A DNA stretch of 42,541 nucleotides. Source: Lachnospiraceae bacterium. Lineage in GTDB: Bacteria; Bacillota; Clostridia; Lachnospirales; Lachnospiraceae. How positions within the stretch are numbered: the stretch's first letter is position 1; each line of letters begins with the position of its first letter. Where the stretch lies: contig JAGBCB010000030.1 of the NCBI GenBank assembly GCA_017938145.1, positions 1 through 42,541 of the forward strand, given 5' to 3'. Made by a program: the position numbers and the translations under genes. Shown piece after piece: positions 1 through 42,541 of this stretch. Below the pieces are notes generated by a model. The model saw only the letters and a list, made by a program, of their open reading frames with translations, did no database searches and had not been told where the DNA came from.

Positions 1-93
1 TCTCCATTCAGAGATGCCTTCTGGTGTTTCTGGATACCTTCCTTCGTAATACATTTCAACACACTTTCTTTTGAACTCATAAGAGTATCGCAT
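1..93 (-). CDS. IS3-type transposase OrfA, N-terminal fragment (runs off left edge)
   Basis: The first 31 codons are visible, beginning MRYSYEFKRKCVEMYYEG, a sequence typical of the helix-turn-helix start of OrfA proteins of IS3-type elements. In these elements OrfA binds the terminal repeats and is joined to the DDE-domain OrfB by frameshifting. A strong ribosome site (AAGGAGGG, plus-strand 103-110) lies 9 bases before the ATG. The gene reads leftward out of the window, so the rest of the element cannot be judged. Family assignment is by recognition of the N-terminus only. Confidence 0.7.
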   Translation of the reverse strand, partial: MRYSYEFKRKCVEMYYEGRYPETPEGISEWR

Positions 94-102
94 AAAAATA
101 AC

Positions 103-130
103 CCTCCTTACTGGGTGTCCAGTAAAGAGG
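103..130 (-). promoter_or_regulatory. Hairpin masking the transposase ribosome site (left IS end)
   Basis: Plus-strand 103-114 (CCTCCTTACTGG) pairs with 119-130 (CCAGTAAAGAGG) in 11 of 12 positions around a 4-base loop. In RNA made leftward, the 3' arm contains the AAGGAGG ribosome site of the transposase. A transcript entering from outside would therefore fold with the site hidden. Such protection from read-through is known for several insertion sequences; its use here is inference. Confidence 0.55.
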
Positions 131-213
131 GTACATATCATTATCGGGGACTTTTTCTTTTGCGGAAGATATGATAAAATAATGATGTATAAGATATCTT
201 GGAGGATAAAATT

Positions 214-480
214 ATGTATTTCGTACCGGATGGAACAAAGCTTTGCGGCTTTTATGAATGCGTAGATTGTAATATGCGTTTTTTGGATGTGCGGATTGCA
301 CCAACCATTGTGTGTCCGTATTGTGGTGAAGAGGTAGACATGGAAGTCGGACCGGATGAGGACATGCCGACAGCGGTGGAAGCTGCAAAACTGCTGGATG
401 TTATAAGGGATGATGATGTAGAGAAAATGGATACGCTTCTCAGTCTTGCCATCACCGGAGGTGACTTTGAATGGATATAA
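214..480 (+). CDS. Small zinc-ribbon protein
   Basis: An 88-residue protein with Cys16-X2-Cys19 and Cys34-X2-Cys37 (CPYCG), spaced like a zinc ribbon, and a further Cys11. The C-terminal half is acidic and predicted helical. The ATG at 214 is chosen because GGAGG lies 8 bases upstream; an in-frame TTG at 199 would overlap that site. The stop overlaps the start of the GNAT gene by 10 bases, which suggests translational coupling. Its function is not recognised. It could be a small partner or regulator of the acetyltransferase. Confidence 0.7.
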   Translation: MYFVPDGTKLCGFYECVDCNMRFLDVRIAPTIVCPYCGEEVDMEVGPDEDMPTAVEAAKLLDVIRDDDVEKMDTLLSLAITGGDFEWI

Positions 481-1034
481 AGCAACCAATCGGGTTCATA
501 GAATGGGCACGGATTTACCGGTTGTATCAAGCGGCATTTCCTTCCTGTGAAAAGAAACCCTTTTCCATGATTCGTACCATGCATAAAAAAGGAAAAAGTG
601 ATGTTTGGTATTGTGTAGACGGCGGAAAATTTGCCGGCTTGGTAATTACCATTAACGGACCGGATAAAATCCTGTTGGATTATCTGGCGGTGGCAAAGAA
701 CCGTCGCGGACAGGGCATTGGGTCTGAAGTGCTTAAGAAAATGCGGGAGCAGTATCCGGGGAAAGGCGTGTTCCTGGAAATCGAAATCGTGGATGAAACA
801 GCAGAAAATTACGAAGAACGCAAGCGGAGGAAACAGTTTTATTTATCTAACGGAATGACCCCGATGAAGGTTTTTGTGGAGCTGTTTGGTGTGGATATGG
901 AATTGCTGGGATTTGACTGTACTCTTACCTTTGAGGAGTATCACGACTTCTACCGGGATAATTATAATGCCTGGGCGGCAGAACATGTGAAGCCGATGCC
1001 GGTGACAGAGTTTGCTGAAAAATATGTCATATAA
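471..1034 (+). CDS. GNAT family N-acetyltransferase
   Basis: A 187-residue protein with the GNAT acetyl-CoA binding motif A at about residues 72-88: LDYLAVAKNRRGQGIGSEVL matches the V-x(3)-RRGQGIG pattern that cradles the pyrophosphate of acetyl-CoA. The preceding strand (GLVITINGPDKILLDYLAV) and the later YLSNGM segment (motif B) also fit the fold. Family members transfer an acetyl group to an amine on small molecules or protein N-termini. The substrate cannot be told from the sequence. It overlaps the zinc-ribbon gene by 10 bases, so the two are probably co-translated. Confidence 0.85.
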   Translation: MDIKQPIGFIEWARIYRLYQAAFPSCEKKPFSMIRTMHKKGKSDVWYCVDGGKFAGLVITINGPDKILLDYLAVAKNRRGQGIGSEVLKKMREQYPGKGVFLEIEIVDETAENYEERKRRKQFYLSNGMTPMKVFVELFGVDMELLGFDCTLTFEEYHDFYRDNYNAWAAEHVKPMPVTEFAEKYVI

Positions 1035-1137
1035 AGGAATTTGCATAATACCTAGCAATGGCTGAAAAGACAGAAGATTTTCGGTGTGATAATATAATTG
1101 TGTAGTGAATTTACAATGGGAGAAGGGAGAAAGAATC

Positions 1138-2475
1138 ATGTATCAATTTCCAAAGGATTTATATGCCGATGTGCGAATTGAAGAAAACTATAATTTATGG
1201 CTGGGTGTAAAAAACGGAGATTTGGATTCTGACGGTTCTACTAAGGAAGCAGGAGCTTTCATACGTGTGTTTGATGGTACCATGTGGTATACCGGAACTA
1301 CAAATAAGCTGGATGAAATCCAGAAGGAGTTAGACAATCTGGCAACTCTGGCAACACCAAATCCTGATATTTTAAATCACCCTATGGTAAAACTGTTGGA
1401 GGTACATAAAGACACTGTACTTAAATTTGATGGAGATGACGATGTTCGCAAGATAACCAGAGAAAAGTGGAAGAAATTATTGGATGGATATATCGCTGCC
1501 TGCGTGGATGATTCTATTCCTGAAATAAATTATTGGCAGGCAGGAGTAAACTGCAGTCATACCAAGAAGAGCTTTTATTCCAGCAAGGGCGCAGAAATCC
1601 ATCAGGATATGCAGAACTGTTGGCTGACATTCTTTGTTGGCATTACAGTGGATGGAGTTACCAACTACGGTGGAAAAGCGTACAGTAAAATTTATTTTGA
1701 CGAGTTGAAGGGCTGGGAAGAAGAAGTAATTAAAGAACGTGACCGCTACCGTGATTTTGCAAAGAACGCTGTACAGGCGGAGCCGGGCGAATATACGGTA
1801 GTTTTGTCGCCATGTACTACAGCCATGTTTACCCACGAAAGCTTCGGTCACAAGAGCGAAGCAGACTTTATGTTAAATGATAAAACCCTACAGGAAGAAT
1901 GGGTCATGGGCAAAAAGGTCGGTAGTGAGCTTGTATCTATCTGCGATACAGGAAAACTGTTCAATCACGGTTATGTTCCTTATGATGACGAAGGCACAAA
2001 GGCCGGTGAGGTGTGGCTTATGAAGGAGGGTGTATTAACCGGAAGACTGCACGATGCAAAATCCGCTGCCGCATTAAACGAAGCTTTAACAGGTAATTGC
2101 AGAGCGCAGAGCTACCAGCATTTTCCGGTGGTCCGCATGACAAACACATATATGGCGGCGGGCAAGGATGATCCGGAGCAGATGATAAAGGATGTCAAGG
2201 ACGGCATTTATGTTTACATGGTAGAGTACGGTACCGGTCAGGCAACCTTTACCATGAAGCCATCCCTTTCCTACAGAATCCGTGATGGTAAGCTGTGTGA
2301 GCCTCTCAGAATCAATGTGTTAACAGGAAGTGTATTTGAAACCTTATTTGAAATTGATGCGGTTGGTACTGACTTTGAATTATTTGATACTTATACCTGT
2401 GGTAAAAACGGCCAGTCCGTTGCAGTATCTGCAGGCGGACCGAGCATCCGTGTCAAGAGACTTACGGTTAACTAG
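1138..2475 (+). CDS. tldD: TldD-like metalloprotease (TldD/PmbA family)
   Basis: A 445-residue protein with the TldD zinc-protease motif HExxxH at residues 233-238 (HESFGH). The region after it (acidic residues, G-rich strands, NGQSVAVSAGGPSIRV near the end) follows the family. In E. coli, TldD works with TldE/PmbA as a heterodimer that degrades unfolded peptides and matures microcin B17 and CcdA. The next gene, 14 bases on, is the TldE-like partner, so the pair is complete. The ATG at 1138 follows GAAGGGAG; an upstream in-frame GTG at 1105 would precede that site and is less likely. No RiPP precursor gene is visible nearby, so housekeeping peptide turnover is the simpler reading. Confidence 0.9.
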   Translation: MYQFPKDLYADVRIEENYNLWLGVKNGDLDSDGSTKEAGAFIRVFDGTMWYTGTTNKLDEIQKELDNLATLATPNPDILNHPMVKLLEVHKDTVLKFDGDDDVRKITREKWKKLLDGYIAACVDDSIPEINYWQAGVNCSHTKKSFYSSKGAEIHQDMQNCWLTFFVGITVDGVTNYGGKAYSKIYFDELKGWEEEVIKERDRYRDFAKNAVQAEPGEYTVVLSPCTTAMFTHESFGHKSEADFMLNDKTLQEEWVMGKKVGSELVSICDTGKLFNHGYVPYDDEGTKAGEVWLMKEGVLTGRLHDAKSAAALNEALTGNCRAQSYQHFPVVRMTNTYMAAGKDDPEQMIKDVKDGIYVYMVEYGTGQATFTMKPSLSYRIRDGKLCEPLRINVLTGSVFETLFEIDAVGTDFELFDTYTCGKNGQSVAVSAGGPSIRVKRLTVN

Positions 2476-2489
2476 AAAGGAGTGGGCTT

Positions 2490-3707
2490 ATGAGAGAAAA
2501 AATGATGTTTGAGGAAGTAGTTTCCCAAATTAAATACGAAGAAAATAAGCTGCTTTCCTTTCATAGAAGCAGTACAGATACTACATCCTACCGTGTGTAT
2601 GAAGACGGTAAAGTCGGCATTCATTATCAGGTAGGAAAAATGAGCGAGGAAGAGGGCTTTGACCTGGCAGAAGAAAACCTGAAGGTACGCCCAAGACCGT
2701 ATCCGTTTACATTGGAGAGCGGAAAGCGCAGCAGAAATAAAATCGAAAGAGAAGTAGCCGATAGAGAATTGCTGGATCTCGCAAAAGAGTGCATGGCATA
2801 TATTTGCGAAAACTATCCTCGTTTTGTGTTTGGTGCAAGCTTTTCCCAGAGAAAGGTAATTGCCCGTCAGAATAACGATGCCGGTATGGAGTATGAGAAT
2901 ATTGACTGTGCGGTAAGTGTAGATATTAACTTTAAGCATGTGGACAGTAAGGACATTACCGACGGTTATTTCAGCTTTAGTTTAAGAGATTTCGATAAAG
3001 AAATTTTCACAAAGATGGCAGATAATTATCTGGCTAATTATGAGAAAGAAGTGGAGCTTCCGGAGGAAATCATTATTGATACCCAGTATTACGGATTCCT
3101 TGGTATTTTAAACAGCAATCTGGACGGAGAAAGCATTGCATTAAAAACTTCTCTGCTTTCCGATAAAATCGGCGAAAAGGTATTTTCCGAGGACTTTACT
3201 TTAGTACATGATGTATCTGATGAAGAAACCTGGTTTAACCGTTTCTGGGACGGTGACGGCTGCGTTACCGAAAATGACAAGCGTGTTTTCATTGACAAGG
3301 GCGTTGTGCTTACCGGTTATGCTGATAAAAAGAATGCAGATAAGTACAAGATAGCGCATACCGGAAATGCCTATACTTCCATGGCAGATATTCCGGGGGC
3401 AGGTGGTTTGAATTTTAGAATTGCCCGTAGTGAAAAGACAGTAAAAGAATTGTTGAATGGAAGATACTGCGTCATTCCTGTGATGTACAGTGGTGGTGGA
3501 TTTGCAGACAACGGTGACTACACCATGCCAATCCAGTGTGCGATGCTTTCCGATGGTGAAAAGATTTTAGGAAAGCTTCCACCGTTTACCATGGTAAGCA
3601 GCATGTGGGATATGTTCGGCAAGGATTTTATCGGCGTGGGCTCCGATAATCCAATCTTCAATGACAAACAGATTTTATTCAGAGTAAGAAAAGGCAATAT
3701 TTTATAA
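2490..3707 (+). CDS. TldE/PmbA-like partner of TldD
   Basis: A 405-residue protein of the TldD/PmbA superfamily that lacks the HExxxH metal site, as expected for the non-catalytic partner. Family-like features include the repeated strands around ITDGYFSFSLRDFDKE, the T-G-N-A segment (HTGNAYTSMADIPGAGGLNFRI) and the closing FTMVSSMWDMFGKDFIGVGSD. It starts 14 bases after tldD with AGAAAGGAGTGG as ribosome site, so it is in the same operon. In the E. coli complex the E subunit shapes the substrate channel. The pair is placed by order and by homologous layout; sequence divergence makes the exact subfamily uncertain. Confidence 0.85.
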   Translation: MREKMMFEEVVSQIKYEENKLLSFHRSSTDTTSYRVYEDGKVGIHYQVGKMSEEEGFDLAEENLKVRPRPYPFTLESGKRSRNKIEREVADRELLDLAKECMAYICENYPRFVFGASFSQRKVIARQNNDAGMEYENIDCAVSVDINFKHVDSKDITDGYFSFSLRDFDKEIFTKMADNYLANYEKEVELPEEIIIDTQYYGFLGILNSNLDGESIALKTSLLSDKIGEKVFSEDFTLVHDVSDEETWFNRFWDGDGCVTENDKRVFIDKGVVLTGYADKKNADKYKIAHTGNAYTSMADIPGAGGLNFRIARSEKTVKELLNGRYCVIPVMYSGGGFADNGDYTMPIQCAMLSDGEKILGKLPPFTMVSSMWDMFGKDFIGVGSDNPIFNDKQILFRVRKGNIL

Positions 3708-3730
3708 GCAACTACGAAGGGAGAATCTGT

Positions 3731-4120
3731 ATGGGCTGGGGCGATGAGTACGAAAACAAACAAAGACAGGAAGAAAAAATCAAGTACGGCAGAATTTTCA
3801 GTTTCAAAACCATGAGCTATGCAGTAAATAAAATTAAGGATGAAACGAAAGAATATGATGACAAGCATCCAAAGGATGACCTGATGGCTATGTGGATGAA
3901 TATCATGATTGTTTATCTGTTATTATTTACCGTTACATATAGTATCTTGATTGTTGCGACAGGAGTATTCTTTTTCTTTTACTTTTATGTATTGGTGCAG
4001 ATGTACGGTGCATGGAAGCAGTTTGGATATTCCAAAGCAGGCTATTGGGCAATGACCATTGCGGGGATTCTGATAACAGGTGCTGTCGGAACCATATTAA
4101 GAGGTTTTATTTTCGGATAG
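3731..4120 (+). CDS. Small membrane protein, function unknown
   Basis: A 129-residue protein. The first about 55 residues are hydrophilic and charged; the rest holds two to three hydrophobic segments (about residues 57-90, IMIVYLLLFTVTYSILIVAT and FFFFYFYVLVQMY, and about 105-128, YWAMTIAGILITGAVGTILRG). It follows tldE by 23 bases with a GAAGGGAG ribosome site and precedes a terminator, so it is the last gene of the tldDE operon. No family is recognised. It may anchor or accompany the TldD/E complex at the membrane, but that is only suggested by position. Confidence 0.7.
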   Translation: MGWGDEYENKQRQEEKIKYGRIFSFKTMSYAVNKIKDETKEYDDKHPKDDLMAMWMNIMIVYLLLFTVTYSILIVATGVFFFFYFYVLVQMYGAWKQFGYSKAGYWAMTIAGILITGAVGTILRGFIFG

Positions 4121-4135
4121 GGGAATTTTGTTGAT

Positions 4136-4185
4136 AAAAAAGACTGCGGAAGTTGTGGATTAAATTTGCAACTTCCGCAGTTTTT
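4136..4185. terminator. Bidirectional intrinsic terminator
   Basis: A perfect 12-base stem, CTGCGGAAGTTG (4144-4155) with CAACTTCCGCAG (4169-4180), is followed on the plus strand by TTTTT and preceded by AAAAAA (4136-4141), which gives a U-run on the minus strand. It sits between the convergent tldDE operon and the esterase gene and can end both. Confidence 0.9.
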
Positions 4186-4197
4186 CTATGTATTGGT

Positions 4198-5844
4198 TTA
4201 TTGATAAAGTGCAATGATTTCCTGCATATTACCGCCAACCAAGGTGCCGTCTTTCTTTCTTCTGAACTGAGAGAAGAACTTCCAGGCGTTTTCACAGTTT
4301 AAGTGCCGCATTTCATGGGCCTGGTTGCTTCCGCTGCCAAAGATGCTGTAGCAGCAACCGTTTTCGCTTTCAAACAGGTGCATGGTCAGGATGCAGTCGC
4401 GGTTGTCGTCTTTTGCTTTGCAGATAACATCACCGTCGATGCCCCAGATTTTATTTTGCCAGTTTTCGCGGTCTTCAAAGGTTACGTTGTACGGTGTTTT
4501 TGCACGGTTTACCTTAAGCACGTATTCCATGCGGCTTCTGCATTTTTCTTCCTGGAACGGAAGCTCCGGAAGAGGAGTTAACTCGCCGCCCACATAGAAG
4601 ACCGGAAGAATGGTATCCTGATTGTAACTTTCCAGCGGCTGGCCGTAAGCGTTGGTGCCGACAGGGAAAGTGGCATCCATCGGAGCCACAGCGGCAAATA
4701 CGGACGGATATTCCTGGAACATATCCCAGGTTTTGCAGCCACCCATGGAGAAACCGGTGGAGTAGATGCGTTCTTCGTCAATCGGATACTTTTCTTTTAA
4801 CTTATCAAGAAGCTCCATCATTTCTGTGGCAGTGCTGTTTAAGTGGTTTTCGATGCTGATAAGTAAAAAGTCGTATTTGTTTACAACAAGATGCCAGTCG
4901 GACAGTGCAACCATGCACATGGCAGAATCGCCACCGCCGTGGAAGCAGAGTACGGTTGGAACCTTCTTGCCTGTTTCCATGATTTTTTTGTTGTAATAGG
5001 CAACATAGCCAACCTTGTGTTGTTTGGTGTCTTTATCGTCGCCGCGGTTATCCGGTGCGGTGGTAAGGGTAACAACATCAGGTTCTACCGCCATGCCTAA
5101 GGCTTCTAAATCAGGTTCGATATTTAAATAACCGACCATACGACGGAATTTTTTGCCGAAGGAGATAAAGTCGTTGTAGTAGTCGGCAGTGTCTTTGATA
5201 AGGACATAATCTAAAGCGTCTTTGAATGCTTTGTTGGTTTCTTCACTGTTGTCGATAGAAATAACCGGAATGTCACGACGTGCAGGTGCAGGAAGTACAC
5301 TTAAGTTTTCCAAGCAGCACAGGGCAGGAGTAATGTCGCCCTTGCCGAAGAGGCCGTCACCTTCGATGGTTTGTAACAGATGGGTGGCAATATAATCTGC
5401 GGAAGCTCCGGTGCCGTATAAAAAGCTTCTGTGCAGGGCGCCACGGATAAATAATTCGCCCCATTCTCCGGTGAAACGGTTCCTCATTTTTGTTACGCCG
5501 TTTTCGTAATACTGGCCGATTTTTGTGTTGGAAATCAGGTCTGCAAACAGGGATGGGGAAGCAGTGTTCCAATCATCGGTGTTTGGATAAATAAAAACTA
5601 CGCTTCCGCCGTATTCTTTGGCAATAGCGGAAAGACCTTTGGTATCTGCAAACCGTTTGGCGTCTTCCGGAGTAAGTTTATTTTCTTCAAAAACCAACAG
5701 GTACGGTGTCATGAAACCGTAGTTGATAATGTCAGTTGGCAGCTCGCAGGTCGGAAGATAAACTTTTGCGGAAAAGGTATCAAAAGAGTGTTCCCAATAA
5801 TTGCTGCCGTCAGCAAAGTTTTTTAATTGTGGCATAGTGTCCAT
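4198..5844 (-). CDS. Alpha/beta-hydrolase esterase (PHB depolymerase/feruloyl-esterase-like)
   Basis: A 548-residue protein. The C-terminal half has an alpha/beta-hydrolase core: an oxyanion-loop HGGG (about residues 302-305) and the nucleophile elbow GFSMG with Ser366. The following MDATFPVG and the late H-rich region (QAHEMRHLNC) could supply the acid and base. This layout resembles LpqC/CE1-type esterases acting on acylated sugars or polyesters. The first about 280 residues are not recognised. No signal peptide is seen, so it should be cytoplasmic. The start at 5844 is set by AGGAGGGG 7 bases upstream; a longer frame to 5955 lacks a ribosome site. Divergent from an alpha-galactosidase gene, it probably helps process decorated oligosaccharides. 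Confidence 0.75.
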   Translation of the reverse strand: MDTMPQLKNFADGSNYWEHSFDTFSAKVYLPTCELPTDIINYGFMTPYLLVFEENKLTPEDAKRFADTKGLSAIAKEYGGSVVFIYPNTDDWNTASPSLFADLISNTKIGQYYENGVTKMRNRFTGEWGELFIRGALHRSFLYGTGASADYIATHLLQTIEGDGLFGKGDITPALCCLENLSVLPAPARRDIPVISIDNSEETNKAFKDALDYVLIKDTADYYNDFISFGKKFRRMVGYLNIEPDLEALGMAVEPDVVTLTTAPDNRGDDKDTKQHKVGYVAYYNKKIMETGKKVPTVLCFHGGGDSAMCMVALSDWHLVVNKYDFLLISIENHLNSTATEMMELLDKLKEKYPIDEERIYSTGFSMGGCKTWDMFQEYPSVFAAVAPMDATFPVGTNAYGQPLESYNQDTILPVFYVGGELTPLPELPFQEEKCRSRMEYVLKVNRAKTPYNVTFEDRENWQNKIWGIDGDVICKAKDDNRDCILTMHLFESENGCCYSIFGSGSNQAHEMRHLNCENAWKFFSQFRRKKDGTLVGGNMQEIIALYQ

Positions 5845-6006
5845 ATATGTTCCCCTCCTATTGTCTGATAGCTTTATTATGGCATATTTATGCGGCAGAA
5901 TCAATGAAATCTTCCTCCTTGTGAACAAGTTAGCAAGGATGGCATAGCGTAGCAATTTCTGATGATTTATAATAAGAGAAAAAATGGCAAAACGGGAGGA
6001 CTGTTT

Positions 6007-7788
6007 ATGGGAAACATAATGGAAAAACCAAATAAACTGGTGGGAAAAGAATATGCGTATGATGCTTTTGATAACGGACAGGTTTTGTTAAATAAAAAGA
6101 AGAACCGTCTGCCTGCCATGGGATGGAACAGTTGGAATGCATTCGGCAGCGGAAATACCGCGGCGTTAACAAGAGCAATGGCAGATAAAATGGTAGAACT
6201 GGGCCTGGATAAGCTTGGTTATGAGTATCTGGTGCTGGATGACGGCTGCTACAAGCAGGAGCGTGTGGACGGCAAATTATCCAATGAAGAAGTAAAGTTT
6301 CCGGAAGGTTTCCGTGCACTGGCAGACTATATCCATGCAAAAGGTTTAAAATTTGGTATGTATAATGACATCGGTACCAATCTTTGTGCCGGTGCTGCGG
6401 TTGGAACCTGCGGCCATGAGGATGTGGATGCGCAGTCCTACATTGACTGGGGGGTGGATTTCTTAAAGGTAGATAACTGCTATTACCTTTGGGACAATGC
6501 TACCTTTTCGGCATGGACTAATGCAAAGTATGTATATACACCGAATATTAAGAGTGTCCGTGTGTCAGGTAAGAATTTTGAAAAGAGTTATTCTGCAGTA
6601 GCAGACGGAACATTGACCGGTCTTGGATGCCGTATGGAAGCGGATTATGTAACCAATATCGGCACCTTCGACGGTACCAATGTGGGCACCACACCAATCG
6701 GTCCGAGAAGCGGCGAACTGGAATTTAAGGTAGAGGTTGCAGAAGCAGGAGAATATCAGGTTTATGTTACCTACGCTACCGGAGAAGAACCGGGTGTGGG
6801 CAGCTGGCTTCAGTTAGCAGTCGGAGAAGAATTGTATTATGATGATTTCCTTGCGGCAACCGACAATAAAGAATCTTTTGTTGAGAGTCAGGCAATTACC
6901 GTTACCTTGGCAGCAGGGGCAAACCGTCTCCGTATAATGAATCACCGCCGTCAGGAGAATACTTTGAATTCTTATGCGGCATTGCTGGCCGGCTTAAATA
7001 AAGCAAATCCAAACCATGAGGTTATGTTCTCTCTTTGCGAGTGGGGCAAAACCCAGCCGCAGAACTGGGGCTACAAGGTTGCGGATTCCTGGAGAATTTT
7101 AAATGACATTACCTTCTGTGTGGGCGGTGATGGAAATCCGGGCAGAGGCACCTGGTTTGACGGCGGAACAGCAAGCGTTACCTCCCAGTATGATAAGGCT
7201 GTAGTTATGGACGAGTTTGCGGGTCTTAATAAAGGCTGGAATGACCCTGACATGATGATGATCGGCATGGACGGTCTTGATGAGACCATGTGCAAGACCC
7301 ATATGGCTATGTGGTGCATGATGAATTCTCCGCTGATGCTGGGCCTTGATTTACGCCGGGTAACAAAGGGCGACTGGATGTATAGCATTATTGCCAACAA
7401 GGAATTGATTGCATTAAATCAGGATGCGCTCGGTATTCAGGCAAAGCGTGTGTTTACCACCATCGAAACAGATACACCGGATACCGATTATATCACCAAT
7501 CATAACCGCTGCGATATTCTGGCAAAGCCTCTGGCAGATGGTGATGTGGCTCTTTGCTTCATCAATGTAAATGATCAGCCATGGGAAGGGGAGTTAACAA
7601 TTTCCGCAAAGCAGATTGTTAAGCTTCTGGGACGTAAGATGGGTAATGCAGAGCAGTTTGCCGATGCAAAGGCTTTTGCAGTAACCGATTTATGGAGTGG
7701 TGAAACTACACAAAATACAACCGGTGATTTTACTGTAGCAAAGCTTGCCGGTTGTGAAAATGTTACGCTCAGAGTAAAGGCATTATAA
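6007..7788 (+). CDS. GH27 alpha-galactosidase with inserted beta-sandwich domain
   Basis: A 593-residue cytoplasmic glycosidase without signal peptide. GH27 landmarks appear in order: MGWNSWNAFG, LDDGCY, KVDNC with the probable nucleophile Asp156, SLCEWG (Cys344 region), RILND with the probable acid/base Asp367 four residues after Arg, then WNDPDMMMIGMDGL. The Asp-Asp pair that fits galactose is kept, favouring alpha-galactosidase over beta-L-arabinopyranosidase. Unusually, about 160 residues (about 165-325) with a CBM35-like pattern (AGEYQVYVTYATG, LAAGANRLRI) are inserted within the barrel after the nucleophile strand. Usual GH27 enzymes are about 400 residues. The start at 6007 follows GGGAGGA. 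The rhodanese-like gene starts three bases after its stop. Confidence 0.9.
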   Translation: MGNIMEKPNKLVGKEYAYDAFDNGQVLLNKKKNRLPAMGWNSWNAFGSGNTAALTRAMADKMVELGLDKLGYEYLVLDDGCYKQERVDGKLSNEEVKFPEGFRALADYIHAKGLKFGMYNDIGTNLCAGAAVGTCGHEDVDAQSYIDWGVDFLKVDNCYYLWDNATFSAWTNAKYVYTPNIKSVRVSGKNFEKSYSAVADGTLTGLGCRMEADYVTNIGTFDGTNVGTTPIGPRSGELEFKVEVAEAGEYQVYVTYATGEEPGVGSWLQLAVGEELYYDDFLAATDNKESFVESQAITVTLAAGANRLRIMNHRRQENTLNSYAALLAGLNKANPNHEVMFSLCEWGKTQPQNWGYKVADSWRILNDITFCVGGDGNPGRGTWFDGGTASVTSQYDKAVVMDEFAGLNKGWNDPDMMMIGMDGLDETMCKTHMAMWCMMNSPLMLGLDLRRVTKGDWMYSIIANKELIALNQDALGIQAKRVFTTIETDTPDTDYITNHNRCDILAKPLADGDVALCFINVNDQPWEGELTISAKQIVKLLGRKMGNAEQFADAKAFAVTDLWSGETTQNTTGDFTVAKLAGCENVTLRVKAL

Positions 7789-7791
7789 TTT

Positions 7792-8391
7792 ATGACAAGG
7801 AAGACAGTTGTACGGTTATTACATGATTTTTTACGGACAGAGTTGCAGGAGCCGGATGAAATTGATGCTTCCCCGGCCTATGTATTGCAGGATTTGTTTG
7901 ACTGCCGTGTTTGCGCCGGGCATATTATCCAGGTATATGTTAAGGGTATTATGGATGGGAGTGCATTGCCGGACGGAAGTGTAATTTTTGCCGGGGAAAA
8001 AGAAGTTTCTAAGGAGGAATTATCCGACATAATGACAAAGGTCTGTTTTCCGGAATTCCGCACACCACGCCGAAGCAAAGAAGGGAAAGAAACTTCGCAT
8101 TGTGAACCGGTAGAGATTTCTGCAGAGCAGGCAAAACAGTTATTGCAGGAAGAAAAAAACATATTGACGGTGGATGTCCGTACAATGCGGGAATATGAGC
8201 AGAACCGTTTGGCGGGTGCTGTCAATGTGCCGCTTTTGAATATTATAAAAAATCCTTATGTATTCAGCGAGAACCGCAATAAAACAATATTGCTGTATTG
8301 CAGTGAAGGAGTTCAAAGCCGGGCGGCAGCGCAATGCCTTTTGGAAGCCGGGTATCCCAAAGTAGCATATTTTGTTTACAAAATGAATTAA
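7792..8391 (+). CDS. Rhodanese-like domain protein with SLH-like N-terminal region
   Basis: A 199-residue protein. Residues about 103-195 form a rhodanese domain: VDVRTMREYEQNRLAGAVNVP, then the active loop CSEGVQSR with Cys170, then AAQCLLEAGY. Classical sulfurtransferase loops have Arg where this one has Gln before Ser, so activity is uncertain. The first about 95 residues (IIQVYVKGIMDGS, VIFAGEKEVSKEELSDIM) look like one degenerate S-layer-homology unit, although no signal peptide exists. The ATG is 3 bases after the alpha-galactosidase stop with only a weak GTAAAGG upstream, so it depends on coupling. The role is unknown; sulfur transfer or a redox-related binding role are both possible. 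Confidence 0.7.
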   Translation: MTRKTVVRLLHDFLRTELQEPDEIDASPAYVLQDLFDCRVCAGHIIQVYVKGIMDGSALPDGSVIFAGEKEVSKEELSDIMTKVCFPEFRTPRRSKEGKETSHCEPVEISAEQAKQLLQEEKNILTVDVRTMREYEQNRLAGAVNVPLLNIIKNPYVFSENRNKTILLYCSEGVQSRAAAQCLLEAGYPKVAYFVYKMN

Positions 8392-8470
8392 AAATGGTAA
8401 AATATATAAATGAGTTTTGCTATATAGATATTCCGTTTTAATCAAAAATGTTTATAAAGGGGTAAACAAT

Positions 8471-10555
8471 ATGAATTACGACGAGAAGAAATTTGCCGCC
8501 AGTGCAAATAAAAAAACAATGGGAATGTGGCTTGCAATGTTAGTGGTATTATCTGTTGCATATGCTATTGAGATAGTGAAAGGTTTAAAATCTCCAACCT
8601 ACTTTTTGATTATGGAACTTATTGCATGGGTTCCGTTTATTATAGGTCTGATTGTAGTAAAGAAGCAGGGCTGGCATTCTAAGTTGTATCATAATATTGT
8701 CGGATTTGGCTATGGATTCTTTTACTTATATATTATGGCAACATCTCCGGGTACATTGGCATTTACATACATCTTGCCGTTGGTAAGTATGTTTGTTATT
8801 TACAAGAACCGTAATTTTATTATCCGTTGCGGTATTGCCAGTGTGGCGGTTCTTATCTTTTCTATCGTTAGGAATTTTCTGAACGGAATGAATACAGCAG
8901 CGGATGTATCTAACTACGAAATTCAGTTCGGAATGATTTTATTCTGTTTTATCGGTTATATTGTTGCCATCAATCACATGAAAAATCATGATGATGCATT
9001 GGTGGGCTCCATTCAGGCGAACTTAGACAGGGTTATTACTACGGTTGACCAGGTAAAATCAGCCAGTGATGAAGTGGTTGACGGTGTTACCGTTGTCCGC
9101 GAATTATCGGAGGAGAATAAAGAAAGTGCTCAGGATGTTGTAAACGGCATGGAAATCCTGATTGATAAGAGTGATGAACTGGGCGGTAAGATTGATTCTT
9201 CCATGGATATGACCAGAGATATTGACCAGCAGGTAAGCAATGTAGCAGGTCTTGTGGAACATATGGTGGAAATCAGCAAAAAGTCTGCAGAACATGCAGA
9301 AAGCAGCTATTCCGAATTAAAGAATGTGGTAGAAGCCACCAACACTATGGCAAGATTATCTTCCGAAGCAGAGGTTATTTTAAATGAGTTCCGTCATCAG
9401 TTTGAAAAAGTAAAGCAGGAAACAGGAACTATCGAAAACATTTCCTCCCAGACCAATCTTTTAGCCTTAAATGCATCTATCGAAGCGGCAAGAGCAGGCG
9501 ATGCAGGCCGCGGCTTTGCGGTAGTTGCTGACGAAATCAGAAACTTAAGTACAGGCACACAAAATTCTTCCACCAGCATTATGGAAGCTTTAGGAAACCT
9601 GGAGGAAATCTCCGGTAAGATGACAGAATCTATTTCTACCATTCTCAAGTTAATTGGTGAAAATCTGATAACCATGCAGGGAGTTAACGAAAGCGTCGGA
9701 ACCATTGCAGAAGATTCCAAGCAACTGGGTGACGAAGTGCAGGTAGTAGATACTGCCATGAAGCAGGTGGAAAGCGCCAACAAAAACATGGTGGATAACA
9801 TGCAGCAGGTGCAGGATATTATGGTGGACATGGCAACCGGTATTAAGGAGTCCGAGTCTACTACAGTTACCATGATGAATAAATACGATGAAACTGCCCG
9901 CAATGTAATTAAGATTGAGCAGGTAGTGGGCCGCCTGGTAGAAGAACTGGGCGAAGGCGGATTTATGAGTCTGGCGGACATTACTCCTGGCATGAAGGTA
10001 ATTCTTGTGGATAAAAAGCAGGGTAAGGAATGTCATTCCGAGGTAGTAGATGTTACAGATAACAGTGTTGCCATTTCTGCAACAACGCAAATGGAAACAT
10101 TCCTGGAAGCATATGCGGCAAAGCATCCGTTTGAAATTCAGATTGTTGTAAACAACACGGTTTATATCTGGGAAGGCATAGACATTAGCCGTAAGGTAAT
10201 GCGTGGTACCTATCAATTAAAGCTGGTTGACAGTCCAAAGGTTTTAAACAGAAGACGCCATCCAAGACTTAGTATAAATAACGAATGCCTGATTACATTA
10301 AAGGGACAAACATTCGGGGGAAGAATGGTAAATATCAGTGCCGGAGGATTTGCTTTTAAGAGTACTGTTTCAAATTTTGCAGACTGCGTTGGTGCAACCG
10401 TGGAATTGCTGATTAAAGAACTGGATGTTTTAAATGGCAGAACATTAACCGGTGTTGTAATCCGCTCCACAGACAATAAAGGAAATTATATTGTAGGCGG
10501 AAGATTACTGGAAGATGATATGGATATTATGAATTATGTAAATTTAAGAGTATAA
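8471..10555 (+). CDS. Membrane chemoreceptor fused to YcgR-type PilZ module
   Basis: A 694-residue protein in three parts. Residues about 15-175 hold five or six membrane helices with short loops and no large outside sensor domain. Residues about 190-490 are a methyl-accepting signalling coiled coil with the conserved hairpin tip near residues 322-365 ([19 protein letters not shown] and [10 protein letters not shown]). Residues about 497-692 form a YcgR-like unit: a PilZN-like barrel, then PilZ with RRRHPR (about 594-599) and NISAGG (about 621), the c-di-GMP signature. The protein should couple c-di-GMP level, or a membrane state, to CheA/CheW. No che genes are nearby. The start at 8471 has AAAGGGG upstream. 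Followed by its own terminator, it stands alone. Confidence 0.9.
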
Positions 10556-10566
10556 GAATAAAAAAG

Positions 10567-10603
10567 AAGGAGCCATCAATTTTTATTTGGTGGCTCCTTT
10601 TAT
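10567..10603 (+). terminator. Intrinsic terminator after the chemoreceptor gene
   Basis: A 9-base stem, AAGGAGCCA (10567-10575) with TGGCTCCTT (10591-10599), is followed by TTTAT. It lies 12 bases after the stop codon. Confidence 0.8.
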
Positions 10604-10990
10604 ACTATACTTTCCATTGGAATTTTTACCTCTTTCTTATTATTTTGATTGATTTAAGTTTTTGTTGGAGTGTACCTCGCTTTCGTTAGATTTAGATTTG
10701 TAATCAGCAGCTATTAAAATCTATGGGATTTGATGATTGGTTAGTTATGCCATGGGACTGTACCTTCCTTTCTTTAAGGATGAAATCGAATCAAGTTTCT
10801 TTATGTTGTCTTTATTATAACTGATAAAAACACATTTGTCAATATAAAAAAACTAAAAATAATTTAAATAGTAATAAAAAGAGAGAAAAAAAATAAAGAA
10901 CTACAAATTGTCTGAAAAAGTAAGAATAAAACAAATAAATAAAAGAATTTTTTATTTCACTAAATTAACACAGATTTTCGTAGAGAAGTA
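10604..10990. other. AT-rich intergenic stretch without a supported gene
   Basis: About 390 bases of low-GC sequence between a terminator and the promoter of the MoxR operon. A 33-codon open frame at 10723-10824 has no ribosome site and no recognisable product. The last 170 bases are almost pure A/T with many A-tracts, which could act as an UP-element or curved DNA upstream of the next promoter. I see no riboswitch. Confidence 0.5.
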
Positions 10991-10999
10991 TGGTATACT
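10991..10999 (+). promoter_or_regulatory. Extended -10 promoter of the MoxR/VWA operon
   Basis: TGG-TATACT is an extended -10 box, 30 bases before the first start codon of the operon. No good -35 hexamer is found at 16-18 bases, which is tolerated in extended -10 promoters. Confidence 0.55.
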
Positions 11000-11028
11000 G
11001 TTCATAAAAAGCAAAAAGGGAGTTCTTT

Positions 11029-12255
11029 ATGGAAGAAAAAGAATATAAACATAAATTACGCCGCTTTCGTCGGCGACTGAATACAGAGGCCGGAATCCGC
11101 GCGGGAACCATTGGCCTGGCAGCAGGTTTGGCTGCTATGGCAGCAGTACTTCTTTACGGGCGGCTTCGGTATCAAAGTATTTTATTAAAAGAGGCCGGGC
11201 TGGCAGCGTTGCTGTTATTTGCAGTAGCTGCCCTGATATGTTATTTTGTGTGGCTTCGTCCAAGAAAAAAAGAAGTGATTGCCCGTGTGGATGCTTTGGG
11301 GCTGAAAGAGCGCATCCTTACTATGGAAGAACTTAAGAATGAAGATTCGGTAATTGCAAAAAAACAGAGGCAGGACGCCAAAGATCATTTGGCAATGCTT
11401 GATACAGCAAGAATGGAAATACAGTTTTACATAAGACCACTGATTTGCAGTCTGGTGTTGGCTGTGGTGGTTGCACTGCTGGTGTTCCTTCCGTTCCCGA
11501 AGGAAGAAATTGACCCACTGGCTGAAAAGAATGCCCAGGAAATGCAGATTATGGATGAGATGATTACCATCTTGAAAGACCTAGCGGAGCAGGCACTGAT
11601 TAACGAGGCGCATCGGGCAGATATCAATGAAATTATTGATGCCCTGGCTGTGAGCTTTACCCCGGAGGACAGTACCTTAACCCGGACGGCAAAGATAGCA
11701 ACAGCGTCCAAACGTCTGGATATGTATGAGTCTGCGGAAAATGCAGAAATTGCCTTGAAGAAGCAGCAGTCGGATGATTCTTCTGAGGCAAGGGCAGAAA
11801 TAAAGGAAATGGAATCCGAGCAGAAAATGCTTTCTGAGACCATCAAAGAGATGAAAGATGTGATGGGAACTTCCATTGATGTCATCAACCTGGTAGAAGG
11901 AACCTTCTGGAGACCGGGAGGTCCATCTTCCGGGTCTTCCTATGAGGTAGAAGAACTCCCGCCGGAAGAAAATCAGGAAGAAAACGGTGAACCTCAGGAA
12001 GGGGAAGAACCGGGTGAAGGAGAATTTCCTCCGGAAGGCATGGAGCCGGGCGAAGGCGGTGAACCTCAGGAAGGTATGGAAGGAAATATGAACGGTGCAG
12101 GCGGTCAGACTATCTTTGATCCGGAACAGGGAGAGGTTGGTTACGGCAGCGTATACGAAGAGTATTATCAGGAAATCTTAAAGGCGTTAACAGAGCATGA
12201 ATTTTCTGAGGAAATCAGGGAAATGATTGAAGATTACGCAAATTCATTAGAATAG
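11029..12255 (+). CDS. Membrane protein with coiled coil and Gly/Glu/Pro-rich tail, MoxR operon
   Basis: A 408-residue protein. Three hydrophobic segments (about residues 22-44, 53-74 and 135-155) are followed by a long helical region rich in Glu, Lys and Ala (about 165-285) and a low-complexity linker with repeated GEEPGEG/PEGMEPGEG units (about 315-365). The first about 130 residues are basic and could face the cytoplasm. AAAAAGGGAG lies before the ATG. It is the first gene of a four-gene operon with MoxR, DUF58 and VWA proteins; genes in this position often encode uncharacterised envelope proteins of the same complex. No enzyme motif is seen. Confidence 0.75.
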   Translation: MEEKEYKHKLRRFRRRLNTEAGIRAGTIGLAAGLAAMAAVLLYGRLRYQSILLKEAGLAALLLFAVAALICYFVWLRPRKKEVIARVDALGLKERILTMEELKNEDSVIAKKQRQDAKDHLAMLDTARMEIQFYIRPLICSLVLAVVVALLVFLPFPKEEIDPLAEKNAQEMQIMDEMITILKDLAEQALINEAHRADINEIIDALAVSFTPEDSTLTRTAKIATASKRLDMYESAENAEIALKKQQSDDSSEARAEIKEMESEQKMLSETIKEMKDVMGTSIDVINLVEGTFWRPGGPSSGSSYEVEELPPEENQEENGEPQEGEEPGEGEFPPEGMEPGEGGEPQEGMEGNMNGAGGQTIFDPEQGEVGYGSVYEEYYQEILKALTEHEFSEEIREMIEDYANSLE

Positions 12256-12271
12256 TTAAAGGAGAAAAACA

Positions 12272-13291
12272 ATGGTTACAGAGGAAATGTTACAGCAGTT
12301 TAAGGAAAAGTGTGAGGGGATTTATAAAGAACTGGGCAAGGATATGATTGGCCAACAGGATGTAGTGGAAGGCTGTGTAATTGCCATGATTGCAGGCGGT
12401 AACGTGCTGTTAGAAGGTGTACCGGGGGTTGGTAAAACCAGACTGGTACGTTCCCTCGGAAAGGTGTTTAACCTTCCGTTTTCCAGAATCCAGTTTACCC
12501 CGGATTTAATGCCTGCAGATGTTACAGGTACCAATATTATTGAAAAGGACAAAGAGGGTAATTCTACCTTCCGTTTCCAGCCGGGTCCTGTGTTTACCAA
12601 TATTTTGCTGGCAGACGAAATTAACCGTGCCACACCAAAGACCCAGTCTGCTCTTTTGGAGGCCATGCAGGAGCATACCGTTACGGTAATGGGTGAATCC
12701 TACAAGTTAGAGGAGCCGTTCTTTGTACTGGCTACCCAGAACCCAATCGAACAGGATGGTACCTATCCGCTTCCTGAAGCCCAGATGGACCGTTTTATGT
12801 TTAAATTGGTAATTACCTACCCTAATATGGATGAACTCCTGGAAATCGTAAATATCACCCAGAAAACCATGGAAGAAATTGCTGAGGCGGCCTGCAGCGC
12901 AAAGGAACTCCTGCTTATGAGAGAAACCGCAAAGGAAATTCCGGTGGCAGAGGATGTTATGAAGTATACCATGAAGCTGGTAATGGCAACCCAGCCGTCC
13001 GGTGAATATGCTTCCGAGACTTCCGCAAAATATTTACGCTACGGTGCTTCTCCGAGAGCTGCCCAGGCCTTAATTACCACAGCAAAAGTAAAGGCACTTA
13101 TGAACGGCCGTTATAACGTTTCCTACGATGATATCAACAGCCTTGCTTATCCGGTTCTGCGTCACAGAATTAAATTGAATTTTGAAGCTGTTACAGGAAA
13201 GGTAACCGCAGATAAGGTAATTGAAGATATTATTGCGGAACTTAACCCAAAGCAGGGCAGCGTTCTGCCGTTATTAAAGCATAAGAAGTAG
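12272..13291 (+). CDS. MoxR family AAA+ ATPase
   Basis: A 339-residue AAA+ ATPase. Walker A is GVPGVGKT (about residues 46-53). Walker B is LLADEINR with Asp115 and Glu116, followed by the typical MoxR stretch TPKTQSALLEAMQE. ATQNPIEQDGTYPLPEAQMDRF supplies the sensor region and the arginine-containing helix. MoxR proteins act as chaperones that insert metals or assemble complexes together with VWA proteins. The order MoxR, DUF58, VWA seen here is the standard arrangement. The ribosome site AAAGGAGAAA precedes the ATG, 16 bases after the previous gene. Confidence 0.95.
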   Translation: MVTEEMLQQFKEKCEGIYKELGKDMIGQQDVVEGCVIAMIAGGNVLLEGVPGVGKTRLVRSLGKVFNLPFSRIQFTPDLMPADVTGTNIIEKDKEGNSTFRFQPGPVFTNILLADEINRATPKTQSALLEAMQEHTVTVMGESYKLEEPFFVLATQNPIEQDGTYPLPEAQMDRFMFKLVITYPNMDELLEIVNITQKTMEEIAEAACSAKELLLMRETAKEIPVAEDVMKYTMKLVMATQPSGEYASETSAKYLRYGASPRAAQALITTAKVKALMNGRYNVSYDDINSLAYPVLRHRIKLNFEAVTGKVTADKVIEDIIAELNPKQGSVLPLLKHKK

Positions 13292-13301
13292 GAAGAAACC
13301 C

Positions 13302-14198
13302 ATGGGAAGAAACATTATTGATGATGATTTTATAGGACGCCTGGAAACCCTGGGATTGTGGCTGAAAAGCCAGATGACCGGATATTTCGGCGGCAACCAT
13401 AAAACAAATGCTTATGGCAGTACGGTGGAATTTGCAGACTACCGGGAATATACTCCCGGGGATGATTTGCGCCGGATTGACTGGAACATGTACGGCCGGT
13501 TTGATAAATATTTTATCCGCCTGTTTACCGATGAGCGTCAGATGCACAACCAGATATTGATTGACGGTTCCGCTTCCATGGAGGATGGAGAGGGGAAGGC
13601 TGACTATGCCCTGAAGGTGGCGGCTGCCCTGGGATTTTTGTCCGTACAGGGTATGGACCGTACTTCCATGAAAATGATGAAAGGGGATTCTTTAGTTAAT
13701 GTCGGTCAGAGAATTACAGGAAAGGAATCCTTCTATGCCACTGTTAATGAATTGGAAGAGGTAACCTTTGAAGGTGGTGCGGATATCAGCGCTGCGGTAA
13801 AGAACAATCCGGAAACCGGTTTTGATGACGGACTTACCGTATTGATATCCGACTTCTTTACGGAAGCCGACTGGAAGCAGGCAGTGGATTATTTGTTATA
13901 CAAAAAGAGAGAAGTGCTTTTGGTACAGGTGGTTACTCCTGCAGAGGTCAGTCCGGATTATTACGGCCGGATGCAGCTGGTGGATGCCGAAGCAGTGGAT
14001 ATTGATGACAGAAAGAATATGCGGATGCGTATTACAAAAAGCGAATATAAGGCATATTTACAGGCACTTTCCGACTATCTGGAGGATATGAAGCAGTTCT
14101 GCCGCTCCAGAAACGTGGGTTATGTGCGGGTAAATACCGCCAATCCGATAGAAAAAGAGTTGTTGAATCAACTATATGAAACGGAGGCGATACGATGA
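13302..14198 (+). CDS. DUF58 domain protein (MoxR partner)
   Basis: A 298-residue protein with the DUF58 signature: EFADYREYTPGDDLRRIDW followed by the VWA-like segment LIDGSASM. DUF58 proteins are cytoplasmic or membrane-associated partners of MoxR ATPases and carry a degenerate VWA fold; here the D-G-S-A-S sequence preserves a metal-site-like pattern. GDGLTVLISDFF fits the later strand of the same fold. It starts 11 bases after the MoxR gene and overlaps the next gene by four bases (ATGA), so all three are translated together. Confidence 0.9.
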   Translation: MGRNIIDDDFIGRLETLGLWLKSQMTGYFGGNHKTNAYGSTVEFADYREYTPGDDLRRIDWNMYGRFDKYFIRLFTDERQMHNQILIDGSASMEDGEGKADYALKVAAALGFLSVQGMDRTSMKMMKGDSLVNVGQRITGKESFYATVNELEEVTFEGGADISAAVKNNPETGFDDGLTVLISDFFTEADWKQAVDYLLYKKREVLLVQVVTPAEVSPDYYGRMQLVDAEAVDIDDRKNMRMRITKSEYKAYLQALSDYLEDMKQFCRSRNVGYVRVNTANPIEKELLNQLYETEAIR

Positions 14199-17100
14199 GT
14201 TTTCTTAATCCTGCAGGTTTATGGGGACTTCTTGGTATCCCCGCGTTGATTTTAATTTACATAATTAAGCCGAAGTTTCTGGAAAAAAAGGTAACCAGTA
14301 CCTTTATCTGGAAGCTGAGCCAAAAATATCAGAAGAAAAAACTTCCGTGGCAGATTACCAATCTGCTGCTGTTTGTGATGCAGTTATTGATTATTACCGG
14401 CATAAGTCTGGGCTTGGCAAGACCGGTTATGATTACCAAAGACGGTGCAGCGGAAAAAATAGTGATTATGGATGCTTCCGCCAGTATGCTGGCAGATACA
14501 GGAAGCGGTTCCTGTTTTGAAAGGGCAAAGTCAGAACTTTCCGATTTGGCGGATGCTATGGAAAGCTACGGAAAAATGTCAATTATCTTGGCAGAAACCG
14601 AAAGCCGGGTGCTGGTAGAACGTTCCGGCTCCGAACAGGACATCAAAGCGATGGCAGAAACACTTTCCTGTTCCTTTGGCGAGGCTGATTTGCCGGGGGC
14701 TTTTGCTTTAGCAGAGGAAATGCTCAAAGAGAATCCGGAGGCTGCGGTGTATTTAATTACCGATAAAGCTTATGAAAATGCAGGAAACGTCCAGGTAATT
14801 AATGTGGCAGAAGAAACTGCTTGGAATGTTGCCATTAGTTCCCTGGAAGCGAAAAAAGCGGAAAACAGAGAGCTTTATTTTGAAACAGAAATTACTTCCT
14901 ACGGTATGGATATGGCGGCTGCCGTAGTGCTGTATGTGGATGATGTGTTAGCTGATGCGCAGCTGGTAAGCCTTTTATCCGATGTTCCGACGACAGTGGA
15001 ATTTACGGATCTGGGAATCCGGCAGTATGAGTCTGCAAGAGTATACGTGGAAGCAGCGGATGCGCTGACCTTAGACAATGAATTTTGGACCCTGGCTGAG
15101 ACGAAAGAAGTGTATGATGTTTTACTGGTCAGCGAAGAACCAACCTTTTTGGAAACCGCATTGCTGACCTTTGATAATTTACGGATTACGGTAGTGGCAT
15201 CCTTTGATGAACTGGACCAGGGCGATCAATTTATGCAGGACGGTTCCACCATCGAGGAAATTCCGAGTACCGGTTACGATTTATATGTATATGATAAAGT
15301 GATGCCGAAATCCCTCCCAGGGGATGGGGCCGTCTGGATGATTTGTCCGGAAAAGGTTCCAAAGGGTGTTACCTTTAAATTGGGTGATGTTGTAACCGGG
15401 GAAGCGTATCTTGAGGCGGCACCGGATTCCGGTACGGAACTGTTTGCGGAAATCAGCAGGGAAGTTGATGTAAATGAAGTATATGTCAACGAGTATCTGG
15501 ATATTTCTTCCGCCCTTGGTTTCGAAACCCTTTATACCTGTAACGGAGCACCGGTGATTTTGGCCGGCGAAGCAGAAAATGCCCGGGCGGTGTTGTTCGC
15601 TTTTGATTTAAGTGCATCCAACCTGCCACTGCGTATTGCATATCCGGCGCTTGTTTATAATATGGTACAGTATTCCCTGTGTCCGGTGTTAAAAGATACC
15701 TCGTATGAAGTAGGGGATGTGGTAACCATTCATAAAGGTAACGGTGCAGTGCTGACATCAGTAAGTTCCGGGCAACCGGGTGCGGTGGCGGATACTTATG
15801 TCCGTATGCCGGTAAGCTTTACCGCAAAAGAGCCAGGAATTTATACGGTAACCCAGATGAGGTCTGATGATTCTTCCAAGCAGGCCCGGTACTTCGTTGG
15901 TATTCCGGCCGGAGAAAGTAATATTACTGCGGCGGGAACTATGCTTCCGGAGCTTGGACAGACCGGAACAGAGGTTAATTACGAAAAGGAAATCACCCGC
16001 TGGGTTGTTATTTTACTCGTGGTGCTGATTCTTGCAGAATGGCTGTTGCAGTATCGGGAAAAGTTTACGTTAAATAAAAAGCTTTCCCTTGCACTTCGGC
16101 TGGTAATTGTGGCAATCCTTATTGCATTGCTGGCGGATGTGAAGATATCCCGGGAAAAAGATGAGATTAACACCATTATTCTGGCGGATATGTCTGCCAG
16201 TGCAACGGATTCCTACGGAGCAGTGCATACTTATATCAATGAATTTGCATCCATGGCCGGAGAAAAGAACCGCATTGGAGTGGTTACTTTCGGAAAGGAT
16301 TTCATCTATACGGCAGAACTTAAGGAGAACGGAGCGGATGTGATGTCTGCCCTGGCAGAAGGAGAGGCGGTTCCTCATGTGGGGGCTACCAATCTGGAAG
16401 AAGCGCTGTATTATGCAGAATCCTTGCTGAACGACAGGGAAAACCAAAGAATCATTATTTTATCCGACGGGATACAAACTGACGGCGATGCCCTGGCAGC
16501 AGCCAAGGCAATGGCAGAGCGGGGCGTACAGGTGGATGCGGTGTGCATTCCTACCAGAGCTGTGGGCTTTGAAATGCAGGTAATGAGTCTTTCCCATCCT
16601 CAGAGTTTAAGTATGGGGGAAGAAACAGAACTGAAGGTTGTGGTACAAAGCAACCATGATGCGTCGGCGGAGCTTCGCTTTATGGATAACGGCGCTGTGG
16701 TATCCAAGAGAATCGTAGATATAAAAGAAGGACTGTCGGAATTTACTTCCGAATATACCCCTTCTTCTCTTGGTATTCATGAAATTTCGGTACGGCTGGT
16801 GCCGGTACAGGACAGCGCAAAAGAGAATAATACCTACTATTCCTGGCTGGAAGTTGCCGGAAAGGGAAACATTTTATTGATAGACGGCACAGGAAGAGAA
16901 GCAGCCGGCTTGAAATACATGCTTTCCGAGGAATACAGTGTAACAGAAATTGAGCCGGAAGAAGCAGAAGGGTACATGAACCAGCTGGCAGCTTATCAGG
17001 GTGTCATTTTGATGAATGTGTCCAATGCAGATTTACCGGAAGGCTTTGATAAGGCGTTGGAAACCTATGTAGAAAAATACGGTGGTGGTGTGCTTACCAC

Positions 17101-18517
17101 CGGAGGCAGCAATACCTATGCTTACGGTAGTATGACGGACACCGCATTTGAAGACCTGCTTCCGGTCACTTTGGAGCTTGGCGAGGAACAGGTAGTTGCC
17201 ATGATGCTTGTGGTGGATACTTCCAGCAGTATGCAGGGATTAAATCACCGGATGGCAATCCAGGGCACCATGCAGTGTATCGAAGCATTGGAAGAAAAGG
17301 ATTATGTGGGTGTGTTAACCTTTGACAGAACCGCCCATGTAATTTATGACCTTGCTTCCATGGAGCAAAAGGATGATATTCTGGAAGCGGTAGAGGCGAT
17401 TGAGCTTGGACGGGGTACTTATATGACGGATGCCACCAGAGAAGCATACAATCAGTTAAAGGATTTTGAAGCAGATAAAAAACATGTCATTATTTTATCC
17501 GATGGTGAACCGCAGGATTCCGGTTACATCCGTGTGGTAAAACAGATGGCAGCCAACGGCATCACGGTTTCCGCCATTGCGGTGGGCCAGGGGGCTGACC
17601 GTAGAATCATGGAAACCATTGCTCAAAACGGTAACGGTAATTACTATTATGCAATCACGGTAAAAGATTTGCCGGATATTATGGTAGATGAAGTGGTCTC
17701 TGCCACAGACTCTTACCGCCATACCGGAACCTTCCCGATCTCTGTGGCAAGTTATTCCACATTGCTTGGGGATTTGGATGCCAATAATCTTCCGACTATG
17801 TCCGGTTATACTACTACTTTCCTGAAAAAGGGAGCAGAGCAGTTTTTAACCGTGGCTGACGGAGAACCTCTGTATGTACAGTGGGACTACGGCTCCGGCC
17901 GGGTAGGCAGCTTTACTGCAGATTTGCGGGGCAATGATTCGGAGCAGCTGTTTGCTTCAGAAGACGGTATACAGTTAATTAGAAACATGGTTTCCGGGCT
18001 GATTCGTACCGATGGAAAGGTAACAGCACTGGGACTTGAGCTGACACCGGGGAATCAGACTGCCGGGGTGGAAATTTCCGCAGCTCTTTCCGGAAAGGAA
18101 ACGTTACAGGTATCGGTTCTTTCTCCGGACGGCAGTGAGGAAACGGTGGAAACGGTGCTGACTACAAAGGGAACTTATCGCGGAACCTTTGCAACGGACT
18201 CCTCCGGTGTTTATACCGTTACGGCAACCCACTTGGGTGCGGACGGAAAGCTTCTTGATTTTGCCCAGGCGAATATGGCATCCTCCTATTCCAAGGAGTA
18301 CGAATGCTTTGGGGAAACTACAGGAGAAGAACTTTTGCTTAGTGTATGTGAAGCAACCGGAGGCAAAATGGCCTATACCGCAGCAAATGTAATGGAGTTT
18401 ACCGGAAAACTGATGAAGCAGATGCTGGATCCTGCTGTTCCGTTGTTAATTGTACTTATGGTGATTGTTCTTGCTGAGATAGCAATAAGAAAATTCCGAT
18501 TAAGGAGACGAAGATAG
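14195..18517 (+). CDS. Giant BatA-type membrane protein with three VWA domains
   Basis: A 1440-residue protein. It begins with an aerotolerance-type N-terminus (membrane helices about 4-24 and 54-76), then VWA1 with DASAS at 93-97. After an Ig-like outside region, membrane helices at about 603-620 and 635-655 lead into VWA2 (DMSAS at 665). A GATase-like segment follows (ILLIDGTGREAAGLKYML, GGGVLTTGGSNTYAYG), then VWA3 (DTSSS at 1008, then LSDGEPQD). A last helix lies at about 1412-1432 before a basic tail. Related Clostridia usually carry these as two proteins of about 600 and 850 residues, so this looks like an end-to-end fusion at about residue 625. The ATG overlaps the DUF58 stop. Probable work: an envelope complex driven by MoxR. 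Confidence 0.85.
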   Translation: MSFLNPAGLWGLLGIPALILIYIIKPKFLEKKVTSTFIWKLSQKYQKKKLPWQITNLLLFVMQLLIITGISLGLARPVMITKDGAAEKIVIMDASASMLADTGSGSCFERAKSELSDLADAMESYGKMSIILAETESRVLVERSGSEQDIKAMAETLSCSFGEADLPGAFALAEEMLKENPEAAVYLITDKAYENAGNVQVINVAEETAWNVAISSLEAKKAENRELYFETEITSYGMDMAAAVVLYVDDVLADAQLVSLLSDVPTTVEFTDLGIRQYESARVYVEAADALTLDNEFWTLAETKEVYDVLLVSEEPTFLETALLTFDNLRITVVASFDELDQGDQFMQDGSTIEEIPSTGYDLYVYDKVMPKSLPGDGAVWMICPEKVPKGVTFKLGDVVTGEAYLEAAPDSGTELFAEISREVDVNEVYVNEYLDISSALGFETLYTCNGAPVILAGEAENARAVLFAFDLSASNLPLRIAYPALVYNMVQYSLCPVLKDTSYEVGDVVTIHKGNGAVLTSVSSGQPGAVADTYVRMPVSFTAKEPGIYTVTQMRSDDSSKQARYFVGIPAGESNITAAGTMLPELGQTGTEVNYEKEITRWVVILLVVLILAEWLLQYREKFTLNKKLSLALRLVIVAILIALLADVKISREKDEINTIILADMSASATDSYGAVHTYINEFASMAGEKNRIGVVTFGKDFIYTAELKENGADVMSALAEGEAVPHVGATNLEEALYYAESLLNDRENQRIIILSDGIQTDGDALAAAKAMAERGVQVDAVCIPTRAVGFEMQVMSLSHPQSLSMGEETELKVVVQSNHDASAELRFMDNGAVVSKRIVDIKEGLSEFTSEYTPSSLGIHEISVRLVPVQDSAKENNTYYSWLEVAGKGNILLIDGTGREAAGLKYMLSEEYSVTEIEPEEAEGYMNQLAAYQGVILMNVSNADLPEGFDKALETYVEKYGGGVLTTGGSNTYAYGSMTDTAFEDLLPVTLELGEEQVVAMMLVVDTSSSMQGLNHRMAIQGTMQCIEALEEKDYVGVLTFDRTAHVIYDLASMEQKDDILEAVEAIELGRGTYMTDATREAYNQLKDFEADKKHVIILSDGEPQDSGYIRVVKQMAANGITVSAIAVGQGADRRIMETIAQNGNGNYYYAITVKDLPDIMVDEVVSATDSYRHTGTFPISVASYSTLLGDLDANNLPTMSGYTTTFLKKGAEQFLTVADGEPLYVQWDYGSGRVGSFTADLRGNDSEQLFASEDGIQLIRNMVSGLIRTDGKVTALGLELTPGNQTAGVEISAALSGKETLQVSVLSPDGSEETVETVLTTKGTYRGTFATDSSGVYTVTATHLGADGKLLDFAQANMASSYSKEYECFGETTGEELLLSVCEATGGKMAYTAANVMEFTGKLMKQMLDPAVPLLIVLMVIVLAEIAIRKFRLRRRR

Positions 18518-18556
18518 TTCACCGCAAAAAAATTGGATATTTTCGTAAAAAATAGC

Positions 18557-18585
18557 TTGCGCTGACGGACCGGTGGTAGTATAAT
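18557..18585 (+). promoter_or_regulatory. Promoter of ddh
   Basis: TTGCGC (18557-18562), a 17-base spacer and a perfect TATAAT (18580-18585) lie 81 bases before the ddh start. Confidence 0.75.
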
Positions 18586-18648
18586 AGGTGCAAATTTATT
18601 AGTGCTTTAAAATTTTAGTGCAATAAAGAGGACTAATCGGTCTGTCAG
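18562..18648. repeat. Spaced inverted repeat across the ddh promoter and leader
   Basis: CTGACGGACCG (18562-18572) matches the reverse of CGGTCTGTCAG (18638-18648) in 10 of 11 positions. The first arm lies in the promoter spacer, so it is not transcribed and the pair cannot form an RNA hairpin. It could be two operator half-sites joined by DNA looping, or chance. Confidence 0.45.
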
Positions 18649-18666
18649 AAGTGAAGGAGGCAAATT

Positions 18667-19653
18667 ATGAGTATCAGAGTCGGAATCATGGGTTACGGTA
18701 ACTTAGGAAGAGGCATTGAGTGTGCATTAAAGCAGAATAGTGATATGGAACTGGTGGCAGTGTTTTCCAGAAGAGACCCTGCAACTGTAAAGATTTTAAC
18801 TGAAGGTGTAAAGGTATATAAGGCAGAAGAAGCAGTAAATCATAAGGATGAAATCGATGTTTTAATCCTTTGCGGCGGCAGCGCTACCGACCTTCCGGTA
18901 CAGACACCGGAATTTGCCAAGAATTTTACGGTGGTGGATAGCTTTGACACCCACGCAAGAATTCCGGAGCACTTTGCAAATGTAGATGCAGTTGCAAAGG
19001 AAAACGGTAATGTGGCAGTAATTTCCGCAGGCTGGGACCCAGGCATGTTCTCTTTAAACCGTCTGTATGCCAACGCAATTTTGCCGGACGGCAAGGACTA
19101 TACCTTCTGGGGCAAGGGCGTCAGCCAGGGTCATTCCGATGCTATCCGCCGGGTAGAAGGCGTGGCAAATGCAAAGCAGTATACCGTGCCGGTTGATGCG
19201 GCTCTTGCGGCAGTAAGAAGCGGTGCTAATCCTGAACTTTCCACCAGAGAAAAGCACACCAGAGAATGTTATGTGGTGGCAGAGGAAGGCGCAGATAAAG
19301 AAAGAATTGCGGCTGAAATCAAGTCCATGCCAAATTACTTTGCAGACTATGACACCACGGTTAACTTCATTACCGAAGAAGAACTTAAGAAGAACCATGC
19401 AGGCATTCCGCACGGCGGCTTTGTTATCCGCAGCGGCAAGACCGGCTGGAATTTAGAAAACAATCATATCATTGAGTACAGCTTAAAGCTTGACTCCAAT
19501 CCGGAGTTTACGGCCTCTGTTATTGTGGCATGCGCCAGAGCGGCGGTCCGCATGAAGAACGAAGGAATGAAGGGTTGTAAGACTATTTTTGATATTCCGC
19601 CGGCATATCTTTGCAATATCAGTGCGGAAGATTTAAGAGCACATTTGTTGTAA
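18667..19653 (+). CDS. ddh: meso-Diaminopimelate D-dehydrogenase
   Basis: A 328-residue enzyme (EC 1.4.1.16) that makes meso-diaminopimelate from tetrahydrodipicolinate with NADPH and ammonia in one step, for lysine and peptidoglycan. The N-terminal Rossmann motif GIMGYGNLGRGIE (residues 6-18) binds NADPH. LCGGSATDLP, SFDTHARIP, SAGWDPGMFSLNR and KGVSQGHSDAIRRVEGV are the segments that form the substrate pocket in this family. Length and start agree with the family; GAAGGAGG lies 7 bases before the ATG. It stands in its own unit with a clear promoter and no lysine riboswitch. The gene marks a DAP-containing cell wall. Confidence 0.95.
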   Translation: MSIRVGIMGYGNLGRGIECALKQNSDMELVAVFSRRDPATVKILTEGVKVYKAEEAVNHKDEIDVLILCGGSATDLPVQTPEFAKNFTVVDSFDTHARIPEHFANVDAVAKENGNVAVISAGWDPGMFSLNRLYANAILPDGKDYTFWGKGVSQGHSDAIRRVEGVANAKQYTVPVDAALAAVRSGANPELSTREKHTRECYVVAEEGADKERIAAEIKSMPNYFADYDTTVNFITEEELKKNHAGIPHGGFVIRSGKTGWNLENNHIIEYSLKLDSNPEFTASVIVACARAAVRMKNEGMKGCKTIFDIPPAYLCNISAEDLRAHLL

Positions 19654-19670
19654 TTATTTTTATCATTTAT

Positions 19671-19821
19671 AAAATTGAGAGGCATATTTATCCTGCCAGA
19701 ACGCGCTTTCGCTCCTTCACGACGTAACGGTACTAGGTTCGAGGCGACTTTGTCGCCTGACCTCACCAAGTGCCGACATCGTTCCAGGGTTCTGTTCGGA
19801 TAAATATGCCTCTTCAATTTT
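19671..19821. repeat. Long-armed hairpin element after ddh
   Basis: AAAATTGAGAGGCATATTTATCC (first arm, 19671-19693) pairs with 19798-19821 with one bulged base, extended by CAGAAC (19697-19702) with GTTCTG (19789-19794). The loop of about 85 bases is GC-rich and contains its own hairpin GGCGAC-TTT-GTCGCC (about 19744-19758). No open frame is convincing. It may serve as a terminator for ddh, although only a short T-run follows. The loop carries ACGCGCT, also present in the loop of the hairpin at 23284-23363, which suggests a dispersed element family. Confidence 0.6.
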
Positions 19822-19887
19822 GCATAAGTTATAAAAATAAAAGACAATAATGTACATTAAGTTTTCATTAGAAAAGAGAAGATATGC

Positions 19888-19916
19888 TTTAAACTTCCTT
19901 TGAGATGTGATAGAAT
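19888..19916 (+). promoter_or_regulatory. Probable promoter of uppP
   Basis: An extended -10 (TGA-TAGAAT, hexamer 19911-19916) is preceded at 17 bases by a weak TTTAAA. It lies 31 bases before the uppP start codon. Confidence 0.5.
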
Positions 19917-19946
19917 GTGCGTAGATTTTGAAAAAGGAGTATAGGA

Positions 19947-20777
19947 ATGGAATTCTTAGAGATTTTGAAAGTTATTTTTTTAGGTATCGTAGAGGGCATC
20001 ACGGAGTGGTTGCCGATTTCCAGTACCGGTCATATGCTTTTGGTGGATGAGTTTATCACTTTAAATGCGGTAGATGATGAGTTCAAGGAAATGTTTTTCA
20101 TTCTCATTCAGCTGGGTGCTATTTTTGCGGTAATCCTGTTGTTTTGGAAAAAAATGTGGCCGTTCCAGTTTAAGGATAAGAGCAAGCCTGTGATTTTAAA
20201 GGATACTTTTTCTGTTTGGTTTAAGGTAGTGGTAGCTTGTATTCCGGGTGCTGTTGTAACTATTTTGTTCGATGATTATGTGGAAGCACACTTCCAGACT
20301 CCGGCGGTTATTGCAGCGGCACTGATTTTGTACGGTATTGCTTTTATTGTCATCGAAAAGTGGAATAAGACCAAGACTCCAAAGGTAGCAACCCTTGACG
20401 ATATTACATACAAAACCGCATTGTTAATCGGTTTGTTCCAGGTGCTCTCCATTGTGCCGGGTACTTCCCGTTCCGGTGCAACCATCATCGGTGCATTGCT
20501 CATCGGAGTTTCCCGTGTGGCAGCGGCAGAGTTCACATTCTTCCTGGCAGTACCGGTTATGCTTGGTATGAGCGCGTTAAAGCTCCTTAAGTTCGGTTTT
20601 GATTTTACCGGAACCGAAATTGCGGTTTTGGTACTTGGTATGGCAACTGCGTTTGTAGTGAGTGTGCTGGTAATCAAGTTCCTTATGAGCTACATTAAGA
20701 AGAAAGATTTTACCGTGTTTGGCTGGTACAGAATTGTGCTGGGTGCGGTGATTATTGCTTATACGTTGATAAAGTAA
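19947..20777 (+). CDS. uppP: Undecaprenyl-diphosphatase UppP/BacA
   Basis: A 276-residue integral membrane enzyme (EC 3.6.1.27) that removes a phosphate from undecaprenyl diphosphate to recycle the lipid carrier for peptidoglycan; overexpression confers bacitracin tolerance. The two signature regions are present: EGITEWLPISSTGH (about residues 17-30), holding catalytic Glu and Ser/His, and PGTSRSGATI (about 171-180). About eight hydrophobic helices fit the family and length. AAAAAGGAG precedes the ATG. Located next to ddh, another wall-precursor gene, but with its own promoter. The 3' end overlaps the convergent downstream gene by 19 bases. Confidence 0.95.
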   Translation: MEFLEILKVIFLGIVEGITEWLPISSTGHMLLVDEFITLNAVDDEFKEMFFILIQLGAIFAVILLFWKKMWPFQFKDKSKPVILKDTFSVWFKVVVACIPGAVVTILFDDYVEAHFQTPAVIAAALILYGIAFIVIEKWNKTKTPKVATLDDITYKTALLIGLFQVLSIVPGTSRSGATIIGALLIGVSRVAAAEFTFFLAVPVMLGMSALKLLKFGFDFTGTEIAVLVLGMATAFVVSVLVIKFLMSYIKKKDFTVFGWYRIVLGAVIIAYTLIK

Positions 20778-21142
20778 TGGGATACTAAAAGATTAACATA
20801 TTCCGGGTTTAATGGAGTATGTTTGGTTTCATAAGTAGTAATTAAATTTATAGTTGGGAAAATGCCGTGTGAAGCGTAGAGTTGAAGCTTCAACATGGCA
20901 TTTTTTCTGTATCCGGGGTCATCTATAAGGCCAAAATGTTCCCAATAATAGAATTCTCCGCTTTTGGGATGACGAATGGTAAAGTCGGGAAACAGGGTAG
21001 TATGGTACCATTTATGGTATTTGCCGTTGGTTGTGCAAAATAGTTTTCCTTTTGGAAGAGATTGTATTTGCTTTTCTAAATTTGATATTTTTATTTGCAA
21101 TTTCTGATGTTCCTTTGATATTTCTTCATGAATCATAGGCAT
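20759..21142 (-). CDS. Short nuclease-fold-like protein, probably cut down
   Basis: A 127-residue protein. After a coiled N-terminus (KEHQKLQIKISNLEKQIQ) comes a pattern I know from uncharacterised clostridial proteins of about 250-300 residues: LPKGKLFC, FPDFTIRHPKSGEFYYWEHFG, DPGYRKNAMLKLQLYASHGI and LITTYETKHTPL. The D...(E)xK-like strands suggest a restriction-endonuclease-type fold. Only the C-terminal half of that family seems present. AAAGGAG lies before the start, and the second ATG (21136) has better spacing, so the gene may begin there. It overlaps the uppP end by 19 bases. Base composition is lower in GC than the neighbours, which fits a transferred remnant. No function can be assigned. 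Confidence 0.55.
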   Translation of the reverse strand: MPMIHEEISKEHQKLQIKISNLEKQIQSLPKGKLFCTTNGKYHKWYHTTLFPDFTIRHPKSGEFYYWEHFGLIDDPGYRKNAMLKLQLYASHGIFPTINLITTYETKHTPLNPEYVNLLVSHYFINV

Positions 21143-21649
21143 GAACTCCTTTGCGTTATATTTTGGGTTGGGGATTTTGTTTAATGATTAAGAACAGTGA
21201 ATGATTTTATACTATTGGGGATTTGATTAAAGTAAAGCATACGTATGGTAAAAAGTAAAGGTATTTTTGATATAGAATGCGTCTTTTTTTAGTTTTTGGG
21301 CGAATAGAGAAATTTTGAGGAGTTTCTAGATAAAAAAAGCGCTGAAAGTGAACAGTTGTCACGATTTGGCCGGAACTTTGGGCATATAGAAGAAAAAAGC
21401 TGGAAATATGTCTAAAAATGCGAAAAAAATGGGCGAGGTGGTAAGGTTTTTTTTCATTCGCCCAATCGAGACTTTATGAGAGTATATCATGCCTAAATGT
21501 GACCAAAGAAAGTTGCTTTTGAGGAGTCTAAGTGACTGTTCACAAGCGTAAAGTGAATAAATCGCTAGATTATTCGTTTATATTAAGTCAAAACTAAAAC
21601 AAAGGTTAAGCAAAAACTTTAAAACTAAAGTATTTTATGAAAAAAACAG
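21143..21649. other. Long regulatory-looking region upstream of araA
   Basis: About 500 AT-rich bases without a supported gene. TTGGGCGAAT occurs at 21296-21305 and, inverted, at 21456-21465; a degenerate copy ATGGGCGAGG (21429-21438) forms the dyad TGGGCGA-N21-TCGCCCA with the latter. GTGAACAGT (21348-21356) is inverted as ACTGTTCAC (21535-21543), and both are preceded by TTTTGAGGAGT. These paired motifs look like binding sites for one or two sugar-responsive regulators. Regulator identity is unknown. Confidence 0.5.
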
Positions 21650-21678
21650 TTGGAAAATTTGAAAAGATATGGTATGAT
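21650..21678 (+). promoter_or_regulatory. Promoter of araA
   Basis: TTGGAA (21650-21655), a 17-base spacer and TATGAT (21673-21678) with an upstream TG dinucleotide form a good promoter 71 bases before araA. Confidence 0.8.
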
Positions 21679-21706
21679 AGATACATAGGGCAAAAAGGGA
21701 GTTTCC

Positions 21707-21730
21707 ATGCCCGAAGGAGAGATTTCTTAG
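21707..21730 (+). other. Possible 7-codon leader peptide before araA
   Basis: ATG at 21707 opens the frame MPEGEIS and stops at 21728-21730. AAGGGAG lies 5 bases upstream. The region GGGCA (21688-21692) and TGCCC (21708-21712) can pair and would enclose this ribosome site. The araA ribosome site follows eight bases after the stop. It may be translated, but conservation is unknown. Confidence 0.25.
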
Positions 21731-21748
21731 TTATAAAGGAGGATACTT

Positions 21749-23245
21749 ATGTTAGCAACAAAGAATTACAAGTTCTGGTTCTGTACAGGTTCCCAGGATC
21801 TGTACGGTGACGAATGTCTCGCAAACGTAGCAGAGCATTCCAAAATTATCGTAGCAAAGTTAAATGAGTCCGGCGTACTTCCATTCGAAGTAGTTTGGAA
21901 GCCAACCCTCATCACAAACGAACTTATCCGTAAAACTTTCAACGAGGCAAATATGGATGAAGAATGTGCCGGCGTTATTACCTGGATGCACACCTTCTCC
22001 CCTGCAAAGAGCTGGATTTTAGGCCTTCAGGAATACAGAAAGCCATTACTTCACTTACATACACAGTTCAACGAAGAAATTCCTTATGACACCATCGACA
22101 TGGATTTCATGAACGAGAACCAGTCTGCACACGGTGACAGAGAGTACGGCCACATCGTTACAAGAATGGGCATCGAGCGCAAGGTTATCGTAGGTCACTG
22201 GGCAGACATAAACGTACAGGAAAGAATCGCTTCCTGGATGAGAACAGCCATCGGTGTTATCGAAAGCAGCCACATCCGCGTTATGAGAATTGCAGATAAC
22301 ATGCGTAACGTAGCAGTTACCGAAGGTGATAAGGTAGAAGCTCACCTGAAGTTTGGTTGGGAAATTGACGCTTATCCGGTAAATGAAATCAATGAGAGTG
22401 TTGCTGCAGTTTCTGATGCAGATACTAACGCATTAGTAGAAGAGTACTACTCCAAGTACGACATTTTATTAGAGGGCAGAGACCCTGAAGAGTTCAAGAA
22501 GCACGTTGCGGTTCAGGCAAAGATTGAACTTGGTTTTGAGCGCTTCTTAGAAGAAAAGAATTATCATGCCATTGTTACCCACTTCGGTGACCTTGGTGCC
22601 CTGCAGCAGCTTCCTGGTCTTGCTATCCAGAGACTGATGGAAAAGGGCTACGGCTTCGGCGGCGAAGGTGACTGGAAGACGGCAGCTATGGTTCGTCTCA
22701 TGAAGATTATGACCCAGGGCGTAAAGAACGCAAAGGGTACTTCCTTCATGGAAGACTATACTTATAACTTTGTTAAGGGTAAGGAAGGCATCCTGCAGGC
22801 TCACATGCTTGAAGTTTGTCCGACCATCGCAGACGGTCCAATCAGCATTAAGTGCCAGCCGCTCTCCATGGGTGACAGAGAAGACCCAACCAGACTGGTA
22901 TTCACTTCCAAGGAAGGCCACGGTATTGCCTGCTCCTTAATCGACCTTGGCAACCGTTTCCGTCTTATCATCAACGATGTAAACTGTGTAAAGAATGAAA
23001 AGCCAATGCCAAAGCTTCCGGTTGCAACCAACTTCTGGGTTCCGGAACCAAACCTTTACACAGGTGCAGAAGCTTGGATTTTAGCCGGTGGTGCACATCA
23101 CACTGCATTCTCCTACGACTTAACTGCAGAGCAGATGGGTGACTGGGCAGCAGCAATGGGCATCGAAGCTGTTTACATTGATAAGGATACTACCATACGC
23201 CAGTTCAAGAATGAACTGATGTGGAACAGTGTGGTTTACAGATAA
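21749..23245 (+). CDS. araA: L-arabinose isomerase
   Basis: A 498-residue cytoplasmic, metal-dependent enzyme (EC 5.3.1.4) that converts L-arabinose to L-ribulose. Family landmarks are FCTGSQDLYGDE at the N-terminus, ITWMHTFSPAKSWI, the FGGEGDWKTAA segment and HMLEVCPTI carrying metal-binding Glu/His, and the late GGAHHTAFS. The length equals that of typical AraA. AAAGGAGG lies 6 bases before the ATG. The gene is monocistronic, with its own promoter and terminator; araB, araD and a transporter are not in the window, so the rest of the pathway must lie elsewhere. Codon use is markedly biased, as expected for a strongly expressed enzyme. Confidence 0.97.
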   Translation: MLATKNYKFWFCTGSQDLYGDECLANVAEHSKIIVAKLNESGVLPFEVVWKPTLITNELIRKTFNEANMDEECAGVITWMHTFSPAKSWILGLQEYRKPLLHLHTQFNEEIPYDTIDMDFMNENQSAHGDREYGHIVTRMGIERKVIVGHWADINVQERIASWMRTAIGVIESSHIRVMRIADNMRNVAVTEGDKVEAHLKFGWEIDAYPVNEINESVAAVSDADTNALVEEYYSKYDILLEGRDPEEFKKHVAVQAKIELGFERFLEEKNYHAIVTHFGDLGALQQLPGLAIQRLMEKGYGFGGEGDWKTAAMVRLMKIMTQGVKNAKGTSFMEDYTYNFVKGKEGILQAHMLEVCPTIADGPISIKCQPLSMGDREDPTRLVFTSKEGHGIACSLIDLGNRFRLIINDVNCVKNEKPMPKLPVATNFWVPEPNLYTGAEAWILAGGAHHTAFSYDLTAEQMGDWAAAMGIEAVYIDKDTTIRQFKNELMWNSVVYR

Positions 23246-23283
23246 GAAAGAAGCTTTGTACGTAAACACTAATTAAATAAAAG

Positions 23284-23370
23284 AGAAACCGGAATATTCC
23301 ACGCGCTCCTCGGCTAATGCTTCGCATTCCCGAAAGTCGCTGCTTTGGAATATTCCGGTTTCTATTTTTT
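23284..23370. terminator. Bidirectional terminator hairpin with a long GC-rich loop
   Basis: A perfect 18-base stem, AGAAACCGGAATATTCCA (23284-23301) with its reverse complement at 23346-23363, is followed by ATTTTTTT. The minus strand also has a U-rich exit. The 44-base loop contains AATGC-TTC-GCATT, nested within TCGG/CCGA, and starts with CGCGCT as in the element after ddh. It separates convergent araA and folT. Confidence 0.85.
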
Positions 23371-23385
23371 TACATAGAATTTAAA

Positions 23386-24462
23386 TTAAGCTTCTTTCTG
23401 ATCTGTAACATCGGTTCCGCGTCTGCCGGTGTTATCCGGAAGTAAAAAGCGACGAAGTTGCTGGAACATAACAAGTAAAAAGAAATGTACAATTGTATCC
23501 GCAGGAATTTGAATTAAATTCTTGAGGGTACGTGCCGGAAGTATTGCCCAGAAGGCTTTCCCGTAGTAGATAGAATACAGGTAGGTTCCAAAAAGGATAT
23601 TTAAAAATATTTTTACAATAATCTGAGCGGTAAATATTTTAGCAAGAGAATGTAAATTTGTTTTTATCCAGGAACCTGCGGTAGGAGTATGTGGCTTTTT
23701 TATAGATAAATTATAATAAAAAGTACCATAAACCAAGCCGCCTAATATAGCCTGAATGTTATAACCGATGCTGTAGGCATAGCCTTTGGTAAAACATTCA
23801 ATGGCATCAACGATACCGGCAAAAAGCATTCCGATGGTAGGTCCAAACATGAAGTCTACAATACGGTTTGGAAGACCGGAAACACCAACCTGGAATAAAG
23901 GAATTTGGAAAGACGCAAAGTTAAGTGCAATAGCCAAGGCGGCCATCATACCGCATATAACCAGGTTGCGTGTAACAAATAAATGCTTAAAGGAATCTAT
24001 GTAAAGATATTTAATTTTAGCAACAAAATCGCTTCGAAGCATGCAGACAAAGCTGTAAATGAGGAGTAAAAGGTTTAAACCGAGATAGCAGTAAAGAAAT
24101 CCGGTAAAACAGGAACTCTGTTCGGCGAATAAAGGCGGTAACAGATAGATAAAAAACGCTGTATTTCCAAGAAAACCAAGTAAAACAAAGTCAAAAGCAA
24201 GACCGTCTTTGCCATAGGCAGTGAAAACAGCGGAAATAATATACAAAAACAGTGCCGCAACAAATGCAATATACAGATAAGTTGGCAGTGCGGACTTATA
24301 ATTCCCTAATTCAAAGAGTGCATCTTTATTCTTGAGAATGTTAAATACAGTAATTTTCATGGAATCAAATTGCAGCATAGGGAAAACTGCCAGGATTACG
24401 TTGAGTAGAACAAGGAAGGCAAATGCACCTTTTTTGGAACTACTGACATGATTTGTTTGCAT
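23386..24462 (-). CDS. folT: Folate ECF transporter S component, with extra N-terminal membrane domain
   Basis: A 358-residue membrane protein. Residues about 170-350 match FolT-type substrate-binding subunits of energy-coupling-factor transporters: VTRNLVICGMMAALAIALNF, GVSGLPNRIVDFMFGPTIGM, FAGIVDAIECF and the closing helices. Such subunits bind folates and work with the shared EcfT/EcfA module, which is not in this window. The first about 165 residues add four hydrophobic segments; usual FolT proteins are about 170-190 residues, so this is a long form. The folate assignment is strengthened by the THF riboswitch upstream. AGGAGGAG lies 8 bases before the start. It is monocistronic and ends at the long-loop terminator. 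Confidence 0.85.
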   Translation of the reverse strand: MQTNHVSSSKKGAFAFLVLLNVILAVFPMLQFDSMKITVFNILKNKDALFELGNYKSALPTYLYIAFVAALFLYIISAVFTAYGKDGLAFDFVLLGFLGNTAFFIYLLPPLFAEQSSCFTGFLYCYLGLNLLLLIYSFVCMLRSDFVAKIKYLYIDSFKHLFVTRNLVICGMMAALAIALNFASFQIPLFQVGVSGLPNRIVDFMFGPTIGMLFAGIVDAIECFTKGYAYSIGYNIQAILGGLVYGTFYYNLSIKKPHTPTAGSWIKTNLHSLAKIFTAQIIVKIFLNILFGTYLYSIYYGKAFWAILPARTLKNLIQIPADTIVHFFLLVMFQQLRRFLLPDNTGRRGTDVTDQKEA

Positions 24463-24557
24463 AAAAAAACTCCTCCTTTGTGCAGATTCGTTGGTCTACA
24501 ACATGGAGAAGCGAATATGTATCGCATGGCAGTGCCATGGAAACGTCCATGTATGTA

Positions 24558-24654
24558 GCAGCGGGATGCGAACCTCGTACCGCAAGCGAATGCTTTTCGT
24601 CCGAGTGACAACTCCCTGTTCACCCGGCACTTAACGCGCGAGATTCTACTCTGC
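24558..24654 (-). ncRNA. THF (tetrahydrofolate) riboswitch
   Basis: Read on the minus strand, the segment carries the THF aptamer landmarks in order: GCAG closing P1, GAGTAGA, GCGTTAAGTG, ACAGGGA, a variable hairpin, GGTACGAGG, then GCATCCCGCTGC closing P1. These agree with the known class consensus. About 96 bases separate it from the folT start. The folT ribosome site (plus 24471-24477) can pair with GGAGAAG (24505-24511), so control of translation start by hiding the site is plausible; no terminator with a U-run is seen between them. Ligand and location agree with folate uptake. Confidence 0.9.
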
Positions 24655-24670
24655 AGATTTTTTTGGTATT

Positions 24671-24706
24671 ACAACACAAAAAGTTAAAGTAGTTTGTTTG
24701 TGTTGT
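24671..24706. promoter_or_regulatory. Perfect 10-base inverted repeat between divergent folT and methylase genes
   Basis: ACAACACAAA (24671-24680) and TTTGTGTTGT (24697-24706) are exact inverted repeats with a 16-base spacer. It lies just upstream of the THF riboswitch on one side and about 100 bases before the FliB-like gene on the other. It is placed like an operator for one or both promoters. The binding protein is unknown. Confidence 0.45.
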
Positions 24707-24803
24707 TTATGATATGATACTAGCATATGCAGAAAGTATAGCAGAAATTTTCAAAATGTAAAGTACTTTTTTTAATTAAAGCAGAAAAGAAAGTGTGGCA
24801 GCA

Positions 24804-25880
24804 ATGATACATCGTTTTCCAAATTACTATAAAGAGTTTTCCTGTATTGCCGACAAGTGTGAGGCAACCTGCTGTGCGGGCTGGCAGATTGTGGTGGATG
24901 AAGATTCCCTAAAGAAATATAAAAAGGTAACAGGTCCGTTTAAACAGCGGATAAAGGACGGCGTGGATTTTAAAGAGGGAGTCTTTTATCAAAATCCGGG
25001 CAAGCGTTGTGCGTTTTTAAATCAGCAGAACCTGTGCGATATGTACACTGCCCTGGGTGAGGATTCTTTTTGTGAAACCTGCCGCAGATATCCGCGTCAT
25101 ATCGAAGAATTTGAGAATGTCAGGGAATTTACATTGTCTGCCTCCTGTCCGGAAGCGGCAAGAATACTGCTGTCACAAAAGGAACCGGTGCGGTTTTATG
25201 AGGTAGAGATTGAAGCAGACGAGGAAGAGTTTGATGATTATGACCCGATGGTGTATGAGAAACTGTTAGAAGCCAGAGGGGAGATGTTAAAACTTTTGCA
25301 AAACCGCAACATCCCGGTAAAAGAGCGTGCGGCGGGATTATGGGATTTTATCCAAATTTTCCAGAAGGAAATGGACGAAGGCACCTTGTTTGCGGATGAC
25401 AAAATATATGAAAAACTGATTCAGCGAGATCCGGAAACCTCTTATGAAGAGGCAAAGGCGTTGTTTTCGCTGTTGCATAATCTGGAGTTTTTAGCGGATG
25501 ACTGGGAAGAGACGCTTGGCAAGGCGGAAGGCTTGCTTTATGGAAAAGAAGCCGATACATACCAAAGTATCAAGAATGATTTCGACTCGTGGAAAGCTGT
25601 AAATTTTCCTGACTGGGACATTATGACGGAGCAGCTTCTGGTGTACTTTATTACTACCTATTTTTGCGGCGCAGTGTATGATGAATACGTGGCATCCAAA
25701 GTGAAAATGTCGGTGTGCAGTGTGTTTTATATAGAGGAACTGGCAACAGCGCAGTGGGTTAAAAACTCCGGAACCTTGTCTGACGCGGAGTTCACTCGGA
25801 TTGTGTACCGCTACTCCAGGGAACTGGAGCATTCCGATGAAAACCTGATTACCATGGACCGGATGATGGAGGAAATATAG
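24804..25880 (+). CDS. FliB-family lysine-N-methylase
   Basis: A 358-residue protein with the cysteine pattern of FliB-type flagellin lysine methylases. It opens with PNYYKEFSCIADKCEATCCAGWQI, then GKRCAFLNQQNLCDMY, FCETCRRYPRH and SASCPEA, about nine cysteines in the first 125 residues, likely ligands of an iron-sulfur cluster. FliB methylates surface lysines of flagellin in Salmonella. No flagellar genes are nearby, so the target here is open. The ATG at 24804 gives the family start; an in-frame GTG at 24795 is possible, and no strong ribosome site separates them. The stop lies one base before the CotH lipoprotein start, which points to co-translation. Confidence 0.85.
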   Translation: MIHRFPNYYKEFSCIADKCEATCCAGWQIVVDEDSLKKYKKVTGPFKQRIKDGVDFKEGVFYQNPGKRCAFLNQQNLCDMYTALGEDSFCETCRRYPRHIEEFENVREFTLSASCPEAARILLSQKEPVRFYEVEIEADEEEFDDYDPMVYEKLLEARGEMLKLLQNRNIPVKERAAGLWDFIQIFQKEMDEGTLFADDKIYEKLIQRDPETSYEEAKALFSLLHNLEFLADDWEETLGKAEGLLYGKEADTYQSIKNDFDSWKAVNFPDWDIMTEQLLVYFITTYFCGAVYDEYVASKVKMSVCSVFYIEELATAQWVKNSGTLSDAEFTRIVYRYSRELEHSDENLITMDRMMEEI

Positions 25881-25881
25881 A

Positions 25882-27948
25882 ATGAGAAAAAAACTTTTAT
25901 TGTTTTTTACAGTAATATCCGTAACTGTTTTGACGGCGGCATGCGGCACAAACGAAACACCGCAGACGCCGACGGCTACGATAGCACCAACGCAGGTTGC
26001 GGAGCCAACAGCGGAACCGACACAGGCCACAGAGCCTGCAGCAACACCAACCGCAGAACCAACGGCGGAACCAACCAAGGCCGTAGAAGCAACCACAAAA
26101 CCAACCATAGCACCTGCTAAGGCACCGGTTAATGATGATGCTCCTTCGGTAGAGGAAGCATATTCCCTTGCATTTTCCAGATATACCGGTGTGTACGGGG
26201 AAGGCTTTGGCCTTGCCATGGCGGCGTCGGAGGAAACGGCAGAGATTTACTATACGTTGGACGGCAGCGACCCGGAAACAAGTGCCACGGCAATTAAATA
26301 TACAGCTGCGGTTCCGGTAGTAAGCAGAACCGGAGAAGCAAACGTAGTATCGGCGATAGATCCGGTACTGTTTTCCGGAAGTTTCAATTATCCAAGCAAG
26401 AATACCTTTAAATGTGAAATAAAGGTACCGGAAGATTCAGCGGTAGATAAGTGCACCGTGGTACGTGCGGTGGCAAAATACGCCAACGGAATCATTTCTG
26501 ATGAGGTTTCCGCTACCTACTTTATCGGCACCATGGAGGAACACATCAAAGGATTGGCAGAGAGCTGCGTTGCAGCGGGAATGCCTTTGTCTGTGGTAAG
26601 TATTTCGGCAAATTATGATGACCTGTTCGGTGAAACAAAGGGCATCTACATGAAGGGTAAAATCTTTGAAGGAGCCCTGAAACAGTACATCGTGCAAAAC
26701 GGTGGGCTTTCCAATGGTGAAGAAGCAAGAAGTCTGGATGCTAACTACAAGAGAAAGGGACGAGGATGGGAAAGAAAAGTCCGGGTTTCTTTTATGGAGG
26801 CGACACCGGAGGGATTAACCGAAGTGGTTGCCCAGACATGTGGTGTCCGCATTCAGGGAAATTATTCCCGTTCGGATTTGCAAAAAGGTCTTCGCTTATA
26901 TGCCAGGGAAGACTATGGAAAAAAGAATTTTAAATATGCTTTCTTTGGTGAAAATTATGTGGATTTTGAAGGCGAAACCATGGATAAATTTAAAACCCTG
27001 GTGCTTAGGAACGGTGGTAACTGTGCCTTTACTTCCAAATTTAATGATACGTTCTGGCAGTCGCTGGTAACGGAACTGGACTGCGGCACCCAGAAGTCCC
27101 GGCCGTGCGTAGTTTATATCAACGGTGAATACTGGGGCTTATATATCCTGCAGGAGGACTACACCGATAATCACATGGAAAATCTGTACGGTGTGGACAA
27201 CAAGGCAGTAGTAATTTATAAAGGCGATGCAGAGGCGTTGGAACTGGGTTACAAACTGGACGCGGGAGACATTCCGGAAGGAGAAGAGGAAACCTATTAT
27301 TTTGAGGAACTTTTAAACTTCTTTGAGAACCACGAAAACCTTATGGATGATACGACGTATGCAGAGTTTTGCAAACTGGTGGACCCACAGTCTGTGATGG
27401 ATTACTTTGCGGTGCAGTGTTTCATTAACAACAAATGGGACTGGCCGGGTAAAAACTGGTCTATGTGGAAGACTACAACTTCTGACGGCGTGGAAGACAG
27501 TTACGGCGACGGCAGATGGCGTTTCCTGTTTTATGACATGGAGTTCGGCGGTGTCAGCGGAGGCAGTGATGCCAGAACCAATACCATCAAAGAGGATAAC
27601 TACAAGCCGGAAGGTCTGCTTGACTTTAATACCGATAATCCGGCAGTTCTATGTTTTGCCTACTGCATGACAAATCAGGGCTTTAGGCAGGAGTTTAACA
27701 AGACCCTGCTTGGACTTTCCGAGGGTGTGCTTGAGAAGGACAAAGCTTTGTCACGTCTGGAAGAATATGAAGCAATTTATGGCCCGCTCTTTGAACAGTT
27801 TTTTGAAAGATATCCAAAAACAGGAAGTGCAGAAAATGCGCTGGAAGGTGGTTACGCATCCGCAAGATGTATCCGGGATTTCATAAAGGAAAGAGAAAAA
27901 TACATTCAAAAAATGGTAGACTATGTAATTAAAAAGCGTGGAGAATAA
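25882..27948 (+). CDS. CotH-kinase family lipoprotein
   Basis: A 688-residue exported protein. The signal peptide ends in the lipobox LTAAC, giving lipidated Cys21. A Thr/Pro/Glu-rich linker (about 22-80) is followed by a chitobiase-C-like strand set (IYYTLDGSDPETS, about 113-125) and then a CotH domain from about residue 300: VRIQGNYSRSDLQKGLRL, the K/N-rich core, INGEYWGLYILQEDY and WRFLFYDMEFGG. CotH proteins are atypical kinases; Bacillus CotH phosphorylates spore-coat proteins with ATP. Here the domain would act outside the membrane, where ATP is scarce, so the substrate is unclear. It follows the FliB-like gene by one base and ends at a terminator, so the pair may modify a common surface protein. 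Confidence 0.85.
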   Translation: MRKKLLLFFTVISVTVLTAACGTNETPQTPTATIAPTQVAEPTAEPTQATEPAATPTAEPTAEPTKAVEATTKPTIAPAKAPVNDDAPSVEEAYSLAFSRYTGVYGEGFGLAMAASEETAEIYYTLDGSDPETSATAIKYTAAVPVVSRTGEANVVSAIDPVLFSGSFNYPSKNTFKCEIKVPEDSAVDKCTVVRAVAKYANGIISDEVSATYFIGTMEEHIKGLAESCVAAGMPLSVVSISANYDDLFGETKGIYMKGKIFEGALKQYIVQNGGLSNGEEARSLDANYKRKGRGWERKVRVSFMEATPEGLTEVVAQTCGVRIQGNYSRSDLQKGLRLYAREDYGKKNFKYAFFGENYVDFEGETMDKFKTLVLRNGGNCAFTSKFNDTFWQSLVTELDCGTQKSRPCVVYINGEYWGLYILQEDYTDNHMENLYGVDNKAVVIYKGDAEALELGYKLDAGDIPEGEEETYYFEELLNFFENHENLMDDTTYAEFCKLVDPQSVMDYFAVQCFINNKWDWPGKNWSMWKTTTSDGVEDSYGDGRWRFLFYDMEFGGVSGGSDARTNTIKEDNYKPEGLLDFNTDNPAVLCFAYCMTNQGFRQEFNKTLLGLSEGVLEKDKALSRLEEYEAIYGPLFEQFFERYPKTGSAENALEGGYASARCIRDFIKEREKYIQKMVDYVIKKRGE

Positions 27949-27950
27949 GC

Positions 27951-27985
27951 AAAAAGCACCGGACTTGTGGGTACCGGTGCTTTTT
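27951..27985. terminator. Bidirectional intrinsic terminator
   Basis: AAAAAGCACCGG (27951-27962) pairs perfectly with CCGGTGCTTTTT (27974-27985), with U-runs possible on both strands. It separates the convergent CotH and pdxU-like genes. Confidence 0.9.
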
Positions 27986-28015
27986 CTTGTATAGGGTAGA
28001 GATTTAGATGTAGAC

Positions 28016-28825
28016 TTACTTTTCCAGCTTTGTAAACAAATCTGCTTTAATCAGTACTGGGCGGAGAGCCAGGTAAAGTAATACGGCACATAATAAGGAA
28101 AGTGCTGCATTGACGCCTGTGGTCAGGGTGGCAATTTTTGCAAGGGCTTTGGAAGCGTCCTGCGGAATTCCGAATAAGTACATTTTGTAGAAGTATCCTA
28201 CCAGTGGGTCGGCAACAACGTTAAACAACAGACCGGCACCGGCGGAAACAGTGGTGGCAACTGCCAGTTTTTTCTTGTCGGTAATTTTTGTGATGTGGAA
28301 ACACTTATGAGCCACAAAACCTGTAATCAGACCGATGCAAAGCTTTAAGAAGAAAGTTTTAGGTGCACTGGTAACATAAATTGTGGTAAGGTCTGCCAGT
28401 GTTAATCCAAGAGCGCCTGCCATGCCGCCGAGAGGTCCGCCAAGAAGCAAAGCTGCCAGTACAACGAAGGTGTTTCCTAAGTGGAAGGCTGTGGAACCGC
28501 CCGGTAAGTTAATGTCAATTTTAAAGTATGTAAACATGATATAGGACAGGGCAGCAAACAGGGCAGCCTGAGCCATGCGCTTTACCTGTTCGGAAGAAGT
28601 GTAGGTTACGGCATTCTCCTTTTGCTTCAAACGGGTGATACCGCTAATCAAAACTACCAGTCCGATGAGTAATGCGAAAATACCCCATAAAATAAACGGA
28701 AAATACGGGTCATCGGCATTGATTTTTTCTGCCGGAGTGTAGCCGGTAAAACCAACAATATTTAATATGAGTCCGGCAAGGGTTAACGCGCCGCCGATAA
28801 TAGGTTGAATCAGATTTTTTTTCAT
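28016..28825 (-). CDS. ECF transporter S component, probably for vitamin B6
   Basis: A 269-residue membrane protein. Residues about 80-262 match ECF substrate-binding subunits: VKRMAQAALFAALSYIMFTYFKI, LGNTFVVLAALLLGGPLGGMAG and GLTLADL are characteristic. Two extra hydrophobic segments (about 5-28 and 42-63) precede this core. The gene lies 19 bases after pyridoxamine kinase on the same strand with AGGAGG as ribosome site. This pairing is known for PdxU-type vitamin B6 uptake subunits, in which the kinase traps the vitamin by phosphorylation. The ligand is thus inferred from context; a thiamine-precursor role cannot be excluded. It needs a shared EcfAT module encoded elsewhere. Confidence 0.75.
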   Translation of the reverse strand: MKKNLIQPIIGGALTLAGLILNIVGFTGYTPAEKINADDPYFPFILWGIFALLIGLVVLISGITRLKQKENAVTYTSSEQVKRMAQAALFAALSYIMFTYFKIDINLPGGSTAFHLGNTFVVLAALLLGGPLGGMAGALGLTLADLTTIYVTSAPKTFFLKLCIGLITGFVAHKCFHITKITDKKKLAVATTVSAGAGLLFNVVADPLVGYFYKMYLFGIPQDASKALAKIATLTTGVNAALSLLCAVLLYLALRPVLIKADLFTKLEK

Positions 28826-28844
28826 AGTTGTTATCCTCCTGATG

Positions 28845-29681
28845 CTAATTATGTTTTGTCAATTTTCCAAGCAATGGTTCAAAGTACACGCCGTCGGTGG
28901 AAGGAATATTATTTTCTTCCGTGAACATAATGGCTTCCCTGATAAAACTGCTTGCCATGGTAACGGATTCTTCAAAAGGAGTACCGTGGACTGCGTTGGA
29001 AGCAATGATGGCAGCAAATACATCGCCGGTGCCGGAGCGTTCCTTGCCGGCTTTCTTTTGCTTTTGAATGGTGGTACCGTTTGCTTTGTCGTAAATCAGA
29101 TTGACCAAAAAATCTTCGGATGTGATACCGGACACCACAATTTGCTCTGCCGGATACTGTTTTAATCGCGCCAGAAGCCCGTGGAGCTCGGCATCGGTCC
29201 AATCCCCGTCATGATATGGAATATCTGCTAAAATGCAGGCTTCGGTCAAATTCGGCGTTAAAATGTGGGCATAGGAAGCAAGGTCCTTCATGGCTTCGCA
29301 CATTTCTTTGGTGTATACCGAATACAGGCGGCCGTGGTCTCCCATAACCGGGTCGATGATTACCTTGGTGTCCGGAGTGGAAAACTCTGTAATAAGGCGT
29401 TTTACCATATCTATCTGCTCCAGGGAACTAAGGAACCCGGAGAGAATACCGTGAAAGGTCAAATCAAGCTTTTTCCAGTAATCCAGATAATCCGGAAGCT
29501 CGGTGGTCAAATCTTTTTTATAAAACTGCTGGAAACCGGGATGGTTGGAAAACAGGGCTGTTGGCACAGGACAACACTGGATTCCCATGGCGGAAATTAC
29601 AGGTACAGTAACTGCCAGCGACGATTTTCCAAAACCTACAATGCCGTTTACCGCAGCGATTTTTGGTATGGTATTATGCAT
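28845..29681 (-). CDS. pdxK: Pyridoxal/pyridoxamine kinase
   Basis: A 278-residue ribokinase-fold enzyme (EC 2.7.1.35) that phosphorylates vitamin B6 vitamers. The start KIAAVNGIVGFGKSSLAV corresponds to the family substrate-binding N-terminus. ILTPNLTEACILADI, the VVSGIT segment and the anion-hole motif RSGTGDVFAAII (about residues 216-227, with catalytic Asp) are all present. Length matches the family. Odd feature: the start codon follows directly after an eight-base U-run of a terminator-like hairpin, and the only ribosome-site candidate (AAGGA) lies inside that hairpin. It forms an operon with the downstream ECF subunit. Confidence 0.9.
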   Translation of the reverse strand: MHNTIPKIAAVNGIVGFGKSSLAVTVPVISAMGIQCCPVPTALFSNHPGFQQFYKKDLTTELPDYLDYWKKLDLTFHGILSGFLSSLEQIDMVKRLITEFSTPDTKVIIDPVMGDHGRLYSVYTKEMCEAMKDLASYAHILTPNLTEACILADIPYHDGDWTDAELHGLLARLKQYPAEQIVVSGITSEDFLVNLIYDKANGTTIQKQKKAGKERSGTGDVFAAIIASNAVHGTPFEESVTMASSFIREAIMFTEENNIPSTDGVYFEPLLGKLTKHN

Positions 29682-29720
29682 AAAAAAAAGAATTCCTTTC
29701 GTTGCTTTGAAAGGAATTCT
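29682..29720 (-). promoter_or_regulatory. Terminator-like hairpin abutting the pdxK start codon
   Basis: AGAATTCCTTTC (29689-29700) and GAAAGGAATTCT (29709-29720) form a perfect 12-base stem. On the minus strand it is followed by an eight-base U-run (29682-29689) and then at once the pdxK ATG. It can end the thiT transcript or act as an attenuator for pdxK. It also hides AAGGA, the only ribosome-site-like sequence for pdxK. Confidence 0.7.
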
Positions 29721-29781
29721 AATCCATGTTTGAGAATATTAAAATAATCAGTTTGATAAAATATATTAATACCAGATTTGT

Positions 29782-30330
29782 TTATTCCGTTGCCAGAACC
29801 TTAATCTTTGCAAAGGCTTTCCGTACCGGTGGTAAGGCAAGCAAGATAAGGGTAAGAATTACTTCCGGTAAAATGTAGCTTAAATTGTAAACAGTGGATG
29901 CCCAAATGGCCGCTGCATTGCCGCTGAAACTGTCCACATATGTAGTATAGAAAATCAGACCGGATACCATGTGGAAGAAGAAACGGCCGAAGGCACCTAC
30001 CAGGAAGCCGGTGATAAGCCCATTCTTCTTATTGTGGAAAAAGCCGGAAAGACCGAGGGCTGCAAAGGCCAGCGGATAATCAAGCAGAACCTGTGCCGGA
30101 TGAACCACATACGGACCGGTAATGAACTGCAGTACGCCGTAGGCAAAAGCACCGATGAGACCGGTAACCGGACCGTACCAGTAGCCGATGAGACATACAA
30201 TCAGCATGGAGAACAGTGTGGTGGAACCGCCGTTTGGCAGGCTCGGAAGCTTGATGACTACCGAGATGACGGTTGCCAGGGCAATAGCCATGGCGGAAAA
30301 TACGAGTTGCTTTGTTTTGTTTTTGGACAT
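29782..30330 (-). CDS. thiT: Thiamine ECF transporter S component ThiT
   Basis: A 182-residue membrane protein with about six helices, the usual ThiT size. Family features include AMAIALATVISVVIKLPSLPNGGSTTLFSM near the N-terminus (the substrate-loop region), GYWYGPVTGLIGAFAYGVLQFI, and the later AFGRFFFHMVSGLIFYTTY with aromatic residues typical of the thiamine pocket. It binds thiamine outside and delivers it through the shared ECF module, absent from this window. A TPP riboswitch directly upstream confirms the ligand. AAGGAGG lies 7 bases before the start, inside a hairpin that can hide it. Confidence 0.93.
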   Translation of the reverse strand: MSKNKTKQLVFSAMAIALATVISVVIKLPSLPNGGSTTLFSMLIVCLIGYWYGPVTGLIGAFAYGVLQFITGPYVVHPAQVLLDYPLAFAALGLSGFFHNKKNGLITGFLVGAFGRFFFHMVSGLIFYTTYVDSFSGNAAAIWASTVYNLSYILPEVILTLILLALPPVRKAFAKIKVLATE

Positions 30331-30337
30331 AAAAAAT

Positions 30338-30363
30338 CCTCCTTAAGATGTAAGCTTAGGAGG
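30338..30363 (-). promoter_or_regulatory. Ribosome-site-masking hairpin of the TPP riboswitch
   Basis: CCTCCTTAAG (30338-30347) pairs with CTTAGGAGG (30355-30363) with one bulge. In the minus-strand RNA the 3' arm contains the thiT ribosome site AAGGAGG. It is the likely expression platform: thiamine pyrophosphate would favour the closed state and block translation. Confidence 0.65.
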
Positions 30364-30392
30364 GGCCGAAGAAATTCATTATAGATTGAATT

Positions 30393-30480
30393 TTGCTTCC
30401 TTACGCCGGTATTAACCGGATCAAGTGATGAGGGTCAGCAGCCTGCAGGCTGCTTCTCAGCATTTGGCACCCCTAGCAAG
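30393..30480 (-). ncRNA. TPP riboswitch (THI box)
   Basis: On the minus strand the THI-box landmarks appear in order: CTTGCTAGGGGTGCC, GCTGAGA, a GC-rich P3 arm (GCAGCCTGCAGGCTGC), ACCCTCA, TTGATCCGGTTAATACCGGC and GTAAGGAAGCAAA, whose AGCAA closes P1 with TTGCT. It lies 62 bases from the thiT start. It represses thiT when thiamine pyrophosphate is plentiful. Confidence 0.95.
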
Positions 30481-30484
30481 TTTT

Positions 30485-30512
30485 AGTATAATCCTTTTTC
30501 GAAAAATGTCAA
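30485..30512 (-). promoter_or_regulatory. Promoter of thiT
   Basis: Reading leftward, a perfect TTGACA (plus 30507-30512) and TATACT (plus 30485-30490) are separated by 16 bases. The expected start site falls at the 5' end of the TPP riboswitch. Confidence 0.85.
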
Positions 30513-30585
30513 GAAAAAAAGACGGAAGTTTCTTCCGCCTGATTTCTGTAATAATTATAGCATATCTTCCGCAAAATATCTAGTC

Positions 30586-30614
30586 TTGTTATTAAAAAAA
30601 GAAATCAGTATAAT
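30586..30614 (+). promoter_or_regulatory. Promoter of the HelD-type helicase gene
   Basis: TTGTTA (30586-30591), a 17-base spacer and a perfect TATAAT (30609-30614) lie 48 bases before the start codon. It is divergent from the thiT promoter. Confidence 0.75.
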
Positions 30615-30661
30615 CGTGATTACAAAACAATGGAGAAGTGTGACGAAAGGGGACGGTGCCG

Positions 30662-32689
30662 ATGAATCAGGAACAGTATTTAAACTATGTGCTTGGCAAA
30701 CTGGAAACTGCCATAGAGGAGTTATCCGGAAATATGGAATCCAGCCGGACGGAAATTGCCAAAATGCAGGAGTATTACTGGGAAAGCTATAACGAATACG
30801 ACGAGTTCGGTTATGAGAAATTTGATAATGACCGCCTTCTTCGGGAGGAAATGGATTCCCACGGGGAACTGGTAAGAAAGTACGCCCGTTATGTGAAGAT
30901 GAAGGATTCCCCGTACTTTGCGGCGGTAACCTTCCGGTACGAAGACGAGGAGGAAGAAGAAACCTATTACATCGGTATTGGGGATTTTTCGCCAAGAAAA
31001 GGGGATGTACCTCTGGTTTGCGACTGGCGTGCTCCGATTTCCAGCCTGTTTTATGATTACGACGTAGGTAAGGCATCCTTCGTGGCGCCGGTGGGCAAGA
31101 TTTACGGAGATTTACTGCGTAAGAATCAGTATAAAATAAAAAACGGCAAGCTTCTTTATATGATTGACAGTGATATTGTCATCAACGACGATATTCTGCA
31201 GAAGGAGCTTTCCATGAACGCCAATGCCCGGTTAAAGAGCATTGTAACCACTATCCAGAAGGAGCAGAACGCCATTATCCGTAATGAAAAGGATAAAATC
31301 CTGGTCATTCAGGGGTGCGCCGGTTCCGGCAAAACCTCCGTGGCGCTGCACCGGGTGGCGTATCTGTTATATCACCACAGAAAGCAGCTGAGTGCAAAGC
31401 AGGTGTTGATTTTATCACCGAATCCGGTGTTTTCGGAGTATATTTCCCACATTCTGCCGGAACTGGGAGAAGAAAATATTCTGGAAATGTCCTTTGATTT
31501 GTATGCTTATAAAGAATTGAAAAAGTATAAGGACACCGAGGACCGATATGTATATCTGGAGCGACTGCTTACCCTGCCGGAAAAGGAAGCGTGGGAATAT
31601 CAGGCAAGGGTGGCGGAAAAGCAGTCTAAAGACTATGTGTTGGAGTTAAATGAGTTCGTACTGTTTTTAGAGGATTCCCTTATGAATTTCAGGGATTTCA
31701 ATTATAAAAAAATGCACCGCACCGAACAGGAGCTTCGGACGCTGTTTTACGATAAGTTTCCGGATATCCCGATTTTGGAGCGCTTAAAAACCGTGGCGGA
31801 ATATGTCATTGATGAGGAAGAAACCCTGTCCGGCAAGGAGCTTGATCCGCTGGAGAGGGAAATTGTGATAGATAAAATAGAGCGCATGTATGAGTCCAAG
31901 GATTTTTACGTGCTGTACAACCGTTTCCTTGCAGAAAGCGGCAGGGAGCCTATTAGGGAAAATGCCAAAGTAATTCCTTATGAGGATGTGTATCCGCTGC
32001 TTTATTTAAAACATTTACTGTACGGCAGCGTAAAACGCAGCGGCATCAAGCATCTGATTGTGGACGAGATGCAGGATTACTCCTACATGCAGTTTTTGGT
32101 ACTTTCCAAAATGTTTGACTGCCCAATGACTATCCTTGGCGACAGGGAACAGCAGGCGGCACCGGGGAAGCTGGATACCCAGACTCTTTGCAAAGAGATT
32201 TTCGGCAAAGAAGCTAAGCTTCTGACCCTGAAAAAGAGTTATCGTTCCACCTCCCAGATTACCCGCTTCGCAAACCGCATCGCCGGTATCGAAAATGAAG
32301 AGGCATTTGAGCGTCCGGGTAAGGAACCGGAGTGGATTTTGTCGAAAAATGAGTCTGAGATGCAGATGAAAATCATTGAAAAACTGACAAATGGACAGAA
32401 CGATGGTTTCGAGACCACCGCAATTCTTACTACAACTGAAGAACAGGCAGAACGACTATATGTAGCGTTAAAGGATAGGTTGGATGTCCATATGTTGTCC
32501 CCTAACAGCAGTAAGATGGAAAAAGGCATCGTGATTACCACCTTCTATCTGGCTAAAGGGTTGGAGTTTGACAGTGTGCATGTGGCATATACGCCGTTGG
32601 AAGAAAAGCTGACGGAATACCAGCGCCAGATTCTGTATATCGGGGCCACCAGGGCGCTGCATGAATTGACAATATATAGTATTAAGTAG
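30662..32689 (+). CDS. helD: HelD-type UvrD/Rep-like helicase (RNA polymerase recycling)
   Basis: A 675-residue superfamily 1 motor protein. An N-terminal coiled coil (about 1-75) and the HelD-specific stretch GIGDFSPRKGDVPLVCDWRAPISSLFYDY (about 102-130, here quoted only as GIGDFS and DWRAPISSLFYD) are followed by Walker A GCAGSGKTS (about 217-225), Walker B LIVDEMQD and the later GDREQQ, KKSYRST and GATRAL motifs. In Bacillus subtilis HelD frees RNA polymerase from stalled complexes. At 675 residues it is somewhat shorter than the B. subtilis protein. The ATG at 30662 has AAAGGGG 9 bases upstream; a GTG two codons earlier is too close. It has its own promoter and terminator. Confidence 0.9.
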   Translation: MNQEQYLNYVLGKLETAIEELSGNMESSRTEIAKMQEYYWESYNEYDEFGYEKFDNDRLLREEMDSHGELVRKYARYVKMKDSPYFAAVTFRYEDEEEEETYYIGIGDFSPRKGDVPLVCDWRAPISSLFYDYDVGKASFVAPVGKIYGDLLRKNQYKIKNGKLLYMIDSDIVINDDILQKELSMNANARLKSIVTTIQKEQNAIIRNEKDKILVIQGCAGSGKTSVALHRVAYLLYHHRKQLSAKQVLILSPNPVFSEYISHILPELGEENILEMSFDLYAYKELKKYKDTEDRYVYLERLLTLPEKEAWEYQARVAEKQSKDYVLELNEFVLFLEDSLMNFRDFNYKKMHRTEQELRTLFYDKFPDIPILERLKTVAEYVIDEEETLSGKELDPLEREIVIDKIERMYESKDFYVLYNRFLAESGREPIRENAKVIPYEDVYPLLYLKHLLYGSVKRSGIKHLIVDEMQDYSYMQFLVLSKMFDCPMTILGDREQQAAPGKLDTQTLCKEIFGKEAKLLTLKKSYRSTSQITRFANRIAGIENEEAFERPGKEPEWILSKNESEMQMKIIEKLTNGQNDGFETTAILTTTEEQAERLYVALKDRLDVHMLSPNSSKMEKGIVITTFYLAKGLEFDSVHVAYTPLEEKLTEYQRQILYIGATRALHELTIYSIK

Positions 32690-32692
32690 TAT

Positions 32693-32729
32693 AATGAGCG
32701 TAGAGAGAAATCTTTCTACGCTCATTTTT
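32693..32729 (+). terminator. Intrinsic terminator after helD
   Basis: AATGAGCGTAGAGAG (32693-32707) pairs with CTTTCTACGCTCATT (32712-32726) with one G-U-type mismatch, followed by TTTTT. Confidence 0.88.
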
Positions 32730-32807
32730 GATGAGCATCTGAAACAGGCGTGTCAGCCGAATTTTCCAACATGAAAGAAATATTAAGCAAAAGAAAGGAT
32801 TTTGCCT

Positions 32808-33323
32808 ATGGGAGAAACGACAGAATGGATTACCATTGGTTTGCAGGAGGAATTGGATACTTATAATTTGGAAGGAAAATGGAATGATTATATTGGTGTG
32901 CAAAAATGTGTGATTGGCACATTAAAAGAAGAAGGATTCTTAGAAAATAATGTGGTAGTAAATGAAAAGTCAGGCATGGTAGTCAGAATTTCAGCAAAAG
33001 GAATAAAGGAGACATTGGGTAAAGGCAAACGATTTCAGAACTTGCCGAAAGATTTAAAACAATTAAAGGTTGCATCACTCAGGTATTTGCCTAAAGTGAT
33101 AGAAAAGGGAGATGTACTTGCAGATGATGTACCCAATGTACATGGAGAAACAGCATTATATGCTTATGTTATGTCATATATAATAATTGATGGTATGAAC
33201 TATGGGATAAGAGTAGCGGTAAAGAAGAGAATTGGCGACAATATATTTTGGATTCATAATATAGATTGCAACGAAAAAAGCCCCGAATTACTCGACCTCC
33301 GTTCCGTTAGGATTGGCAATTAA
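32808..33323 (+). CDS. Orphan LPD3/PBECR-like protein (possible toxin-type nuclease domain)
   Basis: A 171-residue protein. The middle and C-terminal part (VVRISAKGIKETLGKGKRF, LKVASLRYLPKVIEKG, YIIIDGMNYGIRVAVKKRIGDNIFWIHNID) resembles domains named LPD3 and PBECR (barnase/EndoU/colicin-like), which occur in polyvalent phage and mobile-element proteins and are predicted RNases. The catalytic set cannot be judged by eye. No immunity gene is adjacent: helD ends at a terminator upstream and a T-box lies downstream. Low GC compared with neighbours suggests transfer. AAAGAAAGGA precedes the ATG at 32808. The family call is tentative. Confidence 0.5.
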   Translation: MGETTEWITIGLQEELDTYNLEGKWNDYIGVQKCVIGTLKEEGFLENNVVVNEKSGMVVRISAKGIKETLGKGKRFQNLPKDLKQLKVASLRYLPKVIEKGDVLADDVPNVHGETALYAYVMSYIIIDGMNYGIRVAVKKRIGDNIFWIHNIDCNEKSPELLDLRSVRIGN

Positions 33324-33393
33324 TGAGATTCAGGACCTATATTTATAGTACACCTAATGAGCAATGAAGTCAAGAGAAAAAAGGTTGTTTTTC

Positions 33394-33422
33394 TTGACAA
33401 GGGTTATATCTCAGTGTATACT
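33394..33422 (+). promoter_or_regulatory. Promoter of the trpS T-box transcript
   Basis: A perfect TTGACA (33394-33399), a 17-base spacer and TATACT (33417-33422) precede the T-box leader. Confidence 0.88.
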
Positions 33423-33437
33423 TAGTTCAAATATTTA

Positions 33438-33708
33438 AAACCAATGCGTAAGAAGAGTAGTATTACCCGAATCTTCAGAGACCTGCCGGTAGGTGCAAGG
33501 CAGGGTGGAAGGTAGTGTGAATGGACTTACAAGGGCCGGAGGAAAGCAAGTGCAAGTAATGCCGGACGGAAGCCTGACCGTTATTACAGGAATCATCTGA
33601 ATGGATGAGGTTGAGGTGGGCATAAAAATGCCAAACCGGGTGGTACCGCAGAAGTAATTACAACGCTTTTGTCCCAGTGAAGATTGGGGCAAAGGCGTTT
33701 TCTTTTTG
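33438..33708 (+). ncRNA. T-box leader controlling trpS
   Basis: Landmarks in order: AGAGA (near 33477) in stem I, a specifier loop with GAATGGAC in which TGG (33522-33524) is a tryptophan codon, the T-box core GGGTGGTACCGC (33638-33649) and a terminator with arms AACGC-TTTTG-TCCCA and TGGGG-CAAA-GGCGTT (33662-33699) followed by TTTCTTTTT. Uncharged tRNA-Trp should bind the specifier and TGGT, form the antiterminator and let transcription enter trpS. Confidence 0.95.
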
Positions 33709-33742
33709 TCCCGGAAACGAAAAAGAAAAGGAGATTAGAACA

Positions 33743-34747
33743 ATGGAAGATTCCAAAAAGACTTTATTCAGTGGCATGCAGGCCACAGGTAACTTAACCT
33801 TAGGTAACTATTTAGGAGCATTAAAAAACTGGGTGGCACTCAGTGATGAATACAACTGTTTTTACTGTGTTGTTGACGAGCACTCCATCACCGTAAGACA
33901 GGACCCGGCGGAGCTTAGAAGCCGCGCAAGAAAACTGCTTACCCTTTATCTAGCAGCAGGTCTTGACCCTGAGAAAAACTGCATTTACTATCAGTCCCAT
34001 GTGTCTGCCCACGCAGAGCTGGCATGGATTTTAAACTGCTTCACTTACATGGGCGAACTGCAGAGAATGACACAGTTTAAGGATAAGTCCGCAAAGCATG
34101 CCGACAATATTAATGCTGGTCTGTTTACTTATCCGGTGCTGATGGCAGCAGATATTTTACTGTTCCAGTCCGACGTGGTTCCGGTTGGTATCGACCAGAT
34201 GCAGCACCTTGAGCTGACCAGAGATATCGCTCAGCGTTTCAACGGCATTTACGGTGATGTATTTAAGATTCCGGAAGCTTACATCGGTAAGTCCGGCGCC
34301 AAGATTATGAGCCTGCAGGACCCAACTAAGAAGATGTCCAAGTCCGATGAAAATCCAAACGCAAGCATCTATCTGTTGGATGATCCGGATACCATTATGA
34401 GAAAGTTTAAGCGTGCCGTAACCGACTCCGAAGGTACTATTTTATACCGCGATGAGCAGCCGGGCGTAAAGAACTTAATTGACATTTACAGCGCATGTAC
34501 CGGTAAGGCTCCGGCTGATATTGAAAAGGAATTTGACGGCAAGGGCTACGGCGATTTCAAGATGGCTGTGGGCGAGACCGTTGTGTCTGTTCTTAAGCCT
34601 CTTCAGGATAGAATGGCAGACATTGCCAAGGATAAGGCTTACGTAGACAGCGTAATCAAGAACAATGCCGAGAAGGCAAACTACTTCGCAAACAAGACCT
34701 TGAGAAAGGTTCAGAAGAAGGTTGGTTTCCCGGAAAGAATCCGCTAG
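33743..34747 (+). CDS. trpS: Tryptophanyl-tRNA synthetase
   Basis: A 334-residue class I synthetase (EC 6.1.1.2). The N-terminal FSGMQATGNLTLGNYLGAL carries the HIGH-equivalent GNYLG, VVDEHSITV is the adjacent strand and KMSKS lies at 197-201. Length and segment order equal bacterial TrpS. The ATG at 33743 has AAAAGGAG 8 bases upstream; in-frame codons further up belong to the T-box terminator. Regulated by the preceding T-box. The HAD hydrolase gene follows 30 bases later without a terminator. Confidence 0.97.
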   Translation: MEDSKKTLFSGMQATGNLTLGNYLGALKNWVALSDEYNCFYCVVDEHSITVRQDPAELRSRARKLLTLYLAAGLDPEKNCIYYQSHVSAHAELAWILNCFTYMGELQRMTQFKDKSAKHADNINAGLFTYPVLMAADILLFQSDVVPVGIDQMQHLELTRDIAQRFNGIYGDVFKIPEAYIGKSGAKIMSLQDPTKKMSKSDENPNASIYLLDDPDTIMRKFKRAVTDSEGTILYRDEQPGVKNLIDIYSACTGKAPADIEKEFDGKGYGDFKMAVGETVVSVLKPLQDRMADIAKDKAYVDSVIKNNAEKANYFANKTLRKVQKKVGFPERIR

Positions 34748-34777
34748 TTCACAGGAAAGAGAGACGGTTAGTCAGCA

Positions 34778-35590
34778 ATGGATTACAAATTAATTGTATT
34801 AGATATTGATGGAACATTAACTAATTCGAAGAAAGAAATCACGCCCCGCACCAAAGAGGCGTTAATCAAGATTCAGGAGCAGGGCGTTTACGTGGCAATT
34901 GCCAGTGGCCGCCCGACTCCGGGTACCAGAAAGGTAGCACAGGAGCTGGAACTTTCTCGCTTTGGTAACTATGTGCTGTCCTTTAACGGTGGTCGTGTTA
35001 TCAACTGCAAAACCGGTGAAGTAGTTCTGGATAAGACCATTCCGGCAAAGATGGCAGGTGTGCTCTGCGAGGAGGCAAGACAGCATGGCGTGGGCATCAT
35101 GACCTACGACAGCGAATGCGCCCTGGCAGGTACCGATGTGATCGACGAGTACATGGAACTGGAGGCCCGCATCAACAGCATCGAATTAAAGCCGGTGGGC
35201 CATTTTAAGGACTATGTGGACTTTCCGGTAAACAAGTGCCTTATGACCGGTGAACCGGAGCGTATGGCAGAACTGGAAAAGGAGTTAAAGGAAAAGTACG
35301 CCGGAAGCTTAAATATCTTCCGCTCCGAACCGTTCTTTTTGGAATTGATGCCAAAGGGCATCGACAAAGCCGCTGTGCTGAAAAACTTCCTGCCGTTTCT
35401 CGGCATCACCAGAGACGAAGTCATCTGCTGCGGCGACGGCTACAACGACAAAACCATGATTGAATTTGCCGGCCTCGGTGTTGCCATGGCCAATGCCAGA
35501 GATGAGGTAAAAGAGGTGGCAGACTATATCACCGCATCTAATGATGAGGATGGGGTGGCCGAGGTTGTGGAGAAGTATATTTTGAAGTAA
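34778..35590 (+). CDS. Cof-type HAD-IIB phosphatase
   Basis: A 270-residue haloacid-dehalogenase phosphatase. Motif I is LDIDGTLTNS with nucleophile Asp near residue 8 and acid Asp10, motif II is in IASGRPT, and motif III/IV reads CGDGYNDKTMIEFAGLGVAMANA. The cap between about residues 85-190 is the C2b type. These enzymes dephosphorylate sugar phosphates or flavin-type nucleotides; substrate unclear. The ribosome site is weak (GGAAAGAGAG). It follows trpS without terminator, so the T-box may also affect it. The kinase gene starts 36 bases after its stop. Confidence 0.9.
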   Translation: MDYKLIVLDIDGTLTNSKKEITPRTKEALIKIQEQGVYVAIASGRPTPGTRKVAQELELSRFGNYVLSFNGGRVINCKTGEVVLDKTIPAKMAGVLCEEARQHGVGIMTYDSECALAGTDVIDEYMELEARINSIELKPVGHFKDYVDFPVNKCLMTGEPERMAELEKELKEKYAGSLNIFRSEPFFLELMPKGIDKAAVLKNFLPFLGITRDEVICCGDGYNDKTMIEFAGLGVAMANARDEVKEVADYITASNDEDGVAEVVEKYILK

Positions 35591-35626
35591 GTGCAAGGAG
35601 TTTCTTACGAAAGAGGAAGCGAAGGC

Positions 35627-37273
35627 ATGAAGTATCAAACCATAGTAACAATTAAAGAGTCAGAGAAAGCAACGGTAGAACTGGCAGCGATAGAATTGTT
35701 TGTCGGTCCTGTAATTGTAAAGCGATTAAAGGGAGGTAATCCCGAGATTTACCGGTTACTTTCTATCCAGAGCAATCCGCATATTCCGCAGATTTATGCT
35801 GTAGAAGAGCAGGAGAATGAATTGCTCATTGCGGAAGAATACGTGGATGGCGAAAGCCTTTCCGAGCATTTGCAGAAGAACCTGCTTTCCGATGAGCAAA
35901 AGTTAAATTATGCCCTGCAGCTTTGCGAAGCTGTGGGCTTTTTGCATGCCCTGAATCCGTCGGTAATCCATCGGGATATCAAGCCTTCCAATATTTTAAT
36001 CAATGGAAAAGGTGAGTTGAAGCTGATTGATTTTGACGCTTCCAGATATTATAAGGAAGCTCCAAGCAGCAGTGACACCAGACTTCTTGGTACGGTGGAA
36101 TATGCACCTCCGGAGCAGTTTGGTTATTCCCAGACCGATGTCCGCAGCGACATTTATTCCATGGGGGTAGTGTTTCACGAAATGCGTCCGACAGAGAATA
36201 AAAGATTAGCGGAGCAGTGGGAGAAAATTGCAGAAAAGTGTACCAGCTTTGACCCGAAAAACCGCTATCAGAGCGTGGCGGAATTAAAGCGGGAACTGGA
36301 AAAACTGGCAGATTGGAAAAAAAGTAGAAGAGGGAAAATCGCAGCATGGATTGGTGGTGCGGCTGTTCTTTTGGCGGTGGCAGTGCTGGCGGTAGTAATG
36401 TGGCACGGACAGGGTGCAGCAAAGGATGTTGATGGGGCGAATATGACGACGGTACCTACAAGTGTGCCTACAGATGCTCCGACGTTATTACCAACCAATG
36501 TGCCGACATTGACGCTAACAAATATTCCAACGGAAACTCCAACACCGGAGCCGACGGTCACACCGGCCGATATGCCTATACCGACACGTATAGCTACCGT
36601 AACGTCTTCGAGCGGTAATATAGGGAATAATTTCATAAGTATGGGCTCGGAAATAGCAGATGAATTATTAAAGCAGAGCTTTTACATTGATACCTTCTAC
36701 AAAGGATTAGACACCGGCGCAGACTTTATGCAGTACTCTACTCTTTACGAAGGAAAAGAAGTTTCGTTTACAAAAATCCGGGTGGAGAATTTGGAAACCG
36801 GAGAATATTTTTTGGTTCCGGAAGATTTATTTTACAACGAAAACAATGTGGTTCACATTAAGCGTAGTTATATGCTGGAATGGGCGGAATCCTGTTACCG
36901 GTTGGATATAGAATATGAAGACAGTGCAAACGGACGTCGCGGTTCTATGACAACGCATTTGATGATTTACGATGGTGACAAGGTGGCAGAGAATGCCCAA
37001 CTTTTCGACAATAATTATCTGGAATATTATTACGAATATGACGCTTGCGTACATACTATTTTAGCAAATGATATCGTTGGCAGATTTAAAGATACCGGAG
37101 AGTACAGGTTGCTGGAAAACGGACGGGTCATTGAATTTGATGCGGATTTTTTGAAACAACATGTTGTGTTAGGTGGAAGCGGAGAATTTTTTCTTACCTT
37201 GGAATTGGAGAATGGTCGCAGGCAACAGTTGGCAATCCGGTATCTGTCCGGAAAACCATCCTATGTATATTAG
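35627..37273 (+). CDS. Membrane Ser/Thr protein kinase with X2/Ig-like outside domains
   Basis: A 548-residue protein. Residues about 1-215 form a protein kinase: VIVKRL (probable lysine), the catalytic loop VIHRDIKPSN with Asp117, DFDASR in place of DFG, and GTVEYAPPEQF. The N-lobe is short with no clear glycine loop. A basic stretch leads to one membrane helix (about 237-258), then a Thr/Pro linker (about 275-325) and an outside region (about 340-548) that I read as two X2/Ig-like repeats (segments around FLVPEDLFY...VVHIKRSYM and YRLLENGRVIEFDADFL). So kinase inside, binding part outside. The start at 35627 follows GAGGAAGCGA; an earlier GTG at 35591 lacks a site. The small regulator follows 10 bases on. 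Confidence 0.85.
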   Translation: MKYQTIVTIKESEKATVELAAIELFVGPVIVKRLKGGNPEIYRLLSIQSNPHIPQIYAVEEQENELLIAEEYVDGESLSEHLQKNLLSDEQKLNYALQLCEAVGFLHALNPSVIHRDIKPSNILINGKGELKLIDFDASRYYKEAPSSSDTRLLGTVEYAPPEQFGYSQTDVRSDIYSMGVVFHEMRPTENKRLAEQWEKIAEKCTSFDPKNRYQSVAELKRELEKLADWKKSRRGKIAAWIGGAAVLLAVAVLAVVMWHGQGAAKDVDGANMTTVPTSVPTDAPTLLPTNVPTLTLTNIPTETPTPEPTVTPADMPIPTRIATVTSSSGNIGNNFISMGSEIADELLKQSFYIDTFYKGLDTGADFMQYSTLYEGKEVSFTKIRVENLETGEYFLVPEDLFYNENNVVHIKRSYMLEWAESCYRLDIEYEDSANGRRGSMTTHLMIYDGDKVAENAQLFDNNYLEYYYEYDACVHTILANDIVGRFKDTGEYRLLENGRVIEFDADFLKQHVVLGGSGEFFLTLELENGRRQQLAIRYLSGKPSYVY

Positions 37274-37283
37274 GAGAAGAAAT

Positions 37284-37706
37284 ATGGAAAAAAGCACGGA
37301 ATTATTACAATCCGAATTGAAAAACGCCAAGAATCCGGCGGATTTTTTCGAGAAGAATATGCAGGTGTTGAAAGGAAAAACGGTACAGGAATTCCTGATG
37401 GAGCTGTTAATTAAATATAATTTGGAACGGAAAGACGTGGTTGTAAAATCCGGCTTGACCGGTACCTATCCGTATCAGATTTTTGACGGAAAAAAGACGG
37501 CCGGCAGGGATAAATTGATTCAGCTGGCCTTTGGATTTCCGCTGTCTTTGGACGAAACTCAGCACCTTTTGAAGTATGGAGGACATAACGAACTTTACGT
37601 TAAAGTGAAGCGGGATGCCTATGTGATGTTTGCCCTGGAAAAGAAATATGACATCCAAAAATTAAATGAACTTCTCTTTGAGTGCGGCGAAAAAACTTTT
37701 GAATAA
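37284..37706 (+). CDS. Small helix-turn-helix-like protein 1 (kinase neighbour)
   Basis: A 140-residue protein. The middle part (YPYQIFDGKKTAGRDKLIQLAFGFPLSLDETQHLLKYGG, given here in pieces: YQIFDGKK, RDKLIQLAFGFPLS, ETQHLLKYGG) matches a variant XRE-like helix-turn-helix type common in Lachnospiraceae beside protein kinases. The ends are helical. AGGAGA lies 8 bases before the ATG, 10 bases after the kinase stop, so the two share a transcript. It could bind the TTATGC palindrome downstream or be a kinase target; neither is shown. It is a paralogue of the next gene, which starts 114 bases after its stop. Confidence 0.7.
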   Translation: MEKSTELLQSELKNAKNPADFFEKNMQVLKGKTVQEFLMELLIKYNLERKDVVVKSGLTGTYPYQIFDGKKTAGRDKLIQLAFGFPLSLDETQHLLKYGGHNELYVKVKRDAYVMFALEKKYDIQKLNELLFECGEKTFE

Positions 37707-37715
37707 TTGCCCAAA

Positions 37716-37759
37716 TTATGCTGCGGGCATAAGACTTTTCGGGTACTTTTGCTTAAAAT
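37716..37759 (+). promoter_or_regulatory. Palindromic operator and -10 box, copy 1
   Basis: TTATGC (37716-37721), a 5-base spacer and GCATAA (37727-37732) form a perfect palindrome followed by GACTTT. A TAAAAT -10 box lies at 37754-37759, 21 bases after the palindrome, with no good -35. The same block occurs before the zinc-ribbon gene. Confidence 0.65.
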
Positions 37760-37820
37760 AGACTTGTACATGAATGGCATAGTGATGCTTCATGTAAGAG
37801 CAAGTAAGAGGTGCCGGAAA

Positions 37821-38270
37821 ATGGGGAAAGACACAGAAAAGTTAATGAATGAATTAAAGCTTGCAAAAGGCTTAGGGGAATTTCTTGAAGAAAACACAGA
37901 TGAATTTGAAGAACTTCCGTTAACAGACATGTTAGCGGAAATGCTGAGAAAGTACGACAAAAACAGGATTGATGTCATCAAAGCTGCCCGTTTGGATTTT
38001 ACCTACGGATACCAGATTTTTGACGGAAAGAAGAAACCGCGCCGGGAAAAGCTGTTACAGCTTGCCTTTGGCTTCCCGCTTTCTGTGGAAGATACCAACC
38101 GTATGCTTCGGGCAGGCGGTGTTAGTGGCCTGTATGTCCGCAGTAAAAGAGATGTGGTTTGTATGTATTGTCTGCAGCAGGGTACATCTCTGGATGAGTG
38201 CAATACCTTATTGTATCAGATGGGTGAGGAGACTCTGATTAAAGAAGATTATGACAAAAAAGAGAAATAA
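37821..38270 (+). CDS. Small helix-turn-helix-like protein 2 (paralogue)
   Basis: A 149-residue protein clearly related to the previous one: YGYQIFDGKK, REKLLQLAFGFPLS and the AGGVSGLYVRSKRD region align with YPYQIFDGKK, RDKLIQLAFGFPLS and GGHNELYVKVKRD. The C-terminus is longer and ends with charged residues (KEDYDKKEK). The ATG at 37821 is preceded by AAGAGGTG; the in-frame region back to 37707 includes the operator and promoter and is not translated in my reading. Its own promoter and terminator mean it can be expressed apart from the kinase. Probably a DNA-binding or phosphate-receiving regulator. Confidence 0.65.
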   Translation: MGKDTEKLMNELKLAKGLGEFLEENTDEFEELPLTDMLAEMLRKYDKNRIDVIKAARLDFTYGYQIFDGKKKPRREKLLQLAFGFPLSVEDTNRMLRAGGVSGLYVRSKRDVVCMYCLQQGTSLDECNTLLYQMGEETLIKEDYDKKEK

Positions 38271-38284
38271 GATGTGAATTTTGG

Positions 38285-38310
38285 AGAGCTCGCAGATGCG
38301 GGCTCTTTTT
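38285..38310 (+). terminator. Intrinsic terminator after HTH-like gene 2
   Basis: GAGCTCGC (38285-38292) pairs with GCGGGCTC (38298-38305) with one U-G pair, followed by TTTTT. Confidence 0.8.
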
Positions 38311-38349
38311 GTATGGAAAAAAGAAAGAAAATTGTCGAATTGCGTGAAA

Positions 38350-38394
38350 TTATGCTGGGAGCATAAGACTTTACAAGAGAAAAAGTCTTATAAT
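38350..38394 (+). promoter_or_regulatory. Palindromic operator and promoter, copy 2
   Basis: TTATGC (38350-38355), a 5-base spacer and GCATAA (38361-38366), with the same flanks (AAAT before, GACTTT after) as copy 1. A perfect TATAAT lies at 38389-38394, 22 bases after the palindrome. A second inverted repeat, AAGACTTT-N9-AAAGTCTT (38365-38389), fills the spacer region only in this copy. No good -35 exists, so an activator at the palindrome is possible. Confidence 0.7.
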
Positions 38395-38447
38395 TGGATT
38401 AGTGAAATTATGGTAGAAAATTAAATTTATTAGAATGTGAGGGTATT

Positions 38448-40454
38448 ATGAAATTTTGTGAAGAATGTGGAGCAAAATTGGAAGATGATGCGAAATTTTG
38501 CGAGGAATGCGGTGCGGCAGTAGAGGACTTTACAGAAGGAACGAAGGTTGAAGATAGCATGTCAGAAGATGGTCAGAAAGATGCTATGGATGAATCTCTG
38601 GAGGTATTCGTGCGTTTCTGTGAAGAGTGCGGAGCAAAGCTGGAAGCGGGAGCGATGTTCTGTGAGGAATGTGGTACGGCAGTAGAGGAACTTGCAGAAG
38701 CAGCTGAACCTGTCACTGATAAACAAGAAGTTTTTCCGGAAGTGATGCAGGAAGAGAACATATTTGTGCGTTTTTGTGAAGAGTGCGGAGCAAAGTTGGA
38801 AGCAGGAGCAAAGTTCTGTGAGGAATGTGGCGCAGCTGTAGAGGAACTTGTAGAAGAGGAACTTCAAGAAGAAATTTCAGAGGAAACCTTGGAAGAATCG
38901 GTAGAAGAAAATCCAGTAGAAGAGAACGTTTGGGATGAACCAGCCGAAGAAGAATTAGAGAGTGTTGCCGAAGAGCCGGATACGTTTGTATTTGCTGGTG
39001 AAGAACCTACGGAAGAACCGGAAGTGGCTTTTGCTGAAACTGAAATTATTCCGGAAGAGGCGCTAGAAGAACTTCCAGAAGAGGAAGCAGTGGAGGAAGT
39101 CCAGGAAGAGGCAGCAGAAGAGATACTTGTAGAAGAGGAACCGATTGGAATGAAATTCTGTGGGGAATGCGGAGCACGGTTAGCGGACGCAGCAGAATTG
39201 GATAAGGTTGCTATTAACTTGGAGAAAGAGCAACCAAAAGTAGCGGAAGATTTATCGGAGAAAATATCAGAAAAACCTGAGCTAGAGACCAAAAGCAAAT
39301 TGAAGGCAGGATGGATTATTCTTGCAGGGGGATTGCTTATAGCCATTGTTTTGTTTGTGTTGCTTGGAAGTGGTATCTTACAGCAAAATGGCAAGCAACA
39401 AGAAATAAATAATGGTGATAATTTTGGGGTTAAAGAAACGTTGGTGCCGACTATGACCGTAGCACCAACGGAAACAGTAGCGCCGGCGGCAACAGCAACG
39501 TCAAAGCCGACGGCAACGGTAACGCCAACATCAATACCGACGCCAACGGCAACAGCAACGCTGAAACCGACAAATACGCCGGTACCAACGGCAACAGCAA
39601 CACCGACACCAACGAATACACCGGTGCCAACGGCGACATCAATACCGAAGCCAACGAATACACCGGTGCCAACGGCGACATCAACACCGAAGCCGACGAA
39701 TACACCGGTGCCAACGGCAACAGCAACGCCGAAACCGACGAATACGCCAGTCCCAACGCTGACTGCAGATCAAGAAGCATATTATCGCACAACTGCTCCA
39801 GAGTGGAGGGATGACCCGACAGACTCCGATGAAATAAAGAAGATTAAGCAATCACTTCGAGACGGTGAGTATTCGCATTATTGCTTTAAAGACAGACTTG
39901 CAGGAGCAAGTCTTATTACACAAATGGCCTGGCTGAGTAATCCGGAAAATGAGTTGTTATCCATTAGGTTACACTCGCTTCAGACCGAGGAATGGATTAC
40001 AATTGATAAAAAGTATTACGAGGTTAATGGAGATATTATACAAATCGTGAAGGAATATATAGATTCTCTCGCGGATGGATATTATTGTATGTATTATACG
40101 GTTCATGTTCCTGAACTGGGAGGACAGATTGACCATAGGCAAACCTGGTATGTTGCTCAAAATGATATATATCAGGAAAGGAAGATGTGGTTATATTATC
40201 CATATCTTGAATATAAGGAAAATTACAAAAGTGTAAATGCGGTTTTAAGCCCGGATTCCACAAAGGTGATTTCTAAGTTGAAGTGGAGTGATGGTTCTGA
40301 AGTTAATAAATCATTATATGAGATTCTTTATGATGGGCGGGCAATCAGACTTTCAGCAGAACTGTTACAGCAATGTGCGACAACGGATAAGTGGAGCTTT
40401 TGGGTTCAGAGTACGGATGGAAGTGAAGCGGATTTGAATATAAATAAACAGTAA
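38448..40454 (+). CDS. Membrane protein with repeated zinc ribbons, acidic domain and X2/Ig-like outside repeats
   Basis: A 668-residue protein with no known name. Three near-identical zinc ribbons (FCEECGAKLE...FCEECGAAVE; starts near residues 2, 62 and 106) are followed by a Glu-rich stretch and a fourth, half-lost ribbon (FCGECGARL near 233) lacking its second Cys pair. One membrane helix lies at about 284-305, then a Thr/Pro linker with 14-residue repeats (about 330-440) and two X2/Ig-like repeats (about 480-570 and 575-665, e.g. YYEVNGDIIQIVKEYIDSL and YEILYDGRAIRLSAELL). The outside part parallels that of the kinase at 35627. GTGAGGG lies before the ATG. The next gene follows 48 bases on without terminator. 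Confidence 0.8.
   Translation: MKFCEECGAKLEDDAKFCEECGAAVEDFTEGTKVEDSMSEDGQKDAMDESLEVFVRFCEECGAKLEAGAMFCEECGTAVEELAEAAEPVTDKQEVFPEVMQEENIFVRFCEECGAKLEAGAKFCEECGAAVEELVEEELQEEISEETLEESVEENPVEENVWDEPAEEELESVAEEPDTFVFAGEEPTEEPEVAFAETEIIPEEALEELPEEEAVEEVQEEAAEEILVEEEPIGMKFCGECGARLADAAELDKVAINLEKEQPKVAEDLSEKISEKPELETKSKLKAGWIILAGGLLIAIVLFVLLGSGILQQNGKQQEINNGDNFGVKETLVPTMTVAPTETVAPAATATSKPTATVTPTSIPTPTATATLKPTNTPVPTATATPTPTNTPVPTATSIPKPTNTPVPTATSTPKPTNTPVPTATATPKPTNTPVPTLTADQEAYYRTTAPEWRDDPTDSDEIKKIKQSLRDGEYSHYCFKDRLAGASLITQMAWLSNPENELLSIRLHSLQTEEWITIDKKYYEVNGDIIQIVKEYIDSLADGYYCMYYTVHVPELGGQIDHRQTWYVAQNDIYQERKMWLYYPYLEYKENYKSVNAVLSPDSTKVISKLKWSDGSEVNKSLYEILYDGRAIRLSAELLQQCATTDKWSFWVQSTDGSEADLNINKQ
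39564..39757 (+). repeat. 42-base in-frame tandem repeat (Thr/Pro linker)
   Basis: About 4.6 copies of a 42-base unit encode KPTNTPVPTATATP-like 14-residue steps. The unit is likely to vary in copy number between strains by slippage, changing the linker length between membrane and outside domains. Confidence 0.9.
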
Positions 40455-40502
40455 TCATCCGTGCGAAAAAGGACAATAGAGAAAAACTATTAGGAGGACA
40501 TT

Positions 40503-42362
40503 ATGGGAGTAACAAAAAAAGCGTTATTGGGCAAAGAACTGATATTTACAGAGGAGATGGACTTGTTTAATTCCCTCCGTAAAAAATATATACTTTTGTC
40601 CAAGGAAGCAAGACAAAAGGCAGAAGAAGAGTACGATGGCAAAATAACCGGCTATTCCGAATACCGAAGCTATACGAAAAGTATTATGGACGAGCTTTTT
40701 GAGCAATATCTCACGGTTGGTGTACATGATATCATAGGTTATGATATTAATGATATTGACGAGGTTGTGCTGCGGGAAGAGTTCGAAAAGGATTTTGGGT
40801 GTACCTATCGGGAGGAGATTGACCATATCGTGGGACAACTTGCGCAAATCGATGTGGAGCAGGCTGTTTTAGATGAAGAACGAAAAGAAGCGATAGAGGA
40901 TGCCAGATTGGTAGATGGAGCTCTTGTTAGCGGTAATGCGATTGATGTAATAGGCTCAAAACTGGGAATGACGTTAATGAACGCAGTGGCTAAAGGTGGC
41001 ACGGCACTGGTAACGGGAGGCGTTCGGGCAATAGAAAAACGCGGTGCAGAGAAGGACCGTATTGCTATTTTTGAAAATCCTTTCACTAAGGAAAAATTGT
41101 TGGATGGAATTGAACTTGACGTATATCTGTTGCACCGGGTTGTTGCCCGCCTTATTAACGAGAGAACCGAGAAGGAATATTTTTATTATGCATCAGCAGA
41201 AAATATTGACTGCTTTGAACCTGTATGCAGAAATATTTTACATGGCAATTTTAAGGATGCGGAGCAACCAAATTTGGAGCGTGAGCAGATTCATAATGTG
41301 ATTATGATGAATCCATATGAACTTCGTGTATATTGCTATATCATGGAGGAAAACGGAGGTATCACTGCAGAACTCAGAGAGTTGTTGGAATATTTGTATG
41401 TAGACAAGGCATCTATGGCAGATAGTTATCTGGAATGGCACTATAATCTGAGTGATTACACTACCTACGAAAGCATACTTGAATTTGAAAAGGTAGTGCT
41501 GGCAGAAATGGAACAATTTGGCGTGAGTAAATGTAATTACTATGAAGCTCTGGTTGAACGCAGAGAGGTCCTTTATAAGGAAAGACGTACCTTCCATGGT
41601 CGTGTTTACGATACAATCGAAGAACGTGATGATATGGAGAAGCAGTTTAATGAGTTTATGGACGTGGTACTTGATGAGATGAGCTTAGATGAATTGCTTG
41701 AAAAATATGATAGTAGCTACAATGAGTCTCTGCATGTGAATAATCAGGAAGATGCCCGCGCCATGATTATGACATATATCCGCGTGAAAACAGAGGATTT
41801 CAAATCTTCTGATGAGGTGATGCCTTATATTGCTTATGCACAACAGAAGAAGATAGAGCATAAGTTGGAAACTTCAGAATTAGTAACTGTATTTGAAGAT
41901 AAGCGTAAGGCATTGGCCGTGAAGGAAAAGATTGGCGCTATTATTGCCACAATAAAAGGAAAACTGCGGACGCTTGCCTGGGCAATTAAGGAACGTAGTA
42001 AGGGACTGGTAGAGAAACTGCCAATTGGAAAGAAAAAAGGTAAAAAGAAAGAAATCATAGAGGATTCTGTAGTTCAGGAAGTTAGCGATGTAACCTTAGA
42101 GCAGGAGCCGGAAGTGGAAAAGGTTGAACTGCAAGAAGATACGGTTTTACAGCAGGAAGTTAAGGAGGAAACCCCACAGACACAACCAGAAGTAGAGGAA
42201 GAAATTGTATCGGTGAAACAGCCGGAAATCCTGCAACAACCGGTAGTGGTAGAACCGCAGCAGGAAATTCAGGAGGCACCGGCAACAAAAGTATGTCCAC
42301 AGTGTGGCGCAACTGTAAAAGCAACCGGAAAGTTCTGTGCAAAGTGTGGTCATAGATTTTAA
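40503..42362 (+). CDS. Large protein with C-terminal zinc ribbon, family unknown
   Basis: A 619-residue protein. Residues 1-480 are mostly helical and charged, with one moderately hydrophobic stretch (about 150-180, VIGSKLGMTLMNAVAKGG, ALVTGGVRAI) that may touch the membrane. A basic patch (KKKGKKKE, about 513-520) is followed by a Glu/Gln/Pro/Val-rich linker and a C-terminal zinc ribbon (CPQCGATVKATGKFCAKCGHRF split as CPQCG and FCAKCG, about 597-617). I recognise no family for the large N-terminal part. AGGAGGA lies before the ATG and no terminator separates it from the preceding zinc-ribbon membrane gene, so the two should share a transcript. It is probably the cytoplasmic worker of this module. 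Confidence 0.75.
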   Translation: MGVTKKALLGKELIFTEEMDLFNSLRKKYILLSKEARQKAEEEYDGKITGYSEYRSYTKSIMDELFEQYLTVGVHDIIGYDINDIDEVVLREEFEKDFGCTYREEIDHIVGQLAQIDVEQAVLDEERKEAIEDARLVDGALVSGNAIDVIGSKLGMTLMNAVAKGGTALVTGGVRAIEKRGAEKDRIAIFENPFTKEKLLDGIELDVYLLHRVVARLINERTEKEYFYYASAENIDCFEPVCRNILHGNFKDAEQPNLEREQIHNVIMMNPYELRVYCYIMEENGGITAELRELLEYLYVDKASMADSYLEWHYNLSDYTTYESILEFEKVVLAEMEQFGVSKCNYYEALVERREVLYKERRTFHGRVYDTIEERDDMEKQFNEFMDVVLDEMSLDELLEKYDSSYNESLHVNNQEDARAMIMTYIRVKTEDFKSSDEVMPYIAYAQQKKIEHKLETSELVTVFEDKRKALAVKEKIGAIIATIKGKLRTLAWAIKERSKGLVEKLPIGKKKGKKKEIIEDSVVQEVSDVTLEQEPEVEKVELQEDTVLQQEVKEETPQTQPEVEEEIVSVKQPEILQQPVVVEPQQEIQEAPATKVCPQCGATVKATGKFCAKCGHRF

Positions 42363-42411
42363 TTGAATGATATTGGAAGATATAGGGAGGAGCCTGCAGA
42401 GTGATATGATT

Positions 42412-42454
42412 CCCCTTAAGTAGACAAGGTAAATAACCAAATCTACTTAAGGGG
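42412..42454 (+). promoter_or_regulatory. Hairpin masking the transposase ribosome site (right IS end)
   Basis: CCCCTTAAGTAGA (42412-42424) and TCTACTTAAGGGG (42442-42454) pair perfectly over 13 bases. The 3' arm contains the AAGGGGG ribosome site of the following transposase. The IS terminus should lie near 42410. The layout copies that of the left IS end although the sequences differ. Confidence 0.6.
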
Positions 42455-42462
42455 GATTTTTT

Positions 42463-42541
42463 ATGTATCGAAAATATACGCCAGAGGAAAAAATAAAAAT
42501 TGTCAGGGGATATATAAAGGGCGAATACTCTTGGAGTGAAA
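42463..42541 (+). CDS. IS3-type transposase OrfA, N-terminal fragment (runs off right edge)
   Basis: Twenty-six codons are visible, starting MYRKYTPEEKIKIVRGYIKG, typical of the helix-turn-helix start of IS3/IS150-type OrfA proteins. The sequence differs from the left-edge transposase, so this is a second element. AAGGGGG lies 8 bases upstream of the ATG within a hairpin. The remainder is outside the window. Confidence 0.7.
   Translation, partial: MYRKYTPEEKIKIVRGYIKGEYSWSE

What the first reader, a model, noticed from the sequence alone, without database searches (positions are those of the whole stretch)
35627..42362. Candidate undescribed envelope-sensing module: kinase, two HTH-like proteins, zinc-ribbon membrane protein, zinc-ribbon cytoplasmic protein
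Five genes in a row on one strand. Seen: a Ser/Thr kinase with membrane helix and outside domains, two paralogous HTH-like genes, a membrane protein with three and a half zinc ribbons inside and the same outside layout, and a 619-residue zinc-ribbon protein of no recognised family. Known: membrane Hanks-type kinases with outside domains sense wall fragments. Inferred: kinase and zinc-ribbon protein bind the same ligand outside, and phosphorylation is passed to the zinc-ribbon or HTH partners.
Basis: partly seen in the sequence, partly recalled or inferred. Interest (0 to 1): 0.75.

Follow-up and report, generated by a model that had tools for sequence, protein, structure and literature searches.

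The report
Membrane kinase with DNA-binding partner regulator
Gut Clostridia carry a gene pair, a membrane protein kinase and a small DNA-binding protein, that appears to switch on nearby genes, many for membrane proteins, through one shared DNA signal; no description of it was found in what was searched here, and the signal makes it directly testable.

Summary
The five genes exist as described, but the module differs. Core: a Ser/Thr kinase gene beside a small Cro/C1-fold protein ("HTHfam"; here hth1, hth2). A kinase lies within two ORFs of HTHfam in 14 of 18 and 38 of 61 loci; none among 356 control genes. An N-terminal Thr is kept in 81 of 85 members. A 17-bp palindrome, TTATGCTG-N-CAGCATAA, precedes hth2, the zinc-ribbon membrane gene and a third unit past an insertion sequence. 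It recurs at HTHfam loci of other Clostridia: with a -10 box, 18 sites in 77 loci versus 0 in 400 kb control and mean 0.01 for 200 permuted palindromes. The -10 box starts 21 nt downstream in 13 of 14 genus sites and 17 of 18 distant sites: centre near -42, an activator position. Some zinc-ribbon membrane genes are targets; the 619-residue protein is variable cargo. Best reading: the kinase controls HTHfam (perhaps via the Thr), which activates a local regulon rich in membrane proteins. Linkage, site and spacing are computed results; binding, activation and phosphorylation are inferred. A new variant of kinase-regulator pairs.

The parts
35627..37273 (+). Membrane Ser/Thr kinase (548 aa): cytoplasmic kinase domain, one TM near residue 240, P/T-rich linker, outside part
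   Evidence: Pkinase 1.1e-33; TM by hydropathy; catalytic Lys, HRD, Asn, DF(D) present, no glycine in the P-loop stretch and DFD in place of DFG; outside model low confidence
37284..37706 (+). hth1, Cro/C1-fold HTHfam protein (140 aa), 10 nt after the kinase gene; conserved Thr5
   Evidence: AF2 pLDDT 93; Foldseek to DdrO and 434 Cro; Thr in 81 of 85 members
37716..37732 (+). Operator 1 (TTATGCTGCGGGCATAA) upstream of hth2; -10 box TAAAAT at 37754-37759
37821..38270 (+). hth2, paralogue of hth1 (149 aa), behind operator 1
   Evidence: 45% identical to hth1; orthologues in L096 and L097 also preceded by the operator
38283..38310 (+). Terminator-like hairpin after hth2
   Evidence: MFE -17.1 kcal/mol, z -4.8, T-run
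38350..38366 (+). Operator 2 (TTATGCTGGGAGCATAA) upstream of the zinc-ribbon membrane gene; -10 box TATAAT at 38389-38394 (22 nt)
38448..40454 (+). Zinc-ribbon membrane protein (668 aa): 3.5 zinc ribbons inside, TM near residue 290, P/T linker, outside part weakly related to kinase outside parts of relatives; probable regulon member
   Evidence: Zn_Ribbon_1 4.9e-24; TM; outside similarity
40503..42362 (+). 619-aa protein with C-terminal zinc ribbon; variable cargo, not a core part
   Evidence: no family beyond the ribbon; match in 4 of 392 order genomes including own, no kinase or HTHfam beside the other three
42389..42401 (+). Left half of a terminator split by an insertion sequence; right half is on contig C39
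42402..42541 (+). Left end of an insertion sequence; six identical copies of this 140-base end in the genome; contig break

Best explanation
This is one member of a family of kinase-regulator pairs for which I found no description. A single-pass membrane Ser/Thr kinase with an outside sensor part controls a small Cro/C1-type DNA-binding protein encoded beside it. The DNA-binding protein binds a 17-bp palindrome (TTATGCTG-N-CAGCATAA) centred near -42 and activates transcription of a local set of genes, many for membrane or secreted proteins: here hth2 (an amplifying second copy), the zinc-ribbon membrane protein with the 619-aa protein, and, past an insertion sequence, a Cys-rich lipoprotein-like protein with a second Lgt. 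The likely link is phosphorylation of the conserved N-terminal Thr. Shown here by computation: gene linkage, the repeated palindrome, its spacing to the -10 box, Cro/C1 fold, Thr conservation. Inferred: that HTHfam is the binder, that it activates, that the kinase is active and acts on the Thr, and the outside ligand.
For: Kinase within 2 ORFs of HTHfam in 14 of 18 and 38 of 61 loci (three contigs are in both sets), 0 kinases in 356 control genes. Palindrome with -10 at 21 nt (<=1 mismatch): 18 sites in 17 of 77 loci, 0 in 400 kb control; 200 permuted palindromes mean 0.01, max 1. Spacing 21 nt in 13 of 14 genus sites and 17 of 18 distant sites; spacing was not used to choose the sites. Best -35 match at usual spacing is 1-3 of 6 bases in 30 of 32 sites, 4 in two. 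Own genome: three exact sites of TATGCN5GCATAAGACTTT, all in this locus once C18 and C39 are joined, and one 2-mismatch site on C71. Loci with an operator at <=1 mismatch: recognition-helix class YxYQIF 14 of 59, other 2 of 10, YGYKLL 0 of 8, control 0 of 20. Thr in 81 of 85 members, never Ser. Targets include ZnR membrane genes in L152 (exact core), L141 (2 mismatches), L144 (3) and kinases in L083 and L087 (3 each). Of the genes within 300 nt of sites with <=2 mismatches, 8 of 11 have a TM segment against 124 of 356 control ORFs. Cro/C1 fold.
Against: No experiment. Operators were found in only 17 of 77 loci at <=1 mismatch and 23 at <=2. Without the -10 condition, <=2 mismatches, control stretches also have 5 sites, and a looser form (TTATGCN5GCATAA, 2 mismatches) is hardly enriched: 57 in 814 kb versus 21 in 400 kb. 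No site was found before the window's kinase-hth1 pair. 0 of 8 YGYKLL loci is too few to prove class specificity. Short XRE genes near some loci could be the binder. Thr5 sits at the start of the first modelled helix and might be structural. The kinase P-loop lacks glycine and DFG reads DFD, so activity is uncertain. 24 of 85 HTHfam genes had no kinase within 3 ORFs, some at contig ends. Cargo in one relative includes GTPases, not only envelope genes.
Confidence: 0.66

Rival explanations
1. HTHfam is a repressor or anti-activator: unphosphorylated protein blocks the promoters and the kinase relieves it.
For: Cro/C1 proteins are often repressors (established knowledge); hth2 itself lies behind the operator, as in autorepression.
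Against: The operator takes the place of a -35 element at a fixed 21 nt from the -10 box in 30 of 32 sites (13 of 14 and 17 of 18), and -35 matches are poor. Position -42 is the usual class II activator place (lambda cI at PRM, recalled).
Confidence: 0.15
2. The kinase is a pseudokinase or scaffold: the outside signal changes kinase shape, which releases or tethers HTHfam without phosphorylation; the N-terminal Thr is structural.
For: No glycine in the window kinase's P-loop stretch; DFG glycine kept in only 13 of 52 HTH-linked kinases; Thr5 starts the first modelled helix.
Against: Catalytic Lys in 47 of 52, HRD Asp 52 of 52, Asn 52 of 52, DFx Asp 52 of 52; Thr without Ser in 81 of 82 residues, the other Ala, fits a kinase site better than a helix cap.
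Confidence: 0.2
3. The island is an antiphage or stress-defence island and the kinase-HTH pair is its switch; the envelope link is secondary.
For: A relative carries three small AIG1/IRG-like GTPases in the island, with the operator upstream of two of them and of the gene just before the third; near sbcCD another has NERD-helicase, DUF87 and Uma2 genes. The site between trpS-HAD and sbcCD is variable.
Against: The window cargo is a ZnR membrane protein, a Cys-rich lipoprotein-like protein and Lgt; 8 of 11 close distant targets have a TM segment. PADLOC matches lie in the kinase domain.
Confidence: 0.15
4. Five-gene signalling module as first read: kinase and zinc-ribbon protein co-sense a ligand and phosphate passes to the zinc-ribbon proteins.
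For: Outside parts weakly related; zinc-ribbon genes enriched nearby.
Against: The zinc-ribbon gene sits behind the operator; the 619-aa protein occurs without kinase; membership varies in the nearest relatives.
Confidence: 0.05

Closest known systems
Two-component systems (histidine kinase plus response regulator), e.g. LiaRS
   Same: Membrane sensor kinase next to its own DNA-binding regulator and local envelope targets
   Different: Hanks-type Ser/Thr kinase and Cro/C1 protein; no histidine kinase or receiver domain matched in the five proteins
Hanks-kinase/regulator pairs such as PknH-EmbR and AfsK-AfsR (recalled, not looked up)
   Same: Ser/Thr kinase linked to a transcription factor it phosphorylates
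   Different: Those factors are SARP/FHA-type (recalled); here a 140-aa Cro/C1 protein with a conserved N-terminal Thr and a -42 palindrome shared across genera
PASTA kinases (PrkC/Stk1/PknB)
   Same: Membrane Hanks kinase with outside domains
   Different: No PASTA match; the window kinase lacks P-loop glycines and has DFD; the own genome has a separate kinase on C55 with glycine loop and DFG
HAAS-PadR dyads (PMC11237479, passages read)
   Same: Proposed alternative to two-component systems for envelope stress
   Different: No HAAS or PadR matched here; the sensor is a protein kinase
TerY-P triads (PMC11090510, passages read)
   Same: Ser/Thr kinase and zinc ribbon in one locus
   Different: No vWA or PP2C partner found; ribbon not fused to the kinase

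Membership tests
Cro/C1 (XRE) DNA-binding superfamily | HTH_3-like fold | tested here: met
   AF2 pLDDT 93; Foldseek 434 Cro, C.AhdI and DdrO domain TMt 0.69-0.78, but E 0.07-0.14 and no match at E <= 0.001; HTH_3 in 21 of 57 members, best 4.6e-8, not hth1 itself
PASTA kinase (PrkC/Stk1) | PASTA repeats and family score | tested here: not met
   NF033483 133 bits against cut-off 450; no PASTA match
Hanks-type Ser/Thr kinase | Pkinase domain with catalytic Lys, HRD, DFG Asp | tested here: met
   Pkinase 117 bits, cut-off 31.7; residues present
Hanks-type Ser/Thr kinase | Glycine-rich loop and DFG glycine | tested here: not met
   window kinase: no Gly in the loop stretch; DFD
Two-component system | Histidine kinase and receiver domain | tested here: not met
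   no such Pfam match in the five proteins
TerY-P triad | vWA plus PP2C plus kinase-zinc-ribbon fusion | tested here: not met
   none among the five proteins or the four C39 genes scanned
TcaA | Full-length family score | tested here: not met
   22.4 bits, cut-off 550, first 41 residues only
CBM_X2 outside domain | Score above Pfam cut-off | tested here: not met
   L096 kinase 19.8 bits and L097 kinase 12.8 versus 28.9; window proteins no match
Kinase-regulator phosphorelay | Kinase phosphorylates the regulator | not testable with these tools
   needs biochemistry

The most novel reading that the evidence does not exclude
A general signalling chassis of gut Clostridia, perhaps of Negativicutes too, comparable to two-component systems: Hanks kinases with exchangeable outside sensors, each paired with a Cro/C1 activator switched by phosphorylation of one N-terminal Thr and acting from a -42 palindrome shared across families, with zinc-ribbon membrane proteins as frequent outputs; duplicated pairs in one island use operators with different flanks for insulation.
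Probability: 0.45. Interest if true: 0.85.

Novelty: new variant of a known kind. Interest (0 to 1): 0.72.

Why it matters
What bacterial Ser/Thr kinases regulate is often unclear, because they seldom sit beside an obvious target (general knowledge, not searched). Here the kinase, its probable target with one conserved Thr, the DNA site and the output genes are all in view, in gut bacteria. One binding assay, one kinase assay and one reporter would decide the main steps. Zinc-ribbon membrane proteins are often annotated without function; some would gain a regulatory context.

Tried and rejected
Five-gene module: rejected for the 619-aa protein. Defence assignment from PADLOC: matches lie in the kinase domain only, apart from one weak match (E 0.027) of the 619-aa protein. 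PASTA, TcaA, TerY-P: membership tests failed. CBM_X2 as outside domain: suggestive, below cut-off; the outside model is poor (pLDDT 57.6) and its Foldseek list shows generic Ig-like and cadherin-like folds, so not claimed. Structure of the 619-aa protein: not attempted. The operator was not found in the YGYKLL class (0 of 8 loci), so that class, including the own-genome C67 pair, may use another site; none was identified from the four intergenic stretches printed. The long form of the motif (with GACTTT) in 397 family genomes, <=1 mismatch: 5 genomes; the four other than own had one hit each with other spacers, fewer than the 9 hits of the backward control, so the long form is not shared widely; only the core palindrome is. 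Literature: ten searches listed no paper on this pair by title or abstract start; three papers were read as passages. The library is open-licence PubMed Central only.

Caution on my own sets: alignment A6 was filtered to members with Thr at that column, so its 57 of 57 invariance is by construction; the unfiltered counts are 81 of 85 (3 gaps from short ORFs, 1 Ala) and 17 of 17. The 68 named loci were fetched with a recognition-helix pattern, so that helix is conserved there by construction; 7 of the 68 lost the HTH ORF in my ORF picking and were dropped. L080, L082 and L085 equal L134, L121 and L149; they are in both sets and were left out of the operator counts. The 77 operator loci include three YGYKLL loci. 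The site L083:3233 (3 mismatches) was added by hand to the 18 distant sites (without it 16 of 17). L163, one of the 17 operator loci, has no called HTH ORF. Symmetry of the outermost operator bases holds in 12 of the 18 distant sites only.
Full report
OBSERVATION. The kinase gene follows trpS and a HAD gene closely. hth1 begins 10 nt after the kinase stop, hth2 has its own start region, a terminator-like hairpin follows hth2, and the zinc-ribbon membrane gene and the 619-aa gene follow. The window ends inside an insertion sequence.

THE LOCUS CONTINUES. Contig C18 ends at base 42541. Its last 140 bases are one end of an insertion sequence that occurs six times in the genome. Contig C39 begins with the other end: reversed, its outer 40 bases match the C18 end at 30 positions. 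The flanks are ...GGAGCCTGCAGAG and GAGTGCAGGCTCTTTTT...; joined without the insert and one copy of GAG they form a terminator stem of at least 9 bp with three loop bases (MFE -21.3 kcal/mol, z -4.7). In a same-genus genome (G151, that of L096) trpS-HAD-kinase-hth1-hth2 and GIY-YIG-sbcD-sbcC lie on one contig, as the join predicts. Past the insert come the palindrome, a Cys-rich lipoprotein-like protein (by eye), an Lgt paralogue (PF01790 1.4e-33; the stronger Lgt match of the genome is on C55), a 90-aa protein and a GIY-YIG protein.

THE PALINDROME. TTATGCNNNNNGCATAAGACTTT occurs at 37716 and 38350 in the window and nowhere else there with up to 3 mismatches (0.10 expected; 1 of 100 shuffles reached 2). 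In the own genome a 22-base form (TATGCN5GCATAAGACTTT, up to 2 mismatches) has three exact matches, the third at C39:201, one 2-mismatch match on C71 and none for the backward control. Orthologous loci L096 and L097 carry related sites upstream of hth2 orthologues, a lipoprotein-like gene and a further HTH gene. G151 has eight copies in the island, each upstream of a gene, in two flank types that go with two kinase-HTH pairs. With the centre resolved, the site is TTATGCTG-N-CAGCATAA.

THE SITE IS SHARED ACROSS TAXA. In 77 HTHfam loci outside the genus (716 kb), the 14 core bases with at most 1 mismatch and a -10-like hexamer 21 nt downstream occur 18 times in 17 loci, against 0 in 400 kb of control stretches from eight HTHfam-bearing genomes, and a mean of 0.01 (maximum 1) for 200 permuted palindromes in the same loci; at most 2 mismatches: 26 sites in 23 loci versus 0; at most 3: 37 versus 2. 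The 17 loci fall in 15 clusters at 60% HTH identity, counting L163 (no called HTH) apart; the 70 loci with a called HTH make 47 clusters. By record title they include Pseudoflavonifractor, Diplocloster, Eisenbergiella, Hungatella and Subdoligranulum. HTHfam loci titled Selenomonadaceae were fetched too, but none of them is among the 17. Without the -10 condition the contrast is smaller (<=3 mismatches of 16 bases: 34 in 832 kb versus 5 in 400 kb). The outermost bases pair symmetrically in 12 of 18 distant sites.

THE SPACING. Sites chosen without regard to any -10 box have one exactly 21 nt downstream in 13 of 14 genus sites (12 with at least 4 of 6 matches; the other site has 22) and in 17 of 18 distant sites (at least 5 of 6 matches), where a random position scores 0.0049. 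The best TTGACA match at spacing 16-18 is 1-3 of 6 in 30 of the 32 sites and 4 in two. With -10 starting at -12, the operator spans -50 to -34, centre -42. From established knowledge this is where class II activators such as lambda cI at PRM bind. Binding by HTHfam is inferred from linkage and fold; the absence of the site from loci with the other recognition helix (0 of 8) fits but is a small sample.

THE REGULATOR FAMILY. hth1 is modelled at pLDDT 93, all helical; nearest solved folds are Cro/C1 proteins (DdrO, C.AhdI, 434 Cro; E 0.04 and up, none at 0.001; TM by target 0.69-0.78 for the domain-sized ones). Pfam sees generic HTH models in a part of the members (HTH_3 in 21 of 57); no family-specific Pfam or NCBIfam model matched. 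In 60 family genomes a match at E <= 0.001 is found in 22, own included, some of them weak or in longer proteins. The Thr near the N-terminus is present in 81 of 85 members. A related own-genome protein on C24, beside a vWA-like gene, lacks it.

THE KINASES. A kinase lies within 2 ORFs in 14 of 18 and 38 of 61 loci, on either strand. In 52 kinases near HTHfam the catalytic Lys is kept in 47, HRD Asp, Asn and DFx Asp in 52, the DFG glycine in 13. The loop stretch was printed for 22 of them; the window kinase and its genus relatives have no glycine there, some others have one or two. 30 of 69 kinases have one TM and an outside part over 150 residues (a few fetched twice); these parts vary (some LRR-like by eye).

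ZINC-RIBBON PROTEINS. ZnR membrane genes lie within 5 ORFs in 7 of 18 and 21 of 61 loci versus 6 of 156 control windows. Sites with a -10 box precede such genes in the window (operator 2), L152 (exact core, 158 nt), L141 (2 mismatches, 266 nt), L144 (3 mismatches, 43 nt) and perhaps L160 (2 mismatches, 748 nt). Kinase and ZnR outside parts are related in L084 (30.6% over 111 aa, E 8e-9, starting 15 residues past my TM cut) and between the L096 kinase and the window ZnR protein (30.7% over 75 aa, E 5.6e-4). The own genome has a second set on C67: ZnR-TM-DUF4352, XRE, HTHfam, kinase.

TARGETS AND CARGO. Of genes within 300 nt downstream of sites with at most 2 mismatches, 8 of 11 have a TM segment versus 124 of 356 control ORFs. 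The 619-aa protein matches 3 of 391 other order genomes (39%, 26% and a marginal 20% identity), with no kinase or HTHfam in the stretches read. In G151 cargo includes three AIG1/IRG-like GTPases; the operator is upstream of two of them and of the gene just before the third.

MODEL AND JUDGEMENT. Outside signal, kinase, HTHfam (possibly at Thr), activation from -42, membrane-protein and other outputs, with hth2 as amplifier. Linkage, palindrome and spacing are strong computational results; binding, direction and phosphorylation are inferences for the bench. Papers: PMC11090510, PMC11237479 and PMC7159879 were read as passages; none of those passages describes this pair.

Noticed in passing
G000:C67:15100-18400 (L011:5107-8370): Second kinase-HTHfam pair in the same genome with an XRE gene and a zinc-ribbon-TM-DUF4352 gene; no TTATGCTG-type operator at <=2 mismatches there.
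   Followed up: partly
L170:13714-16635 (same-genus genome G151): Three small AIG1/IRG-like GTPase genes within the island; the palindrome lies upstream of two of them and of the 78-aa ORF just before the third.
   Followed up: partly
L094:5076-6227: Macro domain (1.3e-41) and a HTHfam-like match in one protein.
   Followed up: no
L015:1321-2723 (G000:C24): HTHfam relative lacking the N-terminal Thr next to a vWA-like gene (by eye).
   Followed up: no
L038:298-1607 (G000:C39): Cys-rich lipoprotein-like protein followed by a second Lgt, both behind the operator: possibly a dedicated lipidation pair.
   Followed up: partly
window 42402-42541: Insertion sequence in the loop of a terminator; six identical copies of its left end, five on other contigs, so it is a likely cause of assembly breaks.
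   Followed up: yes
L171:1193-11207 (same-genus genome G152): NERD-helicase, DUF87 ATPase and Uma2 genes upstream of sbcD, suggesting the site is a variable island.
   Followed up: partly
L082:2-640: Partial protein with an FHA-like sequence (by eye, not tested) near a kinase-HTHfam locus.
   Followed up: no
window 8417-10555: Methyl-accepting chemotaxis signalling domain fused to a PilZ domain.
   Followed up: no
window 14195-18517: 1440-aa BatA/vWA protein.
   Followed up: no
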